Shown: one piece after another, positions 1-64,000 of the stretch
How the letters are laid out: the number at the start of each line of letters is the position of its first letter
How positions within the stretch are numbered: position 1 is the stretch's first letter
DNA from: Exiguobacterium sp. Leaf196
GTDB lineage: Bacteria > Bacillota > Bacilli > Exiguobacteriales > Exiguobacteriaceae
Length of the DNA stretch: 64,000 nt
Direction of reading: 5' to 3'
NCBI RefSeq assembly: GCF_001423965.1
Contig: NZ_LMPV01000006.1
Span: 1-64,000 of the forward strand
The notes under the pieces: generated by a model
Database searches by the model: none
The model's input: only the letters and a program-made list of their open reading frames with translations
What the model was told of the DNA's origin: nothing
Translations under genes and position numbers: made by a program

Positions 1-16
1 CAACTTGACGCGAGAC

Positions 17-65
17 AATAAAAAAAGAAGGAATTGCACATCCTGAGTGATGGCAATTCCTTCTT
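17..65 (-). terminator. Rho-independent terminator of guaC
   Basis: A 13-bp perfect inverted repeat (25-37 with 53-65) is followed, reading the minus strand, by a run of seven T. It lies just downstream of guaC and ends its transcript. Confidence 0.9.
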
Positions 66-108
66 CTCGTTAAATTCAGCTAGTTATGTCCCAGCCTCTT
101 CATCATAC

Positions 109-1092
109 TTAAAATACTTTATCACCGTTGAAGATCGAGTTTTTGACGACAACGTAGTCGACCGTCCGAATCGCCTTCAATTTATTTCCACCAGCGTATG
201 AGATCGCTGATTGCAAATCTTGCTCCATTTCAATCAATGTATCTGCTAGACTTCCTTTATGCTCGACGAACATCTTTTTCCCTTCAACATTCTTGCGTTC
301 GCCTTTTTGGAACTCAGAAGCAGAACCGAAATATTCCTTGACGAGCACCCCGTCCACTTCATGTGTCTCACCAGGCGATTCTTCATGCCCTGCGAAAAGT
401 GAACCGATCATGACCATCGAAGCACCGAACCGAACCGACTTCGCGATATCCCCATGCGTCCGAATACCACCATCAGCGATAATCGGTTTGCTTGCTGCCT
501 TCGCACACCAACGAAGTGCTGCGAGTTGCCAACCACCTGTACCGAACCCTGTTTTAATTTTCGTGATACAAACTTTACCTGGTCCAATCCCGACTTTTGT
601 TGCGTCTGCTCCTGCGTTCTCAAGTTCGCGTACCGCTTCCGGTGTACCGACGTTTCCAGCAATAACGAAACTTGTTGGCAAAAGCGACTTGATGTGGCGA
701 ATCATCTGAATGACTGCTTCCGAATGACCGTGTGCGATATCAATTGTGATGTATTCAGGAGTTAGCCCCTCTGTCGCGAGCTGTTCGATCAGCTGATATT
801 CTTCTTCCTTGACACCGACGCTAATCGAAGCGAACAGTTGACGCTCTTGCATCATACGAACGAACGCTAGGCGACGTGCCGGTTCGAATCGATGCATGAT
901 ATAGAAATAATCGCCTTCAGCTAAGAACAAAGCAATCGATTCATCAATGATCGTTTGCATGTTTGCGGGTACGACCGGAAGCTTGAAACGACGACCGCCG
1001 AACTCGACTGACGTATCACATTCCGAACGACTACCAACGATTGATTTTGCTGGAATTAATTGAATATCTTCATAATCAAATACTACATCCAT
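109..1092 (-). CDS. guaC: GMP reductase
   Basis: GMP reductase converts GMP to IMP with NADPH and release of ammonia, returning guanine nucleotides to the central purine pool in the cytoplasm. The 327-residue product is a full-length IMPDH/GMPR barrel. The catalytic loop reads [11 protein letters not shown] with the reactive Cys at about residue 175. There is no CBS insert, so it is GMPR and not IMPDH. A GTG nine bases further upstream would overlap the ribosome-binding site AGAGGTG. The ATG at 1092 has proper spacing and gives the usual family length, so I chose it. The gene stands alone, with its own promoter and terminator. Confidence 0.95.
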
Positions 1093-1155
1093 GAATAACA
1101 CCTCTAATTACGAATATTTTTTTATATATCAGCGATAATCATTCGCCCCTTGACT

Positions 1156-1184
1156 ACTATAACGAACTGTTATCATGGTGTCAA
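1156..1184 (-). promoter_or_regulatory. Sigma-A promoter of guaC
   Basis: On the minus strand TTGACA (1179-1184) and TATAGT (1156-1161) are separated by exactly 17 bp, about 65 bp before the guaC start. This is a near-consensus promoter. I saw no purine riboswitch in the short leader. Confidence 0.85.
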
Positions 1185-1252
1185 AGAAATTTTTCGCATT
1201 TTTAAGGTTTTCATGAACTTTTTTTAGTTAACAACAAAATAATGTTCGGATT

Positions 1253-1759
1253 TTAATAGTATTGTTGTTGTAAATCAGTCAACCATTGTTCTTCCCACTC
1301 GAAATAACTCGATGCCTCCGATTTCTCAAACACTTGATCAGGATAAGGCAAGGCAAGTGGCGGACGCTCATTTTTTGGAAAATAAGCCAGTTGCTTAGAT
1401 TCCCCATCAATGGCCTCGAGCGTCCCACTGACTACCTCACATTCGAACATCGTTGCTACATACTCGACCTCGTTTCCGTCAGGGTACGTAAGTCGAAACG
1501 ATTCCCCACCAAATGTCGCGATTAGTCGGACGGGTCGAACGAATAGACCCGTTTCTTCATAGACTTCGCGAATGACTGCTTGTGCAGGGGATTCTCCTAG
1601 TTCAATCGCCCCGGCAGGCAAACTCCAAAACGGACCACCTGGATCTTGGAAAAGGATATGCCCTGCTTCGTTTCGAATGATTGCTGCGACGCATGGTGTA
1701 AACAGACGTTGTGTTCCGACATATCGCCGTAGATTGGCATAATAATCAGAGATTGGCAT
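1253..1759 (-). CDS. NUDIX hydrolase
   Basis: A 168-residue NUDIX pyrophosphohydrolase; these enzymes cleave nucleoside diphosphates linked to another moiety (X). The NUDIX box is complete: G50, E56, then R64-E65 and E68-E69-x-G71 (REVYEETGL). A tract before the box reads FWSLPAGAIE, as in MutT-like members. The substrate cannot be told from sequence. The start overlaps the 3' end of the upstream GNAT gene by 14 bp, which indicates translational coupling and a two-gene operon. Confidence 0.88.
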   Translation of the reverse strand: MPISDYYANLRRYVGTQRLFTPCVAAIIRNEAGHILFQDPGGPFWSLPAGAIELGESPAQAVIREVYEETGLFVRPVRLIATFGGESFRLTYPDGNEVEYVATMFECEVVSGTLEAIDGESKQLAYFPKNERPPLALPYPDQVFEKSEASSYFEWEEQWLTDLQQQYY

Positions 1760-2306
1760 GACGTGACTCCTCCCGGTCTTCTTTTAATAGAGCAAACAGA
1801 ATAAAATCTTCCCAGGCATCATTGATGAAGAGATTTTGTTTCGCGATTCCTTCTTTACGAAATCCGACTTTTTCAAGAACTCGGATTGATCCGATGTTCC
1901 CCGGCATGACCTCAGCACGAATCCGGTGGAACTGATGGACATCAAATAGATGGTCTACGAACAATCCGACTGCTTGAGCCATATATCCTTTTCCGCCATA
2001 AGCTTCATCTAACTGATAGCCGATCATGCACGTCTCGGCTGGTCCACGCTGGATGAACATCGCTGAGACATCGCCAATCAATTGATCATTCTCCGTTAAA
2101 TAAACACCGTAAGCATAATACGCATCTTGTTTCATCAACTCTTGATGACGAAAAATTCGTTCCCGCTGCCCCTCTAACGTGTACTGTTCGGGTAACGGCT
2201 TAACTGGCATCCAGTATTCGAAGTGTTCACGATTTCGTAAGTTCATCTCAAGAATAACTGCCGCATCATCTAAGACATACGGGCGAATATATATAGGTAA
2301 CATCAT
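1746..2306 (-). CDS. GNAT acetyltransferase, RimJ/RimL type
   Basis: A 186-residue GNAT-fold N-acetyltransferase similar to the RimJ/RimL/SpeG branch that acetylates protein N-termini or small amines with acetyl-CoA. The acetyl-CoA pyrophosphate loop is visible around residues 98-108 (EAYGGKGYMAQA). The later N-x-x-S-x-R-V-L-E-K-x-G-F signature (NIGSIRVLEKVGFRKEG) is typical of this branch. Two adjacent ATGs follow GGAGG, and either could serve as start. It is first in an operon with the overlapping NUDIX gene. The substrate is unknown. Confidence 0.85.
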   Translation of the reverse strand: MMLPIYIRPYVLDDAAVILEMNLRNREHFEYWMPVKPLPEQYTLEGQRERIFRHQELMKQDAYYAYGVYLTENDQLIGDVSAMFIQRGPAETCMIGYQLDEAYGGKGYMAQAVGLFVDHLFDVHQFHRIRAEVMPGNIGSIRVLEKVGFRKEGIAKQNLFINDAWEDFILFALLKEDREESRHANL

Positions 2307-2445
2307 TTTTCCTCCTTTTGATTATTATCTTTAGTTCAAGAAGTTTGGGTGTTTCATAATTCATCCAGCGGGAATCTACATAATAGTTTCATTACATTAC
2401 TGTGACAGCATACTATAGAGAAAACTGTCGAAGAAGGAGTGACCT

Positions 2446-2703
2446 ATGTATTCAGACACTGATTTGCTCAATCAAATCAAACAGCGTGATTCTGTCGCGC
2501 TCGAACGATTATACGATCGTTACGAAAAAACACTCTTTCTTTTATTTCGTCGTACACAGGTCGATGAAGCACTTATTCATTCTGCAATGACCGAATTATT
2601 CCGAACTGTTTGGGAACAACCGACACGTTACCCGAACTTCCAAGGATTCATTTTGCATACATTACGACAACTCAGTAGTAAAAGAGAACATATTCCGACT
2701 TAA
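2446..2703 (+). CDS. Sigma-70 region-2-only protein, possible RsoA-like co-sigma
   Basis: An 85-residue protein that aligns by eye with region 2 of ECF sigma factors: DLLNQIKQRDSVALERLYDRY at residues 5-25, then a helix like the core-binding and -10 recognition segment (ALIHSAMTELFRTVWEQP), then the FxGFILHTLRQL stretch. It then stops: there is no linker and no region 4, and no region 4 is visible in the 70 bp before the terminator in any frame. The start has AAGGAG at 7-nt spacing. Bacillus RsoA is a similar small region-2 protein that works with SigO, which carries region 4. No SigO-like partner lies in this window. It could also be a degenerate ECF remnant. Confidence 0.6.
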   Translation: MYSDTDLLNQIKQRDSVALERLYDRYEKTLFLLFRRTQVDEALIHSAMTELFRTVWEQPTRYPNFQGFILHTLRQLSSKREHIPT

Positions 2704-2772
2704 TTGAAAGAATCAGTTATACTCTTTCGACACAGGTAAAATGAACCCTTTAATTCAATGATGTATTTAGAG

Positions 2773-2800
2773 AAGAACAGCTTACTTTGTTCTTTTTTTG
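2773..2800 (+). terminator. Terminator after the sigma-region-2 gene
   Basis: A short stem AAGAACA/TGTTCTT (2773-2779 with 2788-2794) merges into a T-run ending at 2799. It separates the sigma-like gene from the cold-shock promoter. Confidence 0.65.
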
Positions 2801-2831
2801 TTTTGTCCTTTCTTTTTCGATACGGGCATGC

Positions 2832-2837
2832 TATATT
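2832..2837 (+). promoter_or_regulatory. Extended -10 promoter of the cold-shock gene
   Basis: TGCTATATT gives an extended -10 (TGn then TATATT, 2832-2837) with a weak -35 TTTCTT 17 bp upstream. Transcription would start near 2844 and leave an untranslated leader of about 107 nt before the ATG at 2951. Long leaders are typical of cold-shock mRNAs, where they refold with temperature. Confidence 0.55.
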
Positions 2838-2950
2838 ATTAAGTAATTATTGTTGTTCGGTGGAGATACGAAGTGTTTCACTTTATATTCGATGAAATTG
2901 ATCACGGTAGTAATAATCAGTGTGCCAGTCACACGCAGGAGGCAATACAC

Positions 2951-3151
2951 ATGGAACAAGGTAAAGTAAAATGGTTTAACGCAGAAAAAGGATTCGGCTT
3001 CATCGAGCGCGAAAGCGGAGACGACGTATTCGTACACTTCTCAGCAATCCAATCTGAAGGTTTCAAATCACTTGACGAAGGTCAAGAGGTTTCTTTCGAA
3101 GTTGAAGAAGGTCAACGCGGACCACAAGCAACTAACGTTGTAAAACTTTAA
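2951..3151 (+). CDS. csp: Cold-shock protein, CspA family
   Basis: A 66-residue single cold-shock domain that binds single-stranded RNA or DNA and melts mRNA structure in the cytoplasm. RNP1 (KGFGFIE, about residues 13-19) and RNP2 (DVFVHFS, about 25-31) are intact. The start at 2951 follows GGAGG and gives the canonical 66 residues; the open frame running back to 2873 is leader. The gene is monocistronic, with its own extended -10 promoter and strong terminator. Confidence 0.95.
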
Positions 3152-3160
3152 TTTCTTTTA

Positions 3161-3188
3161 GACCCTGCTCCGGCAGGGTCTTTTTTTG
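3161..3188 (+). terminator. Terminator of the cold-shock gene
   Basis: GACCCTG/CAGGGTC stem (3161-3167 with 3174-3180) with a short loop, followed by seven T. Confidence 0.9.
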
Positions 3189-3233
3189 TTTAAATATGCT
3201 ACACTGGCGATTCAAGAAGAAAGGAGATGTAAC

Positions 3234-3599
3234 ATGACACTCGAACAAACCGTGCAACACCTTAAAGATGCTATGCTAAAAGGAGATTCATCACAAGTTT
3301 CACATCTATTATCTCCCGAATTCACGTTCATCGATGCGTTAGGGCGATCGTTCGACGCCGAAACGTATCTTGATCATTACGTTGACCCTGCGAATATCCG
3401 CTGGTTATCCCGGACCGATGATTTTTCATACATTGATCACTTTGAAGATACAGCGATTCAGTATAGTTTAATAGAAGATCGTTTTGAATACGGGGCAACT
3501 CAATACGTAGGACGTTTCCGGATCGTATCAATCTATCGTGCTACGTCAGATGGTTGGAAATGGCACTTTGGTCAATTAACATCTCTTGATCCGTCGTGA
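3234..3599 (+). CDS. SnoaL/DUF4440-like small protein
   Basis: A 121-residue protein with the helix-then-curved-sheet pattern of the NTF2/SnoaL superfamily: LEQTVQHLKDAMLKGD at the start, then SPEFTFIDALGR, and near the end YRATSDGWKWHFGQLTSL. In DUF4440-like proteins the closing W-K-W/H-F strand is typical. I cannot assign a substrate, and many members bind small ligands without known chemistry. AAGGAG sits correctly before the ATG at 3234; the longer frame from 3186 lies in the leader. It is monocistronic. Confidence 0.65.
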   Translation: MTLEQTVQHLKDAMLKGDSSQVSHLLSPEFTFIDALGRSFDAETYLDHYVDPANIRWLSRTDDFSYIDHFEDTAIQYSLIEDRFEYGATQYVGRFRIVSIYRATSDGWKWHFGQLTSLDPS

Positions 3600-3625
3600 C
3601 GGATTCAAGAGATGTTTTTGTTTTC
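3579..3625 (+). terminator. Terminator overlapping the stop codon of the SnoaL-like gene
   Basis: A stem of about 17 bp with one bulge (3579-3595 with about 3598-3615), then TTTTTGTTTT. The upstream arm lies in the last codons of the gene. Confidence 0.85.
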
Positions 3626-3650
3626 ATTTTCCATTCATCGTTAGTTAGAA

Positions 3651-3679
3651 TTGCTTCTCATTTTTCATTCCGTTACACT
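3651..3679 (+). promoter_or_regulatory. Promoter of the serC-serA-DUF1015 operon
   Basis: TTGCTT (3651-3656) and TACACT (3674-3679) with a 17-bp spacer, about 45 bp before serC. I see no T-box or other leader structure. Confidence 0.6.
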
Positions 3680-3723
3680 TGAGTGGTACATATTTTCTGA
3701 AAATTCAAGAAGGAGTGTATCCC

Positions 3724-4788
3724 ATGACGGTTTATAACTTTTCTGCCGGTCCTGCAGTCCTTCCTGCCCCGGTCTTAATGAAGGCTCAATCCGAGCTACT
3801 TAATTACGAAAATTCAGGACAATCGGTTCTTGAAATGAGTCATCGTTCGCCAATCTTCGAATCGATTCGAGATGCAGCCGAACAATCATTGCGAAGGCTC
3901 ATGTCGATTCCTGATACGTACTCCGTCTTGTTTCTTCAAGGTGGAGCTACACTTCAGTTCGCGATGTTACCCCAAAATTTAGCGACGAAGACCGGACGGA
4001 TTGATTTCATCGATACCGGTGGCTGGTCGACCAAAGCAATTACGGATGCCAAACAGTATGCGACGGTTAATGTCCTCGCCTCTTCTGCTGATCACGGTTA
4101 TCGCTTCATCCCAGAAGGTCCGTTCGCGTCATCAGCCGACTATTTGCACATCACTTGGAACAACACGCTCGAAGGAACGACGTATCACACACCGCCTCAC
4201 GTCGATGCGCCACTCGTCGCCGACGTTTCTTCTTCCATTTTGTCTGAATCTTTGCCAGTCGAGGCATTTGATGTGTTGTACGCCGGTGCTCAAAAAAACC
4301 TTGGCGTCGCCGGTTTGACGGTTGTCATTGTAAAAAATGAGCTACTTGATCGTGTTCCGGATACGATTGGTACCTATTTACGGTATGACATTCATGCAAA
4401 ACAACGGTCTTTGTATAATACACCGCCGACATTCAGTCTTTACATGACGAAATTGGTGCTCGATTGGATTGAAAAGACGGGACTCGAGACGATTGAGTCA
4501 AGAAACGTCTCACAAGCACGTATGTTATATGAAGCAATTGATCAATCCACTTATTTTCATAATCATGTAACCATCAAGGATCGAAGCCGGATGAACATTC
4601 CATTTTCGACTGGAAGTGAGACGGAAGACGCTGCTTTCTTGAACTTCGCTGCGCGTCACGATCTAATCAATCTTGCCGGACATCGCTCGATCGGCGGGAT
4701 GCGGGCGAGTCTCTATAACGCCATGCCGACCGAAGGGGTTACGGCACTGATTCACATCATGCATCGTTTTGAACAGGGGGAACGTTAA
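3724..4788 (+). CDS. serC: Phosphoserine aminotransferase
   Basis: Transfers the amino group of glutamate to 3-phosphohydroxypyruvate to give O-phosphoserine, the second step of serine synthesis; it also acts in vitamin B6 synthesis in some bacteria. The 354-residue class-V aminotransferase begins NFSAGPAVLP and carries the PLP lysine at K191 (YAGAQKNLGVAG). The start at 3724 has GAAGGAG at good spacing; the frame extending to 3679 is leader. serA begins directly after the stop codon, so the two are coupled. Confidence 0.96.
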   Translation: MTVYNFSAGPAVLPAPVLMKAQSELLNYENSGQSVLEMSHRSPIFESIRDAAEQSLRRLMSIPDTYSVLFLQGGATLQFAMLPQNLATKTGRIDFIDTGGWSTKAITDAKQYATVNVLASSADHGYRFIPEGPFASSADYLHITWNNTLEGTTYHTPPHVDAPLVADVSSSILSESLPVEAFDVLYAGAQKNLGVAGLTVVIVKNELLDRVPDTIGTYLRYDIHAKQRSLYNTPPTFSLYMTKLVLDWIEKTGLETIESRNVSQARMLYEAIDQSTYFHNHVTIKDRSRMNIPFSTGSETEDAAFLNFAARHDLINLAGHRSIGGMRASLYNAMPTEGVTALIHIMHRFEQGER

Positions 4789-5946
4789 ATGTATCAAGTC
4801 CAACTATGGAATGATCTATCGGATAAAGGATTAAAACGATTCACAGACGACTATCACGTCCAGCGAGAAACGGAGCAGCCAGACGCCTTTCTCGTCCGCA
4901 GCAAGGATTTACATGACATGCGCTTTCCGGACAGTCTTAAAGCCGTCGCCCGAGCTGGCGTCGGCGTCAATACGATTCCACTCGATCAACTTGCGAACCG
5001 CGGGATTCCCGTCTTTTCGACACCAGGCGCTAATGCAAATGCCGTCAAGGAACTAGTCATCGGCAGTTTATTCCTGACGGCGCGAAAGCTCGTCCCTAGT
5101 CTGCTTTGGACGAACAACTTACGCGGACCGGATATTCCGGAGCGGATTGAAGCGAACAAAAAACAATTTGTCGGAACGGAGTTGCTTGGGAAACGAATCG
5201 GAATCGTAGGACTTGGAGCAATCGGCGCGAACTTAGCCAACACTCTCCATGAGCTTGGCATGACCGTTACAGGCTATGATCCACATATGTCCGTTGAGTC
5301 CGCTTGGCGCGTCTCAAATCAGATTCAGCGGGCAACACAGCTCGAGGATCTGCTCGCGACAAGCGACTACATCACCTTGCATCTTCCGCTCGTTGACGCA
5401 ACGACAGGTTTACTCGATGCATCACTCTTGTCGAAGATGAAACACGGCGCGACTTTGCTTAACTTCTCTCGTGGCGAACTCGTCGATGAACAAGCGTTAG
5501 CCGATGTACTCCGGTCTGGTCGTCTGGCCAATTATGTGACGGATTTCCCGAATGCCTTCATCTTGTCCCTTCCACGGGTCATCGCTTTGCCACATATCGG
5601 GGCATCAACGAGTGAAGCGGAGGAAAACTGTGCCATCATGGCGGTCGATCAACTGCGTCTATTCCTTGAGACAGGAAATATCCGTAATGCTGTCAATTTC
5701 CCAGCTGTCGAGTTACCGTTCACCGGAAAACGACGGATTACGATTGCTCACCATAACATTCCGAATATGGTCGGTCAAATTGCCTCCGTGTTAGCACAAG
5801 AGTCGATCAATATCGCGAATATGATCAATGGTAGTAAAGATGCTATTGCCTATACGATCATCGATATCGATAACCATGCGGATGAGTTGATTTCGCTCGA
5901 CCGACTGAATCAAATTCCTGGCGTCTTGAAAACACGTCTACTCTAA
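4789..5946 (+). CDS. serA: D-3-phosphoglycerate dehydrogenase, short form with ACT domain
   Basis: Oxidises 3-phosphoglycerate to 3-phosphohydroxypyruvate with NAD, the entry step of serine synthesis. The 385-residue protein has a substrate-binding half, the NAD Rossmann motif GIVGLGAIG (about 138-146), R228 in NFSRGELVDE and the catalytic H269 (ALPHIGAS). An ACT domain follows from about residue 316. The intervening domain of long Bacillus SerA (about 525 residues) is missing, so this is the short type. The ACT domain suggests serine feedback inhibition. It sits between serC and DUF1015 in one operon. Confidence 0.93.
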   Translation: MYQVQLWNDLSDKGLKRFTDDYHVQRETEQPDAFLVRSKDLHDMRFPDSLKAVARAGVGVNTIPLDQLANRGIPVFSTPGANANAVKELVIGSLFLTARKLVPSLLWTNNLRGPDIPERIEANKKQFVGTELLGKRIGIVGLGAIGANLANTLHELGMTVTGYDPHMSVESAWRVSNQIQRATQLEDLLATSDYITLHLPLVDATTGLLDASLLSKMKHGATLLNFSRGELVDEQALADVLRSGRLANYVTDFPNAFILSLPRVIALPHIGASTSEAEENCAIMAVDQLRLFLETGNIRNAVNFPAVELPFTGKRRITIAHHNIPNMVGQIASVLAQESINIANMINGSKDAIAYTIIDIDNHADELISLDRLNQIPGVLKTRLL

Positions 5947-5960
5947 AAGGAGTGATCCCC

Positions 5961-7163
5961 ATGCCAACGTTCGAACCTTTTGCCGCGTTACGACCGGATT
6001 CAAAATATGCAGCAGACTTTGCTGCTTTGCCCTATGATGTTTATTCTCGCGAAGAAGCACGATCTGAGATTCGTCGTCATCCGCTGTCTTTTTTACGGAT
6101 CGATAAAGCAGAAGCCACGCTTCCGTCATTAATCGCTGAAGATGATCCACGCGTTTATCAGCAAGCAGCTCTTGCCTTCGAAGAGAGTCAAACAAACGGC
6201 ATCTTACAGCTCGACACGGACGAGACGTATTACATTTATCAACTGTCTGACGGGACACATATCCAATCCGGTTTCGTCGGGTGTGTTTCCGTTAGCGATT
6301 ATGAAACGAATCAAATTCGTAAACATGAGTTCACGCGTCCGGACAAAGAGCGCGATCGTGTCCGACATGTCGAACATCTAAATGCTCATACGGGACCGAT
6401 TTTACTTGCCCATCAAACGGATGCCCAGCTTCAAGAAATCGTCTCGACGATTACTGCAGGTGATTCTCTATACGACTTTACTGTCGATGGGATCACACAC
6501 CGAATTTTTAAAGTCATCGATCGCCATCATCTGTTGACGATCGGAAGCCAGTTCGCGCGCCACGACGCCCTCTATATCGCTGATGGTCACCATCGCGCTG
6601 CAGCGGCAGCCATCGCTGCCAGTCGGACGGATCAGGAAGAAGCCCAACGCTTCCTTGGTGTATCGTTTCCGCAGGAACAATTACGAATCCTCGGCTATCA
6701 TCGTGTCGTTGAAGATCTGTACGGTCAATCCGTCGTTGATTTCCTTGAGCGATTAGCCCATCGCTTTACGATCACAAAAGGACGTGCCGAACAAACAAAA
6801 CGTCACCAAATCGAGATGTATCTCAACCGGCAATGGTATACCCTTTCGTACGATTCTGAACGAACAGGGACGAAAGCGAATCTCGACGTCTCGATTTTAC
6901 AAGAAGAGTTATTGACACCGTTACTCGGTATCGAAGATCCACGGACGGACGCACGTATCCAGTTCGTCGGTGGTCATAAGGGGTATGCCGGTCTTGAGCA
7001 AATCGTGGATTCCGGATATGCCGCGGTCGCTTTTCACTTGCATCCGACTTCGATCGAAGATTTAATGGCTGTGGCTGATGCGGGAGAAGTAATGCCGCCG
7101 AAGTCGACTTGGTTCGAACCGAAGCTTCGGAGTGGTTTACTGATCCATCCGTTTGATTCGTAA
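5961..7163 (+). CDS. DUF1015 family protein in the serine operon
   Basis: A 400-residue DUF1015 protein. The most conserved stretch is YIADGHHRAAAA, with D208-G-H-H-R212, a motif reminiscent of ParB/sulfiredoxin-fold proteins. The N-terminal segment FAALRPDSKYA..LPYDVYS is also characteristic of the family. The ATG at 5961 follows AAAGGAG; an upstream in-frame GTG overlaps that site and was rejected. It is the third gene of serC-serA. No serB phosphatase is present, so a role in phosphoserine metabolism (phosphatase, kinase or control) is a reasonable guess from context, not shown by sequence. Confidence 0.85.
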   Translation: MPTFEPFAALRPDSKYAADFAALPYDVYSREEARSEIRRHPLSFLRIDKAEATLPSLIAEDDPRVYQQAALAFEESQTNGILQLDTDETYYIYQLSDGTHIQSGFVGCVSVSDYETNQIRKHEFTRPDKERDRVRHVEHLNAHTGPILLAHQTDAQLQEIVSTITAGDSLYDFTVDGITHRIFKVIDRHHLLTIGSQFARHDALYIADGHHRAAAAAIAASRTDQEEAQRFLGVSFPQEQLRILGYHRVVEDLYGQSVVDFLERLAHRFTITKGRAEQTKRHQIEMYLNRQWYTLSYDSERTGTKANLDVSILQEELLTPLLGIEDPRTDARIQFVGGHKGYAGLEQIVDSGYAAVAFHLHPTSIEDLMAVADAGEVMPPKSTWFEPKLRSGLLIHPFDS

Positions 7164-7175
7164 TGCACACGCACT

Positions 7176-7217
7176 AAAAAAGCAAGTCGTGGATATCGTA
7201 TCCGCGACTTGCTTTTT
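7176..7217. terminator. Bidirectional terminator between DUF1015 and neopullulanase
   Basis: A perfect 19-bp inverted repeat (7176-7194/7195 with 7199-7217) whose ends are A-run and T-run, so it can work for both convergent genes. Confidence 0.9.
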
Positions 7218-7218
7218 C

Positions 7219-8991
7219 TTATACGTGTCGCAAAAGAAGAGCCGACACAGCTTCTAATTGAATAGTTCCCGACAACGTCGTTGCATCTAACAGACTTTCA
7301 TATGTTTCTTCGAGCGAAAGAGATTGTTCTTCTTCACTTAAGTTGACTACGAGCAAGTAAATATTTTCGCCCTGACGTCGCTCGACGACAAATATCTGTT
7401 TTGTATCATCAATCATTTGGAAATGATACGTTCCGGCATTTGCTAAAACCGGATGCTGTTTTCGAAGGGCGATCAACTGTACAACGTGATCGAACAAATC
7501 ACGGTTCTGCTTCGTCTCATCCCATTCCATGCATGCACGGTTGGCCGGGTCTTGTCCGCCCATCATTCCGATCTCATCACCATAATAGATGACAGGCGTA
7601 CCCGGAAACGTCAACAGTGTAGTGAAGAGCAATTTCATCCGTTCGATATTCCCCTTCGCACGCGTTAAAGCACGCGGCGTATCATGCGAATCAATCAAAT
7701 TGAACATGACCTCGTTGACATTTTGAGAATGCCAGTTTAAATTTCTGCTGACTGCATACGAGAAATCACGAACGCTGGTCTCGCCCGTCGCAAAACAAGT
7801 CAGGAAGCTCTCTGTCAAACCGTAATTCATGACGGCATCGAACTGATCGCCGAGGAGCCACGGTTGTGAATCCGTCCAACATTCGCCGACGATATAACAC
7901 GTTCCGTTCGCAGCCCGGACTTCCTTTCGAAAGTCACGCCAAAACGCATGATCGACTTCACTTGCAACATCCAGACGCCAGCCGTCGATTCCGAATTCCT
8001 CAACCCAATAACGTCCGACATGAAGCAAATATTGTTTGACGTCTGGATGAGCGGTGTTCAACTTTGGCATGTTCCGTTCAAATGCAAACACTTCATAGTT
8101 CGGGATCGACGGATCGACCGGGAAAGAGTCAATCGTGAACCAGTTGACAAATTTTGAGTCTTGTCCCTTTTCTAATACATCCTGAAATGCGGGGTGATCT
8201 TCACTAATATGATTAAAGACGGCATCGAGTAATACGCGGATACCGTTCTCATGCAGCACATCTATCATCTTGCGGAACGTTTTCTCGTCACCAAAGGCAG
8301 GATCAAGCTTTAAGTAATCAAGCGTATCGTATTTATGATTCGATGGTGCTTCAAACACTGGACAGAAGTAGACACCGGTGACGCCGAGCCGTTGTAAATG
8401 ATCGACGTGATCGATGACCCCTTGAAAATCTCCACCGAAGAAATTCTGAAAAGCTGGTGCTTCACTTCCCCACTCCTTCGTTCCCGCTGGATCGTTCGTG
8501 GGATCGCCATTTGCGAATCGTTCCGGGAAAATTTGATACCAGACCGTATCTTTCACCCAATCCGGCGTATCAAAGACGTCCGTCGCATGAACATATGGAA
8601 CAGAAAAATAATAGCCAGGATGATCGAGTGGCGCTTCGTCATACCAACCACGTTCGGTCAAAATGGCTGTCGTTTCGCCATGAACCTCGAACCCATACCT
8701 TACCCGCTTCCGTTCTGGACGGATTGCAATGAACCAATAGTCATACGTCGCGTCACTTCCATTGTATTGCATCGACTTCCGTTGCACTTTCCAGGATTTT
8801 TCTTTCTCCGGATCAAAATTCCAATCTCGGTCTTCTTCTTTTTCCGCTTCCCATTCATAAGGATCACCATATATCAATTCAACTTTTTCAATATCGTCTT
8901 TAGCCGTCATGAGTCTAATATGAACGGTCTCTTGATCATAGGCATAAACGAATGGTGATAATGCGCGATGAACTACTCCAGCCTGGTTCAA
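7219..8991 (-). CDS. Neopullulanase / cyclomaltodextrinase, GH13
   Basis: A 590-residue GH13_20 enzyme that hydrolyses cyclodextrins, pullulan or maltodextrins, with no signal peptide, hence cytoplasmic. It has the N-terminal beta-sandwich of this subfamily (about 1-125) and the sentence WYQIFPERFANGDP typical of neopullulanases. The catalytic residues are D341 (GWRLDVAS), E370 (VGECW) and D437 (LIDSHD). The start is a TTG at 8991. It lies just after an in-frame stop, follows AGGGAGAG, and gives the N-terminus expected for the family (VVHRALSPFVYAY). It probably works with malL further along on imported maltodextrins. Confidence 0.9.
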   Translation of the reverse strand: MNQAGVVHRALSPFVYAYDQETVHIRLMTAKDDIEKVELIYGDPYEWEAEKEEDRDWNFDPEKEKSWKVQRKSMQYNGSDATYDYWFIAIRPERKRVRYGFEVHGETTAILTERGWYDEAPLDHPGYYFSVPYVHATDVFDTPDWVKDTVWYQIFPERFANGDPTNDPAGTKEWGSEAPAFQNFFGGDFQGVIDHVDHLQRLGVTGVYFCPVFEAPSNHKYDTLDYLKLDPAFGDEKTFRKMIDVLHENGIRVLLDAVFNHISEDHPAFQDVLEKGQDSKFVNWFTIDSFPVDPSIPNYEVFAFERNMPKLNTAHPDVKQYLLHVGRYWVEEFGIDGWRLDVASEVDHAFWRDFRKEVRAANGTCYIVGECWTDSQPWLLGDQFDAVMNYGLTESFLTCFATGETSVRDFSYAVSRNLNWHSQNVNEVMFNLIDSHDTPRALTRAKGNIERMKLLFTTLLTFPGTPVIYYGDEIGMMGGQDPANRACMEWDETKQNRDLFDHVVQLIALRKQHPVLANAGTYHFQMIDDTKQIFVVERRQGENIYLLVVNLSEEEQSLSLEETYESLLDATTLSGTIQLEAVSALLLRHV

Positions 8992-9185
8992 ATACTGTCA
9001 CTCTCCCTTAAATTGATATTTCTCTATCGGTAAAGTTCCTTTCTTCCGCATCACTTAAACGCATTTAGCAGAAATTCAACTGTTCGACCGACATTTTAGT
9101 TCAGTCTATCAGGTAGTTTAAGGTATACTGATAACGCATAAGAAATCATGGATTTCTGACATTACGGAAAGAGAGTGGATACGAA

Positions 9186-9899
9186 ATGGGTCGTAAATGG
9201 AATAACATTAAGGAAAAAAAGGCATCAAAAGACAAAAATACAAGTCGGATCTACGCAAAGTTCGGTCGTGAGATTTATGTAGCGGCAAAACAAGGCGAAC
9301 CAGATCCAGAATCTAACCAAGCGTTAAAGGTCGTACTCGAACGAGCGAAGACATATAACGTTCCCCGTGCCATCGTTGATCGAGCGATTGAAAAAGCAAA
9401 AGGTGGAGCGGAAGAAAACTATGATGTACTTCGTTATGAAGGATTTGGTCCAAGCGGTTCAATGGTCATCGTCGAAACATTGACGAACAACGTCAACCGG
9501 ACGGTTTCTGACGTGCGTGCTGCATTTGGGAAAAATGGCGGAAACATGGGCGTTAGTGGATCCGTTGCTTACATGTTCGATGCGACTGCTATCTTTGCGT
9601 TTGAAGGAAAATCTGCGGATGACGTGCTCGAATTGATGATGGAAGCGGATATCGATGTTCGCGACATCCTCGAAGAAGACGATTCTGTCATCATCTACGC
9701 CGAGCCAGAACAATTCCATGCTGTGCAAGAAGCGTTGAAAGCTGCAGGAATCACCGAATTCTCGCTTGCTGAACTCGTCATGCTCGCTCAAAACGAAGTC
9801 GTGTTATCTGAGGACGACGTTGCACAATTCGAGAAAATGATCGATGCACTTGAAGATCTTGAGGATGTACAACAGGTCTACCATAACGTAGAGTTATAA
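9186..9899 (+). CDS. yebC: YebC/PmpR-family protein (YeeN type)
   Basis: A 237-residue member of the YebC/PmpR family. The opening [20 protein letters not shown] and [18 protein letters not shown] are characteristic of the YeeN branch in Bacillota. YebC proteins are DNA-binding regulators in some bacteria, and members have also been linked to relief of ribosome stalling, so the exact role is open. TATACT at 9124-9129 may be its -10. It is monocistronic and ends in an exceptionally long terminator stem. Confidence 0.92.
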
Positions 9900-9950
9900 T
9901 CAAAAAGACAAGGGGATGGTCGTAACCATCCCCTTGTCTTTTTGATTATA
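9895..9950 (+). terminator. Very long perfect terminator stem of yebC
   Basis: A perfect 26-bp inverted repeat (9895-9920 with 9925-9950) around a four-base loop CGTA. It includes the yebC stop codon. The GC core ends in CTTTTTG. Confidence 0.9.
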
Positions 9951-10010
9951 CAGTTTCTATATCGGTTAACGCCCGTAATCGGTCACGCACCGTCTATCAT
10001 CATCATAAAG

Positions 10011-10028
10011 TATGAAACGCGTTTCATA
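10011..10028. promoter_or_regulatory. 18-bp perfect palindrome, probable operator
   Basis: TATGAAACGCGTTTCATA is a perfect palindrome, 117 bp before the unknown gene at 10145. The centre is GC, not CG, so it is not a cre site. The half-sites TATGAA/TTCATA resemble those of PlcR boxes but with spacing 10 instead of 8. A TetR-family operator is equally possible. Confidence 0.45.
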
Positions 10029-10057
10029 ACAAGAATAAAAAAGATTCATTTGTGATG

Positions 10058-10130
10058 TTTATTTCTTCAATTTTATGGGAACAGTAATATTCGGAGTTAA
10101 TTATAACTTATCTTGTTTTGAAGAAATAAA
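10058..10130. repeat. 13-bp inverted repeat flanking the leader of the 10145 gene
   Basis: TTTATTTCTTCAA (10058-10070) is repeated in perfect inverted form at 10118-10130, immediately before the ribosome-binding site GGGAGG. It could fold a long-range stem in the leader or be two binding sites for one regulator. Confidence 0.5.
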
Positions 10131-10144
10131 GGGAGGAACGAACG

Positions 10145-10438
10145 ATGACATATTCTTTAATTGAAACATTTAAGCACATCGTAAGCGAGGCGACCCGTTT
10201 CAAACGTGTTGATTTCGGAGGTTACGATATTTATATGCAGACGACGGATGGACGAACGATTACGGCACATATCCGCTATGACGGTGGTGGCACTGATTTT
10301 AATGAGGCTTATTTGATGCTCGAATCTAGCACTGGACAGCGTCGTACAGCAACCTTAACGCTTTATCAGTTCGAACATCTCTCTTCTTATACCGCACACA
10401 GTGAACGGACACGTGCCCTTGTCACAACGAGTGCTTGA
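10145..10438 (+). CDS. Small protein of unknown function
   Basis: A 97-residue soluble protein that I do not recognise. It has no signal peptide, membrane segment or cysteines. The predicted pattern is one helix (SLIETFKHIVSEATRF) followed by strands (YDIYMQTTDGRTITAHIRYDGGG), a short helix and LTLYQFEHLSSY. A strong ribosome-binding site (AAAGGGAGGAACGAACG) precedes ATG, and a bidirectional terminator follows, so it is a genuine single-gene unit. The palindrome at 10011 and the inverted repeat around its leader suggest dedicated regulation. Confidence 0.7.
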   Translation: MTYSLIETFKHIVSEATRFKRVDFGGYDIYMQTTDGRTITAHIRYDGGGTDFNEAYLMLESSTGQRRTATLTLYQFEHLSSYTAHSERTRALVTTSA

Positions 10439-10443
10439 TGATC

Positions 10444-10479
10444 AAAAAACACGCCTCTCATGCGAGAGACGTGTTTTTT
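10444..10479. terminator. Bidirectional terminator
   Basis: AAAAAACACG...CGTGTTTTTT with an inner CTCTC/GAGAG stem and ATGC loop, between convergent small genes. Confidence 0.88.
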
Positions 10480-10729
10480 AGTTTTCTTCTCGTTCTAAGC
10501 GTTCGAGTTCTGCGTGCGTTTGTGGGAATCCATTCGCTTGCCAATCTGCCCGATGAATGGAATCAAGCTGTGTCAGTCCGACTTCAGCCGGATCGCGTTT
10601 CGCGTCGACGCTTGGTCGATGATCAATATCGTTAGACGTCGTTTTTCGTTGTTGGTATTGTTGATAGGCGATTGTCGCAATCGCCGCTAAACCACCTAAA
10701 ATGACACCTGTCTTGAATGTTGCTCTCAT
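10478..10729 (-). CDS. Small membrane-anchored protein of unknown function
   Basis: An 83-residue protein with a single N-terminal hydrophobic segment (about residues 7-22, TGVILGGLAAIATIAY). A Gln/Arg-rich stop-transfer stretch (QQYQQRK) and a charged soluble tail ending in ELERLEREE follow. I do not recognise the family. The topology is likely inside-tail, by positive charges after the segment. It is preceded by a purine-rich site (AGAGGGGGAA) and transcribed alone, divergent from the mrp leader. Confidence 0.7.
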   Translation of the reverse strand: MRATFKTGVILGGLAAIATIAYQQYQQRKTTSNDIDHRPSVDAKRDPAEVGLTQLDSIHRADWQANGFPQTHAELERLEREEN

Positions 10730-10739
10730 GAAAGTTCCC

Positions 10740-11084
10740 CCTCTATGATCATTAGTTGTGCTCTAGATAGATGTACCCGGGTTACTTGATTTTGAATCAT
10801 TCTTCGCATGGATCAACGTGTTTTTGAAAAAAACAAAAAAAATTTCAACCTATTTCTGCCGTGTTCCTACATATTTAATAATCAAGAGAGAAAATGGCTC
10901 TATCCCTTATGCTTCAATGCTTCACGTCATGCAAGAAGGAAAAAAGTACGCTATACTTGATTCAGAAACATCTTCGACGAACAAAATGAATCGTGTTTTC
11001 TACTGGACAGTTCCGAGCTTCAACAGCTTGCGTTCGCGTCCCTTTTTCATTTTTGGTCGTCGATGTCACAAAGGAGGGAATTTC
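10740..11084 (+). other. 345-bp non-coding leader region before mrpA
   Basis: The frame of mrpA stays open back to 10818, but this stretch has no coding character and the proper ribosome-binding site lies at 11071-11078. TATACT at about 10951 could be a -10, without a convincing -35. TCGACGA (about 10974) and TCGTCGA (about 11056) are complementary and could form a leader stem. I see no recognised riboswitch. Confidence 0.4.
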
Positions 11085-13490
11085 GTGTCCGTGATGCACG
11101 GGGCTATTCTACTGCCCATATTGATCAGTCTTTTCATTCCGCTTCTAGCGAAACGCCTTCCGAACATTCATACTGGTTGGTTTGTACTTGTAGTACCTGT
11201 ACTGCTCGTTTCGTATTTCAGCCACTTTCTCCCTGGTACGATGTCAGGTGAGACCTTTACGGCACGCATGCCGTGGATCCCATCGCTCGGTATCGATTTC
11301 GTCACGTATCTCGACGGACTCGGCTTATTGTTCGCACTATTGATCACAGGAATTGGCTCACTCGTCGTTCTTTATTCCATTTTTTATTTAGATGCGAAAA
11401 AAGAATCACTCGGAACATTTTATGTCTATCTTTTGATGTTCATGACCGCCATGCTTGGGGTCGTGCTGTCAGATAACATGATCGTCCTCTATCTGTTTTG
11501 GGAATTAACGTCGATTTCGTCGTTCTTATTGATTGCCTACTGGTACGAGCGAGAACGTTCTCGTTACGGCGCTCAAAAATCGATGCTGATCACCGTCTTT
11601 GGTGGACTAGCGATGCTTGGGGGAATTGCGATTCTCTCTACACTCAGTGGATCGTTAAGTATTCGTGAGACCTATGCGTCGCTTGAGTCGATTCAAGGTG
11701 AACCCTTCTTTACGGTCGCCCTTGTTTTGTTCTTGCTAGCTGCCTTCACAAAATCTGCTCAATTTCCGTTCCATATCTGGTTACCGGATGCGATGGAAGC
11801 ACCAACCCCTGTCAGTGCCTACTTGCACTCGGCAACGATGGTCAAGGCAGGGTTGTATCTTGTCGCTCGTTTCAGTCCGATTTTTGCGGATGAATCGCTT
11901 TGGTTCTATCTCGTCTCATCTGTCGGAATATTCACCTTATTCTGGGGTTCACTCAATGCGGTGAAACAACATGATTTAAAGGGAATCCTTGCTTACTCGA
12001 CGATTTCTCAGCTTGGATTGATCATGTCCTTACTTGGACTCGGAGCAGCCGCCCTGCACGTCGACGCGTTAGATGACGGATTATATACGATTGCGACAGT
12101 CGCTGCGATTTTCCACCTGATCAACCATGCGACATTTAAAGGCAGTCTCTTCATGATGGCGGGAATCGTCGATCACGAAACCGGTACTCGCGACATTCGG
12201 AAGCTCGGTGGTCTTGCGCAACTAATGCCGATCTCTATGACGATCGCAATGATCGGGACCCTCTCGATGGCGGGAATTCCGCCATTCAATGGTTTCTTAA
12301 GTAAAGAGATGTTCTTGACGGGTGTACTTGAAGTTGCAGGATCAGATTTGTTCCACTTACCGTCTTACGGTTGGATCATTCCTGTACTCGCCGTCGTCGG
12401 AAGTATCTTCACATTCGTCTACAGCATCTTGATCGTCCGCAGAACGTTCTTCGGTAAGCGTCAAGACGATAAGTTGCCGAAGACACCCCATGAGGCACCG
12501 ATTGGCATGTTGATTCCACCACTCGTCCTCGTCTCGCTCGTCGTCATCATCGGACTCTTCCCGAATATATTATCGGATACGTTGATTCGACCAGCAGTCG
12601 AAGCGATCTTACCTCAAGTCGTTGATGCCGGTGGCAAGATTGATGTCCATATTTCAATGTGGCACGGATTCAATACCGAGTTATTTCTTACACTCGTGAT
12701 CATCAGTGCTGGCATAATTTTGTATAAAACACTCCCACGCTGGCAATCGCTTTACCACCGGATGCCACGTGACGTCTCACTGAATCATCAATATGACGCC
12801 TTGTTACGTCGTGGTGAACAGACATCGACACGTATTCACGATACGGTCATGACGGGGTATATGCGGTCGTATCTCGTCTACATCTTCGGATTCATCGTCA
12901 TCTTGATTTTGACGGCATTATACGGGTTTGATGCCTTCCGCTTCGCGGTTGATCCCATCAGCACGATTGACGCGTATGAGATCATTCTCGCTCTCGTTCT
13001 TGTCTCAAGTGCTCTCTCGATCACTTTTGCACGATCGCGGCTGACATCGATCATCTTACTCGGTGTGACAGGTTATACAGTTGCCCTGTTCTTCGTCTTA
13101 TTTCGAGCGCCAGACCTCGCCTTGACGCAACTCGTCATCGAGACGGTATCGGTCGCTTTGTTCCTGCTCGTTTTCTATCGTTTACCGGAAATCAGCCGGA
13201 AAGAAGAACGCATCCCGTTCAAGCTCGGCAATGCCTTGATTTCGGCACTCGTCGGATTGACAGTGACGCTCGTCGCCCTTGCTTCGCTCAGTCAGCGATC
13301 GTTTGCTTCGATTGCCAAGTATTACATCGATAATGTCGCTGATCTTGCCGCTGGCGGTAATATGGTCAACGTCATTCTTGTCGACTTCCGTGGCTTCGAT
13401 ACGTTGTTTGAGATTGCCGTTCTAGCACTTGCTGGAATCGGAATTTATACGATGATTAAATTCAGACAAACAGGAGGGATCGATAAATGA
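11085..13490 (+). CDS. mrpA: Mrp Na+/H+ antiporter subunit A
   Basis: The largest subunit of the Mrp antiporter, a complex related to NuoL plus NuoJ-like pieces, which expels Na+ in exchange for protons and supports alkaline and salt tolerance. The 801-residue product matches Bacillus MrpA in length. The NuoL-like proton-channel part covers about 1-560, including AAFTKSAQFPFHIWLPDAMEAPTPVSAYLHS. The C-terminal MrpA/MbhD-type domain includes RAPDLALTQLVIETVS. The GTG at 11085 is six bases after AAGGAGGG. mrpB begins inside its stop codon. Confidence 0.93.
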   Translation: MSVMHGAILLPILISLFIPLLAKRLPNIHTGWFVLVVPVLLVSYFSHFLPGTMSGETFTARMPWIPSLGIDFVTYLDGLGLLFALLITGIGSLVVLYSIFYLDAKKESLGTFYVYLLMFMTAMLGVVLSDNMIVLYLFWELTSISSFLLIAYWYERERSRYGAQKSMLITVFGGLAMLGGIAILSTLSGSLSIRETYASLESIQGEPFFTVALVLFLLAAFTKSAQFPFHIWLPDAMEAPTPVSAYLHSATMVKAGLYLVARFSPIFADESLWFYLVSSVGIFTLFWGSLNAVKQHDLKGILAYSTISQLGLIMSLLGLGAAALHVDALDDGLYTIATVAAIFHLINHATFKGSLFMMAGIVDHETGTRDIRKLGGLAQLMPISMTIAMIGTLSMAGIPPFNGFLSKEMFLTGVLEVAGSDLFHLPSYGWIIPVLAVVGSIFTFVYSILIVRRTFFGKRQDDKLPKTPHEAPIGMLIPPLVLVSLVVIIGLFPNILSDTLIRPAVEAILPQVVDAGGKIDVHISMWHGFNTELFLTLVIISAGIILYKTLPRWQSLYHRMPRDVSLNHQYDALLRRGEQTSTRIHDTVMTGYMRSYLVYIFGFIVILILTALYGFDAFRFAVDPISTIDAYEIILALVLVSSALSITFARSRLTSIILLGVTGYTVALFFVLFRAPDLALTQLVIETVSVALFLLVFYRLPEISRKEERIPFKLGNALISALVGLTVTLVALASLSQRSFASIAKYYIDNVADLAAGGNMVNVILVDFRGFDTLFEIAVLALAGIGIYTMIKFRQTGGIDK

Positions 13491-13927
13491 AAAAGCAGGC
13501 AAAAAAGCATACGAATGACGTCATCTTAGAGTCAGCAACTTCCTTTATCACGTTCGTCATCTTCCTGTTTGCTGTCTACTTGTTTTTCGCCGGACACTAT
13601 ACACCAGGTGGTGGATTCATTGGTGGTCTCGTGACGGCGTCCGCTCTCGTCTTGATCTTACTTGCTTACGACATCAAGACATTGCGCCGGATCTTACCGT
13701 TTGATTATAAATGGATCACAGCACTTGGTATGTTGATTGCCGTACTGACGGCGTCAGGAGCGCTTCTGTTCAACGTGCCGTTCTTCACGCATGCGCATGA
13801 TTATTTCAATCTGCCGTTGTTCGGTAAGACATCGCTACACACCGCGATGTTGTTTGATCTTGGTGTTTATCTTGTCGTCGTTGGTGTGACGATGACGATT
13901 ATTCAAACGATTGGGGAGAGTGATTAA
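13487..13927 (+). CDS. mrpB: Mrp antiporter subunit B
   Basis: A 146-residue MnhB-domain membrane protein with four hydrophobic segments and the family sentence [15 protein letters not shown] (about residues 35-50). It forms part of the membrane core of the Mrp complex. Its ATG overlaps the stop of mrpA (ATGA), showing translational coupling. Confidence 0.93.
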
Positions 13928-13928
13928 T

Positions 13929-14270
13929 ATGGAAATCATCATGGCGATCGCCGCAGGCATCCTGACGATGTGTGCCATTTATCTCATTCTCTCGAAAAGT
14001 ATTCTTCGCATTATCATCGGAACAGGGTTGCTCAGTCACGCTGCCCATCTGCTCGTCATGACAATGGGTGGATTAAAACGAGGCGCGGCTCCGGTTTTAA
14101 AGGACGGCGTGACTTCCTATACGGATCCACTGCCGCAGGCACTCGTCCTGACTGCCATCGTCATTAGCTTTGGTGTCACTGCCTTCTTCTTGGTGCTTGC
14201 GTATCGCGCTTATCAAGAGCTCGGGACCGATAATATCGAAGAGATGAAAGGAACCGATTCGAATGATTAA
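13929..14270 (+). CDS. mrpC: Mrp antiporter subunit C
   Basis: A 113-residue NuoK-like subunit with three membrane helices and the conserved [14 protein letters not shown] and [17 protein letters not shown] stretches. The ATG at 13929 comes two bases after the mrpB stop and behind GGGGAG; the frame extends into mrpB, but that start is not needed. It overlaps mrpD by 8 bp. Confidence 0.93.
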
Positions 14271-15750
14271 CTTACCGCTATTACCGATCATCATTCCTTT
14301 GTTGACCGGTGTCATCTTGATGTTTTTCCCGCGATACCTCAAAGGACAACGGATCGTTTCCATCATTTCGACGATTTTAACTGTCTGTGCTTCCATCTAT
14401 CTAGTGATGACCGTCCGTTCGAATGGCATTTTAACCGTCACACTCGGTAGCTGGCCAGCACCTTTCGGGATTACGCTTGTCTCTGATATGCTGTCTGCCC
14501 TACTCGTCACGACGACGAGCATCCTCGTCCTTTGTATCATCTGGTATGCCATCGCCTACTTGAGCGACGCCTATCAACGGTACTACTATTTCATTGCCAT
14601 ACAGTTCCTGCTCGTTGGGGTCAACGGTGCGTTCACGACAGGTGATATTTTTAACATGTTCGTCTTTTTCGAAGTCTTCCTGATTTCGTCTTATGTCTTA
14701 ATCGTTCTCGGTGGAAAACCGGCCCAATTACGAGAATCGCTCAAGTATCTTTTGATTAACGTCATCTCGTCCGCGTTATTCGTCATGACGGTCGCTTTCT
14801 TATACGGGATCATCGGTTCACTCAGCATGGCGGACATCAGTCAGAAGATCACAGAGATTGGACAACCAGCGATTCTAAACGTCATCGCCTTGTTGTTCCT
14901 GATCGTTTTCGGATTAAAAGGCGCGATTTTCCCACTCTACTTCTGGTTACCTGGTTCTTATCAAGTACCACCGACACCTGTTCTTGCCTTGTTCGGTGCC
15001 TTGTTGACGAAGGTCGGGGTATATGGAATTTTACGGACGTATAGCTTGTTCTTCTCAAACGAGATCGGAACAATTCATCAAATCTTAAGTGTCCTTGCCC
15101 TTAGTACAATCATCATCGGTGTGATTGGTGCGTTAGCGACACGGGATGCGAAACAGATCATCATTTACAACATCATCGTCGCAGTTGGGGTCATCTTATA
15201 TGGGGTTTCCCTTATGACACCACAAGCACTAGAAGGAGCGATTTTCTACCTGCTTCACGATATGGTGATCAAAGCCGCGTTGTTCTTACTCGTCGGTATC
15301 ATGGTCGGGATTGCAGGTTCGAGTAAACTGAAGGATATGGGTGGTATGATCAAATCCTATCCTGTACTCGGTTGGACATTCTTCATTGCAGCGTTATCGC
15401 TTGCCGGCATTCCACCGCTTAGTGGGTTCATCGGGAAGTTCTTGATTGTTCGTGGCGGCATTGAAGCTGGTGAATTGGTCGGACCGATCATCGTTCTACT
15501 ATCCAGTCTGCTCGTCTTGTATTCGGTAGTCCAACTGTTCATGCGTGCTTTTTGGGGGACACCCAAACCGTACTCAGGTGAGAAGCAAGCGCTCGTTTCT
15601 CGACTGCTTGCACCTGCGATTGCCTTAGTTGCGCTTAGCGTCCTCTATGGCTTAGGCGCTGAGGCGATGCGTCCACTGATTCAACAAGCCGTTGAACCTC
15701 TGACGCATCCAACGCTCTATATCGATGCCGTACTCAAAGGAGGTCGCTGA
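14263..15750 (+). CDS. mrpD: Mrp antiporter subunit D
   Basis: A 495-residue NuoM/N-like proton-channel subunit with about 14 membrane helices. Conserved elements include [17 protein letters not shown], the lysine-containing [20 protein letters not shown] helix and [16 protein letters not shown]. It starts within the end of mrpC and is followed after 3 bp by mrpE. Confidence 0.94.
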
Positions 15751-15753
15751 TTC

Positions 15754-16230
15754 ATGGCATTTCAGGTCTTGCTCAACTTATTTCTTGCTTTCTTGTGGAT
15801 GTTTCTTGCGAATAATTTCTCGGCCTTCGGTTTCGTCATCGGCTATGCATTAGGTCTGATTGCGATGTTCGCTTTCCGTCGCGGCTTTAAGGGTCGTTTT
15901 TATCTCGGACCTGTCGTCGCACTCGTCTTGTTGTTTTTCCGCTTTCTCTATGAACTTGTCGTAGCGAACATCGATGTCCTAAAAATCATCTTAAAGCCGA
16001 AGTTAGATATTCAGCCTGGTATCTTTGCCTATGAGACGGAACTCGATCAACCGTGGCAAGTCACATTGTTATCGATGCTGATTACCTTGACACCTGGAAC
16101 ACTTGTCGTCGATATCTCGGACGATAATAAGACACTCTATATTCATGCGCTTCATATGCCAGAAGTCGACGAAGCCGTCGCATCGATTCGCGATAGTTTT
16201 GAGAAAGCCATTCTGGAGGTGAGTCGGTGA
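15754..16230 (+). CDS. mrpE: Mrp antiporter subunit E
   Basis: A 158-residue MnhE protein: two or three N-terminal membrane segments, then a soluble domain with the family motif TLLSMLITLTPGTLVVDIS (about 105-123). It is required for assembly or stability of Mrp complexes. It overlaps the mrpF start by one base (TGATG). Confidence 0.92.
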   Translation: MAFQVLLNLFLAFLWMFLANNFSAFGFVIGYALGLIAMFAFRRGFKGRFYLGPVVALVLLFFRFLYELVVANIDVLKIILKPKLDIQPGIFAYETELDQPWQVTLLSMLITLTPGTLVVDISDDNKTLYIHALHMPEVDEAVASIRDSFEKAILEVSR

Positions 16231-16514
16231 TGTTCGATATTTTAATCTATATCGCACTCGGGGGTGTCTTCCTCTCGATGCTTGGTCTATTTTACCGTGT
16301 CATTAAAGGTCCAAGTGTTGCGGATCGTGTCATCGCCTTAGATTCGATTGGTATCAGCTTGATTTCAATCGTTGGTCTTGTCTCAATCATCTTACGGACG
16401 AGCGACTACCTCGAAGTCATTCTTTTGATTGGTATACTCGCCTTCATCGGTACGGTTGCCTTTTCAAAATATATCGAGAAAGGAGAGATCATCGAACGTG
16501 ATCGCAATCAATGA
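16230..16514 (+). CDS. mrpF: Mrp antiporter subunit F
   Basis: A 94-residue, three-helix MnhF subunit with the conserved YRVIKGPSVADRVIALDSIG segment (about 22-41). The ATG at 16230 follows GGAGGTGAG by ten bases; an adjacent GTG at 16227 is also possible. mrpG starts within its 3' end. Confidence 0.92.
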   Translation: MFDILIYIALGGVFLSMLGLFYRVIKGPSVADRVIALDSIGISLISIVGLVSIILRTSDYLEVILLIGILAFIGTVAFSKYIEKGEIIERDRNQ

Positions 16515-16872
16515 ATGGATCGTCGCGGTCTTCGCCTTGCTCGGTATGGGATTTAGTCTCGTTACCGCGCTCGGTTTGATCCGCTTACCCGATGTCTATA
16601 CGCGTGCGCATGCCGCATCTAAAAGTGCGACATTAGGCGTCATGTCGATTTTGATCGGCGTCATTATTTATTTCGTCACTGAAGATGGATTTTTCTCCTC
16701 TCGTGTCGTGCTTGGTATCCTATTCGTACTCATCACGGCACCGATTGGTGGACATTTAATTGCGCGTGCTGCTTACTATAGCGACGTCCCATTATGGAAA
16801 TCGTCTGTCCGTGACGACCTGTCTAAGAATAAAGAACATGTGGAACCGAAGAAACGCCAAGATGACATGTGA
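16498..16872 (+). CDS. mrpG: Mrp antiporter subunit G
   Basis: A 124-residue MnhG subunit with three membrane helices and the hallmark GLIRLPDVYTRAHAASKSATLG (about residues 28-49). The start chosen is GTG at 16498, behind AAAGGAGAG and overlapping mrpF by 17 bp. The alternative start at 16429 would lie deep in mrpF and add residues that the family lacks. The C-terminus is a hydrophilic tail rich in Lys and Glu. This completes a seven-subunit mrp operon. Confidence 0.9.
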   Translation: MIAINEWIVAVFALLGMGFSLVTALGLIRLPDVYTRAHAASKSATLGVMSILIGVIIYFVTEDGFFSSRVVLGILFVLITAPIGGHLIARAAYYSDVPLWKSSVRDDLSKNKEHVEPKKRQDDM

Positions 16873-16887
16873 GTATATCGACATGAC

Positions 16888-16924
16888 AAAACCCTCGCTT
16901 CCGCTTACGGAAACGAGGGTTTTT
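16888..16924. terminator. Bidirectional terminator after mrpG
   Basis: AAACCCTCG.TTCCG / CGGAA.CGAGGGTTT stem with a CTTA loop and T-runs on both sides. It serves mrpG and the convergent NsrR-like gene. Confidence 0.88.
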
Positions 16925-16926
16925 GA

Positions 16927-17370
16927 TTAGGAACGCTGTAAGGGTGAAGCAGCAAATAAGAGCGCCAACTCATCACGATTATCAAGCAACTCTTCTAGTG
17001 TATGCTGTTCCAGTTCTCGGATAAAGGCTCGCAATGCTCGCCCAAGCACACCTTTTAATCGACACCCAGGTTCGATGACACAATGACCGTTGCTTCCGAA
17101 GCATTCAACGATATCCATCGGTTCCATTTCACGAACGACTTTTCCAATGTTAATGTCCTTTGGATCACGAATCAAACGGAGTCCCCCTGAGCGACCTCTC
17201 GTTGATTCGACATATCCAAGTTTCGCTAACTGTTGTGTCACTTTCATTAAATGGTTGGATGAGATGCCATAATGCTGGGCAATCTGCGGCATTGGTGTGA
17301 TAACATCCCGGTGCACACCGAGATACATCAACACGCGTAAACCATAATCCGTATACTGTGTAATTCTCAC
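16927..17370 (-). CDS. nsrR: Rrf2-family regulator, NsrR-like
   Basis: A 147-residue Rrf2 protein with an N-terminal winged helix (ITQYTDYGLRVLMYL; ISSNHLMKVTQQL; GRSGGLRL). Three cysteines (C90, C97, C103) are spaced as in NsrR, which ligates an iron-sulfur cluster and senses nitric oxide. The context ECFGSNGHCVIEPGCRLKGVL matches NsrR better than IscR or CymR. The GTG at 17370 has GGAG at 8-nt spacing and gives the typical length; an upstream TTG was rejected. No obvious target gene lies next to it. Confidence 0.85.
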   Translation of the reverse strand: MRITQYTDYGLRVLMYLGVHRDVITPMPQIAQHYGISSNHLMKVTQQLAKLGYVESTRGRSGGLRLIRDPKDINIGKVVREMEPMDIVECFGSNGHCVIEPGCRLKGVLGRALRAFIRELEQHTLEELLDNRDELALLFAASPLQRS

Positions 17371-17537
17371 AATCCTCACTCCATTCCTTCCCAAAACTGC
17401 ACTGTTATCGTAACATGAAACACTCTAACGACTACATAGTTTTGTCTCACTATTCATCTCATAATTCGAATTTGTCATCATGCTCTACACAGATTACGTA
17501 AGGAAGGAAATATTGGATTTAAAATACGAGATTTCAT

Positions 17538-17588
17538 CAAAAAAAGAGCAATTCCTTATTTCGCTTCGAAACGAGGAATCACTCTTTG
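17538..17588 (-). terminator. Terminator of the glycerophosphodiesterase gene
   Basis: On the minus strand AAAGAG...CTCTTT encloses ATTCCT/AGGAAT and a TTTCG/CGAAA top, followed by TTTTTTT. Confidence 0.85.
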
Positions 17589-17590
17589 AA

Positions 17591-18499
17591 TTATTTTGAA
17601 ATTTTTTTGGACGATTCTTTAATGACTGCATTAAAGCGATCCGCGTAGTTCGTGAAGACACCTGTAACACCATAGTCAAGCAAGCGAACCATTTCGACTT
17701 TTTCATTTACTGTATACGGATGCAACAGCAAGCCCTGTTGACGAATTGCTTTAACATTTTCACGTGTCAATGCTTTATATGAAGGACCGACTCCAACTGC
17801 ATATTTACGGATTTCCTTTAATTTCGTACTGGTTAAGGAAGACACCTCCTTTGCTTCCATCAATTGAATCAACGGGACTTTTGAATCGATGGATCTGACT
17901 TTTTGAAGACTTTCTGCACTAAACGACTGAATCAAGACTTGTCCTGATTTCACACGATCACTAGACAATCCGTTCCGTTTCAATAAATCGAGTAATTTCT
18001 TTTCCATTCCTGGATATACTTCAGGGGACTTCGTCTCAATGTAGTAATTCGCATGTTTCCCGTACTTATTCACGACTTCTTGGAGTGTCGGGACTTTTAA
18101 TCCTACATATGATTTTTTAGCGAGTGTTGGATTTGCTTTATTAAACCAACTACCCGCATCAAGTTTCTTGATTTGAGCTAATGTCTTCTCTTTGACAGCA
18201 CCCGTTCCGTTCGTCGTCCGATCGACGGTTTCGTCATGCATCGCAATCAAATGACCGTCTTTTGTCATCTGTAAATCAATTTCGATGTAATCTGCTTTAA
18301 ATTTCTTATGTCCCATTTCGTAAGCTGGCATCGTATGCTCCGGCGCATAACCTGAAGCTCCACGATGAGCAACGTTAATGATTCGATTTGAATCGAGTAA
18401 CGATTTACCTTTTGATTGTGCACCGACATCTTCTGTCGGAAGTCCTGTACTTAATACAGCTCCCGCTACCATCGTCAATCCGATTTGTTTCAGCATCAT
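17591..18499 (-). CDS. glpQ: Secreted glycerophosphodiester phosphodiesterase
   Basis: Hydrolyses glycerophosphodiesters or teichoic-acid-derived units to glycerol-3-phosphate outside the membrane. The 302-residue protein starts with a signal peptide (about 1-28, LTMVAGAVLSTGLP). The GDPD active site is intact: H45-R46 with E54 (HRGASGYAPEHT), E73/D75 (EIDLQMTKDG) and H88 (AMHDE). The late VNEKVEMVRLLDYGVTGVFTNYADR tract is typical for GlpQ. It is a single gene; two ATGs in tandem follow a purine-rich site, so the start may be three bases later. Confidence 0.92.
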   Translation of the reverse strand: MMLKQIGLTMVAGAVLSTGLPTEDVGAQSKGKSLLDSNRIINVAHRGASGYAPEHTMPAYEMGHKKFKADYIEIDLQMTKDGHLIAMHDETVDRTTNGTGAVKEKTLAQIKKLDAGSWFNKANPTLAKKSYVGLKVPTLQEVVNKYGKHANYYIETKSPEVYPGMEKKLLDLLKRNGLSSDRVKSGQVLIQSFSAESLQKVRSIDSKVPLIQLMEAKEVSSLTSTKLKEIRKYAVGVGPSYKALTRENVKAIRQQGLLLHPYTVNEKVEMVRLLDYGVTGVFTNYADRFNAVIKESSKKISK

Positions 18500-18616
18500 C
18501 TATTCCCCCTTGAAATATTCTTACAACACTTATCTTAAATTGTTTGTATGAAGATGATATAGAGAAGCTGTTAACGTCATTTTTTGATTTGATGACAAAA
18601 CGATATCATTCCATAG

Positions 18617-18648
18617 AAAAAAGACCCGCATCTAAAACGGGTCTTTTA
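18617..18648 (-). terminator. Terminator of odhA-odhB
   Basis: AAGACCCG/CGGGTCTT stem with a nine-base loop, followed on the minus strand by TTTTTTCT. Confidence 0.9.
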
Positions 18649-18652
18649 ATGA

Positions 18653-19909
18653 TTACGCTTCGAAAATCAATGACTCTGGATCTTCAAGAAGATCTTTAAT
18701 GTGTTTCAGGAACGTAACAGCTTCTTTTCCATCCACGATCCGGTGATCGTAAGAGAGAGCAACATACATCATCGGACGATTTTCCATGCGTTCTGCATCA
18801 ATGGCAATAGGGCGCAGGTTGATTGCGTGCATGCCGAGAATCGCGACTTGTGGACCGTTTAAGATCGGCGTCGACATGAGTGAACCGAACGTACCACCAT
18901 TCGTGATTGTGAACGTACCACCCGTTAAGTCAGATAGACCAAGTTTATTATCACGCGCTTTGACCGCTAATTGAATGATGTCCTTTTCAATTTCAGCGAA
19001 GTTCTTTTTGTCCGCATCACGAACGACTGGAACAACGAGACCGTCTGGTGCTGAGACGGCAATGCCGATATCATAGAATTTCTTCAGGACGATTTCATCG
19101 CCTTGAATCTCAGCATTCAGGTATGGCATCTTTTTGAGTGCTGCGACTGCTGCTTTCGTAAAGAATGACATGAAGCCGAGTTTAACTTCGTTTTCTTTAA
19201 CGAACTTTTCTTGACGGCGTTTACGGAGCGCCATGACAGCAGACATATCGATTTCATTGAATGTCGTCAACATCGCTGCCGTTTGTTGAACTTCAACAAG
19301 GCGATTCGCAATCGTCTTCCGGCGACGTGACATCTTGATTCGCTCTTCTGGTTTCCCAGGAGCAGCCGCTTGAGCTGGTGTCGGCGCAGCAGGCTTCGTA
19401 GGAGCAGGTTTTGCTTGTTCACGTGGCGCTACTTCAAACGTCGCGACATCTTGGACACGGATCCGACCAAGTGGATCTTGCGTCGCCACTTGTGCTAAAT
19501 CAATTCCTTTTTCACGAGCCAATTTACGGGCAGCAGGTGAAGCAATCGGACGATCTGCAACGGATGTACTTTCCGTCGCTGCTGCAGCCACTGGTTGTTC
19601 CGCTTTTTCTTCTGCTTTTGGTGTCTCTTTTGGAGTTTCTTGTGCTGTTTCTGTTGCAGCCGGTTTTGAAGCTTCGCCACCAGCAGAGATGACAGCAATC
19701 GTTTCCCCGACGCGGACTGTATCTCCCTCAGCAGCCATTACTTCCGTTAACGTACCCGCTTCATCTGACGGTACTTCGATGTTGACCTTATCTGTCTCGA
19801 GCTCAACGATGGCTTCCCCTTTTTCCACGTGATCACCTGGTTGTTTTAACCAAGATGCCACCGTTCCTTCAGTAATTGATTCGGCAAGTTCTGGTACTTT
19901 GATTTCCAT
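18653..19909 (-). CDS. odhB: 2-oxoglutarate dehydrogenase E2, dihydrolipoamide succinyltransferase
   Basis: The E2 core of the 2-oxoglutarate dehydrogenase complex, which passes the succinyl group to CoA in the TCA cycle. In the 418 residues one lipoyl domain (K41 in [11 protein letters not shown]) comes first, followed by an Ala/Pro/Glu-rich linker. A peripheral subunit-binding domain ([19 protein letters not shown]) and the catalytic domain follow, the latter ending with H389 in SYDHRIVDG. It lies 35 bp after odhA and is co-transcribed. E3 is not in the window and is probably shared with pyruvate dehydrogenase. Confidence 0.96.
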
Positions 19910-19944
19910 CGTATTCTCCCCCTATGACTCGTTTCTATCTTACG

Positions 19945-22785
19945 TTATGATGTGTGATTCGATACGTGTGATGGTGCTGTTGGTGTAGAAGCCGTTGCTG
20001 TGAGCGCATCATTGATGATACGCGCTTGCTCTACTTTATGACCTGACGGGTCACCTTCTGCTGTACTTGAACGGCGACGACGACCAATGTAACGAACATT
20101 TTGAATTCCGTTCGGTGCGACTGTTTCAAGCCGTGGTTCCATAAAGGACCACGCTCCCATGTTTTTCGGTTCTTCTTGCACCCAGACCATCTCTTCGACG
20201 GATTCATAGCGCGCAATGACTTCTTGTAAGGCTTTCGCTGGGAACGGATACAGTTCCTCAACCCGGACGATTTGTAACCAGTCGAGATTCTCCTCTGATT
20301 TCGAGACCGCTTCCGCTAAATCAATTGCCATCTTACCAGAACAGAACACAAGACGTTTGACACAATCTGGTGCTTCTCCAAGTCCCGCTTGTTCAATGAC
20401 ACGACGGAAACTACCCTCCGTCAATTCAGAGACGTCAGATGTCGCAAGCGGATGACGCAAGAGACTCTTTGGTGTCATGACCACGAGCGGTCTAACTTCC
20501 TCTTTTCCGAGGATTGCTGCTTGTCGACGCAACAAATGGAAGTACTGCGCAGCACTCGATACGTTCGCAACTGTCCAGTTCTTCTCACCGGATAACGTCA
20601 AGAAGCGCTCTAAACGACCACTCGAGTGTTCTGGTCCTTGTCCTTCATAGCCGTGCGGAAGCAACATAACGAGACCTGACGTTTGTCCCCATTTGGCTCG
20701 GCTCGCAGAAATAAACTGGTCAAAGATGACTTGACCTGAGTTTGCGAAGTCTCCGTATTGCGCTTCCCATAAGACAAGCGTTTCTGGTGCAAAGACATTA
20801 TAGCCGTATTCAAAGCCAAGAACACCCGCCTCAGAGAGTGGACTGTTATAGACCGAGAACGAAGCTGTTGCCGTTGATAAAGCATGAAGTGGCGAGAATC
20901 CTTCTCCCGTTTTCACATCATGAAGATTGATATTCCGTTGTGCAAACGTTCCCCGTTCAGAATCTTGCCCGCTTAATCGGATTGGTGTTCCATCCGAGAG
21001 AATTGAAGCGAATGCCAATGTTTCGGCGTGTCCCCAGTCAATCCCGTTCTTCGTCGAGAATGCATCTGTCCGGCGCTTCAGGACTTTCTCAAGTTTATGG
21101 AACACTTGGAAGCCATCTGGCCACTGCAACAATTCTTCATTGTATGCAGTTAATGTTTCGATCGCTACTCCTGTTTCGATCGTCGGAACGCCTTTAAAGA
21201 CGACGTCCGGCATGACCCCACCATACTCTTTCTCTACATTTGGGACTTTTTCTCGAGCCGCCTTCATGTGATCATTGATTGACGTCTCAATCGATTGAAT
21301 TTCCTCAGCTGTCGCATCCCCGTTCGCGACAAGCGTCTTTCCGTACAAGACACGAATCGGATCATGCTTATGGATCAAATCGTATAAGACCGGGTTTGTA
21401 TTCATCGGTTCATCCATTTCGTTGTGTCCAAAACGACGATATCCGATTAAATCGATCATGACGTCTTTCTTGAATGTTGCACGGTACTCGCTCGCGAGTA
21501 GCGCAACAGCGAGACAGCTTTCAGGTTCATCGGCGTTGACGTGGAAGACTGGAATCTCATACCCTTTAGCCAGGTCACTCGAGTAACGCGTCGAACGCGA
21601 ATCTGTCGGTTCCGTCGTGAAGCCGATCGTATTGTTCGCGATGATGTGAATCGTTCCGCCTGTGTTATATCCTTTGAGGTTTGCTAAATTCAAGGTTTCA
21701 GCAACGATTCCTTGACCTGGGAACGCTGCATCCCCGTGAATCAGGATCGCAGCAGCGGCTGCCTGCTCTTGACGTGGTGCGCCTTTTTGGGTCCGGTCAT
21801 CTTGTGCCGCACGCGTGAAGCCCTCGACGACTGGGTCGACGAACTCTAAGTGCGATGGATTGTTCGCGAGCGTCATCCGGATGTCACGTGTCTTTTGCTC
21901 GAGTTTCCGGTTTAGTCCGAGGTGATACTTCACGTCGCCCGTCCAACCGTATGTGATACCGATTGATCCTTCAGACGGTACGAGATCATGATTTGGTGCA
22001 TGCTGGAACTCAGCAAAGATCATTTCATATGGTTTACCGAGTACATGAGCTAAAACATTTAATCGTCCACGGTGCGCCATTCCGATATTGATCGTCTCCG
22101 AGCCGTTCGAAATGAGGTGTCCGACGATTGTATCGAGCAATGGCACCATCGCATCGAGCCCTTCGATCGAGAATCGTTTTTGACCGACATATGTTTTGTG
22201 CAGGTATTTTTCGAAAAGGTCCGTTTCAGCCAAGCGTTTGAACAATTGTTTCTTTTGCTCAGCATCAAGCGTCGCCGTCAAAGCACCTTGTTCGATTTTT
22301 TGACGGAGCCATTTCTTTTCCTCTAAGTCATCAACATGCTGGAACTCAACAGCCGCTGCTCCCGTGTATTGCGCTTTCAAGTGCTCGATGCCTTCAAATG
22401 CATCTTGAACACCCGCTGGCGGCTCAGGACAGACGAGTGAAACCGGCATTTTCCGAAGATCTGCCTCTGTCAGTCCAAACTGATTTAGTTCGAATAATCC
22501 TGTTTCTCGCGGATGGTCCTTCAGCGGATAGATATCCGCCGCAAGATGTCCTTTTGCACGAATTTGTTCCGCTAAACGATTCGCCGCAAGATATTTTTCG
22601 AAATCTCCCGTCTCGACTTGCATCGGTACTACTGGTTCCGTCACAGGTGCACCATGCTCTTCGAAATAAGTACGTGTCTCCTCATCGACGGATGTTTTGT
22701 CTTCTAAAAAACGCTCGTACAATTCAATGATGTAGCCAAGGTTTGGTCCATAAAATGCTTGTTGATCTTGCTCGTGGCCTGCCAT
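19945..22785 (-). CDS. odhA: 2-oxoglutarate dehydrogenase E1
   Basis: The thiamine-diphosphate-dependent decarboxylase of the 2-oxoglutarate dehydrogenase complex. The 946-residue protein has the E1o N-terminal segment (YGPNLGYIIELYERFLED), the histidine-containing GMAHRGRLNVLAHV, and the ThDP/Mg motif GDAAFPGQGIVAETLNL. The C-terminal transketolase-like domain holds GLVMLLPHGYEGQGPEHSSGR. It is first in an operon with odhB; the upstream region carries a cre-like site and a leader hairpin. Confidence 0.96.
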   Translation of the reverse strand: MAGHEQDQQAFYGPNLGYIIELYERFLEDKTSVDEETRTYFEEHGAPVTEPVVPMQVETGDFEKYLAANRLAEQIRAKGHLAADIYPLKDHPRETGLFELNQFGLTEADLRKMPVSLVCPEPPAGVQDAFEGIEHLKAQYTGAAAVEFQHVDDLEEKKWLRQKIEQGALTATLDAEQKKQLFKRLAETDLFEKYLHKTYVGQKRFSIEGLDAMVPLLDTIVGHLISNGSETINIGMAHRGRLNVLAHVLGKPYEMIFAEFQHAPNHDLVPSEGSIGITYGWTGDVKYHLGLNRKLEQKTRDIRMTLANNPSHLEFVDPVVEGFTRAAQDDRTQKGAPRQEQAAAAAILIHGDAAFPGQGIVAETLNLANLKGYNTGGTIHIIANNTIGFTTEPTDSRSTRYSSDLAKGYEIPVFHVNADEPESCLAVALLASEYRATFKKDVMIDLIGYRRFGHNEMDEPMNTNPVLYDLIHKHDPIRVLYGKTLVANGDATAEEIQSIETSINDHMKAAREKVPNVEKEYGGVMPDVVFKGVPTIETGVAIETLTAYNEELLQWPDGFQVFHKLEKVLKRRTDAFSTKNGIDWGHAETLAFASILSDGTPIRLSGQDSERGTFAQRNINLHDVKTGEGFSPLHALSTATASFSVYNSPLSEAGVLGFEYGYNVFAPETLVLWEAQYGDFANSGQVIFDQFISASRAKWGQTSGLVMLLPHGYEGQGPEHSSGRLERFLTLSGEKNWTVANVSSAAQYFHLLRRQAAILGKEEVRPLVVMTPKSLLRHPLATSDVSELTEGSFRRVIEQAGLGEAPDCVKRLVFCSGKMAIDLAEAVSKSEENLDWLQIVRVEELYPFPAKALQEVIARYESVEEMVWVQEEPKNMGAWSFMEPRLETVAPNGIQNVRYIGRRRRSSTAEGDPSGHKVEQARIINDALTATASTPTAPSHVSNHTS

Positions 22786-22818
22786 GTACGGTTCCCCCCG
22801 TTTCTATATTTCTCCCCT

Positions 22819-22842
22819 CACATTTAGCATCGGCTAAATGTG
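22819..22842 (-). repeat. Leader hairpin before odhA
   Basis: A perfect 10-bp inverted repeat (22819-22828 with 22833-22842) with four-base loop ATCG, about 35 bp before the odhA start. There is no T-run after it, so it is not a simple terminator. It may stabilise the mRNA or bind a regulator. Confidence 0.5.
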
Positions 22843-22857
22843 TTTCCAGCCCTCTAC

Positions 22858-22873
22858 CTGTTAGCGCTTTCAA
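22858..22873 (-). promoter_or_regulatory. cre site upstream of odhA
   Basis: CTGTTAGCGCTTTCAA matches the cre consensus WTGNNARCGNWWWCAW at all but the first base. odhAB is repressed by CcpA in Bacillus, which fits. Confidence 0.7.
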
Positions 22874-23059
22874 AAGAAATTGCATGAATGATGCGCTAAA
22901 ACGTCATGAGAAGGAACGAACGTGCCATTCTTCCATGAAAGTGCCTTCGTTACTATATTACTACTCTTTTCCTGCGTGTGCATTTCGAATTCCCAAATTC
23001 TCACGCTTAAATGTATAAGTTTTTCTTATGAGCGCTTAGCCAGTAATTTATGAATAAGC
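22874..23059. other. Rest of the odhA upstream region
   Basis: About 190 bp without an open frame of note. I found no promoter close to consensus; TAATAT near 22963 could be a -10 for odhA but has no good -35. Confidence 0.3.
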
Positions 23060-23096
23060 AAAAAACCGGCGTATCTGCATTTAGATACGCCGGTTT
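23060..23096 (-). terminator. Terminator of the amino-acid ABC operon
   Basis: AAACCGGCGTATCT / AGATACGCCGGTTT, a 14-bp perfect stem, with a T-run on the minus strand. Confidence 0.92.
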
Positions 23097-23098
23097 AA

Positions 23099-23827
23099 TC
23101 ATAACACTTTACTGAGGAACGATTGCGTCCGTTCATGCTGTGGAGAATCAAAGAGCGCTTGTGGCACATTCTCTTCGACGACATACCCACCATCCATAAA
23201 CAACACGCGGTCTCCGACTTCACGAGCAAATCCCATCTCATGGGTCACGACGACCATCGTCATCCCTTCGAGAGCAAGTTGTTTCATGACGGCAAGCACG
23301 TCCCCGACCATTTCCGGGTCAAGCGCTGACGTTGGCTCGTCAAACAACATGATTTTCGGGTTCATCGCGAGTGCTCGGGCAATTGCGACCCGTTGCTTTT
23401 GACCCCCGGATAATTCGCCTGGATAATTATTCGCTTTTTCCCGTAGCCCAACTTTATCGAGTAGTTCCAAAGCTCGCTTTTTCGCCTGGTCCTTATCCGA
23501 TTTACGTACTTTAATCGGTGCGAGCGTGACGTTCTCAAGCACGGTCTTATGCGGGAAGAGATTAAAATGCTGAAAGACCATTCCGACCTCTTCCCGAACT
23601 TTGTTGATATCGACCTTCGGATTTGTGATGTCGAAATCATCGATGATGACCGTTCCACCCGTAATCTCCTCCAGTCGATTCAAACAGCGTAAAAACGTAC
23701 TTTTCCCAGATCCCGACGGACCGATGACACACACAACTTCTTTTTCGGCTATCGAGACGTTAATGTCTTTTAAGACTTCGTTCGAGCCGAATGATTTCTT
23801 TAGATTCTTCACTTCAATGATACTCAT
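23099..23827 (-). CDS. Polar amino-acid ABC transporter ATPase
   Basis: A 242-residue ATPase of the GlnQ/ArtM/TcyC group that powers amino-acid import. It has Walker [10 protein letters not shown] (36-44), the signature [15 protein letters not shown] and Walker [13 protein letters not shown]. The ATG at 23827 overlaps the permease stop (ATGA) and gives the canonical start [14 protein letters not shown]. The longer frame reaching 23914 lies inside the permease gene and was rejected. It is the third gene of the operon. Confidence 0.93.
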
Positions 23828-24468
23828 CGTAATGTAAACCTCCGTTCCAAGAACTTCGCCACTAATGACAAGAGATAAATGATGACGAAGTACATCAATC
23901 CGACGACAGACCAAACGATGAATGGCTCAAACGTCGTCGATTGCTGAACTTGACCTTGTTGCGTCAAATCAGCGATGCCGATGATCGATAACAACGATGT
24001 ATCTTTTAAGCTGATGATCGATTGATTCGTAATCGTTGGTAACATCCGTCGGAATGCTTGCGGTAAAATGATTTGAACCATCGTTTGACGTCCTGTCATC
24101 CCGAGTGAACGTGCGGCTTCTGTTTGTCCCTTATCAATCGACTGGATACCTGCTCGAATAATTTCCGCGAAATAAGCACCAGCATTGATCGCGACCGTCA
24201 GTATCCCTGCATACATCCGGTCCATCGATAACCACTCAAGCGAGTTGAGTCCAAAGTAGATGAAGAAAAGCTGAACGATGAACGGTGTACCACGAATGAC
24301 ATCGATATAGATGATCGCGATTGCGTTCAAAATCTTTAACGGTGACAACCGCATCAATGCGACGACTAAGCCAATCAGAAAGCCGACGATGACCGCAATG
24401 ATGAAAATATACAATGTGACTTGAAGCCCTTCCAAGAAAAATGGAAATGCGGTTTTGACCACTTCCAT
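23824..24468 (-). CDS. Polar amino-acid ABC transporter permease
   Basis: A 214-residue HisM-type inner-membrane permease with about five helices. The EAA loop that docks the ATPase reads [25 protein letters not shown] (about 137-161). It is the middle gene of binding protein-permease-ATPase. The substrate is probably glutamine, arginine or another polar amino acid, but the sequence does not decide. Confidence 0.92.
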
Positions 24469-24499
24469 TGGCTATCCCACTCCCTTATCGCCTTGCGAC

Positions 24500-25267
24500 T
24501 TATTTCAGATACGTGTCAACGATTTTATCGTATTCACCGTTTTCTTTCAGATTCGCAAGTCCTTTGTTGATTTTCTTCAGCAGATCCTTATTCTCACCTT
24601 TTAAGACAGCGATCCCGTAGTTATCACCGTTGAGTCGATCACCGACAAGTTTCAATCCAAGGTTTTGTTGTTTGTTTGCATATGAGATGACCGGATAATC
24701 TTCAATCAAGGCAGCTGCGTTACCGTTCTTTACTTCTTGGAACATCGCTGGACTGTCATTGAACTGTGTAACAGTGAAGCCAAGTTTATCCGCGTTGTCC
24801 GTTGCATATTTTGCACCCGTCGTTCCCTTTTTGACGGCTACTTTTTTCCCTTTAAGATCGTTAACGGATTTAATACCATTCTCATCTTTTTTGACGACTA
24901 AAATAAGACCAGCTTTGAAATATGGGTCTGAGAATGTGACGACTTTTTTCCGTTCTGGTGTAATACTCATACCGGCAATGGCAACGTCCAATTGGTTTGC
25001 TTGAAGTGCTGGAATGATACCGCTGAAATCCATTGCTTCAAATTTAATCTTGAAGTTTTGATCCTTAGCGATTGCTTTCATAAGATCGATGTCGATTCCT
25101 TTGTACGTGTCCCCGTCTTTGTACTCAAATGGTGGATACGTGACGTCGATACCAACTTTATACGTCTTTCCTTCTGAAGACCCTTCATCCTTCGAACCGA
25201 TACTACATGCACCAAGTACGAGAATACAGCTCATCAAGAGCGCTAGCAAAATACTTCCTTTTTTCAT
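24500..25267 (-). CDS. Amino-acid ABC transporter binding lipoprotein, GlnH-like
   Basis: A 255-residue lipoprotein that captures an amino acid outside the membrane. The signal peptide ends in the lipobox LGAC (Cys about 21). A family-3 binding domain follows, with YKVGIDVTYPPFEYKDGDTYKGIDIDLM and the GKKVAVKKGTTGAKYA segment. It resembles glutamine- and arginine-binding proteins more than cystine-binding ones. It is first in the operon; a purine-rich site AGGAGAGGGG precedes the ATG. Confidence 0.92.
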   Translation of the reverse strand: MKKGSILLALLMSCILVLGACSIGSKDEGSSEGKTYKVGIDVTYPPFEYKDGDTYKGIDIDLMKAIAKDQNFKIKFEAMDFSGIIPALQANQLDVAIAGMSITPERKKVVTFSDPYFKAGLILVVKKDENGIKSVNDLKGKKVAVKKGTTGAKYATDNADKLGFTVTQFNDSPAMFQEVKNGNAAALIEDYPVISYANKQQNLGLKLVGDRLNGDNYGIAVLKGENKDLLKKINKGLANLKENGEYDKIVDTYLK

Positions 25268-25347
25268 GTTTGTTTCCCCTCTCCTATGTGTTAAAGATTG
25301 TCGACTCCACTTAGTACTTTCCCTGAAGAGTACCCTCTTTAAAACGT

Positions 25348-25353
25348 ATTTTA
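25348..25353 (-). promoter_or_regulatory. Extended -10 promoter of the GlnH-like operon
   Basis: On the minus strand TGGTAAAAT forms an extended -10 (25348-25353), with TTTATC 18 bp upstream as a weak -35. The leader would be about 75 nt. Confidence 0.45.
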
Positions 25354-25422
25354 CCAGAAAAGTTCTAAAAAGATAAACATTTCTGAATTTTTATTCGATG
25401 CAACCGTTTTCTATTCATTATC

Positions 25423-25459
25423 AAAAAAGGAGGCAACCCCTTGATGGGATTGCCTCCTT
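25423..25459 (-). terminator. Terminator of tRNA-Leu
   Basis: AAGGAGGCAA..TTGCCTCCTT stem with G-U pairs near a TTGAT loop, then TTTTTTG on the minus strand. Confidence 0.88.
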
Positions 25460-25469
25460 CAATCATTTA

Positions 25470-25553
25470 TGCCGCCGAGAGGACTTGAACCTCCACGGTG
25501 TTGCCACCACTAGATTCTGAGTCTAGCGCGTCTACCAGTTCCGCCACGACGAC
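25470..25553 (-). tRNA. tRNA-Leu (anticodon CAG)
   Basis: An 84-nt tRNA folded by hand. The acceptor arms GTCGTCG/CGGCGGC pair with two G-U wobbles. The anticodon stem CTAGA/TCTAG encloses the loop CTCAGAA (anticodon CAG). A long class-II variable arm follows, then a T arm with TTCAAGT and discriminator A. The 3' CCA is not encoded. It reads CUG leucine codons. Confidence 0.95.
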
Positions 25554-25569
25554 GTTGATTTATGATATT

Positions 25570-25599
25570 AATATAGCGGGTAACGAACTGAGTTGTCAA
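25570..25599 (-). promoter_or_regulatory. Promoter of tRNA-Leu
   Basis: TTGACA (25594-25599) and TATATT (25570-25575) with 18-bp spacing on the minus strand. The -35 overlaps the stop codon of the upstream hydrolase gene. Confidence 0.8.
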
Positions 25600-26528
25600 T
25601 CATTTCGCAAGATGTTCCGGACGAACTTCTCAACGACGTCATCATACAATGCCGGATCCTCGAAATATGCCATAGCGTGTGCGGCATTCGGAATGACGAC
25701 CAGTTCCTTTTCCGTTGGACAGGCTTCGTACAGCTCATACACCATATCTGTCGGTACGAACGTATCCGCACCACCATGGATGAAGAGAATCGGAACCTGT
25801 GCCTTTTTGACCTGTTTCAGCGCTGATGCTTCACGGAACGTATAACCTGCCTTTAGCTTCGTCAATACGCTGGTCATCCCTAAAAACGGGAAGTGTGGTA
25901 GTCGATACATCCGCTTCATCTGATACGCAAGAACAGCATTGACGGACGTATAGGCACAATCAGAAATGATTCCTTTGATTTGTGGTGGAAGTTGTTCGCC
26001 ACTCGTCATCAATACGGTCGCCCCTCCCATCGACACACCATGTAAGAACAGTTTCGCATCCTGTCCAATCCGTTCAATCAGATAGTTCGACCAACTGAGA
26101 CAATCTTCACGATCATGCCATCCGAATCCGATATAATGACCGTCACTCATTCCGTGTCCTCGATTATCGGGCATCATGACATGGAAACCGGCCTGATGGT
26201 ACAGATAGGCGAATCCGGCTAAATCCGTTCCGACGCCTCCGTATCCATGCACGAGAATGACAATCCGGTCTGACGGAACAGGAGACGGGAGGAAATGTCC
26301 GCGTAACGTTAAACCATCTTTTGCTTCAATCTCGATCCGCTCGAGCGGCTGCTCCTTGATCCATGTCTGTCCAGGTTGCATCAACCGGACCATCTCATCA
26401 CTCAAATCTCGATTATTCGATAAGAACGGCTTCGGATTCGTGGCGATTGCCATCTCATAAAAATAATAACTCGCTGCTACTAATCCGGATCCGATGACTC
26501 CGATTCCAATTTTTGTTCTGCGACGCAT
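25596..26528 (-). CDS. Alpha/beta hydrolase with N-terminal membrane anchor
   Basis: A 310-residue serine hydrolase similar to Bacillus YqkD/BEM46-type proteins. A hydrophobic N-terminal anchor (about 7-27) is followed by the alpha/beta fold. The oxyanion region is VHGYGG, the nucleophile S166 is in GVSMGG, an Asp lies in HGGADTFVP and a His in PNAAHAMAYF. The ATG at 26528 has AAGGAG at 8-nt spacing; the GTG nine bases earlier overlaps it. It is the last gene of a three-gene operon. The substrate is unknown. Confidence 0.87.
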   Translation of the reverse strand: MRRRTKIGIGVIGSGLVAASYYFYEMAIATNPKPFLSNNRDLSDEMVRLMQPGQTWIKEQPLERIEIEAKDGLTLRGHFLPSPVPSDRIVILVHGYGGVGTDLAGFAYLYHQAGFHVMMPDNRGHGMSDGHYIGFGWHDREDCLSWSNYLIERIGQDAKLFLHGVSMGGATVLMTSGEQLPPQIKGIISDCAYTSVNAVLAYQMKRMYRLPHFPFLGMTSVLTKLKAGYTFREASALKQVKKAQVPILFIHGGADTFVPTDMVYELYEACPTEKELVVIPNAAHAMAYFEDPALYDDVVEKFVRNILRND

Positions 26529-26549
26529 CTGCCCCACTCCTTCTTTCCG

Positions 26550-26891
26550 TTATAGCTCGATCTTCAGTTGAGCAGCATGGTCATCCTCTTCATCCTGCAA
26601 GACTTGTTGACGTAATCGTTGTTCCTGTTGCTGACGCCGGTAGGCAAACTCTTGGACAAGCTCTGTACCCGTGAATCCATCTTCTACGAGTTCACTCAAT
26701 AAATCCGTTTCTGTCTCGACGACTTCCCCCGGACGACGCATGACGAGAACATCTCCGACTTGTGCAATCAGCAATTCATCTTCTAGACGAAGTGCATCGT
26801 AAAACGGTTCCGGTAACGTCATTCGACGTGTTTCCGGGTTAATATGGACGCGTTTATAAACGCCTAATGCTTGAAACTTACGACGTGCCAT
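26550..26891 (-). CDS. AbrB/SpoVT-like domain protein with coiled-coil tail
   Basis: A 113-residue protein. The first half (VHINPETRRMTLPEPFYDALRLEDELLIAQVGDVLVMRRP) looks like the swapped-hairpin AbrB/MazE DNA-binding fold, though this is a resemblance by eye. The second half (about 65-105) is rich in Gln, Glu and Arg and likely a helical coiled coil (YRRQQQEQRLRQQVLQDEE). It could be a small transcription factor or an adaptor. It lies between an LD-carboxypeptidase and a hydrolase with gaps of 15 and 21 bp, so the three are co-transcribed. Confidence 0.6.
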   Translation of the reverse strand: MARRKFQALGVYKRVHINPETRRMTLPEPFYDALRLEDELLIAQVGDVLVMRRPGEVVETETDLLSELVEDGFTGTELVQEFAYRRQQQEQRLRQQVLQDEEDDHAAQLKIEL

Positions 26892-26906
26892 TGCGTGCTC
26901 TCCTTT

Positions 26907-27917
26907 TTAGTTGAACGTAAGATCGATTCGTGAATCTTTTCCTTGAATACGAACCGTACCCGTCGCTCCATTGATTAACGTTAACTGTGGTGGCTGATGA
27001 CCGATGTCAAGATCATATAAGACTGGTAAGCCCGTTTCATCGGCTAGATAGTGATACACGTCTAGCCATGTCAGATCTTCTGTAATCCTTGCAGACGTAC
27101 GGCCAAATAAAAAGCCAGCCGCATGGTCGAACCACCCAGCATACGCCATTTGTCGAAGCGTCCGATGCACCTCGGCAGAACTCGCTTCAGACACCTCGAA
27201 GTACCAGAGAATCGGTTCTCCGTTGATCTCTTCATGTTGGAAGCGCTTCACATCTCCGTACGGTGTCCCAATCAGATGGCGAATCGTCTCCAGACAACCC
27301 CCAAGTAACCGTCCGGTCACTTCTGTTCGCTCATCAAGTGCTTTCCATTCTGTCGCTTCCGTCAGCTGAAATAACGAACCTGCTGGACGTTCTTCGTCTG
27401 TCCACGCGGTTTGATAACGATCGGAAGCCCACTGTGTGACGGTTTCTCCAGATGGCGTCGCGAGAACCCGTCGCCAGGCACTTGTCGTCTCGTCCCATTC
27501 TTTACTCCGAAGCTCAACGAAGTTCGGACCATGTGCTGTCGCAATTCCCGTCTGAAGCGTCAAACTGAGCAATAACGTACTGATATCGGAATAGCCAAGC
27601 AACCATTTTGTTTGGTAAGCAGTTGGTGTCAACTCGGGTAAAAGATCAATGGCGCGTTCCCCACCAAATGGCGGGATAACAGCATCAATCGTCTCATCCG
27701 TCATCATGTGATTGAATTCTTCGGCGCGTTGTTTGACCGGTGCACTCTCAGCAAGTTGATGCGACCAAATCGTTTCACCTAAACGGACGTTCATTTGCCG
27801 TGCTTGTACCTGTTCAACTGCTCGTTCGACCCATTCCTGTTGCTGTTCACGTAATCCGGAGGAGGGCGCCGTCACTCCGATCGTGTGACCTGTCCAACCT
27901 AAAAATGGATATTTCAT
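26907..27917 (-). CDS. LD-carboxypeptidase / MccF-like peptidase S66
   Basis: A 336-residue family S66 serine peptidase. The triad is visible: S110 in LLGYSDIS, E241 in WYFEVSE and H307 in DIGHQPPQ. S66 enzymes either trim the tetrapeptide of recycled peptidoglycan (LdcA) or cleave microcin C-type acyl sulfamoyl adenylates (MccF). The PFGGERAIDLLPEL segment and length look like the MccF-like branch, but this is not decisive. There is no signal peptide. It is first in an operon with the AbrB-like gene and the hydrolase. Confidence 0.88.
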   Translation of the reverse strand: MKYPFLGWTGHTIGVTAPSSGLREQQQEWVERAVEQVQARQMNVRLGETIWSHQLAESAPVKQRAEEFNHMMTDETIDAVIPPFGGERAIDLLPELTPTAYQTKWLLGYSDISTLLLSLTLQTGIATAHGPNFVELRSKEWDETTSAWRRVLATPSGETVTQWASDRYQTAWTDEERPAGSLFQLTEATEWKALDERTEVTGRLLGGCLETIRHLIGTPYGDVKRFQHEEINGEPILWYFEVSEASSAEVHRTLRQMAYAGWFDHAAGFLFGRTSARITEDLTWLDVYHYLADETGLPVLYDLDIGHQPPQLTLINGATGTVRIQGKDSRIDLTFN

Positions 27918-28034
27918 GGTGACCCCCTATAATGTCATAGTGTGAAAAAATCTTCTCGTCAAAATATGAGTTCATTATACCGTTCTTATGCCGCATTACC
28001 AACTTTTATCCTGTTAGAACGCTGTAATACGAAC

Positions 28035-28093
28035 AAAAACACGATTCTGTACAAGCGACCTGAATGAACAAGTCGCCTAGACAAAATCGCGTT
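28035..28093 (-). terminator. Terminator of the aldehyde dehydrogenase-DUF779 operon
   Basis: A long imperfect stem of about 25 bp with several G-U pairs, ending on the minus strand in GTGTTTTTG. Confidence 0.7.
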
Positions 28094-28104
28094 TATATCC
28101 TTCA

Positions 28105-28473
28105 TTAACTTGATGCTGATAGTTCAGCGTATTCCTCTTGCGTGAACGCACGGGAGCGTGTCAAAAAACGTTTCCCTTCGACACCCTCAAGAGAGAACAT
28201 TCCGCCTCGACCATCCACGACATCAATGATGAGTTGGGTATGTTTCCAGTACTCATATTGATCTTCATGAATATAAAACGGGCAACCACCGATCTCTCCT
28301 AGTTTTTTATCCTGATCTCCCAGGAATAAATCGCCCTGCGCAAAACACATCGGGGAACTGCCATCGCAACAACCACCAGATTGATGAAACATCAACGGAC
28401 CGTGTTTTTCTCTCAACTGGTCGATCAACTCAAGACAAGCTGCTGTCGCCTGAACACGTTCCACCATTTGCAT
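28105..28473 (-). CDS. DUF779 family protein
   Basis: A 122-residue DUF779 protein, a family that regularly accompanies aldehyde dehydrogenases of this kind. It is rich in conserved Cys and His: FHQSGGCCDGSSPMCF near residues 29-45 and GGCPFYIHEDQYEYW further on. This suggests a bound metal or a redox centre. The function is unknown; help in maturing or protecting the dehydrogenase is an inference. The ATG at 28473 follows AAAGGAC; the longer frame runs into the dehydrogenase gene and was rejected. Confidence 0.88.
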   Translation of the reverse strand: MQMVERVQATAACLELIDQLREKHGPLMFHQSGGCCDGSSPMCFAQGDLFLGDQDKKLGEIGGCPFYIHEDQYEYWKHTQLIIDVVDGRGGMFSLEGVEGKRFLTRSRAFTQEEYAELSASS

Positions 28474-28489
28474 CCACGTCCTTTCCGAC

Positions 28490-30010
28490 TTAGAAGAAAC
28501 CGAGTTTATTCGGGTTATAGCTAACAAGTAGGTTTTTCGTCCGTTGGTAATGGTTGAGCATCATCTTATGGTTCTCGCGTCCGATCCCTGACATTTTGTA
28601 ACCACCAAACGCCGCGTGAGCTGGATATTGGTGATAACAGTTCGTCCAGACGCGCCCTGCTTCGATCGCACGACCAAACCGATAAGCACGGTTCATGTCA
28701 CGTGTCCAGACGCCGGCACCAAGACCATATAACGTATCATTCGCAATTTCGAGTGCTTCTTCTTCCGTCTTGAATGTCGTGACCGATAGAACCGGTCCGA
28801 AAATTTCTTCCTGGAAGATGCGCATCTTATTGTGTCCTTTAAAGATCGTTGGTTGAATGTAATATCCTTCTGCGAGATCTCCTTCGAGCATGTTGCGCTC
28901 TCCACCGATTAGACACTCTGCGCCTTCCGACTTACCAATTTCAAGATACGAAAGGATTTTCTCCATCTGTTCGTTCGAAGCTTGAGCACCCATCATGACG
29001 TCGGCATCAAGAGGATTTCCGATTTTGATGGCTTTGACGCGCTCTAAAACACGTTCCATGAACGGTTCGTAAATCGATTCTTGAATCAAGGCACGCGATG
29101 GACACGTACAGACTTCCCCTTGGTTCAACGCAAACATCAATAATCCTTCGATTGCTTTATCAAAGAATGCATCGTCTGCCTGCATGATATCTTCAAAGAA
29201 AATGTTCGGTGATTTCCCACCGAGTTCGAGTGTGACCGGGATCAAGTTCTGCGAAGCATACTGCATGATCAAACGTCCTGTCGTCGTCTCACCCGTAAAG
29301 GCGATTTTGGCGATTCGTTTGCTTGAGGCGAGCGGTTTCCCTGCCTCAAGACCGAATCCATTGACGATGTTGAGCACACCTGGTGGAAGTAAATCTTCGA
29401 TGATCTCAACGAGTACCATGATGCTCGCTGGTGTTTGTTCTGCTGGTTTTAAGACAACACAGTTTCCTGCTGCGAGAGCTGGTGCTAATTTCCAGACAGC
29501 CATCAGGAGCGGGAAGTTCCACGGAATGATTTGACCGACGACGCCAAGTGGCTCATGGAAGTGATACGCAACCGTATCTTGATCGAGTTCGCCGACCGAA
29601 CCTTCTTGTGCACGAATGACCCCAGCGAAATAACGGAAGTGGTCGATCGCGAGCGGTAAATCGGCGTTAAGTGTCTCACGAACGGCTTTTCCGTTCTCAA
29701 GTGTTTCCGCATAAGCGAGCATCTCGAGATTTTCTTCCATTCGATTGGCGATCTTATTTAAAATATTCGAACGTTCGGTTACAGATGTTTTTCCCCATGC
29801 TTCTTTTGCCGCATGTGCTGCGTCAAGAGCGAGTTCGATATCTTCCTTTGTAGAACGAGCGACTTGGCACAACACCTTACCAGTAACAGGTGTCACATTA
29901 TCAAAATATTCTCCCCCGACTGGTGCCGTCCATTTTCCATTAATGTAGTTTTCATACCGTTCCTTGTACTGTACTTTTGACCCTTGCTTGTTCGGAATGT
30001 CATAAATCAT
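28490..30010 (-). CDS. NAD-dependent aldehyde dehydrogenase, AcoD/ExaC type
   Basis: A 506-residue aldehyde dehydrogenase that oxidises acetaldehyde or similar aldehydes to acids. It has the NAD site PWNFP (163-167), [10 protein letters not shown] (237-246), general base E262 in LELGGKSPN and the nucleophile C301 in [11 protein letters not shown]. The ending [14 protein letters not shown] is characteristic of the ExaC/AcoD group. It heads an operon with DUF779, 16 bp apart. A perfect cre site just after its -10 implies repression when glucose is present. Confidence 0.93.
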
Positions 30011-30058
30011 GCGTTATATCCTCCCTCAACTAAAATGGTCAAGCAGTGAGACGGATGC

Positions 30059-30074
30059 TTGTATGCGCTTACAT
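30059..30074 (-). promoter_or_regulatory. Perfect cre site of the aldehyde dehydrogenase operon
   Basis: ATGTAAGCGCATACAA matches WTGNNARCGNWWWCAW at every position. It lies directly downstream of a -10 TATATT (30078-30083), the usual position for CcpA repression. Confidence 0.85.
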
Positions 30075-30167
30075 TTTAATATAGGCTAAAACAGTCCTCT
30101 CGATACCATCGTACCAAAATTATATGAAAAGTCAAAAAATTCTGGTAAATACTTGTGATATTTTTCG

Positions 30168-30200
30168 AAAAAAAACATCTCCATTTTCGGGAGATGTTTT
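30168..30200 (-). terminator. Terminator of yteA
   Basis: ACATCTCC/GGAGATGT stem with an ATTTTCG-type loop, followed on the minus strand by eight T. Confidence 0.9.
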
Positions 30201-30205
30201 GCCGG

Positions 30206-30730
30206 TCAAGACCGTGTCGGATCGATTCCATCTTCTTGATCAGACGGTGTATCAGAACTACCAAAGTCACTCACTTTCGAGAATCCGTCCGTATCACCGT
30301 CGATGTCTTTCCCGCGAGCTGTGACAGATGGATCTAGTACATCTTCTTCGCTTGGTCGCGAATTCGGATCGTTCTCGTTTTGTTCTGCTTCTTCTTTTGC
30401 ATGCTCAATGCATAATAGGGTTTCTGGAATGATATCAAGGCGTTCGATTTCAATCTCTTTTCCACAGACTTCGCAAATGCCATACGTTCCGTCCTCGATC
30501 GCTTTTAAGGCGCGATCCACATCTGATAGCATATCCTCTTGCATATCCGTGATTGCTTGATCACGTTCCCGCAAGAACAATTCATCGCCAGAATCGGCAG
30601 GATGATTATCGTAACTCGACAATTCACCTTCATCGTAATCGGTATCGCGTTGTTCGATGTTTGATGTCGTCTTTTCTTTTTCCTTCAATAACCGTTGCTT
30701 AAATTCTTCCGTCTGTTGTTTAGATAACAT
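30206..30730 (-). CDS. yteA: YteA-family DksA/TraR-like zinc-finger protein
   Basis: A 174-residue protein of the YteA branch of the TraR/DksA superfamily. The N-terminal part is a coiled-coil-prone helix pair (FKQRLLKEKEKTTSNIEQ; RERDQAITDMQEDMLSDVDRALKAIED). The zinc-finger region CEVCGKEIEIERLDIIPETLLCIEH has CxxC and CxxH ligands. The C-terminal third is acidic and likely disordered. Family members may act on RNA polymerase through the secondary channel, but this is unproven for YteA. It is monocistronic. Confidence 0.88.
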   Translation of the reverse strand: MLSKQQTEEFKQRLLKEKEKTTSNIEQRDTDYDEGELSSYDNHPADSGDELFLRERDQAITDMQEDMLSDVDRALKAIEDGTYGICEVCGKEIEIERLDIIPETLLCIEHAKEEAEQNENDPNSRPSEEDVLDPSVTARGKDIDGDTDGFSKVSDFGSSDTPSDQEDGIDPTRS

Positions 30731-30798
30731 GATTGTTCGACTCCCCTTCGTTAGAACCTCTGTTAAGAATGTAGCCTATTCGAAGAAGAATTAAACCA

Positions 30799-31596
30799 TC
30801 ACGAACACTTATAAGACCGAATTGATCCATGAAGATCACAGATAACCGTCATGCATTCATTCCCATCGTTAAAACAAATCTGATGTGATCGTCCATTCTT
30901 GGATGTCGTGATGTCATCAATCCACAGTTGCGAAGCATCTGCTGAAGACAGCATCGCGATTTTGTCGCGAATCATGAATAAATCAAACGGTAACAGATTC
31001 AAGGATTGAATCGTCAAACCATGTTTACGGAAGAGTGGATCAAGCTGATATTGCGAGAGACTGTACAAACACTTCTCGGCTCCACCAATCAACAACTGAA
31101 TCGAATGGGAGGGTTCATGACTATCGATTCGCTCCTTATGCAGGATAATTCGTCCTCGAACACCAGACTCATTGAAAATTCGTTGCGTATCCTCTTGTGA
31201 AAGGCGTGGTCCACCTTCCTTAACCTTTAAGACGATGTGAGCGAATTCCGCGAAATCCGGTTTTCCGATTTCAAGCGCTGGGATATGACGAACTTCTTCA
31301 CGTTCAATGATTTCAATCAAGTCACGCTCGACTTGGATGCTGACCGTATCTGTTGAAAAGACACGGACGTCGATCACGAATTGATCAAGTACCGCATTTA
31401 CTTCGATCGTATACGTTAAATCTAGGTTTTTTTCTTGCTCAACCAACAATCGATTCAAGATAAGTTGATGCAATAAATGGACTGGTGTACGTGAAGAAAA
31501 CTGACTCGAATAAATCAAATGCTTCGGTCCGGTTCCTTTTGTTGCTTTTGGTCGTGCTCCGTTTAATCTATATACATTCACTTTATAATTTAACAT
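30799..31596 (-). CDS. Protein of unknown function
   Basis: A 265-residue soluble protein that I do not recognise. Visible features are a basic N-terminus (MLNYKVNVYRLNGARPKATKGTG), a long alternating strand-helix region and the glycine-rich LIGGAEKCLYSLSQ near residue 190. It has no signal peptide, membrane helix or catalytic motif I can name. The ATG at 31596 with GAAGGTG at 5-6 nt spacing is the best start. The frame stays open to 31797, but that stretch is AT-rich and overlaps the terminator of mtlD. Confidence 0.65.
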   Translation of the reverse strand: MLNYKVNVYRLNGARPKATKGTGPKHLIYSSQFSSRTPVHLLHQLILNRLLVEQEKNLDLTYTIEVNAVLDQFVIDVRVFSTDTVSIQVERDLIEIIEREEVRHIPALEIGKPDFAEFAHIVLKVKEGGPRLSQEDTQRIFNESGVRGRIILHKERIDSHEPSHSIQLLIGGAEKCLYSLSQYQLDPLFRKHGLTIQSLNLLPFDLFMIRDKIAMLSSADASQLWIDDITTSKNGRSHQICFNDGNECMTVICDLHGSIRSYKCS

Positions 31597-31673
31597 ATGA
31601 TCACCTTCTCTTACCTGAAAAATCGGAATAGAGATGTTCCGTTCATATAGCGTACAATGTATTTTAATCGCTA

Positions 31674-31693
31674 AATATTCGTTTTCGAATATT
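31674..31693. repeat. Inverted repeat in the leader of the 30799 gene
   Basis: AATATTCG-TTTT-CGAATATT, an 8-bp perfect inverted repeat about 80 bp before the start at 31596. It is a possible operator. The surrounding 31597-31787 is AT-rich and holds no other gene I can support. Confidence 0.4.
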
Positions 31694-31787
31694 CCAAATT
31701 TAATATACAAATTGTAATCAAATTGTGATAGTAAGATTTTTAGAAACTGCTTTTTTCGTTGATACCAAGACATATTTAAATCGCAAA

Positions 31788-31820
31788 CTAAAAACACCCT
31801 CCACAGATATGAAAGGTGTT
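31788..31820 (-). terminator. Terminator of mtlA-mtlF-mtlD
   Basis: AACACC..GGTGTT stem extended by G-U pairs, followed by TTTTTAG on the minus strand. Confidence 0.78.
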
Positions 31821-31842
31821 CAGCTTACAGAGTTATTCATTC

Positions 31843-32985
31843 TTAAGCAATCGAATTGACTTGTTGTTGCATCGCTTCATAATGCTCAACGATCCGAGAT
31901 CCAAGTGGATCCGTTGCTGACAGTTGTAGATATGCGTTCAGCGCATCTTCGATTCCATGTTTCGTAATATATGCATTTAATTCTGAAGATTCTGAATCAT
32001 TTGGATCGAAATAGGTTAGGGCTGCTGCGATCCCACGTGCTAATCCATCTGCTTCGATCCCACGCTCCATCAATTCCTTCGCTGGTTTGACAAGTCGGTC
32101 ACTTGGACTCAATTTACGAATCGGTGAACGGGCGACACGAATGATTTCATCATGAATTCGCGGGTTTTCAAAGCGTTTCATATTCTTTTGGATGTACGCA
32201 CTATGATCGACCGGATTAAAGCCGTACTTTTCAAGTAACAACCACCCTGTTTCGTAAAGTGCCGTCTGGACACCCCGACGGATGCGTGGATCCGTTAAAC
32301 TTTCAGCGATCGTCTCTTTATGAAATAGTGCTCCGAGGTATGAAGCAATTGCATGTCCCGTGTTGACAGTGAACAGCTTCCGCTCGATGAACGGTTCGAT
32401 ATTCTCGACATAGGTGACGCCGTCGATCCGTGGATAGGCTTCCGGTAGTCCAGTCGTTTCGATCACCCATTCGAAGAATTCTTCCACTTCGACGTACAAC
32501 GGATCTTCGTGATGCTGAAGTGGAACAATCCGATCAACTGCTGCATTCGGGAAATACCAATTCTCCGCTACCGGTTGATGTTTCGCCACCTCTGTTTGTA
32601 AGTGTTTTGATCCACCAATCATGTTTTCACACGCAATGACGTAGACAGGTGTCTGTTGATCCCGTTGACGTAACCCTTCCGCGATCAAAGGAGCTACTTT
32701 CGACAACAAGCTCGGTCCGACAGCTGTCGTGATTACATCTGCTTCACGAATCGCTGCAATGACCTGATCTGGTTCAGATAAACTGTTAAGTGCCGTCACG
32801 CCGTCGACCCGTTCACGCCCTCCTCTTTCAGAGGCATAACCCACCTCATAGGTATGTCGTGCTTTTAATGCATCGACGACCGTCGTATTGACATCTACGA
32901 AACAGACTTCGTAACCCGTCTTGACAAGTTGTAAGCCGATGAAACCACGTCCGATGTTACCGGCACCAAAATGGATGGCTTTCAT
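31843..32985 (-). CDS. mtlD: Mannitol-1-phosphate 5-dehydrogenase
   Basis: Oxidises mannitol-1-phosphate made by the PTS to fructose-6-phosphate with NAD, feeding glycolysis. The 380-residue product has the N-terminal signature MKAIHFGAGNIGRGFIG (Rossmann) and the polyol dehydrogenase region ERKLFTVNTGHAIASYLG (about 202-219). It is the last gene of the operon, 2 bp after mtlF. Confidence 0.95.
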   Translation of the reverse strand: MKAIHFGAGNIGRGFIGLQLVKTGYEVCFVDVNTTVVDALKARHTYEVGYASERGGRERVDGVTALNSLSEPDQVIAAIREADVITTAVGPSLLSKVAPLIAEGLRQRDQQTPVYVIACENMIGGSKHLQTEVAKHQPVAENWYFPNAAVDRIVPLQHHEDPLYVEVEEFFEWVIETTGLPEAYPRIDGVTYVENIEPFIERKLFTVNTGHAIASYLGALFHKETIAESLTDPRIRRGVQTALYETGWLLLEKYGFNPVDHSAYIQKNMKRFENPRIHDEIIRVARSPIRKLSPSDRLVKPAKELMERGIEADGLARGIAAALTYFDPNDSESSELNAYITKHGIEDALNAYLQLSATDPLGSRIVEHYEAMQQQVNSIA

Positions 32986-32987
32986 GG

Positions 32988-33425
32988 TTACACCTCCGCT
33001 GTCAATAAGGCGATGATTTCTTCTTTTGATGTCGCTGCCACGATACGCTCGACGTTCTCCTCATCGGAGCAAATGACTGCGATATTTGATAACAACTCGA
33101 GATGTTCATCACCGACGCCAGCGATACCGATGACGAGTCGTGCTTGTTCCGTTCCGAACGCTACACCTTGCGGTACTTGTAGAATCGATAGCCCCGTTTT
33201 CTTGACTTGTGATTTAGCCGACTCTGTTCCGTGTGGAATCGCGACATGGTTGCCAATGTAGACCGTTGATAAGGCATGACGTTCCTGCATTGAATCGATA
33301 TAACCCGCTTCGACATATCCGTGATCGACGAGGAGTTGACCGGCAGCCGTAATGGCTGCCGTCTCGTCTGCGAATTGTTGATCAAGTAATACAAGTTCCG
33401 GTGAAAGGTTCATTGTCGTTGTCAT
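32988..33425 (-). CDS. mtlF: Mannitol PTS EIIA component
   Basis: A 145-residue EIIA of the mannitol/fructose class that carries the phosphoryl group from HPr to MtlA. The phospho-acceptor histidine lies in HVAIPHGTES (about residue 65). Conserved LARLVIGIAGVGDEHLELLS-like text follows. The ATG at 33425 follows AAGGAGGAA; the longer frame reaching into mtlA was rejected. EIIA is a separate gene here, unlike the fused enterobacterial MtlA. Confidence 0.93.
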   Translation of the reverse strand: MTTTMNLSPELVLLDQQFADETAAITAAGQLLVDHGYVEAGYIDSMQERHALSTVYIGNHVAIPHGTESAKSQVKKTGLSILQVPQGVAFGTEQARLVIGIAGVGDEHLELLSNIAVICSDEENVERIVAATSKEEIIALLTAEV

Positions 33426-33453
33426 GTTTATTCCTCCTTGAGTGTCTCTATCT

Positions 33454-34884
33454 TTAAGAAATCTTATTTCTTGCTGTTTCGATCTCATGAACAAGTTGAT
33501 CATAATATCCGGCATTTAAGAAATTATCGACTGATCGGTGTTCTGCCGTTGGTACCTGTTCCTTCGCCCGCTCCGTCAAATCACGATGCGTGATGATCAG
33601 TTCGGCGTTTTGCGGCAATTGACTGATCGACGTATTCGTCACTTTGATGGGTAAGCCCGCTTTATTGATCTTATTGCGAAGGACGGATGCTCCCATCGCA
33701 CTCGATCCCATACCAGCGTCACAAGCGAAGATGATATGTTCGACTTCCGCAAGTGGTTTGGCATCAGCTGAAACGAGTGTCGAGGCAATCGATTGTTTTC
33801 CTTTCATCGCACTGACGTTCGCGCTCGCCTCTTCAAGCGACGTTTCTTTTGCCTTGCTAGTTTTTAGCAGGACAGTCGAGACAACAAATGTCACAGATGC
33901 TGAAACAAGTACACCTGCAATCAATCCGACGTAAGAACCGCGTGATGCCATTGCGAGAACCGCGATGATACTACCTGGTGAAGCGGGTGCGACTAATCCG
34001 ACATCAAACAGGACGAAAGTGAGGATACCACTCATGCCACCTGCAATCATCGCAAGCAACAAGACTGGCTTCATCAAGACGTATGGGAAATAGATTTCGT
34101 GAATTCCACCGATAAATTGGATAAATGCTGCACCGGGTGCTGTCTTCTTCGCTGCACCAGAACCGAAGAACGAGTAAGCAAGTAACAATCCAAGACCTGG
34201 ACCTGGGTTGGCTTCGAGTAAGAACAGAACTGATTTACCCGCCTCGTTTACTTGGTCGAGACCAAGCGGGCTTAAAATACCGTGGTTGATCGCATTATTT
34301 AAGAACAAGATTTTTGCCGGTTCGATGAACAAACTCGCTAATGGTAGCAAATGTGCGCTGACGATCGCACCAACTGCTGCGGCCATGATGTCGTCAAGAC
34401 CTGTCATGAGTGGTCCGAATACTTTGAATCCACCGAGCATCAACAAACCACCGATGATTCCGACTGAGAAGTTATTGACGAGCATCTCGAGACCTGGTTT
34501 GACTTTTCCTTCAATTAACTGATCGAACTTTTTGATGACGTATCCACCAAGTGGTCCCATGATCATGGCACCGAGGAACATCGGAATCTCTGTTCCGACG
34601 ATAACCCCCATCGTCGCAAGCGTCCCGACAACGCCTCCCCTGACGTCATGCATTAATTTCCCGCCCGTGTATCCAATCAGCAACGGTAAGAGATAAGTGA
34701 TTGTCGGACCGACAAGTTCACCGAGTTCCTTATTCGGTGCCCATCCAGTCGGGATGAAGAGTGCCGTGATGATCCCCCAAGCGATGAATGCACCGATGTT
34801 CGGCATGACCATACCGCTTAAAAAGCTACCGAACCGTTGAACTTGTACACGGATACCCCGTGCTCCATTTTGAGCTGTCGCCAT
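33454..34884 (-). CDS. mtlA: Mannitol PTS transporter EIICB
   Basis: A 476-residue membrane transporter that imports and phosphorylates mannitol. The EIIC membrane domain covers about 1-340 (MVMPNIGAFIAWGIITALFIPTGW; GGIHEIYFPYVLMKP). The EIIB domain with phospho-Cys in HIIFACDAGMGSSAMGA is at about 375-476. There is no fused EIIA; mtlF provides it. The ATG at 34884 lies eight bases after GGAGG; the ATG 15 bases upstream would overlap this site. Confidence 0.94.
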   Translation of the reverse strand: MATAQNGARGIRVQVQRFGSFLSGMVMPNIGAFIAWGIITALFIPTGWAPNKELGELVGPTITYLLPLLIGYTGGKLMHDVRGGVVGTLATMGVIVGTEIPMFLGAMIMGPLGGYVIKKFDQLIEGKVKPGLEMLVNNFSVGIIGGLLMLGGFKVFGPLMTGLDDIMAAAVGAIVSAHLLPLASLFIEPAKILFLNNAINHGILSPLGLDQVNEAGKSVLFLLEANPGPGLGLLLAYSFFGSGAAKKTAPGAAFIQFIGGIHEIYFPYVLMKPVLLLAMIAGGMSGILTFVLFDVGLVAPASPGSIIAVLAMASRGSYVGLIAGVLVSASVTFVVSTVLLKTSKAKETSLEEASANVSAMKGKQSIASTLVSADAKPLAEVEHIIFACDAGMGSSAMGASVLRNKINKAGLPIKVTNTSISQLPQNAELIITHRDLTERAKEQVPTAEHRSVDNFLNAGYYDQLVHEIETARNKIS

Positions 34885-34941
34885 TGCGTTAGCCTCCATT
34901 TCGTGTATGAGTTGATAAGATGATTGCTTTGCTATGCCCTT

Positions 34942-34971
34942 ATTGTAAGATCATTGCAAGCGCTTACTCAA
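34942..34971 (-). promoter_or_regulatory. Promoter of mtlA with overlapping cre-like site
   Basis: TTGAGT (34966-34971) and TACAAT (34942-34947) with 18-bp spacing on the minus strand. Between them (34954-34969) GTAAGCGCTTGCAA is cre-like, with three departures from the consensus. Confidence 0.6.
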
Positions 34972-34983
34972 TCTTTCCTAGTT

Positions 34984-35013
34984 CAGTCTTTGTCCAAGAA
35001 GTTGGACAGACTG
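34984..35013 (-). promoter_or_regulatory. Palindrome upstream of the mtlA promoter, candidate MtlR site
   Basis: TGTCCAA-GAAG-TTGGACA flanked by further CAGTC/GACTG symmetry, centred about 63 bp before the likely mtlA transcription start. The position fits an activator of the MtlR type. Confidence 0.55.
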
Positions 35014-35034
35014 GAAAGAAGCCTGCCTGATCCA

Positions 35035-35079
35035 AGAAAAAATCCCTGCCACTTCAAAGATTGAGTGACAGGGGTTTTT
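35035..35079 (-). terminator. Terminator of mtlR
   Basis: CCCTGTCACT / AGTGGCAGGG-type stem with a ten-base loop, followed by ATTTTTTC on the minus strand. Confidence 0.82.
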
Positions 35080-37091
35080 CAAGTATTGCCTAGGAATTGA
35101 TCAATTACCGTTCGAAACGTTCGATTTAAAAGCAGACGAATTGCATGTTCCTCTCCGAACTCAAATTGATCCATTTGTTCGGGACTCTCAATGATTGCGG
35201 CACTAATCGAACTGAGTAATTCAAGCAGTTCGTTCGAGGTCTCTTCCGGTGCGACAAGGACAAGAAGCCGTTCGACGGATTGCAACTGTTGATCCATCCC
35301 GAGTAAGTCGATTGGTTCAGGCAATTCAAAAATGAGAAATCCTCCTCTTTGAATTGTCGCATCACGTCCGTGGAATAAAGCAAGCCGTGTTCCTGGAATA
35401 CCAAGACCCGACATCTCATGACGACGCAACAATTGCGCCGAGAGTGAAACAGCTGATTTTGCTAATCCTTGATCGACCATTCGTGTGCTGATCTCAAATA
35501 ATAACGATTCAATCCCATCGTCCACACGCTCCAACCGTTCCATTTGAAATCCGTTCGACACTTGAATCGACGATGCAACGAGCCGATGCAATTGCTCGAG
35601 ATCGAGCCATTCTGTTTTCGTCTGCCGTGGTTCTGGTTGGAAGGATTTTGGTAAGGCAAGAATCAATTTTCGGATCCGTTCGACCTCATCCTGAGGGAGC
35701 AACGGGTTGACAAGAAGATGTGGTGGGCGGATGTCAGGCAACGGCACGGTCGATAAAACGAAGTCATACGATTCAATCGGTAATCGTTCAATGCCAAACA
35801 GCGACGAGTTATCGATATGTTCGAGTTCAGCAAATTCTTGCCGTAACCGATTCATCAATAACTTTGAAGAGCCGAGTCCAGCAGAGCAGACGACTAAAAC
35901 GCGATATGGTAGTTTAGGTGTCGGTTTGCTGAGAACAGCCCCGAAATGCATGACCCAAAATGCTAAATCCACGTCTTCAAATGTCGCATCTGTGAAGATC
36001 GACAATGCTGCTTGTTTGACCGCATCGAACAGACGTGGATATTCCCGTTCAATTTGTTTGATGACATAGGACGGATTGACGCTATTTTGACGCGTATAGG
36101 ATTGAATATGCGAAACGAGCCCCCGCTCCAAAGCATAATCTTTCGTAAAGTTCGTTCCATATAATAAAGAGACGTGTTCAATCAATCGTTTCACACGGAG
36201 GCGTGTGACGAGTTCTTCCGTATCTCCTGCGTCCGATTGAAAAAACGCGCGCAACTCTTCTGATAACCATTGACGTTCGGCAATCGACAATGTGTCAGGT
36301 AATCGCTCTTCGACGCGTTCCACCCATTTGAGAATTTCGACTGGGTACGCTTTTAACTCGTAACGCATCGGAAACTGATCTTTGCGCAACGCTTGTAAAG
36401 CTAAGCTGAGTGTGGCACGCATGATTTGTCGGTCATTGAGACGTCCTTCTTTCGTCAACGGTGCAATGACTGCATACGCTTGATTGATCATCTCAAGCCA
36501 TGATGTTCGGTTCATTTGTAACAGATGGGGTAACTGATCGACATCTCCTTGCAACAACCGATAGAAAGCAAGAACATCCCATTGTGTAAAGATCAATGAG
36601 ATCAATAAGCGTCGTTTGTTGATCTCTTCGCCGATGACTTCGGCACCAATGCCTTTTTTGCGCTTGATTTCAAGGTCATATTGCATAAACCACTCATCAA
36701 TCCGCTCTAAATCCTGGCTGATCGTACTCGGTGCCACGTACATCGCATGGGCGATCGCCTGTAATTTGACCATCCCGTCTTCTTGCAGTAGCCGATACGC
36801 TAACTCGACTTGGCGATCCTCAGCAGTCGGTAATTGTTTGTGTGATAACAATAATTGGTCCCGTAGTACGTGTTTGGCTTCATCCGTTCCCTCAATCAAC
36901 AGACCTCTACCGCGGACATATGTCAAACGTAACTCATGGTCTTCTAAAGACTGGGCAAGACGATCCCGTTCACGCTGAATCGTTCGTTCCGATGTCTCGA
37001 GCGTTTCCGCGATTTCTTGTATTTGAACAGGTTCCTCACGTGATAAGAGGAAAAATAAGATATCGTGTTCCCGTGGTGTGAATTCAGTCAT
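35079..37091 (-). CDS. mtlR: PRD-type mannitol operon activator
   Basis: A 670-residue BglG/MtlR-type activator. In order: helix-turn-helix domains (about 1-160, with ETSERTIQRERDRLAQ and VAPSTISQDLERI), two PRDs that are phosphorylated by the PTS (about 170-390), an EIIB-like domain with Cys in VVCSAGLGSSKLLMNR (about 398-413), and an EIIA-like domain with the active His in LALFHGRDA. In Bacillus MtlR, PTS phosphorylation of these domains tells mannitol and glucose status. It overlaps the upstream EIIB-like gene by 8 bp and precedes mtlA. Confidence 0.9.
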   Translation of the reverse strand: MTEFTPREHDILFFLLSREEPVQIQEIAETLETSERTIQRERDRLAQSLEDHELRLTYVRGRGLLIEGTDEAKHVLRDQLLLSHKQLPTAEDRQVELAYRLLQEDGMVKLQAIAHAMYVAPSTISQDLERIDEWFMQYDLEIKRKKGIGAEVIGEEINKRRLLISLIFTQWDVLAFYRLLQGDVDQLPHLLQMNRTSWLEMINQAYAVIAPLTKEGRLNDRQIMRATLSLALQALRKDQFPMRYELKAYPVEILKWVERVEERLPDTLSIAERQWLSEELRAFFQSDAGDTEELVTRLRVKRLIEHVSLLYGTNFTKDYALERGLVSHIQSYTRQNSVNPSYVIKQIEREYPRLFDAVKQAALSIFTDATFEDVDLAFWVMHFGAVLSKPTPKLPYRVLVVCSAGLGSSKLLMNRLRQEFAELEHIDNSSLFGIERLPIESYDFVLSTVPLPDIRPPHLLVNPLLPQDEVERIRKLILALPKSFQPEPRQTKTEWLDLEQLHRLVASSIQVSNGFQMERLERVDDGIESLLFEISTRMVDQGLAKSAVSLSAQLLRRHEMSGLGIPGTRLALFHGRDATIQRGGFLIFELPEPIDLLGMDQQLQSVERLLVLVAPEETSNELLELLSSISAAIIESPEQMDQFEFGEEHAIRLLLNRTFRTVIDQFLGNT

Positions 37092-37377
37092 GTAGCCTCA
37101 CTCTTTTCCGCCAAGATTCGAGGATGACGTCATATGCAGTCGGATCCAGAATCCGATCGACTGGATGAACAGAACAATACGCTTTCCAGACGTGTCGATG
37201 GATAAGTTGTGCTTCTCCGACGATAAAAGATGCCTGATCAGGAAGATCTACGATTCGACATGTCTTGACGTCTGTCGTAATCCCACATTCAAGTAAGCGT
37301 TTTCTAAAAATCGTAGCCCCTATGACACTACTTGCCATTCCACTCTCGCATACGAAATAGATGATTTCTGGATTCAT
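37084..37377 (-). CDS. Stand-alone EIIB-like PTS protein
   Basis: A 97-residue protein that resembles the EIIB domain of mannitol transporters: IYFVCESGMASSVIGATIFRKRL at residues 6-28 holds the expected phospho-Cys (C10) in a P-loop. The rest, with VKTCRIVDLPDQASFIVGEAQLIHR, matches the small alpha/beta EIIB fold. It has no transporter domain of its own and overlaps mtlR by 8 bp, so the two are coupled. A role in relaying phosphate to MtlR is plausible but inferred. Confidence 0.75.
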   Translation of the reverse strand: MNPEIIYFVCESGMASSVIGATIFRKRLLECGITTDVKTCRIVDLPDQASFIVGEAQLIHRHVWKAYCSVHPVDRILDPTAYDVILESWRKRVRLHD

Positions 37378-37486
37378 CCGTCATTCCTCCCCTTCATTTT
37401 ATAAGAATATCAGAAATAGTTTCGGGGTTTTACCTTGAAACAAAATCAATAGTTATTTTTGAACTGGCAGATTTCCTTGCCAAACA

Positions 37487-37528
37487 CAAAAAAGCCTGGA
37501 TTTCTGAAGATGCCAGAAAATCCAGACT
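37487..37528 (-). terminator. Terminator of gltB-gltD
   Basis: AGTCTGGATTTTCTG / AGAAATCCAGGCTT stem, followed by TTTTTTG on the minus strand. Confidence 0.88.
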
Positions 37529-37535
37529 GCGTGAT

Positions 37536-39002
37536 TTAGCCAGTTTGTTGCATTGTTCTTAAATATTGACCGACGGCTTCCGCCACTTCACGACCTTCTC
37601 GAATTGCCCAGACAATGAGCGATTGACCACGTCGTGCGTCACCTGCGGCAAATACACCTGAACGGTTCGTCGCATAACGAATCGTCTTGATTTTTCCGCG
37701 TTCCGATGCAACCGCTAAATGCTCGAGTATACGCTCTTCCACACCGCTGAATCCGATAGCGATCCAGACTTGATCGACCGGGAAGTAACGATCGCTCCCT
37801 TCGATTTCCTCAAAGATCACCGCACCCGATTCATTTTTTGTTTTTGTCGTCTGAATTGTCCAGACACCGGTGACTTGACCCGATTCACTTGTCGTGAACC
37901 GCTTAATGGCGATCAAGTATTCACGGGGATCTCGACCGAATTGTTGGAATGCTTCCGCATATCCATAATCGATCGAATAAAGCAAAGGTGTATCCGGCCA
38001 CATGTTTCCTGTTGCACGTGTCGTACCCGGTTGTTCATGCTTGCCGAATTGGACGACGGAGCGGCAGCGTTGACGGAGCGCCGTCGCTACACAGTCCGCT
38101 CCTGTATCGCCACCACCAATGACAAGAATATCCTTATCTCTCGCATCGTGATCAGGAGACAACGGTTCTTTCGAGAGCACGTGGCGTGTCACTCCGGTCA
38201 GATAATCCATCGCATAACCAACTCCTTGCGTTGGTGCTTCTGTCAATTTTCGTGGTTCCGTCGCACCGACACACAAGATTACAGCATCATACTCTGCTTC
38301 AAGTGTCTCGAGCGTGATATCTGCGCCGATCGTAACATTCGTCCGAAAGTGGATTCCTTCTGCTTCAAGCAAATCAACACGACGCTGTACGACCTCTTTA
38401 TCGAGTTTCATCGCTGGTATACCGTATGTCAAAAGCCCGCCGACGCGGTCCTCTCGTTCAAAGACGGTGACCTGGTGCCCTGCTTGATTCAGCTGATCAG
38501 CAGCTGCAAGACCGGCAGGACCAGATCCGACGATGGCAATAGAATGCGACGAACGTATCATTGGAATTCGAGGCACGACCCATCCTTTTTCAAACCCGAT
38601 ATCAATGATCGATCGTTCAATATCCTTGATTGCAACTGCAGGTTCATGAATTGATAACGTACACGATCCTTCGCACGGCGCTGGGCAGACGCGACCCGTG
38701 AATTCAGGAAAATTGTTCGTCTCAAGCAGTCGATCGAGGGCCTCTTGAAAACGACCTTCTTCTACAAGTAAATTCCATTCTGGAATTAAGTTATAGACTG
38801 GACAACCGATCTTCACTTGATCAAATACTTCCCCTACATGGCAAAACGGGGTGCCACAATCCATACATCGACTTGCTTGTTGACTCGCTTCCGCTTCCGT
38901 CAAAGCCGTCTTGTATTCACTAAAATCCCCCACCCGTTCGCTTGGGTGTCGTTCCGCTCCGCTTGAACGAGCAACTGTCATGAATTGATCGCGTCGTTTC
39001 AT
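37536..39002 (-). CDS. gltD: Glutamate synthase small subunit
   Basis: The NADPH-oxidising subunit of glutamate synthase, which sends electrons through iron-sulfur clusters to the large subunit. The 488-residue protein has N-terminal cysteine clusters (CMDCGTPFCH; CPAPCEGSC), the FAD motif AIVGSGPAGLAAADQL (about 154-169) and an NADPH motif VIGGGDTGADCVATAL. The ATG overlaps the gltB stop, so the subunits are made together. Confidence 0.95.
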   Translation of the reverse strand: MKRRDQFMTVARSSGAERHPSERVGDFSEYKTALTEAEASQQASRCMDCGTPFCHVGEVFDQVKIGCPVYNLIPEWNLLVEEGRFQEALDRLLETNNFPEFTGRVCPAPCEGSCTLSIHEPAVAIKDIERSIIDIGFEKGWVVPRIPMIRSSHSIAIVGSGPAGLAAADQLNQAGHQVTVFEREDRVGGLLTYGIPAMKLDKEVVQRRVDLLEAEGIHFRTNVTIGADITLETLEAEYDAVILCVGATEPRKLTEAPTQGVGYAMDYLTGVTRHVLSKEPLSPDHDARDKDILVIGGGDTGADCVATALRQRCRSVVQFGKHEQPGTTRATGNMWPDTPLLYSIDYGYAEAFQQFGRDPREYLIAIKRFTTSESGQVTGVWTIQTTKTKNESGAVIFEEIEGSDRYFPVDQVWIAIGFSGVEERILEHLAVASERGKIKTIRYATNRSGVFAAGDARRGQSLIVWAIREGREVAEAVGQYLRTMQQTG

Positions 39003-42000
39003 CGTACTCCCCCTGTTCTTCGACCAAGATGTGTCTCGAATGCGAGTAACATCGCTTCTTCAGTGTTATGTCCTTGTTTTGCGAAATCAGCCATCAATGT
39101 TGTCACTTTCTCGTACGTCGATGGAATGACGCGGATGAACGAATGGATGACATGATCCCAGTTCGCTAGAATCGCATCGCCCTGCTCACTTCCGGTCCGT
39201 TCGACGTGCCGCTCGATGAACGTCTTCAGTCGCGTGATCTCTTCGGCATGCGTGACGGGTCCAGTCGAGACGAGTTCGCGGTTGACACGTTGTAAAAATT
39301 GTTCGGGATTACGCGGTAAGACATAAGCGACACCGCCTGACATACCGGCTGCAAAGTTTTTTCCGATATCGCCAAGGACAACGACAGATCCACCGGTCAT
39401 ATACTCGAGTCCATGATTGCCGATTCCTTCGACGACGGCGACGGCTCCACTGTTTCGAACCGCAAATCGCTCACCTGCCTGACCGTTGACATAAAGTTCT
39501 CCACTTGTCGCTCCGTAAAGTGCGACATTACCGATGATCGATTGATCGGACGAGACGAACGAAATCGAACGTGGAGGATGAACGGCGATGATACCCCCGG
39601 ACAACCCTTTCCCTACATAATCATTCGCTTCTCCCGTGACATCAAGCGTCATCCCACGTGGGAGATACGCACCTAAACTTTGCCCAGCAGATCCCTGCAG
39701 TTCAAGTTTCAATCGATCCGTCGGAAGACCAAGTGCCCCAAATCGTCTGGTCAGCATCGCACCGGTCTGCGTGCCAATCGCACGGTCTGTATTTTGAATC
39801 GTTAAATGTAGTGTCTGTGGCTGACTGAAATCTGCCGACTCTAAATACGGTGCGACTTCACGGGCGTCAAAGGAACGCTCAACGTGATGCTGTTGTTGTT
39901 CAGCCGGACCGTGTGACACATGAACGAGGAGACGAGAAAAATCAAGACTTTTTGCCTTCCAATGCGTTCGTTGTCGTTCCGATGGTTCAAGTAAATCCGT
40001 ACGCCCTACGAGATCTTGCAACCGTCTCACACCGAGCTTTGCTAAATGTTCTCGCACTTCCTCAGCGATAAATGTCATGAAATGGACGACATCATCGGCA
40101 GATCCTGTAAATTTCTTGCGGAGCTCTGGATCCTGTGTCGCGACACCAACAGGACACGTATCGAGATGACACGCACGCATCATGATACAGCCGACAGCGA
40201 TAAGTGGTGCTGTCGCAAACCCATATTCATTCGCTCCGAGCATTGCTGCGAGGATGACATCACGACCGGTCAATAGCTTTCCGTCCGTCTCGAGAACGAC
40301 ACGCTCGCGTAACCCGTTTAATGTCAACGTTTGATGTGTTTCAGCAAGACCAAGTTCCCATGGCAGTCCGGCATGTTGAATACTCGTCTTAGGTGAGGCG
40401 CCCGTTCCGCCGTCATGACCACTGATGACGATAACATCTGCTAACCCCTTCGCAACGCCAGCAGCAATCGTTCCAACGCCTCCTTTGGCGACGAGTTTGA
40501 CGCTAATCCGGGCTTGATCGTTGGCACGTTTTAAGTCATGAATCAACTGGGCTAAATCTTCAATTGAATAGATATCATGGTGTGGAGGTGGTGAGATCAA
40601 TCCAACACCAGGTGTTGATGCACGTACACGTGCGATCCATGGATAGACTTTTTCACCGGGTAATTGACCGCCTTCACCGGGCTTCGCACCTTGTGCCACC
40701 TTGATTTGTAATTCGTCGGCATGTACCAGATAATGACTCGTCACTCCAAAACGACCAGAGGCGATTTGTTTGATTCGGCTCATCCGGAAATCGCCATTTT
40801 CATCGTGTTCGTATCGTTCTTCTTCCTCCCCACCTTCACCACTGTTACTTTTACCACCTAAGCGGTTCATCGCGATCGCGAGTGTCTCATGCGCTTCTTT
40901 TGATAACGAGCCGTATGACATTGCACCTGTTTTAAAGTATTTGACGATTTCGCTAATGGGCTCGACTTCTTCGATCGGGATTGCCGTCGTCTCCTTGAAT
41001 GTCAACAGATGTCGTAGCACCGTTGCTGGTTCCTCTTGAATGCGTTGTGCGTACTTTTGATAGAGCCGGTAATCATTCGTGCGGCATGCGTGTTGCAACA
41101 AATGAATCGTCGCTGGATTAAACGCATGATGTTCTCCTGCTTGACGGTACCGGAAGACACTGCCGGACTCTAAATGAATCCGTTCATCTGCAACCTGTTG
41201 TGCTCGTCGGACTTCTTCTTCCATCAGCTCAAGCGTCATCCCACTCAATTGAGAGACCGTGCCAGTGAAATGCTGTTCGATGACAGAGCGATCGATTCCG
41301 ACTGCTTCAAAGATTTGAGCACCCCGATAACTGAAGATCGTCGAAATGCCCATCTTCGACATGACTTTGACGACGCCTTCCGTGACTGCTTTTTGATAAC
41401 GTTTGGCTACATCCGTAAAACGATCCCCTACTGCTTCTTCAAGCGTCGCATATGCAAGGTACGGATAAATCGCATCCGCACCATACCCGATCAACGTGGC
41501 GACATGATGGACTTCACGAATTTCTCCACCTTCAACGATCAAGCTGAGATTTGTACGTAATCCCTTACGGATCAGCGCATGATGAATCGCACTCGTTACT
41601 AAGAGGACTGGCATCGGTAATGTTCCAGGGCGAACGAGACGATCCGATAACGTCAATAATTCATACCCGTTTTGTGCAGCGGTCACAGCCTCATCAACGA
41701 TCATGTCAAGCGTTTCTTCAAGCGAGTCGGTGAACGTCGTTGAGATCGTTTTCTGCTTAAGTCCACATTGTTTAAGCACATGGGCTTCGTCTGGTCGCAG
41801 GATCGGCGTCTCTAAGCGAACACGACGACAGTTCGCACGGTTCGGCGTCAGCAGCTCTCCTTGTCGACCAAGCCATGTTAGCGTCGAGGTGACGATCTCT
41901 TCGCGTAACGCATCGATCGGTGGATTCGTGACTTGTGCGAATAGCTGTTTGAAATAACGGAACAAGGATTGAGGACGTTCACTTAAGACCGCTAGCGGTA

Positions 42001-43471
42001 TGTCCGTTCCCATCGCGCCTAACGGATCCTTTTGTTCTTCGACGAGTGGAATCAAGTATTGATCGATATCTTCACGCGTGTATCCAAAATGCCGTTGTTT
42101 CGTTCCAAGTTCAATGAGTGTTTCCTTGAAGTCGTTACTTGAGAGGGAAACGACTTCTTGAGCGAGCCACTCCGCGTAAGGGTGACGTGTCGCTAGCTCC
42201 CGCTTGATCTCTTCATCTGCGATTAACTGACCGGACGCAAAATCGAGTAAAAGGAGTTCACCCGGTGCTAATCGTTTTTTGTACAAAATGTCTTGTTCAC
42301 GAAGAGGGAGTACTCCTGCTTCTGACGACAACATGAAGTGACCATCGCGTAACAATACATATCGCGCCGGGCGTAAACCGTTTCGGTCAAGCGTCGCACC
42401 AATCTGTTTTCCGTTCGTGAAGACGATGGCAGACGGACCATCCCACGGTTCCATCATGCTACTGTGATACTCATAGTACGCGCGCTTCGCCGGTCTGATT
42501 TCGGCATGTTCGAATGGTTCCGGCACGAGCATCAGTGCTGTCTCAGCGAGAGAAAGACCTGACAGATGAAGAAACTCAAACGCATTATCAAGCATTGATG
42601 AGTCGCTACCTGTCTCATCCAATATCGGTAACACTTCCTCTGCCCGATTACCGTACGTCGTCTCAGCAAGTCGACGTTCTCGACCGCGCATTGCCCGAAT
42701 GTTTCCTTGCAACGTATTGATTTCGCCATTGTGAATCAAATAACGGTTTGGATGGGCACGTTTCCAACTTGGGAACGTGTTCGTACTAAAACGTGAATGT
42801 ACAATACCAAAGCCTGACTGATAGCGTTCGTCTCGTAAATCATCAAAGTACGCACGTAGTTGATCCGTCGTCACGAGTCCTTTATACACGATTGTTTCAC
42901 TCGAGCTACTCAAGACGTATTGCTCGAGACCGAGTTGCTCCGATTCACGTTCAAACGCTCGTCGAATCAAAAAAAGTGTTCGTTCAAATGTCAATCCTTC
43001 CATCGCCTGTGCACCAATGAAGCATTGACGAATGACTGGCTCCGTACGACGTGCACCTGATCCAAGCACTTCGGACCGAACAGGTACGGTCCGCCACCCT
43101 AATACGTCTTGTCCTTCTGTCAAAATGATTGACTCTAACGTTCGTTCGAGTCGCATCCGTTCCCGTTCCTCACGTGGCAAGAACATCATGAAAACGCCAT
43201 AATCCCCTTTTTTAGGGAAGGAAATGTGCCGAACCGTTTCACGAAACAACCGATCTGGTAATTGCGTTAAAATACCCGCCCCGTCTCCAGTCTTCGCATC
43301 ACTCCCTTGTCCACCACGGTGTTCCATTTGACAAAGCATGGCCAATGCATGTTCAACGATTTCATGACTCGCTCGTCCTGTTTGATGTGCGTAAACCCCG
43401 ATCCCACACGCATCATGTTCCATACGAGGGTCGTATAAGCCCTGCTGTTCAGGGTATTTATGAAATGTCAT
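38999..43471 (-). CDS. gltB: Glutamate synthase large subunit
   Basis: Makes two glutamates from glutamine and 2-oxoglutarate. The 1490-residue protein has the Ntn glutaminase domain with nucleophile C22 in HDACGIG, exposed after removal of a 21-residue propeptide. The central domain and the FMN synthase domain follow, with the 3Fe-4S cluster CIMMRACHLDTCPVG. The C-terminal GXGXG beta-helix domain closes the protein. It is first in gltB-gltD and divergent from an amino-acid uptake operon. Confidence 0.96.
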   Translation of the reverse strand: MTFHKYPEQQGLYDPRMEHDACGIGVYAHQTGRASHEIVEHALAMLCQMEHRGGQGSDAKTGDGAGILTQLPDRLFRETVRHISFPKKGDYGVFMMFLPREERERMRLERTLESIILTEGQDVLGWRTVPVRSEVLGSGARRTEPVIRQCFIGAQAMEGLTFERTLFLIRRAFERESEQLGLEQYVLSSSSETIVYKGLVTTDQLRAYFDDLRDERYQSGFGIVHSRFSTNTFPSWKRAHPNRYLIHNGEINTLQGNIRAMRGRERRLAETTYGNRAEEVLPILDETGSDSSMLDNAFEFLHLSGLSLAETALMLVPEPFEHAEIRPAKRAYYEYHSSMMEPWDGPSAIVFTNGKQIGATLDRNGLRPARYVLLRDGHFMLSSEAGVLPLREQDILYKKRLAPGELLLLDFASGQLIADEEIKRELATRHPYAEWLAQEVVSLSSNDFKETLIELGTKQRHFGYTREDIDQYLIPLVEEQKDPLGAMGTDIPLAVLSERPQSLFRYFKQLFAQVTNPPIDALREEIVTSTLTWLGRQGELLTPNRANCRRVRLETPILRPDEAHVLKQCGLKQKTISTTFTDSLEETLDMIVDEAVTAAQNGYELLTLSDRLVRPGTLPMPVLLVTSAIHHALIRKGLRTNLSLIVEGGEIREVHHVATLIGYGADAIYPYLAYATLEEAVGDRFTDVAKRYQKAVTEGVVKVMSKMGISTIFSYRGAQIFEAVGIDRSVIEQHFTGTVSQLSGMTLELMEEEVRRAQQVADERIHLESGSVFRYRQAGEHHAFNPATIHLLQHACRTNDYRLYQKYAQRIQEEPATVLRHLLTFKETTAIPIEEVEPISEIVKYFKTGAMSYGSLSKEAHETLAIAMNRLGGKSNSGEGGEEEERYEHDENGDFRMSRIKQIASGRFGVTSHYLVHADELQIKVAQGAKPGEGGQLPGEKVYPWIARVRASTPGVGLISPPPHHDIYSIEDLAQLIHDLKRANDQARISVKLVAKGGVGTIAAGVAKGLADVIVISGHDGGTGASPKTSIQHAGLPWELGLAETHQTLTLNGLRERVVLETDGKLLTGRDVILAAMLGANEYGFATAPLIAVGCIMMRACHLDTCPVGVATQDPELRKKFTGSADDVVHFMTFIAEEVREHLAKLGVRRLQDLVGRTDLLEPSERQRTHWKAKSLDFSRLLVHVSHGPAEQQQHHVERSFDAREVAPYLESADFSQPQTLHLTIQNTDRAIGTQTGAMLTRRFGALGLPTDRLKLELQGSAGQSLGAYLPRGMTLDVTGEANDYVGKGLSGGIIAVHPPRSISFVSSDQSIIGNVALYGATSGELYVNGQAGERFAVRNSGAVAVVEGIGNHGLEYMTGGSVVVLGDIGKNFAAGMSGGVAYVLPRNPEQFLQRVNRELVSTGPVTHAEEITRLKTFIERHVERTGSEQGDAILANWDHVIHSFIRVIPSTYEKVTTLMADFAKQGHNTEEAMLLAFETHLGRRTGGVR

Positions 43472-43607
43472 AGTAGCACTCTCCTTGCCTTCTTAATTTT
43501 CTGTATATTCAGTTAAGTTACACTTTACACCCTTTTATGTTTATTCGCTACTATGCATAATCACCATCTTGATCAATCTCTGGAGGTAGAATTACCATAT
43601 ATCAACA

Positions 43608-43623
43608 TTGATAACGCTTACAT
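43608..43623. promoter_or_regulatory. Perfect cre site between gltB and the binding-protein gene
   Basis: TTGATAACGCTTACAT fits WTGNNARCGNWWWCAW at all positions. It lies about 137 bp before gltB and 143 bp before the divergent operon, so either or both could be controlled. A candidate plus-strand promoter is TTGCCC (43686) with TATTTT (43710), 18-bp spacing. Confidence 0.7.
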
Positions 43624-43765
43624 ATGCTTGGATATTCATTCAATATTTTTTTTAGTTAAATCCAACACTTTATGCACGTATTGTTTTGCCCGAACATGTG
43701 ATTCCGTGGTATTTTTAAGTATGAACAGCGTTACTGATTACGGAAATAAAGAGAGGAACAATACG

Positions 43766-44608
43766 ATGAAAAAAACAATGCAATGGACGGGACTCTTGAT
43801 TGCAGGAAGCTCGATTCTATTAAGCGCATGCGGTCAACAAGACGAGAAAGCAACCGCATACGATAAAATCCAAAAAGAAGGCACAATCGTCGTCGCAACA
43901 GCAGGTACACTTTACCCGACGTCCTATCATGATGAAAAAAGTAATAAATTGACGGGGTTTGACGTTGAAGTCGTCAAAGAAGTAGCCAAACGGCTTGATT
44001 TGAAAGTAAAGTTCAAAGAGATGTCTTTCGACGGTATGTTGACAAGCGTTAATACAGGTCAGGTTGACCTTGCGGCTAACGACATTACGATCACAGATGA
44101 CCGTAAAGAAAAATTCGCTTTCTCAAAACCATATAAATATACGTATGGTACGGCAATCGTCCGTAAAAGTGATTTGTCAGGCATCAAGTCTCTAGAGGAT
44201 CTAAAAGGAAAAAAAGCTGCCGGAGAAGCAACAACGACGTATATGCAGATTGCTAAAAAATACGGTGCAAAAGAAGTCACTTACGATAATGCGACGAACG
44301 ATCAATATCTACGAGATGTCTCAAATGGTCGCACAGACGTCATCTTGAATGATTATTACTTGCAAACACTGGCTGTCGATTTCTTCAAAGACTTCGATAT
44401 CACGATTCATCCGGACATCGCCTATAACCCGAGCCAAGTCGGTTTAATCATGGATTTAGACAATAAAGAACTTCAATCCAACATTAACGAACAACTCGAT
44501 AAAATGAAGGAAGACGGTACATTAAAAGACATTTCGAAGCAATTTTATGCCGGAAAGAATGTTTCCCAAATGTCTGACGTCAAAACGACGATTGTCGATG
44601 TGAACTAA
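43766..44608 (+). CDS. Amino-acid ABC transporter binding lipoprotein, cystine-type
   Basis: A 280-residue lipoprotein with lipobox LSAC (C22) and a family-3 solute-binding domain: GTLYPTSYHDEKSNKLTGFDVEVVKEV and VDLAANDITITDDRKEKFAFSKPY. It resembles binding proteins for cystine and related polar amino acids. The ATG at 43766 follows GAGAGGA and gives a proper signal peptide; the longer frame from 43553 lies in the leader. It is co-transcribed with the permease behind it. Confidence 0.9.
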   Translation: MKKTMQWTGLLIAGSSILLSACGQQDEKATAYDKIQKEGTIVVATAGTLYPTSYHDEKSNKLTGFDVEVVKEVAKRLDLKVKFKEMSFDGMLTSVNTGQVDLAANDITITDDRKEKFAFSKPYKYTYGTAIVRKSDLSGIKSLEDLKGKKAAGEATTTYMQIAKKYGAKEVTYDNATNDQYLRDVSNGRTDVILNDYYLQTLAVDFFKDFDITIHPDIAYNPSQVGLIMDLDNKELQSNINEQLDKMKEDGTLKDISKQFYAGKNVSQMSDVKTTIVDVN

Positions 44609-45288
44609 TGATGTCATCGATTGATTGGCGGTCCGTCTTCAATCCTGAATTGGCGGTTGATTCGTTTCCATATATTTTAAGTGGACTTGGACAAACATTA
44701 TGGATTTCTTTGCTCAGCATGGCGATTGGTCTTGGAATTGGGTTAATTCTTGCGCTTTGTCGTCTCTCTCATTTTCGAGTATTGCGTATTGGAGCGAGCG
44801 CCTACATCTCATTTATGCGTGGTGTACCCATCCTTGTGCTATTGTTCATGTTGTATTTCGGGCTGCCAGTCATCAATATTCAACTGAACGCGTTGACTGC
44901 TGCGATTACTGGTTTTAGTTTAAATAGTGCGGCATACATGGCAGAAATCATTCGTTCTTCCTTACTCTCGATTGATCGTGGGCAGGAAGAGGCAGCGGCG
45001 TCCCTCGGTTTATCTAGGTATCGGACGTTTGTTGGCATCATTTTGCCGCAAGCGATTCGAATTGCCATCCCACCGCTTTCGAACGTCTTGCTAGATCTTG
45101 TCAAAGCTTCGTCGCTTGCTGCCATGATTACTGTCCCTGAAATTTTTCAAAAGGCAAAAATCGTTGGTGGGCGTGAATTCGACTATATGACCGTCTATTT
45201 TGTCGTTGCGTTCATTTACTGGGGTATATGTTCATGTATCGCAGTCATCCAAGAGATTCTCGAGCGTCGTTTTGCCCGGTATCTCTGA
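44608..45288 (+). CDS. Amino-acid ABC transporter permease
   Basis: A 226-residue HisM-type permease with five membrane helices and the EAA loop EEAAASLGLSRYRTFVGIILPQAIR (about 129-153). The start overlaps the stop of the binding-protein gene (TAATG). No ATPase gene follows, which is unusual for this type of operon; a bidirectional terminator comes directly after. Confidence 0.9.
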   Translation: MMSSIDWRSVFNPELAVDSFPYILSGLGQTLWISLLSMAIGLGIGLILALCRLSHFRVLRIGASAYISFMRGVPILVLLFMLYFGLPVINIQLNALTAAITGFSLNSAAYMAEIIRSSLLSIDRGQEEAAASLGLSRYRTFVGIILPQAIRIAIPPLSNVLLDLVKASSLAAMITVPEIFQKAKIVGGREFDYMTVYFVVAFIYWGICSCIAVIQEILERRFARYL

Positions 45289-45306
45289 TTTATTATCTCG
45301 TATATG

Positions 45307-45351
45307 GTAATACAAACAGGCGATGGACATGATCCTTCGCCTGTTTGTATT
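45307..45351. terminator. Terminator between permease and EAL gene
   Basis: AATACAAACAGGCGA / TCGCCTGTTTGTATT, a 15-bp perfect stem. The T-rich side favours the plus direction. Confidence 0.85.
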
Positions 45352-45371
45352 TTCAATTGTTTGATATCTGT

Positions 45372-47219
45372 TTAGCCTTCTCGATACATGGCTAAAAAAT
45401 GTTCTAATTGTTGCGGCTGTAGCGGTCGATAGAATAGATATCCTTGCAACGTATGACACCCCATCTGTTCGAGCAATGTTGCCTCTTCTTCAAGTTCGAT
45501 TCCTTCTGCTACGATTGTCATATTTAATCGTTTTCCTAATTGAATGATCGTCTCGATCATTGCTCGTTTCCTTTCAGAATGAATCGCTTCTTGAACGATT
45601 TCTTTTGGAATTTTCAATTGATCGAACGGTAGTTCCACGAGTGGTTGCATGGATGAGAATCCAGTTCCAAAATCATCAAGAGCGATTCGAATGCCATACA
45701 AATGGAGTGCGTTTAATGTTTCGATAATTTGCTCGGTTCCTTCGATAAAGATATGTTCTGTCATCTCGATTTCAAGTAGTGATGGAGGAAAACCTGTTTG
45801 CTTTAATATAGTGAGCACTCGATTCGTAAAATCAGCTTGTCGTAATTCCCACGGTGAAACATTAACCGAAATCGTCAGAGGTTCCTTCCCTTCCTCCAAC
45901 CAAGCTTTTCCTTGAAGACAGGCTTGACGCATGACCCATCGCCCTAATGTCTCAATAAATCGTGTTCTTTCCGCGAGTGGAATGAACTCAACTGGTGGAA
46001 CAAGACCGTATTCCGGATGATTCCAACGAATTAAAGCCTCTACACCTGTAATTTGACGCGTTCTCGCATTGACTTGAGGTTGAAATAAAATAAAGAAGTC
46101 TCGATCCAATTCTGCATCATATAAATCGCGCGTTAACTGGAGTGCTCGCTTCCGTTCATTTTGTGTTGCTAAGTCTGTGATCGCATACGTGTTCTTTCGA
46201 TTTGCTTTGGCTGTAAATAATGCAATCTCCGCGTCATTGATGACATGGTCCGTCGATTCATCATTAATATAGGAAACACCAATACTCGCAGTAACATTGA
46301 TTTGCTTAAAGTCAATTTGTACACGTTCTGATACACTTGATAAAATATCGTCACAGAGGACTCGTGCATCATGATGATAAGGCGCATGCAGTAAAAAAGC
46401 ACTACCGCTCGCTTTCGCAATCGTACAATCTGAAAAACGATTCATCAATCGTCGACCAATGATGTGTAATGAACGGTCACCAGTTCGGTAACCGAATGCA
46501 TCATTTACTGTTTTGAAATCATCCAAATCCACGAGACAAATCATATCGCCATCTTGTTTTTTCTTATCTACTTCAATGACAAACGAAGAGCGGTTTGGTA
46601 AACCTGTCACGGGATCCGTAAATGCTTGTTCCTGTAAACGGGCTAAGTATTCAATATTTCGTTCAAGACGGGTAACATATTGATTATGGATCAGTAAACT
46701 AATGATCGTCGCAATCAAGATAAGTCCAATACGCGCGATGTGATCGGATACAAACATCGAAGTGTTTTCAAGTGATGGAGTTTGATACCAAATATAAAGA
46801 AGAGAAACCGTCGTGATGCTTGTTGCGTACAGTAGCATCGTTCGGTTGATGACGACTAAGGAAGCTAATATGAATAGAAGGGCACATGCCCAAACTGTCT
46901 GGACTCCCCTACCGATGAATGGATGATAAATATATGGAATCAATAAAAAAACGCTAGACATCATATGTGGCTTTAGTCGGTCTGACAATGTACTTTTACC
47001 GATGAAGTATTGAACACTCCCAGCACTCGCAATGACAAGTGCACGTATCCAATCCTCCCCTTTCAAACCATAACTACTAAATATATTGGCAACGATATAT
47101 AAAACGGCACCACAACTCGTCAAAATAAAAATGATCATCCCGAACAATTGATAATTTGCCCGAATTTCTCGATGATATTGCTGACTATTGGAAGAACGTC
47201 GTTGTGTGTTCACCGCCAT
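45372..47219 (-). CDS. Membrane GGDEF-EAL protein, probable c-di-GMP phosphodiesterase
   Basis: A 615-residue protein with about six N-terminal membrane helices (residues 20-180), a GGDEF domain and a C-terminal EAL domain. The GGDEF site is degenerate (AKASGSAF in place of ARxGGDEF), so cyclase activity is unlikely. The EAL domain keeps EALIRW, NVSPWELRQ, EMTEH, DDFGTGFSS, LKIPKE and AEGIE, so it should hydrolyse c-di-GMP. The start is ATG at 47219 or GTG at 47213, which is better spaced from AGAGGGG; the upstream TTG was rejected. Confidence 0.87.
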   Translation of the reverse strand: MAVNTQRRSSNSQQYHREIRANYQLFGMIIFILTSCGAVLYIVANIFSSYGLKGEDWIRALVIASAGSVQYFIGKSTLSDRLKPHMMSSVFLLIPYIYHPFIGRGVQTVWACALLFILASLVVINRTMLLYATSITTVSLLYIWYQTPSLENTSMFVSDHIARIGLILIATIISLLIHNQYVTRLERNIEYLARLQEQAFTDPVTGLPNRSSFVIEVDKKKQDGDMICLVDLDDFKTVNDAFGYRTGDRSLHIIGRRLMNRFSDCTIAKASGSAFLLHAPYHHDARVLCDDILSSVSERVQIDFKQINVTASIGVSYINDESTDHVINDAEIALFTAKANRKNTYAITDLATQNERKRALQLTRDLYDAELDRDFFILFQPQVNARTRQITGVEALIRWNHPEYGLVPPVEFIPLAERTRFIETLGRWVMRQACLQGKAWLEEGKEPLTISVNVSPWELRQADFTNRVLTILKQTGFPPSLLEIEMTEHIFIEGTEQIIETLNALHLYGIRIALDDFGTGFSSMQPLVELPFDQLKIPKEIVQEAIHSERKRAMIETIIQLGKRLNMTIVAEGIELEEEATLLEQMGCHTLQGYLFYRPLQPQQLEHFLAMYREG

Positions 47220-47358
47220 CCCCTCTTTCAAGTTCCTGTCGTTTATTTTCCTTATCAGAACCAAAATAAAACTTGAATTTTCTAAAAATAATAAAATAAT
47301 GGGAAGTCATGATTTTAAGCAAAATGGGAATAGATAGGTATAGAAAGGAGCGATCACT

Positions 47359-47988
47359 ATGTCTCATTTACTATTCATCGAAGCAAACGATAGCACACAT
47401 CAAAAAAAAGGCATTAGTTCTGAATTAAACGATGCCTTTCTGAATGCTTATCGTGAAAATCATCCTGAGGACAAAATTACGGTTTTGAATTTATTCGAGG
47501 AACGTCTTCCCTTCTTTGATCTAAAACTTGCGAACGCGGCAGGGCGGCTATTTAAAGGGGAAGAATTAACTGGAGATGATGCGACTCATGCACAACGGCT
47601 TCAAGAATATCTAAACGGATTCTTAGATGCCGATAAAGTTGTCTTTTCATTTCCGATGTGGAACTTAACGGTTCCGGCACCGCTTCACAATTACATGGAT
47701 TATCTCGCCCAGGCTGGTCAAACGTTTCGTTATACAGCCGAAGGTTCGATCGGACTTGTTGAAGACAAACAAGTGCTGTTGATTCATTCACGCGGTGGTG
47801 ATTACTCGACAAAAGAGAAAGCCCCAAGTGAACACGCGGTTCGCTATATGTTAGACTTGTTAGCATTCTTTGGGATCAATGATGTATCAACTGTCATCTT
47901 AGAAGGACATCAGCAATACCCCGATCGTGCATCTGAATTGATCGAACAAGCGCTTCAAGAGTGCCGACAATTCGGTCGTTCGTTTTAA
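47359..47988 (+). CDS. azoR: FMN-dependent NADH-azoreductase
   Basis: A 209-residue flavodoxin-fold NAD(P)H:quinone/azo reductase that detoxifies quinones and azo compounds by two-electron reduction. The phosphate-binding start (IEANDSTHQKKGISSEL), the SFPMWNLTVPAPLHNYMDYLAQAGQTF segment and HSRGGDYS are characteristic. AAAGGAG precedes the ATG. Its last four bases overlap the end of the convergent PlcR-like gene. Confidence 0.92.
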   Translation: MSHLLFIEANDSTHQKKGISSELNDAFLNAYRENHPEDKITVLNLFEERLPFFDLKLANAAGRLFKGEELTGDDATHAQRLQEYLNGFLDADKVVFSFPMWNLTVPAPLHNYMDYLAQAGQTFRYTAEGSIGLVEDKQVLLIHSRGGDYSTKEKAPSEHAVRYMLDLLAFFGINDVSTVILEGHQQYPDRASELIEQALQECRQFGRSF

Positions 47989-48860
47989 ATTGGGAATAGA
48001 ACATACTCTGCATATTCTTCCAGAAGACGTTTTTCATGAATCGGCATATCAAATGCACAAAATAAAGAATAGGCCATCGTAAAATCACGCTGGATATCTG
48101 AGAGATCACCATTTAATTGCTGCTTAAAGTACCCCCTTTGAAAGTAAAAATGACCTAAGAAATGACCGTCTTCCAACTGAAGACTCTCCTGAATACCTTG
48201 TTCGGTGATTTTTAGACCAACAAGGTATTTTTTTTGCAGTGAAAGTTGTTGTCCATAATTATATAAAATCTTGATTCGAACTTTTTTTAATTCGATCGTT
48301 TCGTATTTTGCTTGAATCAAATTCTGAAAAAGATCATCCGCTAATTCAAAGTCACCGTGTTCGACATACAGATTCGCCATCCCCATCTGAATCCGTAGAT
48401 ACAAGGTAGCTGATTCAAACCAGAGTTGTTCTTTATTTAGTAACCGTTCGAGCGATTGAACAGCTTTTAAGTAATGAATTTGACCACTTCTTTCCTGCAC
48501 GATGACTTGATAATATCTTGCTAAATTACGTACCTGTTCATATTCAGTTGTAGACAGTACGTGTTCGCTCAATTTCAGAGCATCTACATATTGATTAGTA
48601 CGTAACAAGTCCGCTAATTGTTCATCATATGATTGAAAGACATCACTTCGTAAATGATCTTGAAACAACATCGATAATGGTACTTTCAGCCGTTTTGCCA
48701 CTTGTTGGAGTAAATCAATGGTAGGTGAATTTTTACCGTTTTCAACTTTACTAATTTCAGCTTGGCTACAGATGCCTTCACATAAATCTGCTTGTGTGAT
48801 CTTTTTTTCTTTTCGAAGTCGCTTGATTTCATAGCCAATGGAGACGGGTAAATGATTCAA
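47985..48860 (-). CDS. PlcR-like HTH-TPR regulator, array member 5
   Basis: A 291-residue XRE-type regulator of the PlcR/NprR (RRNPP) kind. The helix-turn-helix (about 9-63) has ITQADLCEGICSQAEISKVENG; about five helical TPR-like repeats follow, ending in the PlcR-like GHFYFQRGYFKQQLNGDLSDIQRDFTMAYSLF. RRNPP proteins bind small secreted peptides with the TPR part. It is last of five tandem paralogues, 28 bp after member 4. Its 3' end overlaps azoR by 4 bp and no terminator separates them. Confidence 0.82.
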   Translation of the reverse strand: MNHLPVSIGYEIKRLRKEKKITQADLCEGICSQAEISKVENGKNSPTIDLLQQVAKRLKVPLSMLFQDHLRSDVFQSYDEQLADLLRTNQYVDALKLSEHVLSTTEYEQVRNLARYYQVIVQERSGQIHYLKAVQSLERLLNKEQLWFESATLYLRIQMGMANLYVEHGDFELADDLFQNLIQAKYETIELKKVRIKILYNYGQQLSLQKKYLVGLKITEQGIQESLQLEDGHFLGHFYFQRGYFKQQLNGDLSDIQRDFTMAYSLFCAFDMPIHEKRLLEEYAEYVLFPI

Positions 48861-48888
48861 ATTATACTCCTTTCTTTTACTTCCATGA

Positions 48889-49755
48889 TTACATTTGAAA
48901 GTAGAGAAACTGGTTTTTTCCTTTTAATACTAGCGCGGCATGATTTTCATTACCAAAAGCAGTAAAAAGAGAATAGGCGTAGGTAAACGCGTCACGAATA
49001 TCACGTTCTGCGTAACTCAATTCTTCATAGAAACATCCCTTTTGATAAAAGAAGTGTCCTAACATCGCTGTATCTTTTCGCTCAACGGATAAGGCGATTC
49101 CTTTTTCAGTAATCTCTAACCCTGTTACAAAATCATTTTGAAAATAGAGCTGTTGCGCATGATTATATAAAATTTTACATTGTAACTTTTTCAGCGTATC
49201 CGTCGAGTAATCATAGGTTAGTAATTCTTGATAAATTTTTCTCGCGTACGGATACTGACTGTTTAAATAATAATAGTTTGCAACAGACATCCGGATACGT
49301 AAATAAAGAACAGGGTACTCTGTTTCCATTTGTTGTTCATCCGATAACCGAAGCAACTGTGAGATACATGTTCGATAATCGATATCTTTTTTCCCTTCGC
49401 GAGCGACCCATTCAAAATAACGAATCAATAACTGAACGGAAGGAGGAAGACTAATTGGTAAACATCTCATGAAATCAAGCATTTCATCATAACGACGTTG
49501 TCTAGAAAAGTCCGCTAGTTGTACCTCATAGCGCTGAAATAGTTTTACTTCATTTGAATCGATGAAGATCTGATCCATTGAAATATGTAACTTTTGAGAC
49601 AAACGCTGAACAAGATCAATTGTTGGTATAGTTTTCCCATTTTCAATCTTACTTAATTCAGCTTGACTGCATACATCCTTCGCTAATTCTTTTTGTGTCA
49701 ACTTCCTCTCGATCCTTAGTTGTTTGATCTGTTTACCAAATGATTCAATACGCAA
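48889..49755 (-). CDS. PlcR-like HTH-TPR regulator, array member 4
   Basis: A 288-residue paralogue with helix-turn-helix LTQKELAKDVCSQAELSKIENG (about 19-40) and TPR-like helices. The conserved PlcR-type sentence CKILYNHAQQLYFQNDFVTGLEITEKGI sits near residue 195, and GHFFYQKGCFYEELSYAERDIRDAF follows. It is 36 bp after member 3 and probably co-transcribed with members 3 and 5. The inducer peptide and target genes are unknown. Confidence 0.82.
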   Translation of the reverse strand: MRIESFGKQIKQLRIERKLTQKELAKDVCSQAELSKIENGKTIPTIDLVQRLSQKLHISMDQIFIDSNEVKLFQRYEVQLADFSRQRRYDEMLDFMRCLPISLPPSVQLLIRYFEWVAREGKKDIDYRTCISQLLRLSDEQQMETEYPVLYLRIRMSVANYYYLNSQYPYARKIYQELLTYDYSTDTLKKLQCKILYNHAQQLYFQNDFVTGLEITEKGIALSVERKDTAMLGHFFYQKGCFYEELSYAERDIRDAFTYAYSLFTAFGNENHAALVLKGKNQFLYFQM

Positions 49756-49791
49756 CGTTTCTCCTCTTTTCTCGTTTGTTAAGCAATGACC

Positions 49792-50673
49792 TCATTCAGG
49801 CATAGACTGCAAAAAAGAACGTTTCACCTCTAGAACGATGTCAGCATATTGTTTCATCTGAAAGGCAGAGAATAATTCGTAGGCCATCGTATAATCATGT
49901 TTCGTCTGCAAGATATCTACACCTATTCGCTCATGAAATTCACCACGTTGATAATAGAAGTGTGCTAAATAGGATGTCTGTTTCAATTTTCGACTGAGCA
50001 GTATCCCTTCCTCGATGATACGAAGTCCCTTTTCTGGCTGATTAACTTTATATAATAATTTCGCATAATTATAAAGAATCTTAAGTCGTTCTTCTTTTAA
50101 ACCGCTAATTTCTGTCGTGAACTGTAATACGTCAGTATATATTTTTTCTGCTTGTTGATACTGTTCGCACTCCGCATATAAAATGGATAGTGCCATCTTG
50201 ACTCGAAAGTAAAGAATCGGATCCTGCACCTGTAAACCTTCTTGATCGATCAATCGTGCAAATAAGACTGAGGTCGTTCGATAATCAACGTGCTGTTGCC
50301 GATAGGCGATCACGATTTCATAGTATCTCATTATTCGCCTTACTTCGTCAGAAGATCGACTGGATGAGACTTGTTTCATTACACGAAGGCATTTATCAAA
50401 TTTATTTTCTCGTACTAACTTACGAAGTGCTTGGTCAAGAATACGAGCTTGTTCCAAACGATGTTCAGCACCATCTTTAACGAGTTCGGACATAGGAACA
50501 CAAAGTTTTATAGCAAGTTGCTGTAATAATTCAACGGTCGGCATCACCTTACCGTTTTCAATTTTACTAATTTCAGCCTGACTACAGATCCCTGTACTAA
50601 TGTCTTTTTGTGATACGTTGTTCAAACGTCGATAAAATTTCAGTGTCTCCCCAATTGGATGTACGTTTTTCAT
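49792..50673 (-). CDS. PlcR-like HTH-TPR regulator, array member 3
   Basis: A 293-residue paralogue. The helix-turn-helix reads VSQKDISTGICSQAEISKIENG, followed by TPR-like helices with LKILYNYAKLLYKVNQPEKGL and AHFYYQRGEFHERIGVDI. The ATG at 50673 is well placed after GAGGTGAT; the GTG 15 bases upstream overlaps it. It is the first gene after the internal terminator at 50712-50742, so a second transcription unit may start here. TTGCCA...TATTAA (16 bp) across the terminator is a weak candidate promoter. Confidence 0.82.
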   Translation of the reverse strand: MKNVHPIGETLKFYRRLNNVSQKDISTGICSQAEISKIENGKVMPTVELLQQLAIKLCVPMSELVKDGAEHRLEQARILDQALRKLVRENKFDKCLRVMKQVSSSRSSDEVRRIMRYYEIVIAYRQQHVDYRTTSVLFARLIDQEGLQVQDPILYFRVKMALSILYAECEQYQQAEKIYTDVLQFTTEISGLKEERLKILYNYAKLLYKVNQPEKGLRIIEEGILLSRKLKQTSYLAHFYYQRGEFHERIGVDILQTKHDYTMAYELFSAFQMKQYADIVLEVKRSFLQSMPE

Positions 50674-50711
50674 CTTATCACCTCTCACTACTCATTTGAT
50701 TGCACTTTTAA

Positions 50712-50742
50712 TAAAAAAACCTTCTTGTTTGGCAAGAAGGTT
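50712..50742 (-). terminator. Internal terminator of the PlcR-like array
   Basis: AACCTTCTTG / CAAGAAGGTT stem with a five-base loop, followed by TTTTTTT on the minus strand. It splits the array into units of two and three genes. Confidence 0.88.
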
Positions 50743-50756
50743 ACGCATCCTATTTA

Positions 50757-51647
50757 TCACTTCTCAAAAGTAAATAACATATACTTTTCCTTCATGCGAA
50801 GAATCATCTGTTTTCGAACATCATGCTCAAACGCATGGAACAACACATATGCGATGGAATACTGTTTTTGAAGTGACATTTCATCTTCACCCGATTGTTC
50901 GTGGTAGTGCGCGAGTTGATAATAAAAATGTCCAAATAAAAATGTATGGTTATGCAGCAAACATAGTTCGTATCCTTTCTTAGCGATGACGATACTATCC
51001 TCAGACTTTTCTTGGTATTCAAGAATCTGACAATGATTAAAATAAATTTTCAGTAGCGCATTCAGATGAGCAGTCGACTGGAGCGCTTCAATTTCTTTTT
51101 CTAATTCCTGGTATACGGATTCTGTTAAATGAAATAGATCCTGTTCTGAATACATATTCGCAATTGCCATTTTGATTCGAATGAACAATTGGATGGAGTG
51201 CGACCACACTTCTTTTTCATTCAACAAGTTACTGAGTAGGCTCGCAGCTGTTCGAAAGTCAATCCGATTTTGTTTTAGATCAATGATCGTTTTAATGTAA
51301 TTTTTTAAAATATCGACTTCAGTGATCATATTTTTTTCTTGTTGATTAATTCGCTCCATTGCTTCTTCGTACTTCTCTTCTCGAAGCAAATCGGATAAGA
51401 ATTGATCAATTTGAAAAAATTGTTCTTCATCCGTATGTTCTTGAAATAATAAAGAAATGGGCACCTTTAACCTTTTGGCAATTTGTTGCAACAAATCGAC
51501 AGTCGGTGAATTTAAGCCGTTTTCGATTTTACTGATTTCAGCTTGGCTACAAATATCTTCACATAGTTCATTTTGTGTCATCTGCTTCTCAATTCGCAGT
51601 TGTTTGATTTTTGTACCAATCGATGAAGTTAATGCAGTGATCTCCAT
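50757..51647 (-). CDS. PlcR-like HTH-TPR regulator, array member 2
   Basis: A 296-residue paralogue with helix-turn-helix MTQNELCEDICSQAEISKIENG and a helical TPR-like sensor containing LKIYFNHCQILEYQEKSEDS and GHFYYQLAHYHEQSGEDE. It starts 7 bp after member 1, so the two are translationally linked, and is followed by a strong terminator. The sensor half is clearly diverged from members 3-5. Confidence 0.82.
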   Translation of the reverse strand: MEITALTSSIGTKIKQLRIEKQMTQNELCEDICSQAEISKIENGLNSPTVDLLQQIAKRLKVPISLLFQEHTDEEQFFQIDQFLSDLLREEKYEEAMERINQQEKNMITEVDILKNYIKTIIDLKQNRIDFRTAASLLSNLLNEKEVWSHSIQLFIRIKMAIANMYSEQDLFHLTESVYQELEKEIEALQSTAHLNALLKIYFNHCQILEYQEKSEDSIVIAKKGYELCLLHNHTFLFGHFYYQLAHYHEQSGEDEMSLQKQYSIAYVLFHAFEHDVRKQMILRMKEKYMLFTFEK

Positions 51648-51654
51648 CGTTTAC

Positions 51655-52542
51655 TCACTCACTTTCATTAAGCGGAAATAAGAGATGTTCGGAAAAATAC
51701 GTTTCAAGGATTTTTAAATAAGAGTGATTCTGAGTCGCAACAAAAAAGGAATAGGCGGTCGTATAGGCTTCCGTTGTATCTCGTTCCGATGCTTTTAATG
51801 CCTCTAACAAAATGCCTTTTTGAAAATAAAACTGTCCAAGATACGTTAAATCTTGCAATTGTTTCGTTTCTTTTATTACCTGCTCAACTTTCTGCAACCC
51901 TTCTTCGAATCGTTCAAACTCTACTAAGTTACGAATGAAATTATACATGATCTTCATTCGAATTTTTTTGTATTCTCTCGTTTGATAAGGTAACTTTAAT
52001 AATGCCTTGTAGATTTGATGAGCACGATTATATTCTTCATGGTTCGTATAAAGTACCGCTATCACCATCTGAATTCGTGTATAAAGTAAAAATGATTTTT
52101 CTTCCACCCGTTCCTCACTGACAACTTGCAACAAGGACGCAATACAGGTCCGAAAATCAACATTTCCTCTTTCATATTCAAGTAATTCTTGATGATAACG
52201 AATTAAAATTTGAGTTTCGACAGCGTTTTTTGATTTTTCATATAATATTAAGTCCTTTGCCATATCTGAATATGTTTTTTCGCGTAAATGACGAATCATT
52301 CGTTGATCAATTTCGTTTAACTTATGTGACACGATTTCATCTTCAAAAAACAATGAAATCGGAATGCGCAGTCTTCGACAAATTTGCTGTAGTAAATCAA
52401 TCGTCGGAGAATTTCGACCATTTTCGATTTTGCTGATCTCAGCCTGACTACAAATTCCTTCACAAAGTGCTTTTTGTGTCATTCCTTGTTTTTTTCGTTC
52501 TTGCTTGATCTTATCGCCAACAGAATGAATGACTGGATGCAT
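51655..52542 (-). CDS. PlcR-like HTH-TPR regulator, array member 1
   Basis: A 295-residue paralogue with helix-turn-helix MTQKALCEGICSQAEISKIENG and TPR-like repeats containing MKIMYNFIRNLVEFERFEEGLQ and GQFYFQKGILLEALKASERD. The ATG at 52542 lies eight bases after GAGGAG; the GTG at 52551 overlaps it. It begins only 34 bp after the terminator of tRNA-Thr. I found no sigma-A promoter in that gap, so its expression may depend on read-through or on another sigma factor. Confidence 0.82.
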   Translation of the reverse strand: MHPVIHSVGDKIKQERKKQGMTQKALCEGICSQAEISKIENGRNSPTIDLLQQICRRLRIPISLFFEDEIVSHKLNEIDQRMIRHLREKTYSDMAKDLILYEKSKNAVETQILIRYHQELLEYERGNVDFRTCIASLLQVVSEERVEEKSFLLYTRIQMVIAVLYTNHEEYNRAHQIYKALLKLPYQTREYKKIRMKIMYNFIRNLVEFERFEEGLQKVEQVIKETKQLQDLTYLGQFYFQKGILLEALKASERDTTEAYTTAYSFFVATQNHSYLKILETYFSEHLLFPLNESE

Positions 52543-52576
52543 GAAGTTCACTCCTCAATCAAAGATGAATCCATCA

Positions 52577-52623
52577 TAAAAAAAGTCTTTCGTTTCAAGT
52601 ATATATCACTTGAGACGAAAGAC
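52577..52623 (-). terminator. Terminator of tRNA-Thr
   Basis: GTCTTTCGTCTCAAGT / ACTTGAAACGAAAGAC, about 16 bp with one mismatch, followed by seven T on the minus strand. Confidence 0.9.
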
Positions 52624-52630
52624 GCGTGTA

Positions 52631-52701
52631 TGCTTCCGGCGAGAATCGAACTCGCACTGCAGCATTACCATTGCTGAGGTCTGCCATTAACCTACGGAAG
52701 C
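52631..52701 (-). tRNA. tRNA-Thr (anticodon GGT)
   Basis: A 71-nt tRNA folded by hand: acceptor GCTTCCG/CGGAAGC, D stem GGTT/GACC with one G-U pair, anticodon stem CAGCA/TGCTG with loop ATGGTAA, a four-base variable loop CAGT and T arm GCGAG-TTCGATT-CTCGC with discriminator A. CCA is not encoded. The short D and variable loops make it smaller than usual. Confidence 0.92.
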
Positions 52702-52718
52702 TTGTAAAATCTGTTTCT

Positions 52719-52747
52719 AGTATAACTTATAAAAAAAGACAAGACAA
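52719..52747 (-). promoter_or_regulatory. Promoter of tRNA-Thr
   Basis: TTGTCT (52742-52747) and TATACT (52719-52724), spacer 17 bp on the minus strand. Confidence 0.75.
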
Positions 52748-52779
52748 GAAGTCGACGTGATTTCCACGCAACTCCTTGT
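52731..52779 (-). terminator. Possible terminator of the Cse60-like gene
   Basis: An imperfect stem (52744-52759 with 52765-52779) with a T-run seven bases later on the minus strand. It overlaps the tRNA promoter. Confidence 0.4.
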
Positions 52780-52786
52780 TACTTTT

Positions 52787-52984
52787 TTACAGTGTCGTTT
52801 TTGTTAATGAATTATCATAGACGACTAAAACCGAATAATGTTCATCCGCTTTAGACGCGACGAATGTTGAAAACTTCAACGTAATGATGGCGTTTGACCC
52901 AACACCATTGTTCTCAAAAAATTCGTTCAATCGTTCTTCTAATTCTTCAGGCGTTCGCCCGACAACTACTTTAGAATGTAACAT
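52787..52984 (-). CDS. Small Cse60/DUF2758-like protein
   Basis: A 65-residue protein that begins MLHSKVVVGRTPEELEERLNEFF and ends in a strand-rich YSVLVVYDNSL. The order strand, helix (PEELEERLNEFF), strand (IITLKFSTF), strand resembles Cse60-type small proteins, with moderate certainty. The function of that family is unknown outside its expression in sporulating Bacillus. The ATG at 52984 follows GGAG by eight bases. Confidence 0.6.
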   Translation of the reverse strand: MLHSKVVVGRTPEELEERLNEFFENNGVGSNAIITLKFSTFVASKADEHYSVLVVYDNSLTKTTL

Positions 52985-53140
52985 GATCATCACTCCGTTC
53001 TGTTATGGTAGGTTCGAGTTAAATAATTGCCTGATCGAATAAATGTTAAACCTTTTATTTTCCGACTTGCTCCTTCCTCTCTTTATCCGCTATGGTGAAA
53101 TGGAGTAGTTTAACTTAAAAAGAATAGGAAGTGAAGTCTG

Positions 53141-54316
53141 ATGGAACAGATTAATTTCGATGAAACGATTGAGAAACGAAATACAGGATCCGTCAAATGG
53201 GACGGACTTCATTCACTTTATGGATCCGATGAGCTGATTCCGATGTGGGTCGCCGACATGGATGTCCGTCCACCGCATCATCTCACAGAACGGTTGACAA
53301 GACGTGCTACTACAGGTCATTTCGGTTACTCGATGTTTGAAGAGGAAGCAAAACAAGCGATTCAGCATTGGTTTCTGAAGCGATATGACGTAACGATCAC
53401 TACCGATTCCATTCTTTATTCGAACGGTGTTGTTCCAGGACTTGCCCATACAGTCCTAGCGCTAACTGAACCTGGTGATTCAATCATCATCCAGACACCT
53501 GTCTATCCACCATTTCATCAGATCATCCAGTCTAACCAACGGCAGATCGTTGAGAATCCACTTCTTTTAGAAGAAGAGACGTACCGGACGGATTTCTCGC
53601 TTCTCGAACAACAAATGCAGACTGCGCAAATGATGATTCTGTGTAGTCCTCATAATCCAAGCGGAAAAGTCTTTCCTAAAGAGGAATTACAGCGCATCGT
53701 AGCACTCGCGAAACAACACGATGTCTACCTTGTATCCGATGAAATTCATGCGGATCTCGTCTATAAGGGTTCTGTGCACACACCAATTCTTGCCTTAGAT
53801 TATGAAAAAATCATTTTGGTCAGCGCACCATCCAAAACATTCAATATTCCTGGACTTTACGCGTCTTATTTGGTCGTACCAGACACTTCGATTCGTCAAC
53901 GGATCGAGGGTGTCCAGCAACGTCATTTTGTTCATCCAAACGCATTGGCTTCAACTGCTATTTCGGCGGCGTACGGAGATCATGCGAGTGAGCAATGGTT
54001 AGCGCAACTCCTTGTTTATTTGGAAGACAATCGTGACCATGCCGTCCGTCGTATTCGTCAAGAAATGCCGAAATTAAATGTCATCATTCCAGAATCTACA
54101 TTCTTGTTGTGGATTGATTTCAAAGCACTTAATCTCGATAGCAAAACGCGCGCCGATTGGCTCGTTAAGGAAGCAAAACTCGCTTTGACACACGGTTCTT
54201 CATTCGGTTCCCATGGAGAAACGTTTGAACGCTTAAATATCGGTTGCCCTCGCGCACAGCTCGATCAAGCTCTAGACCGCTTAAGCGCTGCGTACGAACG
54301 ATTTTGGAGCAATTAA
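53141..54316 (+). CDS. patB: PatB/MalY-type cystathionine beta-lyase
   Basis: A 391-residue PLP enzyme of the MalY/PatB branch that cleaves C-S bonds of cystathionine or cysteine conjugates to give a thiol, pyruvate and ammonia. The conserved start DWADMD-like PMWVADMDVRPP (34-45), CSPHNPSGKVF (168-178), DEIHADLVY (200-208) and PLP lysine K232 (SAPSKTFNIPGL) are present. It is a single gene with its own terminator. A role in methionine synthesis or thiol detoxification cannot be separated from sequence. Confidence 0.9.
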   Translation: MEQINFDETIEKRNTGSVKWDGLHSLYGSDELIPMWVADMDVRPPHHLTERLTRRATTGHFGYSMFEEEAKQAIQHWFLKRYDVTITTDSILYSNGVVPGLAHTVLALTEPGDSIIIQTPVYPPFHQIIQSNQRQIVENPLLLEEETYRTDFSLLEQQMQTAQMMILCSPHNPSGKVFPKEELQRIVALAKQHDVYLVSDEIHADLVYKGSVHTPILALDYEKIILVSAPSKTFNIPGLYASYLVVPDTSIRQRIEGVQQRHFVHPNALASTAISAAYGDHASEQWLAQLLVYLEDNRDHAVRRIRQEMPKLNVIIPESTFLLWIDFKALNLDSKTRADWLVKEAKLALTHGSSFGSHGETFERLNIGCPRAQLDQALDRLSAAYERFWSN

Positions 54317-54325
54317 TTTGACTCG

Positions 54326-54356
54326 AATGACCTTAAATCATTAAGGTCATTTTTTA
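54326..54356 (+). terminator. Terminator of patB
   Basis: AATGACCTTAA / TTAAGGTCATT with an ATCA loop, then TTTTT. Confidence 0.9.
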
Positions 54357-54389
54357 ATGCAGTGAATTATTCGGAATATTTTGATTAGA

Positions 54390-54576
54390 AGAACTTTAAT
54401 AGGGACTAAAACCGTTTCAATCTCTTGAGGCACTAGGCATGGTGGCACTTTTCCTGAAAATGAAGTGGCTTGCAAAGTCGTTTTATCCTCTGTAAGGTGG
54501 GGAACATATCATTTGGCGAACAGGTCAATGTATGCTTGATCGTAAAAAAACTATTGTATTTGGAGGATTTAACTTT
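54390..54576 (+). other. Leader region of the sodium/proline symporter gene
   Basis: About 190 bp without a gene. It contains G-rich blocks (GAGGCACTAGGCATGGTGGC; GTAAGGTGGGGAAC) and a small hairpin CACTT...AAGTG near 54450-54475. TTGCAA...TAAGGT (17 bp) is a weak promoter candidate. It could be a structured leader; I do not recognise a known riboswitch. Confidence 0.35.
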
Positions 54577-56049
54577 ATGACGCAAGAATGGATTTCAATC
54601 ATTCTGTATCTTGTTCTCATGTTGGCAATCGGTTATTTTGCCTACAAACGAACGACGAACACAGAGGATTACATGTTAGGCGGACGCGATCTCGGTCCTG
54701 GTGTTACAGCACTTTCTGCTGGTGCATCGGATATGAGTGGATGGATGCTCATGGGACTTCCCGGCGCCATGTACGCGACAGGTGTTTCAGCACTCTGGCT
54801 CGCACTCGGATTATTGATTGGATGTTACGTAAACTATTTAGTACTCGCTCCACGTTTCCGACTCTATACGGAAATGGCAAATGACTCGATTACAATTCCT
54901 GATTTCTTAGAGAATCGTTTTGAAGACAAATCACGCGTGCTTCGTACTGTGTCAGCACTCGTCATCATCATCTTCTTCACGTTCTACACATCAGCTGGAA
55001 TCGTTTCAGGTGGAAAATTATTTGTCAGCTCATTCGGATTTGATTACCACTATGGTATGCTCTTGACGATTGCGGTCGTAATCGCCTACACCTTATTCGG
55101 CGGTTTTCTCGCAGTTAGTTGGACCGACTTCGTCCAGGGCTGTATCATGTTCATTGCACTCGTGCTCGTTCCTGTCGTTGCATTGACCGACGTCGGCGGA
55201 GTCGATGGTGCATTCAACTATGCTGAAAAATTAGACCCTTCGTTGTTTGATCCATTTAAAGGGACAACAGTTCTTGGAATCATCGGATTCCTTGCTTGGG
55301 GACTTGGTTACTTTGGTCAACCACATATTATTGTTCGTTTTATGGCGATTCGCTCTGTCAAGGACTTAAAAAGTGCTCGTCGCATCGGTATTGGATGGAT
55401 GTTCATCTCTATCATTGGTGCCATGATGACAGGTCTAGTTGGAATTGCCTATTTCGAAGGACAAGGGAATGGACTAGGTGATCCGGAAACAGTCTTTATC
55501 CGTTTCTCGGATGTACTATTCCACCCGTATATCACAGGGTTCTTGATGGCTGCGATTCTCGCGGCAATCATGTCGACGATTTCCTCACAATTACTTGTCA
55601 CATCAAGTGCGTTGACAGAAGACTTTTACAAGACGTTCTTGAAAAAGAATGCAACAGATAAACAACTCGTCTTTACAGGTCGAATTGCTGTTCTTGTCGT
55701 AGCTATCGTTGCGAGTATCCTCGCTTGGAATCCGTCAGCGACAATTCTTGCACTTGTCGGTTACGCTTGGGCTGGATTCGGTTCTGCCTTTGGTCCGATC
55801 ATCTTGCTTTCCCTCTATTGGAAACGGATGACGAAACAAGGCGCATTAGCAGGTATCATCTCAGGTGCCTTGACTGTCATCATTTGGGTGCAACTCGGGC
55901 TTAGCACGACGCTTTACGAAATGGTACCTGGATTCTTCACCAGCTTGATCTTTACGGTCGTCGTCAGCTTGATGACGAAACAACCGGTCAGTGCCGTTCA
56001 GGAAACGTTCGAAGAGATGGAAGACGAATTAAAAGACGCTATTCAATAA
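54577..56049 (+). CDS. putP: Sodium/proline symporter (PutP/OpuE)
   Basis: A 490-residue sodium:solute symporter with about 13 helices that imports proline for nutrition or osmoprotection. It closely follows Bacillus OpuE by eye: DYMLGGRDLGPGVTALSAGASDMSGWMLMG (about 30-59), GFLAVSWTDFVQG, AWGLGYFGQPHIIVRFMA and the C-terminal YAWAGFGSAFGPIIL. The ATG at 54577 follows GGAGG by ten bases; the earlier ATG at 54532 lacks a site. OpuE (osmoregulatory) and PutP (catabolic) cannot be told apart without the promoter. Confidence 0.92.
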   Translation: MTQEWISIILYLVLMLAIGYFAYKRTTNTEDYMLGGRDLGPGVTALSAGASDMSGWMLMGLPGAMYATGVSALWLALGLLIGCYVNYLVLAPRFRLYTEMANDSITIPDFLENRFEDKSRVLRTVSALVIIIFFTFYTSAGIVSGGKLFVSSFGFDYHYGMLLTIAVVIAYTLFGGFLAVSWTDFVQGCIMFIALVLVPVVALTDVGGVDGAFNYAEKLDPSLFDPFKGTTVLGIIGFLAWGLGYFGQPHIIVRFMAIRSVKDLKSARRIGIGWMFISIIGAMMTGLVGIAYFEGQGNGLGDPETVFIRFSDVLFHPYITGFLMAAILAAIMSTISSQLLVTSSALTEDFYKTFLKKNATDKQLVFTGRIAVLVVAIVASILAWNPSATILALVGYAWAGFGSAFGPIILLSLYWKRMTKQGALAGIISGALTVIIWVQLGLSTTLYEMVPGFFTSLIFTVVVSLMTKQPVSAVQETFEEMEDELKDAIQ

Positions 56050-56062
56050 TCACTATCAACAG

Positions 56063-56099
56063 TGAGACCTCTGCCGCAAAATCGGCAGAGGTCTTTTTT
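56063..56099 (+). terminator. Terminator of putP
   Basis: AGACCTCTGCCG / CGGCAGAGGTCT, 12 bp perfect, then TTTTTT. Confidence 0.92.
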
Positions 56100-56102
56100 G
56101 AC

Positions 56103-56894
56103 TTACAGTTCAATCACGCCATAATGCAACTTCGACGTCTTACGCTTGGATCGTTCAAATCCAAAGCGCTCAAACAGCGGGCTCTCATAATGTGCTTTTA
56201 ATACGATGCGCTGACGTGCCACACGCTTCGCCTCAATCATCGCTTCAACAGATAAGGCTTCATAATTCGCAAGTTTTCGTAAAGCGTCGAGATGTGTCGA
56301 TTCTTCAACAGTCTGTTCAAACATGGGGTCAAAGTAGATGACATCAAAGCAATTATCCGGACATTCTTTCAAAAATGCGAGATGGTGTCTGACTTTTACT
56401 TCGATTCGTCGCATCGCCTGATTGATTGGTTCGTAAGATTCTTCCCAGCGTTTTAATCCGTCCTTGACGACAAAGGCTGTCTCAGTCTTGCTTTCTAGAC
56501 CGATGATCCGCCCCTGCTCTCCAATGGCATGACTCATGACAATCGCATCTGCACCTAAACCGAGTGTACAATCTAACACATGCATCCCTTCTGATAGGCG
56601 TCCCATCGCAACGAGAGGATCTCTTCCACCTGCATCAATTTGTTTGATGCGAAAGACCGCACTTGAAGGATGGAAAAAGAACGATGTCGTTTCGCCTAGT
56701 GGGTATAAATCTAGTCGTTTCTTATCGACGACTAATACCGGCAATCTCGTCTCCTGTTGTAGGTGTTCTATGCTTTTTTTTTGCCGTGCGATATAGACGA
56801 AGTGTATCGTCTCATCCGCTAATAACTGCTTCACACGATGATGCACGACGTCAGTCGGACGAAGACACGTCGTCAGTCCAATGGTTGGTTTCAT
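56103..56894 (-). CDS. Class I SAM methyltransferase, YpiP/RsmJ-like
   Basis: A 263-residue methyltransferase similar to Bacillus YpiP and distantly to the 16S rRNA methylase RsmJ. The SAM-binding motif is LDCTLGLGADAIV (about 107-119); the catalytic-loop motif VIYFDPMFEQ resembles the DPMY of RsmJ. RNA is the likely substrate, but this is not proven. The ATG at 56894 follows GGGGAAAT; the start 15 bases earlier overlaps it. It is the second gene after a coiled-coil protein. Confidence 0.8.
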   Translation of the reverse strand: MKPTIGLTTCLRPTDVVHHRVKQLLADETIHFVYIARQKKSIEHLQQETRLPVLVVDKKRLDLYPLGETTSFFFHPSSAVFRIKQIDAGGRDPLVAMGRLSEGMHVLDCTLGLGADAIVMSHAIGEQGRIIGLESKTETAFVVKDGLKRWEESYEPINQAMRRIEVKVRHHLAFLKECPDNCFDVIYFDPMFEQTVEESTHLDALRKLANYEALSVEAMIEAKRVARQRIVLKAHYESPLFERFGFERSKRKTSKLHYGVIEL

Positions 56895-56934
56895 ACTTAT
56901 TTCCCCCATAAAAAATAAGCCAGCCGCAGCTAGC

Positions 56935-57249
56935 TCATTTCTTTTTCTTCAATAATCCTTCAATATCTTCGATCAATGCTTTTTTCGAAATCAGGTCTTC
57001 TTGCTTTTCCTGTTCGACTTTTGCATCGACCGTAGTCCGTTTCATGAGAGCTTGAAGTGTCTCATCGATGCTTGACTTCAAATGATCACGATCTTCTTTG
57101 TTAAGAGAAAGATCATGTTGTACTTCATCCCCTTGTTCATCTAATTGGCGTAAGCGTTCCGTCAATTGTTTCGCTTCACGATTCAAGTCCGAATACAATC
57201 GTTCGATTTGCTCTAAACGCAATTTGATTCCGTCACGTTCTGTGAACAC
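56935..57249 (-). CDS. Coiled-coil protein of unknown function
   Basis: A 104-residue, strongly charged protein that is predicted helical throughout, with heptads in ERLYSDLNREAKQLTERLRQLDEQ and further along. No enzymatic motif is present. GTG at 57249 is the start, with AAGGGG at eight bases. It lies 40 bp before the methyltransferase and probably shares its transcript; a role with that enzyme is only suggested by position. Confidence 0.7.
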   Translation of the reverse strand: MFTERDGIKLRLEQIERLYSDLNREAKQLTERLRQLDEQGDEVQHDLSLNKEDRDHLKSSIDETLQALMKRTTVDAKVEQEKQEDLISKKALIEDIEGLLKKKK

Positions 57250-57382
57250 GTTTCCAGCCCCTTCCAGTATGCAGTTGTCTACATCATTACTTTACCATAT
57301 TTCGAGGTAATTAAAACAATCACAAGATGATTACAAAATGATTTTTTTAAATTTCTTCCTGCGGATCGGTTCCAGTTAATTT

Positions 57383-57412
57383 TTGCAATTGCAAGGAGGG
57401 TATCGCTATAAT
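57383..57412 (+). promoter_or_regulatory. Promoter of the GNAT gene at 57452
   Basis: TTGCAA (57383-57388) and TATAAT (57407-57412) with an 18-bp spacer. Confidence 0.75.
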
Positions 57413-57451
57413 GTAAACGAAGCATCAATTGGGATGAGGGAGGATTTTGTG

Positions 57452-57934
57452 ATGGAATTAAGACGTCGAGCATTACGTCATGTCGATCAAGCTGAGTACG
57501 ACCATTTCTTGAAGTATGGCGAGCAAGCATATGGGCTGTCTCCGCAAGAAATCAAAGGGTATGACCATGAGCTTGGAGAAGAGCGAGCTTTTGATTCCGT
57601 CGAGCACAGTTATCCTGAAGATTACTACTTTGATATCGTTGAAGCAGATACGATCGTCGGGCGGGTTCTACTTTTGAAAATGGGTCACTATTTTCAACTC
57701 GACTTTATGGTGTTTGATCCTTATACACGACGTGGTATAGCTACTCAAGCAGTTGCCGAAGCATTAAAGCATTCGGGAGTACTAGATCGTCATGAAGTAC
57801 GCGCGCGTGTTCTCGATCAATCACCACACGCTTTTTACGCGAAACGTATTTTAGAAGCAAATGACTTTACGTCGATTGAGAACTATTACGTCAAAGGGAG
57901 ACGACGTCGATATTCTTTACAACGACTCGGTTGA
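57452..57934 (+). CDS. GNAT-family acetyltransferase
   Basis: A 160-residue GNAT protein. The acetyl-CoA loop lies in FDPYTRRGIATQAVAEALKHSG (about 91-112) and the last strands read ARVLDQSPHAFYAKRILEANDFTSIENYY. The substrate is unknown. The ATG at 57452 lies eight bases after GGGAGG; the frame reaches back over the promoter, which rules out the earlier start. It is a single gene with promoter and terminator. Confidence 0.82.
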   Translation: MELRRRALRHVDQAEYDHFLKYGEQAYGLSPQEIKGYDHELGEERAFDSVEHSYPEDYYFDIVEADTIVGRVLLLKMGHYFQLDFMVFDPYTRRGIATQAVAEALKHSGVLDRHEVRARVLDQSPHAFYAKRILEANDFTSIENYYVKGRRRRYSLQRLG

Positions 57935-57943
57935 ACACTATCT

Positions 57944-57973
57944 GAAAGACCATGAGATTCATGGTCTTTTTTT
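57944..57973 (+). terminator. Terminator of the GNAT gene
   Basis: AAAGACCATGA / TCATGGTCTTT hairpin and T-run. Confidence 0.9.
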
Positions 57974-57999
57974 ATATTGGTCACATGTGTAACTCACCT

Positions 58000-58028
58000 T
58001 TGACAGGCGATCGATTTCAGCGTACAAT
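58000..58028 (+). promoter_or_regulatory. Promoter of the VUT-family transporter gene
   Basis: TTGACA (58000-58005) and TACAAT (58023-58028), spacer 17 bp. The leader is only about 30 nt, too short for a preQ1 riboswitch. Confidence 0.85.
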
Positions 58029-58061
58029 TTTCATCTGTATGAACAGAAAGGAGTCTACCTC

Positions 58062-58760
58062 ATGAACGAATGGTTATGGATCCCTTCCATTTTATTAACG
58101 ATGGGATTATTGATTTTCAGTTATTATCTATTTGGAAAGACCGGATTGTTGATGTGGATTGCCATCGCAACAATCATTGCAAACATTCAAGTCACACAAA
58201 CCGTCGATATTTTTGGTTTCGTCTTCACGTTAGGAAATGTCGTTTATGGCAGTTGTTATTTAGCGACGGATATTCTCAATGAGAAATATGGCAAACAGGT
58301 CGCTCGAAAAGGTGTCTATATGGGGTTCTTTTCCTTGATCACGACGACCGTCCTCATGCAATTCAGTCTCTTGTATACCCCACTCGCCGATAAAGCAGCA
58401 CTCGAAACATCTGATTCTTTACATCTACTATTCGGACTCCTGCCATGGATTGCTGTCGGTAGTCTTGCCGCTTATCTCGTGTCGCAATTGTTTGATGTCT
58501 TCATTTATTCGAAGATTCGTCAAAAGACAGGTGAACGAAAACTTTGGTTACGGACGACGGGATCAACTGTATTAAGCCAATTGCTCGATACGTTGACATT
58601 TTGTGCGATCGCCTTTCACGATATGCCATTCTCTATTTGGTGGCAAATCTTCATTACGACATATCTCGCAAAATTCGTCGTCGCCTGGTTCGCGACACCA
58701 TTCATGTATTTAGCAAAGCGCATCCATCCGACGAAACGATCAACAGATGCTGCAGCCTGA
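58062..58760 (+). CDS. VUT/YhhQ-family queuosine precursor transporter
   Basis: A 232-residue membrane protein with about six helices in the YhhQ family, which imports queuosine precursors (preQ0, preQ1 or queuine). The family hallmarks are FTLGNVVYGSCYLATDILNEKYGK (about 55-78) and VLSQLLDTLTFCAIAF. AAAGGAG precedes the ATG. A substrate other than a queuosine precursor is possible. No queuosine gene lies beside it. Confidence 0.85.
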   Translation: MNEWLWIPSILLTMGLLIFSYYLFGKTGLLMWIAIATIIANIQVTQTVDIFGFVFTLGNVVYGSCYLATDILNEKYGKQVARKGVYMGFFSLITTTVLMQFSLLYTPLADKAALETSDSLHLLFGLLPWIAVGSLAAYLVSQLFDVFIYSKIRQKTGERKLWLRTTGSTVLSQLLDTLTFCAIAFHDMPFSIWWQIFITTYLAKFVVAWFATPFMYLAKRIHPTKRSTDAAA

Positions 58761-58817
58761 TAAAAAAGACTAGAAGAGTTTTGCGAATTGTCGGATAATG
58801 GGAATGGAGGTGCCTAG

Positions 58818-59189
58818 ATGAAGATTAAACGTAATGAACCGTTTCGCTATACATTGAAAACACCCGTAACGGGCGAGTTTTATTTGCTGAAAAATGAGCA
58901 ACGGACACCAAAAGGCTTGATGAAGATTCATAACATCTCACCAAATGGAATCGCAATCACTACTGCATTAAAACTGCCTCTTCAAAAATCAATGAAAATC
59001 GTTGTTGAGTTCTCGTTAATCGAAGGGCACGAGCCGCTCTGCATCGATGGATTTTTATTGCATGAGAAGCCTTCTGGTCCTGAGCGGTTGTACGGTATCC
59101 ATCTTAATTCGACAATAACTGATCGCGAAAAAATTATTTCACAAGTGAAACAGATCGTGCAATTAGAACGGTCACTTCATAAAGACTAA
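58818..59189 (+). CDS. PilZ-domain protein
   Basis: A 123-residue single PilZ domain that binds c-di-GMP. The R-x-x-x-R motif (RNEPFR, residues 5-10) and the N-x-S-x-x-G motif (HNISPNG, about 38-44) are present, although the first differs slightly from RxxxR in spacing. Its size suits a stand-alone receptor or adaptor. It sits after the VUT transporter gene with 57 bp between them and has its own site GGAGG. Confidence 0.75.
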   Translation: MKIKRNEPFRYTLKTPVTGEFYLLKNEQRTPKGLMKIHNISPNGIAITTALKLPLQKSMKIVVEFSLIEGHEPLCIDGFLLHEKPSGPERLYGIHLNSTITDREKIISQVKQIVQLERSLHKD

Positions 59190-59231
59190 AATGGCATCGC
59201 CCTACATTTGTAAGGGCAATGCCATTTTTTA
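59188..59231. terminator. Bidirectional terminator between PilZ and malL
   Basis: AAAATGGCAT.GCCCT / AGGGC.ATGCCATTTT stem with an ACATTTGTA loop; T-runs on both strands. Confidence 0.88.
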
Positions 59232-59241
59232 ATCAGAAAAT

Positions 59242-60912
59242 TTAAGCGTCAAACGTTCGGAAAACGACAGATTCATATGGCCGTAATGTCAAGCCATCCG
59301 ATGTATTGGTGTCAGCGTAGTTACCAATCACGCGATCCGTTGTCGCGTGAGAAATCGGTACATGAATGTCATGATCTGCAAACGAACAATAGATATACCA
59401 CGTTTCTCCTTCAAGCGTCCGCGAATACGCGTAGACTTCCGGATGATCTTCAAGTAAGAGTTCATAGCGACCGTATACGACGAGTTCATGATCATGTCGT
59501 AGTCGAATCAATTGCTGGTAGTAATAGAAGATGGACTGTTCATCGGCAAGCGCCTGTTCCACATTGATGTCTGGATAATTCGGATTGACCTTCAACCATG
59601 GTGTTCCAGTCGAGAAACCAGCATTTTCCGATGCATCCCACTGCATCGGTGTCCGCGCATTGTCGCGTCCTTTGATATGGATGGAACGTAGTAGTTCCGC
59701 CGGTGATGCTCCTTGTGCCGTACGTTCTTTCCACATGTTCCGAATTTCGATATCTTCATAGTCCGTAATGTCTTCAAACGCGACATTCGTCATTCCGATT
59801 TCTTCGCCTTGATAGATATATGGCGTTCCTTTTAGAAGGTGTAAGAGCGTAGCGAGCATTTTAGCTGACTCGACGCGATACGTCGTATCATTACCAAATC
59901 GACTGACGACTCGAGGTTGATCGTGGTTGTTCCAATAGAGGGAGTTCCAGCCTGTTTCATGCAACGCTGTTTGCCATTTGGTGAAATTTTGCTTGAGTTT
60001 AAGCAAATCAAACGGAATGACATCCCATTTTCCGTTCGGACCTGAATCAAGATCCATATGTTCGAACGTAAAGACCATGTTGACCTCTTTACGTGCCGGA
60101 TCCGTGTAAAGAATGGCATCATCTGTTGTTGCTCCCGGCATCTCACCGACTGTCAGGACATCGTACTTTCCAAACGATGCTTCGTTCATCTCATGTAGAA
60201 ATTCATGGACACGCGGTCCATTGATATAGTGTTCTCCACCATCTCCATACAATGCTCCTGGATGGACCGTCGCATCGGGTAATCCAGGTGTCTTTGAAAT
60301 CAAGTTGATGACATCCATCCGGAAACCATCGATTCCTCGATCCAACCAACGACGGATCATCCCATAAACCTCTTGACGCATCTGTTCATTTTCCCAATTC
60401 AAGTCAGGCTGTTTTTTCGAGAATAGATGTAAGTAATACTCATTTGTTGACTCATCATATTCCCATGCAGGACCAGAGAAAATCGAACCCCAATTGTTCG
60501 GTAATGAACCGTCTGGATTTGCTGGACGCCACATGTAATAATCCCGATACGGATTGTCCTTGCTTTGACGCGATTCCGCAAACCACCGATGTTCATCCGA
60601 CGAATGATTGATGACGAGATCCATGACAATTTTGATATCTCGTGCATGCGCTTCATCTAGAAGACGATCAAAATCATCCATTGTTCCGAATTCCTTCATG
60701 ATGGCTTCATAATCTCGGATATCATATCCATTGTCGTCATTCGGTGAATCATAGACTGGACTTAACCAGATGACGTCGATGCCAAGTGTCTTCAGATAAT
60801 CCAATTTTTCAACGATTCCGTTTAAGTCACCGATTCCATCTCCATTCGAATCCTTGTAACTACGAGGGTAAATTTGATAAACGACACTATCATGCCACCA
60901 TTTACGTTCCAT
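59242..60912 (-). CDS. malL: Oligo-1,6-glucosidase / alpha-glucosidase, GH13
   Basis: A 556-residue cytoplasmic GH13_31 enzyme that cleaves glucose from isomaltose, sucrose or short maltodextrins. It starts KWWHDSVVYQIYPRSYKDSNGDGIGDLNGI, has the nucleophile Asp in GFRMDVINLIS (about 199), the acid Glu in TVGEMPG (about 255) and the third Asp in NNHDQPR. The GDLNGI to WLSPVYDSPNDDNGYDI text is typical of MalL. LacI-type and cre-like operators lie upstream. With neopullulanase it would complete maltodextrin degradation. Confidence 0.93.
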   Translation of the reverse strand: MERKWWHDSVVYQIYPRSYKDSNGDGIGDLNGIVEKLDYLKTLGIDVIWLSPVYDSPNDDNGYDIRDYEAIMKEFGTMDDFDRLLDEAHARDIKIVMDLVINHSSDEHRWFAESRQSKDNPYRDYYMWRPANPDGSLPNNWGSIFSGPAWEYDESTNEYYLHLFSKKQPDLNWENEQMRQEVYGMIRRWLDRGIDGFRMDVINLISKTPGLPDATVHPGALYGDGGEHYINGPRVHEFLHEMNEASFGKYDVLTVGEMPGATTDDAILYTDPARKEVNMVFTFEHMDLDSGPNGKWDVIPFDLLKLKQNFTKWQTALHETGWNSLYWNNHDQPRVVSRFGNDTTYRVESAKMLATLLHLLKGTPYIYQGEEIGMTNVAFEDITDYEDIEIRNMWKERTAQGASPAELLRSIHIKGRDNARTPMQWDASENAGFSTGTPWLKVNPNYPDINVEQALADEQSIFYYYQQLIRLRHDHELVVYGRYELLLEDHPEVYAYSRTLEGETWYIYCSFADHDIHVPISHATTDRVIGNYADTNTSDGLTLRPYESVVFRTFDA

Positions 60913-60954
60913 CTTCTACACTCTCCTCTTTTATGTACCTGTCGTGCTACATAT

Positions 60955-60973
60955 TGAGCAAACGATTGCATCA
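60955..60973 (-). promoter_or_regulatory. LacI-family operator upstream of malL
   Basis: TGAGCAAACGATTGCATCA is nearly palindromic around CG, with GCAA/TTGC arms as in LacI/MalR operators. It lies about 43 bp before the ATG. Confidence 0.6.
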
Positions 60974-60977
60974 ATTT

Positions 60978-60993
60978 GTAAAAGCGCTTTCAA
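60978..60993 (-). promoter_or_regulatory. cre-like site upstream of malL
   Basis: GTAAAAGCGCTTTCAA keeps the ARCGNWWWCAW core; two of the flanking bases differ from the consensus. Confidence 0.5.
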
Positions 60994-61137
60994 TTCTCAC
61001 AACGTCATCTTAACATGTCCATAAGAGGGTGCTCAAGTGAGAACTTTTACTTATTTGATATCATGGAATATGAAATAGGGGCGTTTACCACATCTAATAT
61101 AATGGGAAAGAACGGTATGAGAAAGGAGTGTGGGCGA

Positions 61138-61755
61138 ATGTATCGTCGGTATTTGCTCTTCTTGGTCTGGGCGATTGCCATTGTCTTTATCTTGTTATTT
61201 GGAAATAATCGTGTCTTTCCGGAAGGTTTCTTAATTTCATTTTTACGTTTCGATCAAAGTCAATTTGATACTTCCGCATTAAGTTTGTTTGCTTTACTTG
61301 GCATTTATCCATTTGCTTTCTTTTTATTATTTTTAGATGAAAAACGATTCATGCGACCAGGACCGCTCATTGCAAGCATAGGGTCGTTCTTCTTAGGTGC
61401 ATTCGTTTTAATGCCCTATGTCGCACTCGCTATTCCAAGGAAAACCTTTTTACCGTTTCAGCGTCGAGGTTGGATTCCAACTGTCGTCGCTTTACTGAGT
61501 GTCGTGACGACATTATTGCTTTGGCTTGCCCTCGCACGTGCCGATTGGAATATTTTCCGTATTTATTTCGAGACGAATCAATTTGTTCGAACGATGACAG
61601 TCGATTTATTACTGTTTTATATTCTTCAAGTTTATTTATTACGACGCATTCGTCTTCGAAATGAACAATCATTGCAATGGCAAGACGGCATTCCTCTTTT
61701 TGGTCTATTCCGCTATCTGTTCACAAGACATCTGCCAGCTTCCTCAAAATCGTGA
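61138..61755 (+). CDS. Membrane protein of unknown function
   Basis: A 205-residue membrane protein with about five or six helices: around residues 5-22, 45-65, 72-95, 104-126 and 140-160. Acidic and basic loops lie between them (LDEKRFMRPG; RRGWIP). I do not recognise it. AAAGGAG precedes the ATG at 61138; the open frame back to 61015 has no site. TATAAT at 61099 is the probable -10. It precedes thyA by 51 bp and may share a transcript with the folate genes. Confidence 0.65.
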   Translation: MYRRYLLFLVWAIAIVFILLFGNNRVFPEGFLISFLRFDQSQFDTSALSLFALLGIYPFAFFLLFLDEKRFMRPGPLIASIGSFFLGAFVLMPYVALAIPRKTFLPFQRRGWIPTVVALLSVVTTLLLWLALARADWNIFRIYFETNQFVRTMTVDLLLFYILQVYLLRRIRLRNEQSLQWQDGIPLFGLFRYLFTRHLPASSKS

Positions 61756-61806
61756 TGGTTTATGGTACAATGGAAATTGGATTTTTTTAAAAGGAGCTGT
61801 CATCCG

Positions 61807-62601
61807 ATGGAACAATATCATGCACTTTGCGAACACATTTTGGAACACGGAACAAAAAAGGAAGACCGGACAGGAACGGGAACGCTGAGCGTGTTTGGTC
61901 ACCAAATGCGCTTCTCCCTTCAAGATGGCTTTCCGCTTATCACGACGAAAAAGCTACATATGAAGTCGATCATCCATGAGTTGATCTGGTTTATTTCGGG
62001 TGATACGAATATTCGTTACTTGCAGGAAAACGGAGTGCGCATTTGGAACGAATGGGCAGATGAGAATGGGGATTTAGGACCTGTGTATGGGGCACAATGG
62101 CGTTCTTTTCCACGTCCTGACGGAACAACGGTCGATCAACTCGCACAAGTCATCGAACAAATCAAGACGAATCCGGATTCCCGTCGTTTGATCGTCAGCG
62201 CTTGGAATCCTGGACAAGTCGATGAGATGGCGTTACCTCCATGTCATCTCTTGTTCCAATTTTATGTCGCTGATGGAAAACTGTCCTGTCAGCTGTATCA
62301 ACGTTCTGCCGACGTCTTTTTAGGAGTACCGTTCAATATTGCATCCTATGCCTTACTGACACATATGATTGCTCATGTGTGTGGACTCGAAGTCGGTGAC
62401 TTCGTCCATACGCTCGGAGATGCCCACATCTATTCGAACCATGTGGAACAAGTCAATCTTCAGTTGACGCGTACCCCTAAAAAATTACCGACGCTGCGCT
62501 TCGCTCGAACAGTCGATCGTATTGAAGACTTCCGCTTCGAAGATATCATCATCGAAGGATATGATCCTGATCCGCATATTAAAGGTGTAGTGGCTGTATG
62601 A
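61807..62601 (+). CDS. thyA: Thymidylate synthase
   Basis: Methylates dUMP to dTMP with 5,10-methylene-tetrahydrofolate, giving dihydrofolate. The 264-residue ThyA has the loop [11 protein letters not shown] (21-31), catalytic C146 in [12 protein letters not shown] and the ending [17 protein letters not shown] precedes the ATG at 61807; the frame to 61762 is upstream sequence. dfrA overlaps its end by 4 bp, as in many bacteria, so the dihydrofolate is recycled by the next enzyme. Confidence 0.97.
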
Positions 62602-63080
62602 TTACACACATCGTAGCGTACACGAAAAATCATGTCATCGGACGCGATAATGCCATGCCGTGGCACCTTCCATCTGATTTAGCACACTTTAAGCGTACGA
62701 CGCTTGGTAAACCGATCATCATGGGGAGAAAGACGTTCGAATCAATTGGACGCCCGTTACCTGGTCGAGAGAACATCGTCATCACGCGTGATCAAAATTA
62801 TGTAATAGATGGCGTGACAATTTGGCATGATTTATCTACCTTACACCCATATGTTGATTCAGAGGAAGAAGTCTTTTTGATTGGTGGAGGAGAATTATTC
62901 GCTCAAACGCTTCCTCTCGTACGGCGCATCTATGTAACAGAAATTGATGCGACGCTTGAGGGAGATGTCTATTACCCCGAGATCCCGTCTACTTTTCAAA
63001 TCACGTCTGAAACGTATTATGATGCAGTAGAAGGAAATGATTACTCCTTTGTCATTCGTCAATATGATCGATCATTATAA
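62598..63080 (+). CDS. dfrA: Dihydrofolate reductase
   Basis: Reduces dihydrofolate to tetrahydrofolate with NADPH. The 160-residue protein has the substrate-binding [24 protein letters not shown] (about 13-36), the NADPH site [21 protein letters not shown] and [11 protein letters not shown]. It overlaps thyA (ATGA), so the pair is translated together. Confidence 0.96.
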
Positions 63081-63128
63081 AACCAGCCTCTTCCATCCGA
63101 ATAGCGGAAGGAAAAGGCTGGTTTTTTT
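63079..63128. terminator. Bidirectional terminator between dfrA and the GGDEF gene
   Basis: AAACCAGCC / GGCTGGTTT stem with an inner TTCC-rich extension and T-runs. Confidence 0.85.
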
Positions 63129-64000
63129 ACGGTATTTGCATAATCCACTCTGTGATCCATTCTTCCACTTCTTGATCTACATGAGTTACCATCACATAAT
63201 CGGTAGCACCTCGAGATAAGGCTTCTGCAAGACGATCATCTTCTTGTTCTGTCACGACCAAAACATCAATGATTGAATCTCGTTGTTTTCTCCATTCTTC
63301 TAGTCGCAGAAAGTTCTCGATCGCTAATTGATCAAGCGAAAGAATCGCCAGTTGTAGTTGTGTTGTCTGCTGATCGTCTAATGGAACCACTTCGAAGTGG
63401 TATTTGGGATGATCGGGTAGATCCAACTGACGGACTTGTTTAAGCAATCTTTCCTCGACACGGATAGACACAGATAATTTTTCAATCGATATTGCCGTAG
63501 AGTAGGAAAGGACTTGGTTACGTCCATTACGTTTTGCTTGATATAACGCTTCATCTGCCTCCGCCGTCGCTTGAGCAAGCGTCGTATGTATATCAAATGA
63601 AAAGGATAGACCAATCGAAACAGTAATTTTTAATCCATTCGCAAAAACATGTCGTTCGATACGTTCACGTATTTTATTCATATTAGCGATTGCTTGAGGC
63701 AATGTTTCTGCTGAAAACAGTAAAATGAATTCCTCACCACCGAAACGAATGAACTCATCGTCGAGACGAGCCGCTTGTTGAACGACGGTCGCTAGTTCGG
63801 ATAGGACTAAGTCTCCTGTCGGATGTCCATGTAAGTCATTGATTCGTTTGAAGTGATCAAGATCAAAAATCGCTAATCCAAATGTTCGTTGTTCACGTTC
63901 TAAACGTGCTGTGCGACGATCAAATGCATTCTGAAGGTATTTCCGATTATAAGCCCCTGTCAATTCATCGACCAAAATTGTTGACGATACAACTCTCAGT
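63127..64000 (-). CDS. GGDEF diguanylate cyclase with C-terminal receiver-like domain (partial)
   Basis: The 5' end lies outside the window. The frame runs on past the TTG at 63975 to the window edge (…SSTILVDELTGAYNRKYL). The GGDEF domain is intact: FDLDHFKRINDLHGHPTGD, RFGGEEF, and an RLDD I-site five residues before it. It should make c-di-GMP with product inhibition. After it come about 110 residues that look like a degenerate receiver domain (PKYHFEVVPLDD; IDVLVVTEQEDDRLAEALSRGATDYVM). The sensory part is not seen. Confidence 0.88.
   Translation of the reverse strand, partial: LRVVSSTILVDELTGAYNRKYLQNAFDRRTARLEREQRTFGLAIFDLDHFKRINDLHGHPTGDLVLSELATVVQQAARLDDEFIRFGGEEFILLFSAETLPQAIANMNKIRERIERHVFANGLKITVSIGLSFSFDIHTTLAQATAEADEALYQAKRNGRNQVLSYSTAISIEKLSVSIRVEERLLKQVRQLDLPDHPKYHFEVVPLDDQQTTQLQLAILSLDQLAIENFLRLEEWRKQRDSIIDVLVVTEQEDDRLAEALSRGATDYVMVTHVDQEVEEWITEWIMQIP

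Follow-up and report, generated by a model that had tools for sequence, protein, structure and literature searches.

Tandem PlcR-like receptors in Exiguobacterium may place several sensors on one candidate pheromone circuit

Members of the genus Exiguobacterium are bacteria from soil and water. In the 64,000-nucleotide stretch of DNA from Exiguobacterium sp. Leaf196 analysed in the current work (named "the window"), the ORF list contains five minus-strand ORFs of 288-298 codons each, lying head to tail at positions 47985-52551, whose products combine a nearly constant DNA-reading helix with dissimilar sensor halves. A preliminary description of this locus had considered these genes to be PlcR-like quorum regulators which, by linking one DNA target to different peptide sensors, would constitute a multi-signal switch. 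This raises the question of which DNA sites the five receptors are expected to read, to which peptides (if any) they respond, and whether the array represents a signalling system by itself or is part of a circuit encoded elsewhere.

Five PlcR-type receptors with a shared DNA-reading helix

All five ORFs match RNPP_C (PF18768; E 6e-15 to 1e-28) and also HTH_3, above the Pfam cut-off, while a comparison with NCBIfam returned HTH matches alone, all below threshold. When gene 1 was compared with PDB sequences, PlcR was retrieved as the best match (2qfc, E 1.3e-26), and a PDB fold search performed with its AF2 model (23-row alignment, pLDDT 88) again ranked PlcR first (3u3w, the complex with PapR7 and DNA, E 4e-12). 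The nearest solved relative is PlcR by sequence as well as by fold, and the array members, being ~290 aa in length with an N-terminal HTH and a C-terminal TPR domain, can be placed by these features in the PlcR subfamily of RRNPP receptors, in keeping with the PlcR-like regulators proposed earlier.

The array is more A+T-rich than its surroundings (GC of 0.34-0.37 versus 0.40-0.50 for most flanking kilobases), and the hairpin that follows the second gene divides it into two plus three genes (Table 1), both in line with the preliminary description. The strong hairpin located directly 5' of gene 1 is read as the terminator of tRNA-Thr, possibly allowing read-through into the array; no clear promoter was seen between this hairpin and gene 1.

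Table 1 Coordinates of the array, its landmarks and the candidate operator sites. Positions refer to the window unless another contig is indicated.
Feature	Coordinates	Strand	Remarks
Array receptor 1, first transcribed	51655..52551	-	Slot S1; likely start ATG 52542; helix tract 52417-52455
Array receptor 2	50757..51647	-	Slot S2; chimera of slot-S2x HTH and slot-S2 TPR; helix tract 51516-51554
Array receptor 3	49792..50688	-	Slot S3; ATG 50673 is an alternative start; helix tract 50551-50589
Array receptor 4	48889..49755	-	Slot S4; helix tract 49636-49674
Array receptor 5	47985..48860	-	Slot S5; helix tract 48735-48773
Terminator-like hairpin 3' of receptor 2	50718..50742	-	10 pairs and T run; folding
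Strong hairpin with T run between tRNA-Thr and receptor 1	52577..52630	-	Folding, z -3.6
tRNA-Thr (GGT)	52631..52701	-	Upstream landmark of the array in most Exiguobacterium genomes
Candidate operator copy 1, propeptide promoter	C7:281417-281432 (another contig)	palindrome	Exact pattern
Candidate operator copy 2	31676..31691		TATTCG-N4-CGAATA, exact pattern
265-aa protein gene, putative output under operator	30799..31596	-	No family match

The helix tract reads ICSQAEISKIENG in the first three genes to be transcribed, whereas the fourth has VCSQAELSKIENG and the fifth ICSQAEISKVENG. The five receptors share a mean identity of 0.87 for helix residues 27-40 (PlcR numbering), 0.56 for the HTH and 0.29 for the TPR half, so that the near-identical recognition helices and divergent sensor halves reported previously are recovered here. 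Codons specifying identical helix residues differ synonymously at 3-10 of 14 positions per pair; this frequency argues for conservation at the protein level rather than recent copying, and recent gene conversion was rejected as the source of helix identity.

The search for copies in related genomes retrieved the array in all 19 Exiguobacterium genomes examined (that of Leaf196 included), in 1-6 copies, with two array genes in E. sibiricum 255-15. Within 19 genomes of the sister genus, the array profile produced HTH-level matches alone, in proteins of ~400 aa. Copy number changes by recombination at the shared HTH, as exemplified by the chimeric gene 2 and by G011, a strain of the same species as Leaf196 from which slots S3 and S4 and the greater part of S5 are missing. 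Four genomes (G002, G003, G008 and G011) contain broken array members, and therefore no single member looks essential. Where synonymous change is unsaturated, dN/dS amounts to about 0.05-0.3 in both domains of the intact copies, which are thus under purifying selection.

An isolated receptor, its repeated propeptide and a two-site palindrome

A sixth paralogue with the same helix (locus L001) is present alone elsewhere in the genome. Its convergent neighbour encodes a small predicted secreted protein whose N-terminus (MNLKKKLGL...) is hydrophobic and rich in lysine; tandem PapR-like repeats follow, which in Leaf196 number five, four being IKGLPLEY and one IDGIPLEY. A propeptide locus with such repeats (up to 9, with many of the propeptides exceeding 100 aa) adjoins the isolated receptor in 19/19 genomes, although a contig end interrupts it in G007 and G012. 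All three components occur in each of the 19 genomes: a single isolated receptor (intact in every case), a single propeptide locus and one or more array genes. Across the genus the pheromone core takes the forms LPLEY, IPLEY, LPYEY, LPFEF, IPFEF, LPAEF, LPTEF, LPPEY and LPPEH, or in general [LI]P-x-E-[YFH], in a sample of one genome per species plus one same-species pair that undersamples pherotype diversity.

The central residue of this core requires 5 changes (the minimum for six states) on the tree of isolated-receptor TPR halves and 11 on a species-proxy tree derived from two linked genes (the 265-aa gene described below and a neighbouring DksA-like gene), both figures being plain counts. 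As judged by these trees, the pherotype tracks the sensor half of the receptor and not the species, in the manner of strain-specific receptor-peptide pairs. When Leaf196 is compared with G011, the flanks and HTH of the isolated receptor are 94-100% identical and the propeptide promoter is 97% identical, versus about 0.3-0.66 for the TPR half and the repeats. Sensor half and repeats have thus been exchanged within one species as a specificity cassette, which is the signature expected of a working, polymorphic pheromone system. The array as a donor reservoir of sensor halves for the isolated receptor was considered and rejected, since the two form separate clades (100/99 support).

Propeptide promoters of the genus contain an invariant palindrome, TATTCGTATTCGAATA (TATTCG-N4-CGAATA), which the isolated receptor is presumed to bind. 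The genome-wide search for a shared operator that had been recommended retrieved exactly two copies of the exact pattern in 17/19 genomes and three in the other two, versus zero for a reversed control; the consensus derived from 38 operator sites is AATATTCGnATnCGAATATT. The third exact site lies inside an ORF in G015; in G014 it is located where a small gene begins. A larger regulon was rejected, as one-mismatch sites in the Leaf196 genome are located inside ORFs and number five versus three for the reversed control. The second operator copy is situated 71-74 bp 5' of the start region of a gene for a 265-aa protein in 19/19 genomes. This protein has no match in Pfam, NCBIfam or PDB; no full homologue was retrieved outside the genus among 301 class-level genomes, and a homologue of its gene is absent from the 19 sister-genus genomes. 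Its single-sequence AF2 model is too poor to use (pLDDT 41).

Neither element of this circuit was found next to the arrays. No conserved secreted small ORF is present within 1.5 kb of them, as determined by a search for a ribosome-binding site, N-terminal charge and a hydrophobic stretch (which leaderless peptides could escape), and no operator-like site was found nearby. On these grounds the array was rejected as a self-contained quorum system; the pheromone, the cognate receptor and both operators lie outside its coordinates. Of the earlier assignment as quorum regulators, the shared helix and the differing sensor halves, these being under purifying selection, were retained, and the array may act as a multi-signal switch.

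The two loci share the helix. Residues C29, S30, Q31, A32, E33, S35 and K36 are invariant in 19/19 isolated receptors and in 64/65 array receptors (the remaining row has a gap), whereas PlcR carries H30, S32 and R36; at these positions the recognition helix of the array equals that of the predicted cognate pheromone receptor of the genus. One contig of G014 encodes an additional PlcR-like receptor (L007) with the PlcR-style S32/R36 combination, beside a PapR-like gene preceded by TATGCATAAACACATA, a near-match to the PlcR box (TATGNA-N4 type, in a 6-4-6 layout; PMC4147580). In this small comparison helix type and box type go together, and the array is therefore predicted to read the TATTCG box.

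Peptides to which the array receptors may respond

Contact positions of the peptide pocket were taken for PlcR from secondary sources (PMC6568020, PMC3519770) and transferred by alignment; a wider list of 24 pocket positions was our own choice. The sensor halves had been said to forfeit a signalling role if they lacked the pocket residues of RRNPP proteins, yet the Asn that holds the peptide backbone (N201 of PlcR) is present in 65/65 array and 19/19 isolated receptors. In PlcR, Q237, K89 and Y275 contact Glu6 of PapR (PMC6568020). Position 237 is Q in 19/19 isolated receptors and H in 59/65 array members, while Y275 is found in 19/19 isolated receptors and 36/65 array members, being replaced in the other 29; these substitutions may have changed peptide binding in the array or abolished it. 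K89 is variable among isolated receptors and occurs in 13/65 array members, and where 19/19 isolated receptors have K204, most array members have Q or R. Gene 1 of the window has N201, Q237 and Y275, as does the cognate receptor.

Between strains of different pherotype, TPR identity is 0.46-0.48 for the isolated receptor and 0.72-0.88 for array slots, and pocket identity is 0.66-0.69 for the isolated receptor, 0.81-1.00 for slots S1-S4 and 0.67 for S5, whose pockets are no better conserved than those of the isolated receptor. In slot S2, for example, the TPR value is 0.88 and the pocket value 1.00, versus 0.47 and 0.68 for the isolated receptor. The conservation of S1-S4 across pherotypes indicates that the array is not adjusted to the resident pheromone.

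The explanation that we favour, and to which we attach about an even chance, is that the array consists of orphan companion receptors of a PlcR-PapR-type circuit, which read the cognate operator, their sensors being tuned to different peptides. The circuit proper, core to the genus Exiguobacterium, would comprise the isolated receptor and the convergent secreted multi-copy propeptide. The pheromone would be exported, processed and then presumably re-imported, after which it would switch on the isolated receptor at TATTCG-N4-CGAATA; the operator 5' of the propeptide gene would provide autoinduction, and the operator 5' of the 265-aa gene would provide the output. Possessing the same helix, the array receptors would be expected either to share these two operators with the isolated receptor or to compete for them. 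As their TPR pockets seem fixed by ancestry and unmatched to the resident pherotype, we infer that what they sense is not the strain's own pheromone but other peptides, be it pherotypes of other strains or other secreted peptides, so that the array would gate the self circuit or override it. The identities of the genes, the helix common to array and isolated receptors, the propeptides, their co-variation with the receptor, the cassette swap, the two-site operator, the retention of Asn201 and selection are all read from sequence; peptide binding, shared operator use and the direction of effect are deduced from them.

A possible but more tentative elaboration is a form of self/non-self listening, in which the swappable receptor-peptide pair would represent a strain's own dialect, the stable array would listen to foreign dialects or other peptides, and the signals would be compared at one operator type present at two promoters. 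If array receptors do sense non-self peptides through the same operator, nature would here offer a compact example of signals being compared through competition between receptors, and the presence of two exact operators per genome (17/19) would make for an unusually easy test system.

Among the alternatives, the likeliest (though itself rather unlikely) one is that the array receptors are ligand-blind competitors whose occupation of the shared operators determines the threshold for the cognate receptor, with copy number tuning that threshold. The helix identical to that of the cognate receptor, the changed Glu-contact residues (Q237H, variable Y275), a copy number ranging from 1 to 6, and the antagonist-like behaviour of SarF, an orphan ComR paralogue (PMC6703854), are all compatible with such a role. 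A blind repressor would require its dimer surface alone, however, and this does not account for an invariant Asn201 (65/65), for the S1-S4 pocket identity between strains, or for a TPR dN/dS of about 0.05-0.29.

Somewhat less probable still is the proposition that the array receptors act on other promoters through different operators, unrelated to the propeptide circuit, with the helix being conserved by family. The array HTH is only 52% identical to that of the isolated receptor, so a different operator is conceivable; moreover, no operator was found near the array, and the two groups differ at residue 39 (S in 18/19 isolated receptors, N in 60/65 array members) and at residue 41 (T in isolated receptors; R, K or L in the array). 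Such separate regulons are difficult to reconcile with base-reading helix positions that are identical in array and isolated receptors, while positions 32 and 36 are different in PlcR and the L007 receptor, both of them associated with TATGNA-type boxes.

We consider it improbable that array receptors sense the strain's own pheromone with graded affinities and thereby widen the dynamic range. Gene 1 with its cognate-like N201, Q237 and Y275 would suit this idea, as would the fact that the four slot-S1 carriers of Q237 (G000, G016, G007 and G010) all occur in [LI]PLEY strains, but these four form one sub-clade and therefore do not count as independent evidence; H237 is found in most members, and array TPRs and pockets remain unchanged when the resident pheromone changes. 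Finally, that the array represents decaying duplication relics without function is very improbable, as the broken members in 4/19 genomes are outweighed by the low dN/dS in all intact slots and by the occurrence of the array in 19/19 genomes.

Comparison with known systems

The literature searched contains no report found of a peptide quorum system for Exiguobacterium and no overlap between Exiguobacterium and RRNPP; co-occurrence of the genus with PlcR, or with quorum sensing and pheromone, appears incidental as judged by titles and word counts. RRNPP_Detector, the best-known tool of its kind, in strict mode requires adjacent genes and propeptides of <=100 aa (PMC10075063), and these limits would cause many Exiguobacterium propeptides and every array gene to be missed.

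The predicted circuit resembles PlcR-PapR of the Bacillus cereus group (2qfc, 3u3w) in its HTH plus TPR fold, its [LI]PxE[YF] core, its strain-specific pherotypes and a 16-bp 6-4-6 palindrome, here a candidate operator, 5' of the propeptide gene. It differs in that the PlcR box is of the TATGNA-N4 type (...CATA) whereas TATTCG-N4-CGAATA places other bases in the same layout, in that the propeptide gene is convergent with up to 9 repeats, in the addition of 1-6 orphan receptors in a tandem array, and in scale, as the PlcR regulon encompasses 45 genes (PMC4147580) versus two exact operators genome-wide in most Exiguobacterium. Several copies of the mature pheromone per propeptide are also known for Rap, NprR and PlcR systems (PMC9765709, PMC11343458), yet in Exiguobacterium the repeats are genus-wide and their core is swapped between strains together with the sensor half. 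PlcRb and PlcRc of B. thuringiensis are likewise PlcR-like receptors without an adjacent propeptide (PMC4147580), but they occupy dispersed loci and are 85% identical, in contrast to a tandem array with highly divergent sensor halves. ComR, ScuR and SarF of Streptococcus salivarius are paralogous RRNPP sensors with a similar DNA-binding domain, scuR and sarF have no adjacent short ORF, and one of the paralogues is apparently antagonistic (PMC6703854); they differ in belonging to the ComR subfamily of Lactobacillales and in comprising two paralogues with transporter genes between them. By analogy, ScuR and SarF (PMC6703854) would be the nearest functional precedent for the Exiguobacterium array, in which several different sensors may act on one previously undescribed cell-to-cell signalling circuit.

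Operator-linked gene and strain variation

The operator TATTCG-N4-CGAATA is located in the promoter of a gene for a 265-aa protein in all 19 of the 19 genomes, this protein being restricted to the genus. The genome G011, of the same species as that of the window, lacks window segment 48262-50771 (locus L045), slots S3 and S4 of its receptor array being lost and S5 mostly lost. In this same-species strain pair, pheromone type and array content both differ.

Start of the array

The array directly follows the terminator of a tRNA-Thr (tRNA and terminator together at 52577-52701) without an obvious promoter at its start, and may therefore be transcribed by read-through of this terminator. Among the other genomes of the genus, several (G004 and G012 included) show a coding sequence resembling the upstream 68-aa gene at the equivalent position.

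Possible related regulators elsewhere

Coordinates of the features discussed
Feature	Position	Location
265-aa protein, no known family	30799-31596	flanked by mtlD and DksA/TraR-like gene
68-aa protein, no known family	52787-52993	upstream of tRNA-Thr
421-aa ORF with HTH	481730-482077	G000, contig C1
PlcR-PapR-like pair	1343-1492 (+), 1489-2367 (-)	L007; G014, contig C2

A similar HTH is present in a protein of approximately 400-420 aa in both Exiguobacterium genera (e.g. the G000 ORF), possibly another RRNPP-like regulator. The G014 pair, carried by a 110-kb contig which may be a plasmid, has the pheromone end ELPFEH and an upstream PlcR-box-like TATGCATAAACACATA, and is separate, single-copy and of classic PlcR-PapR-like type.
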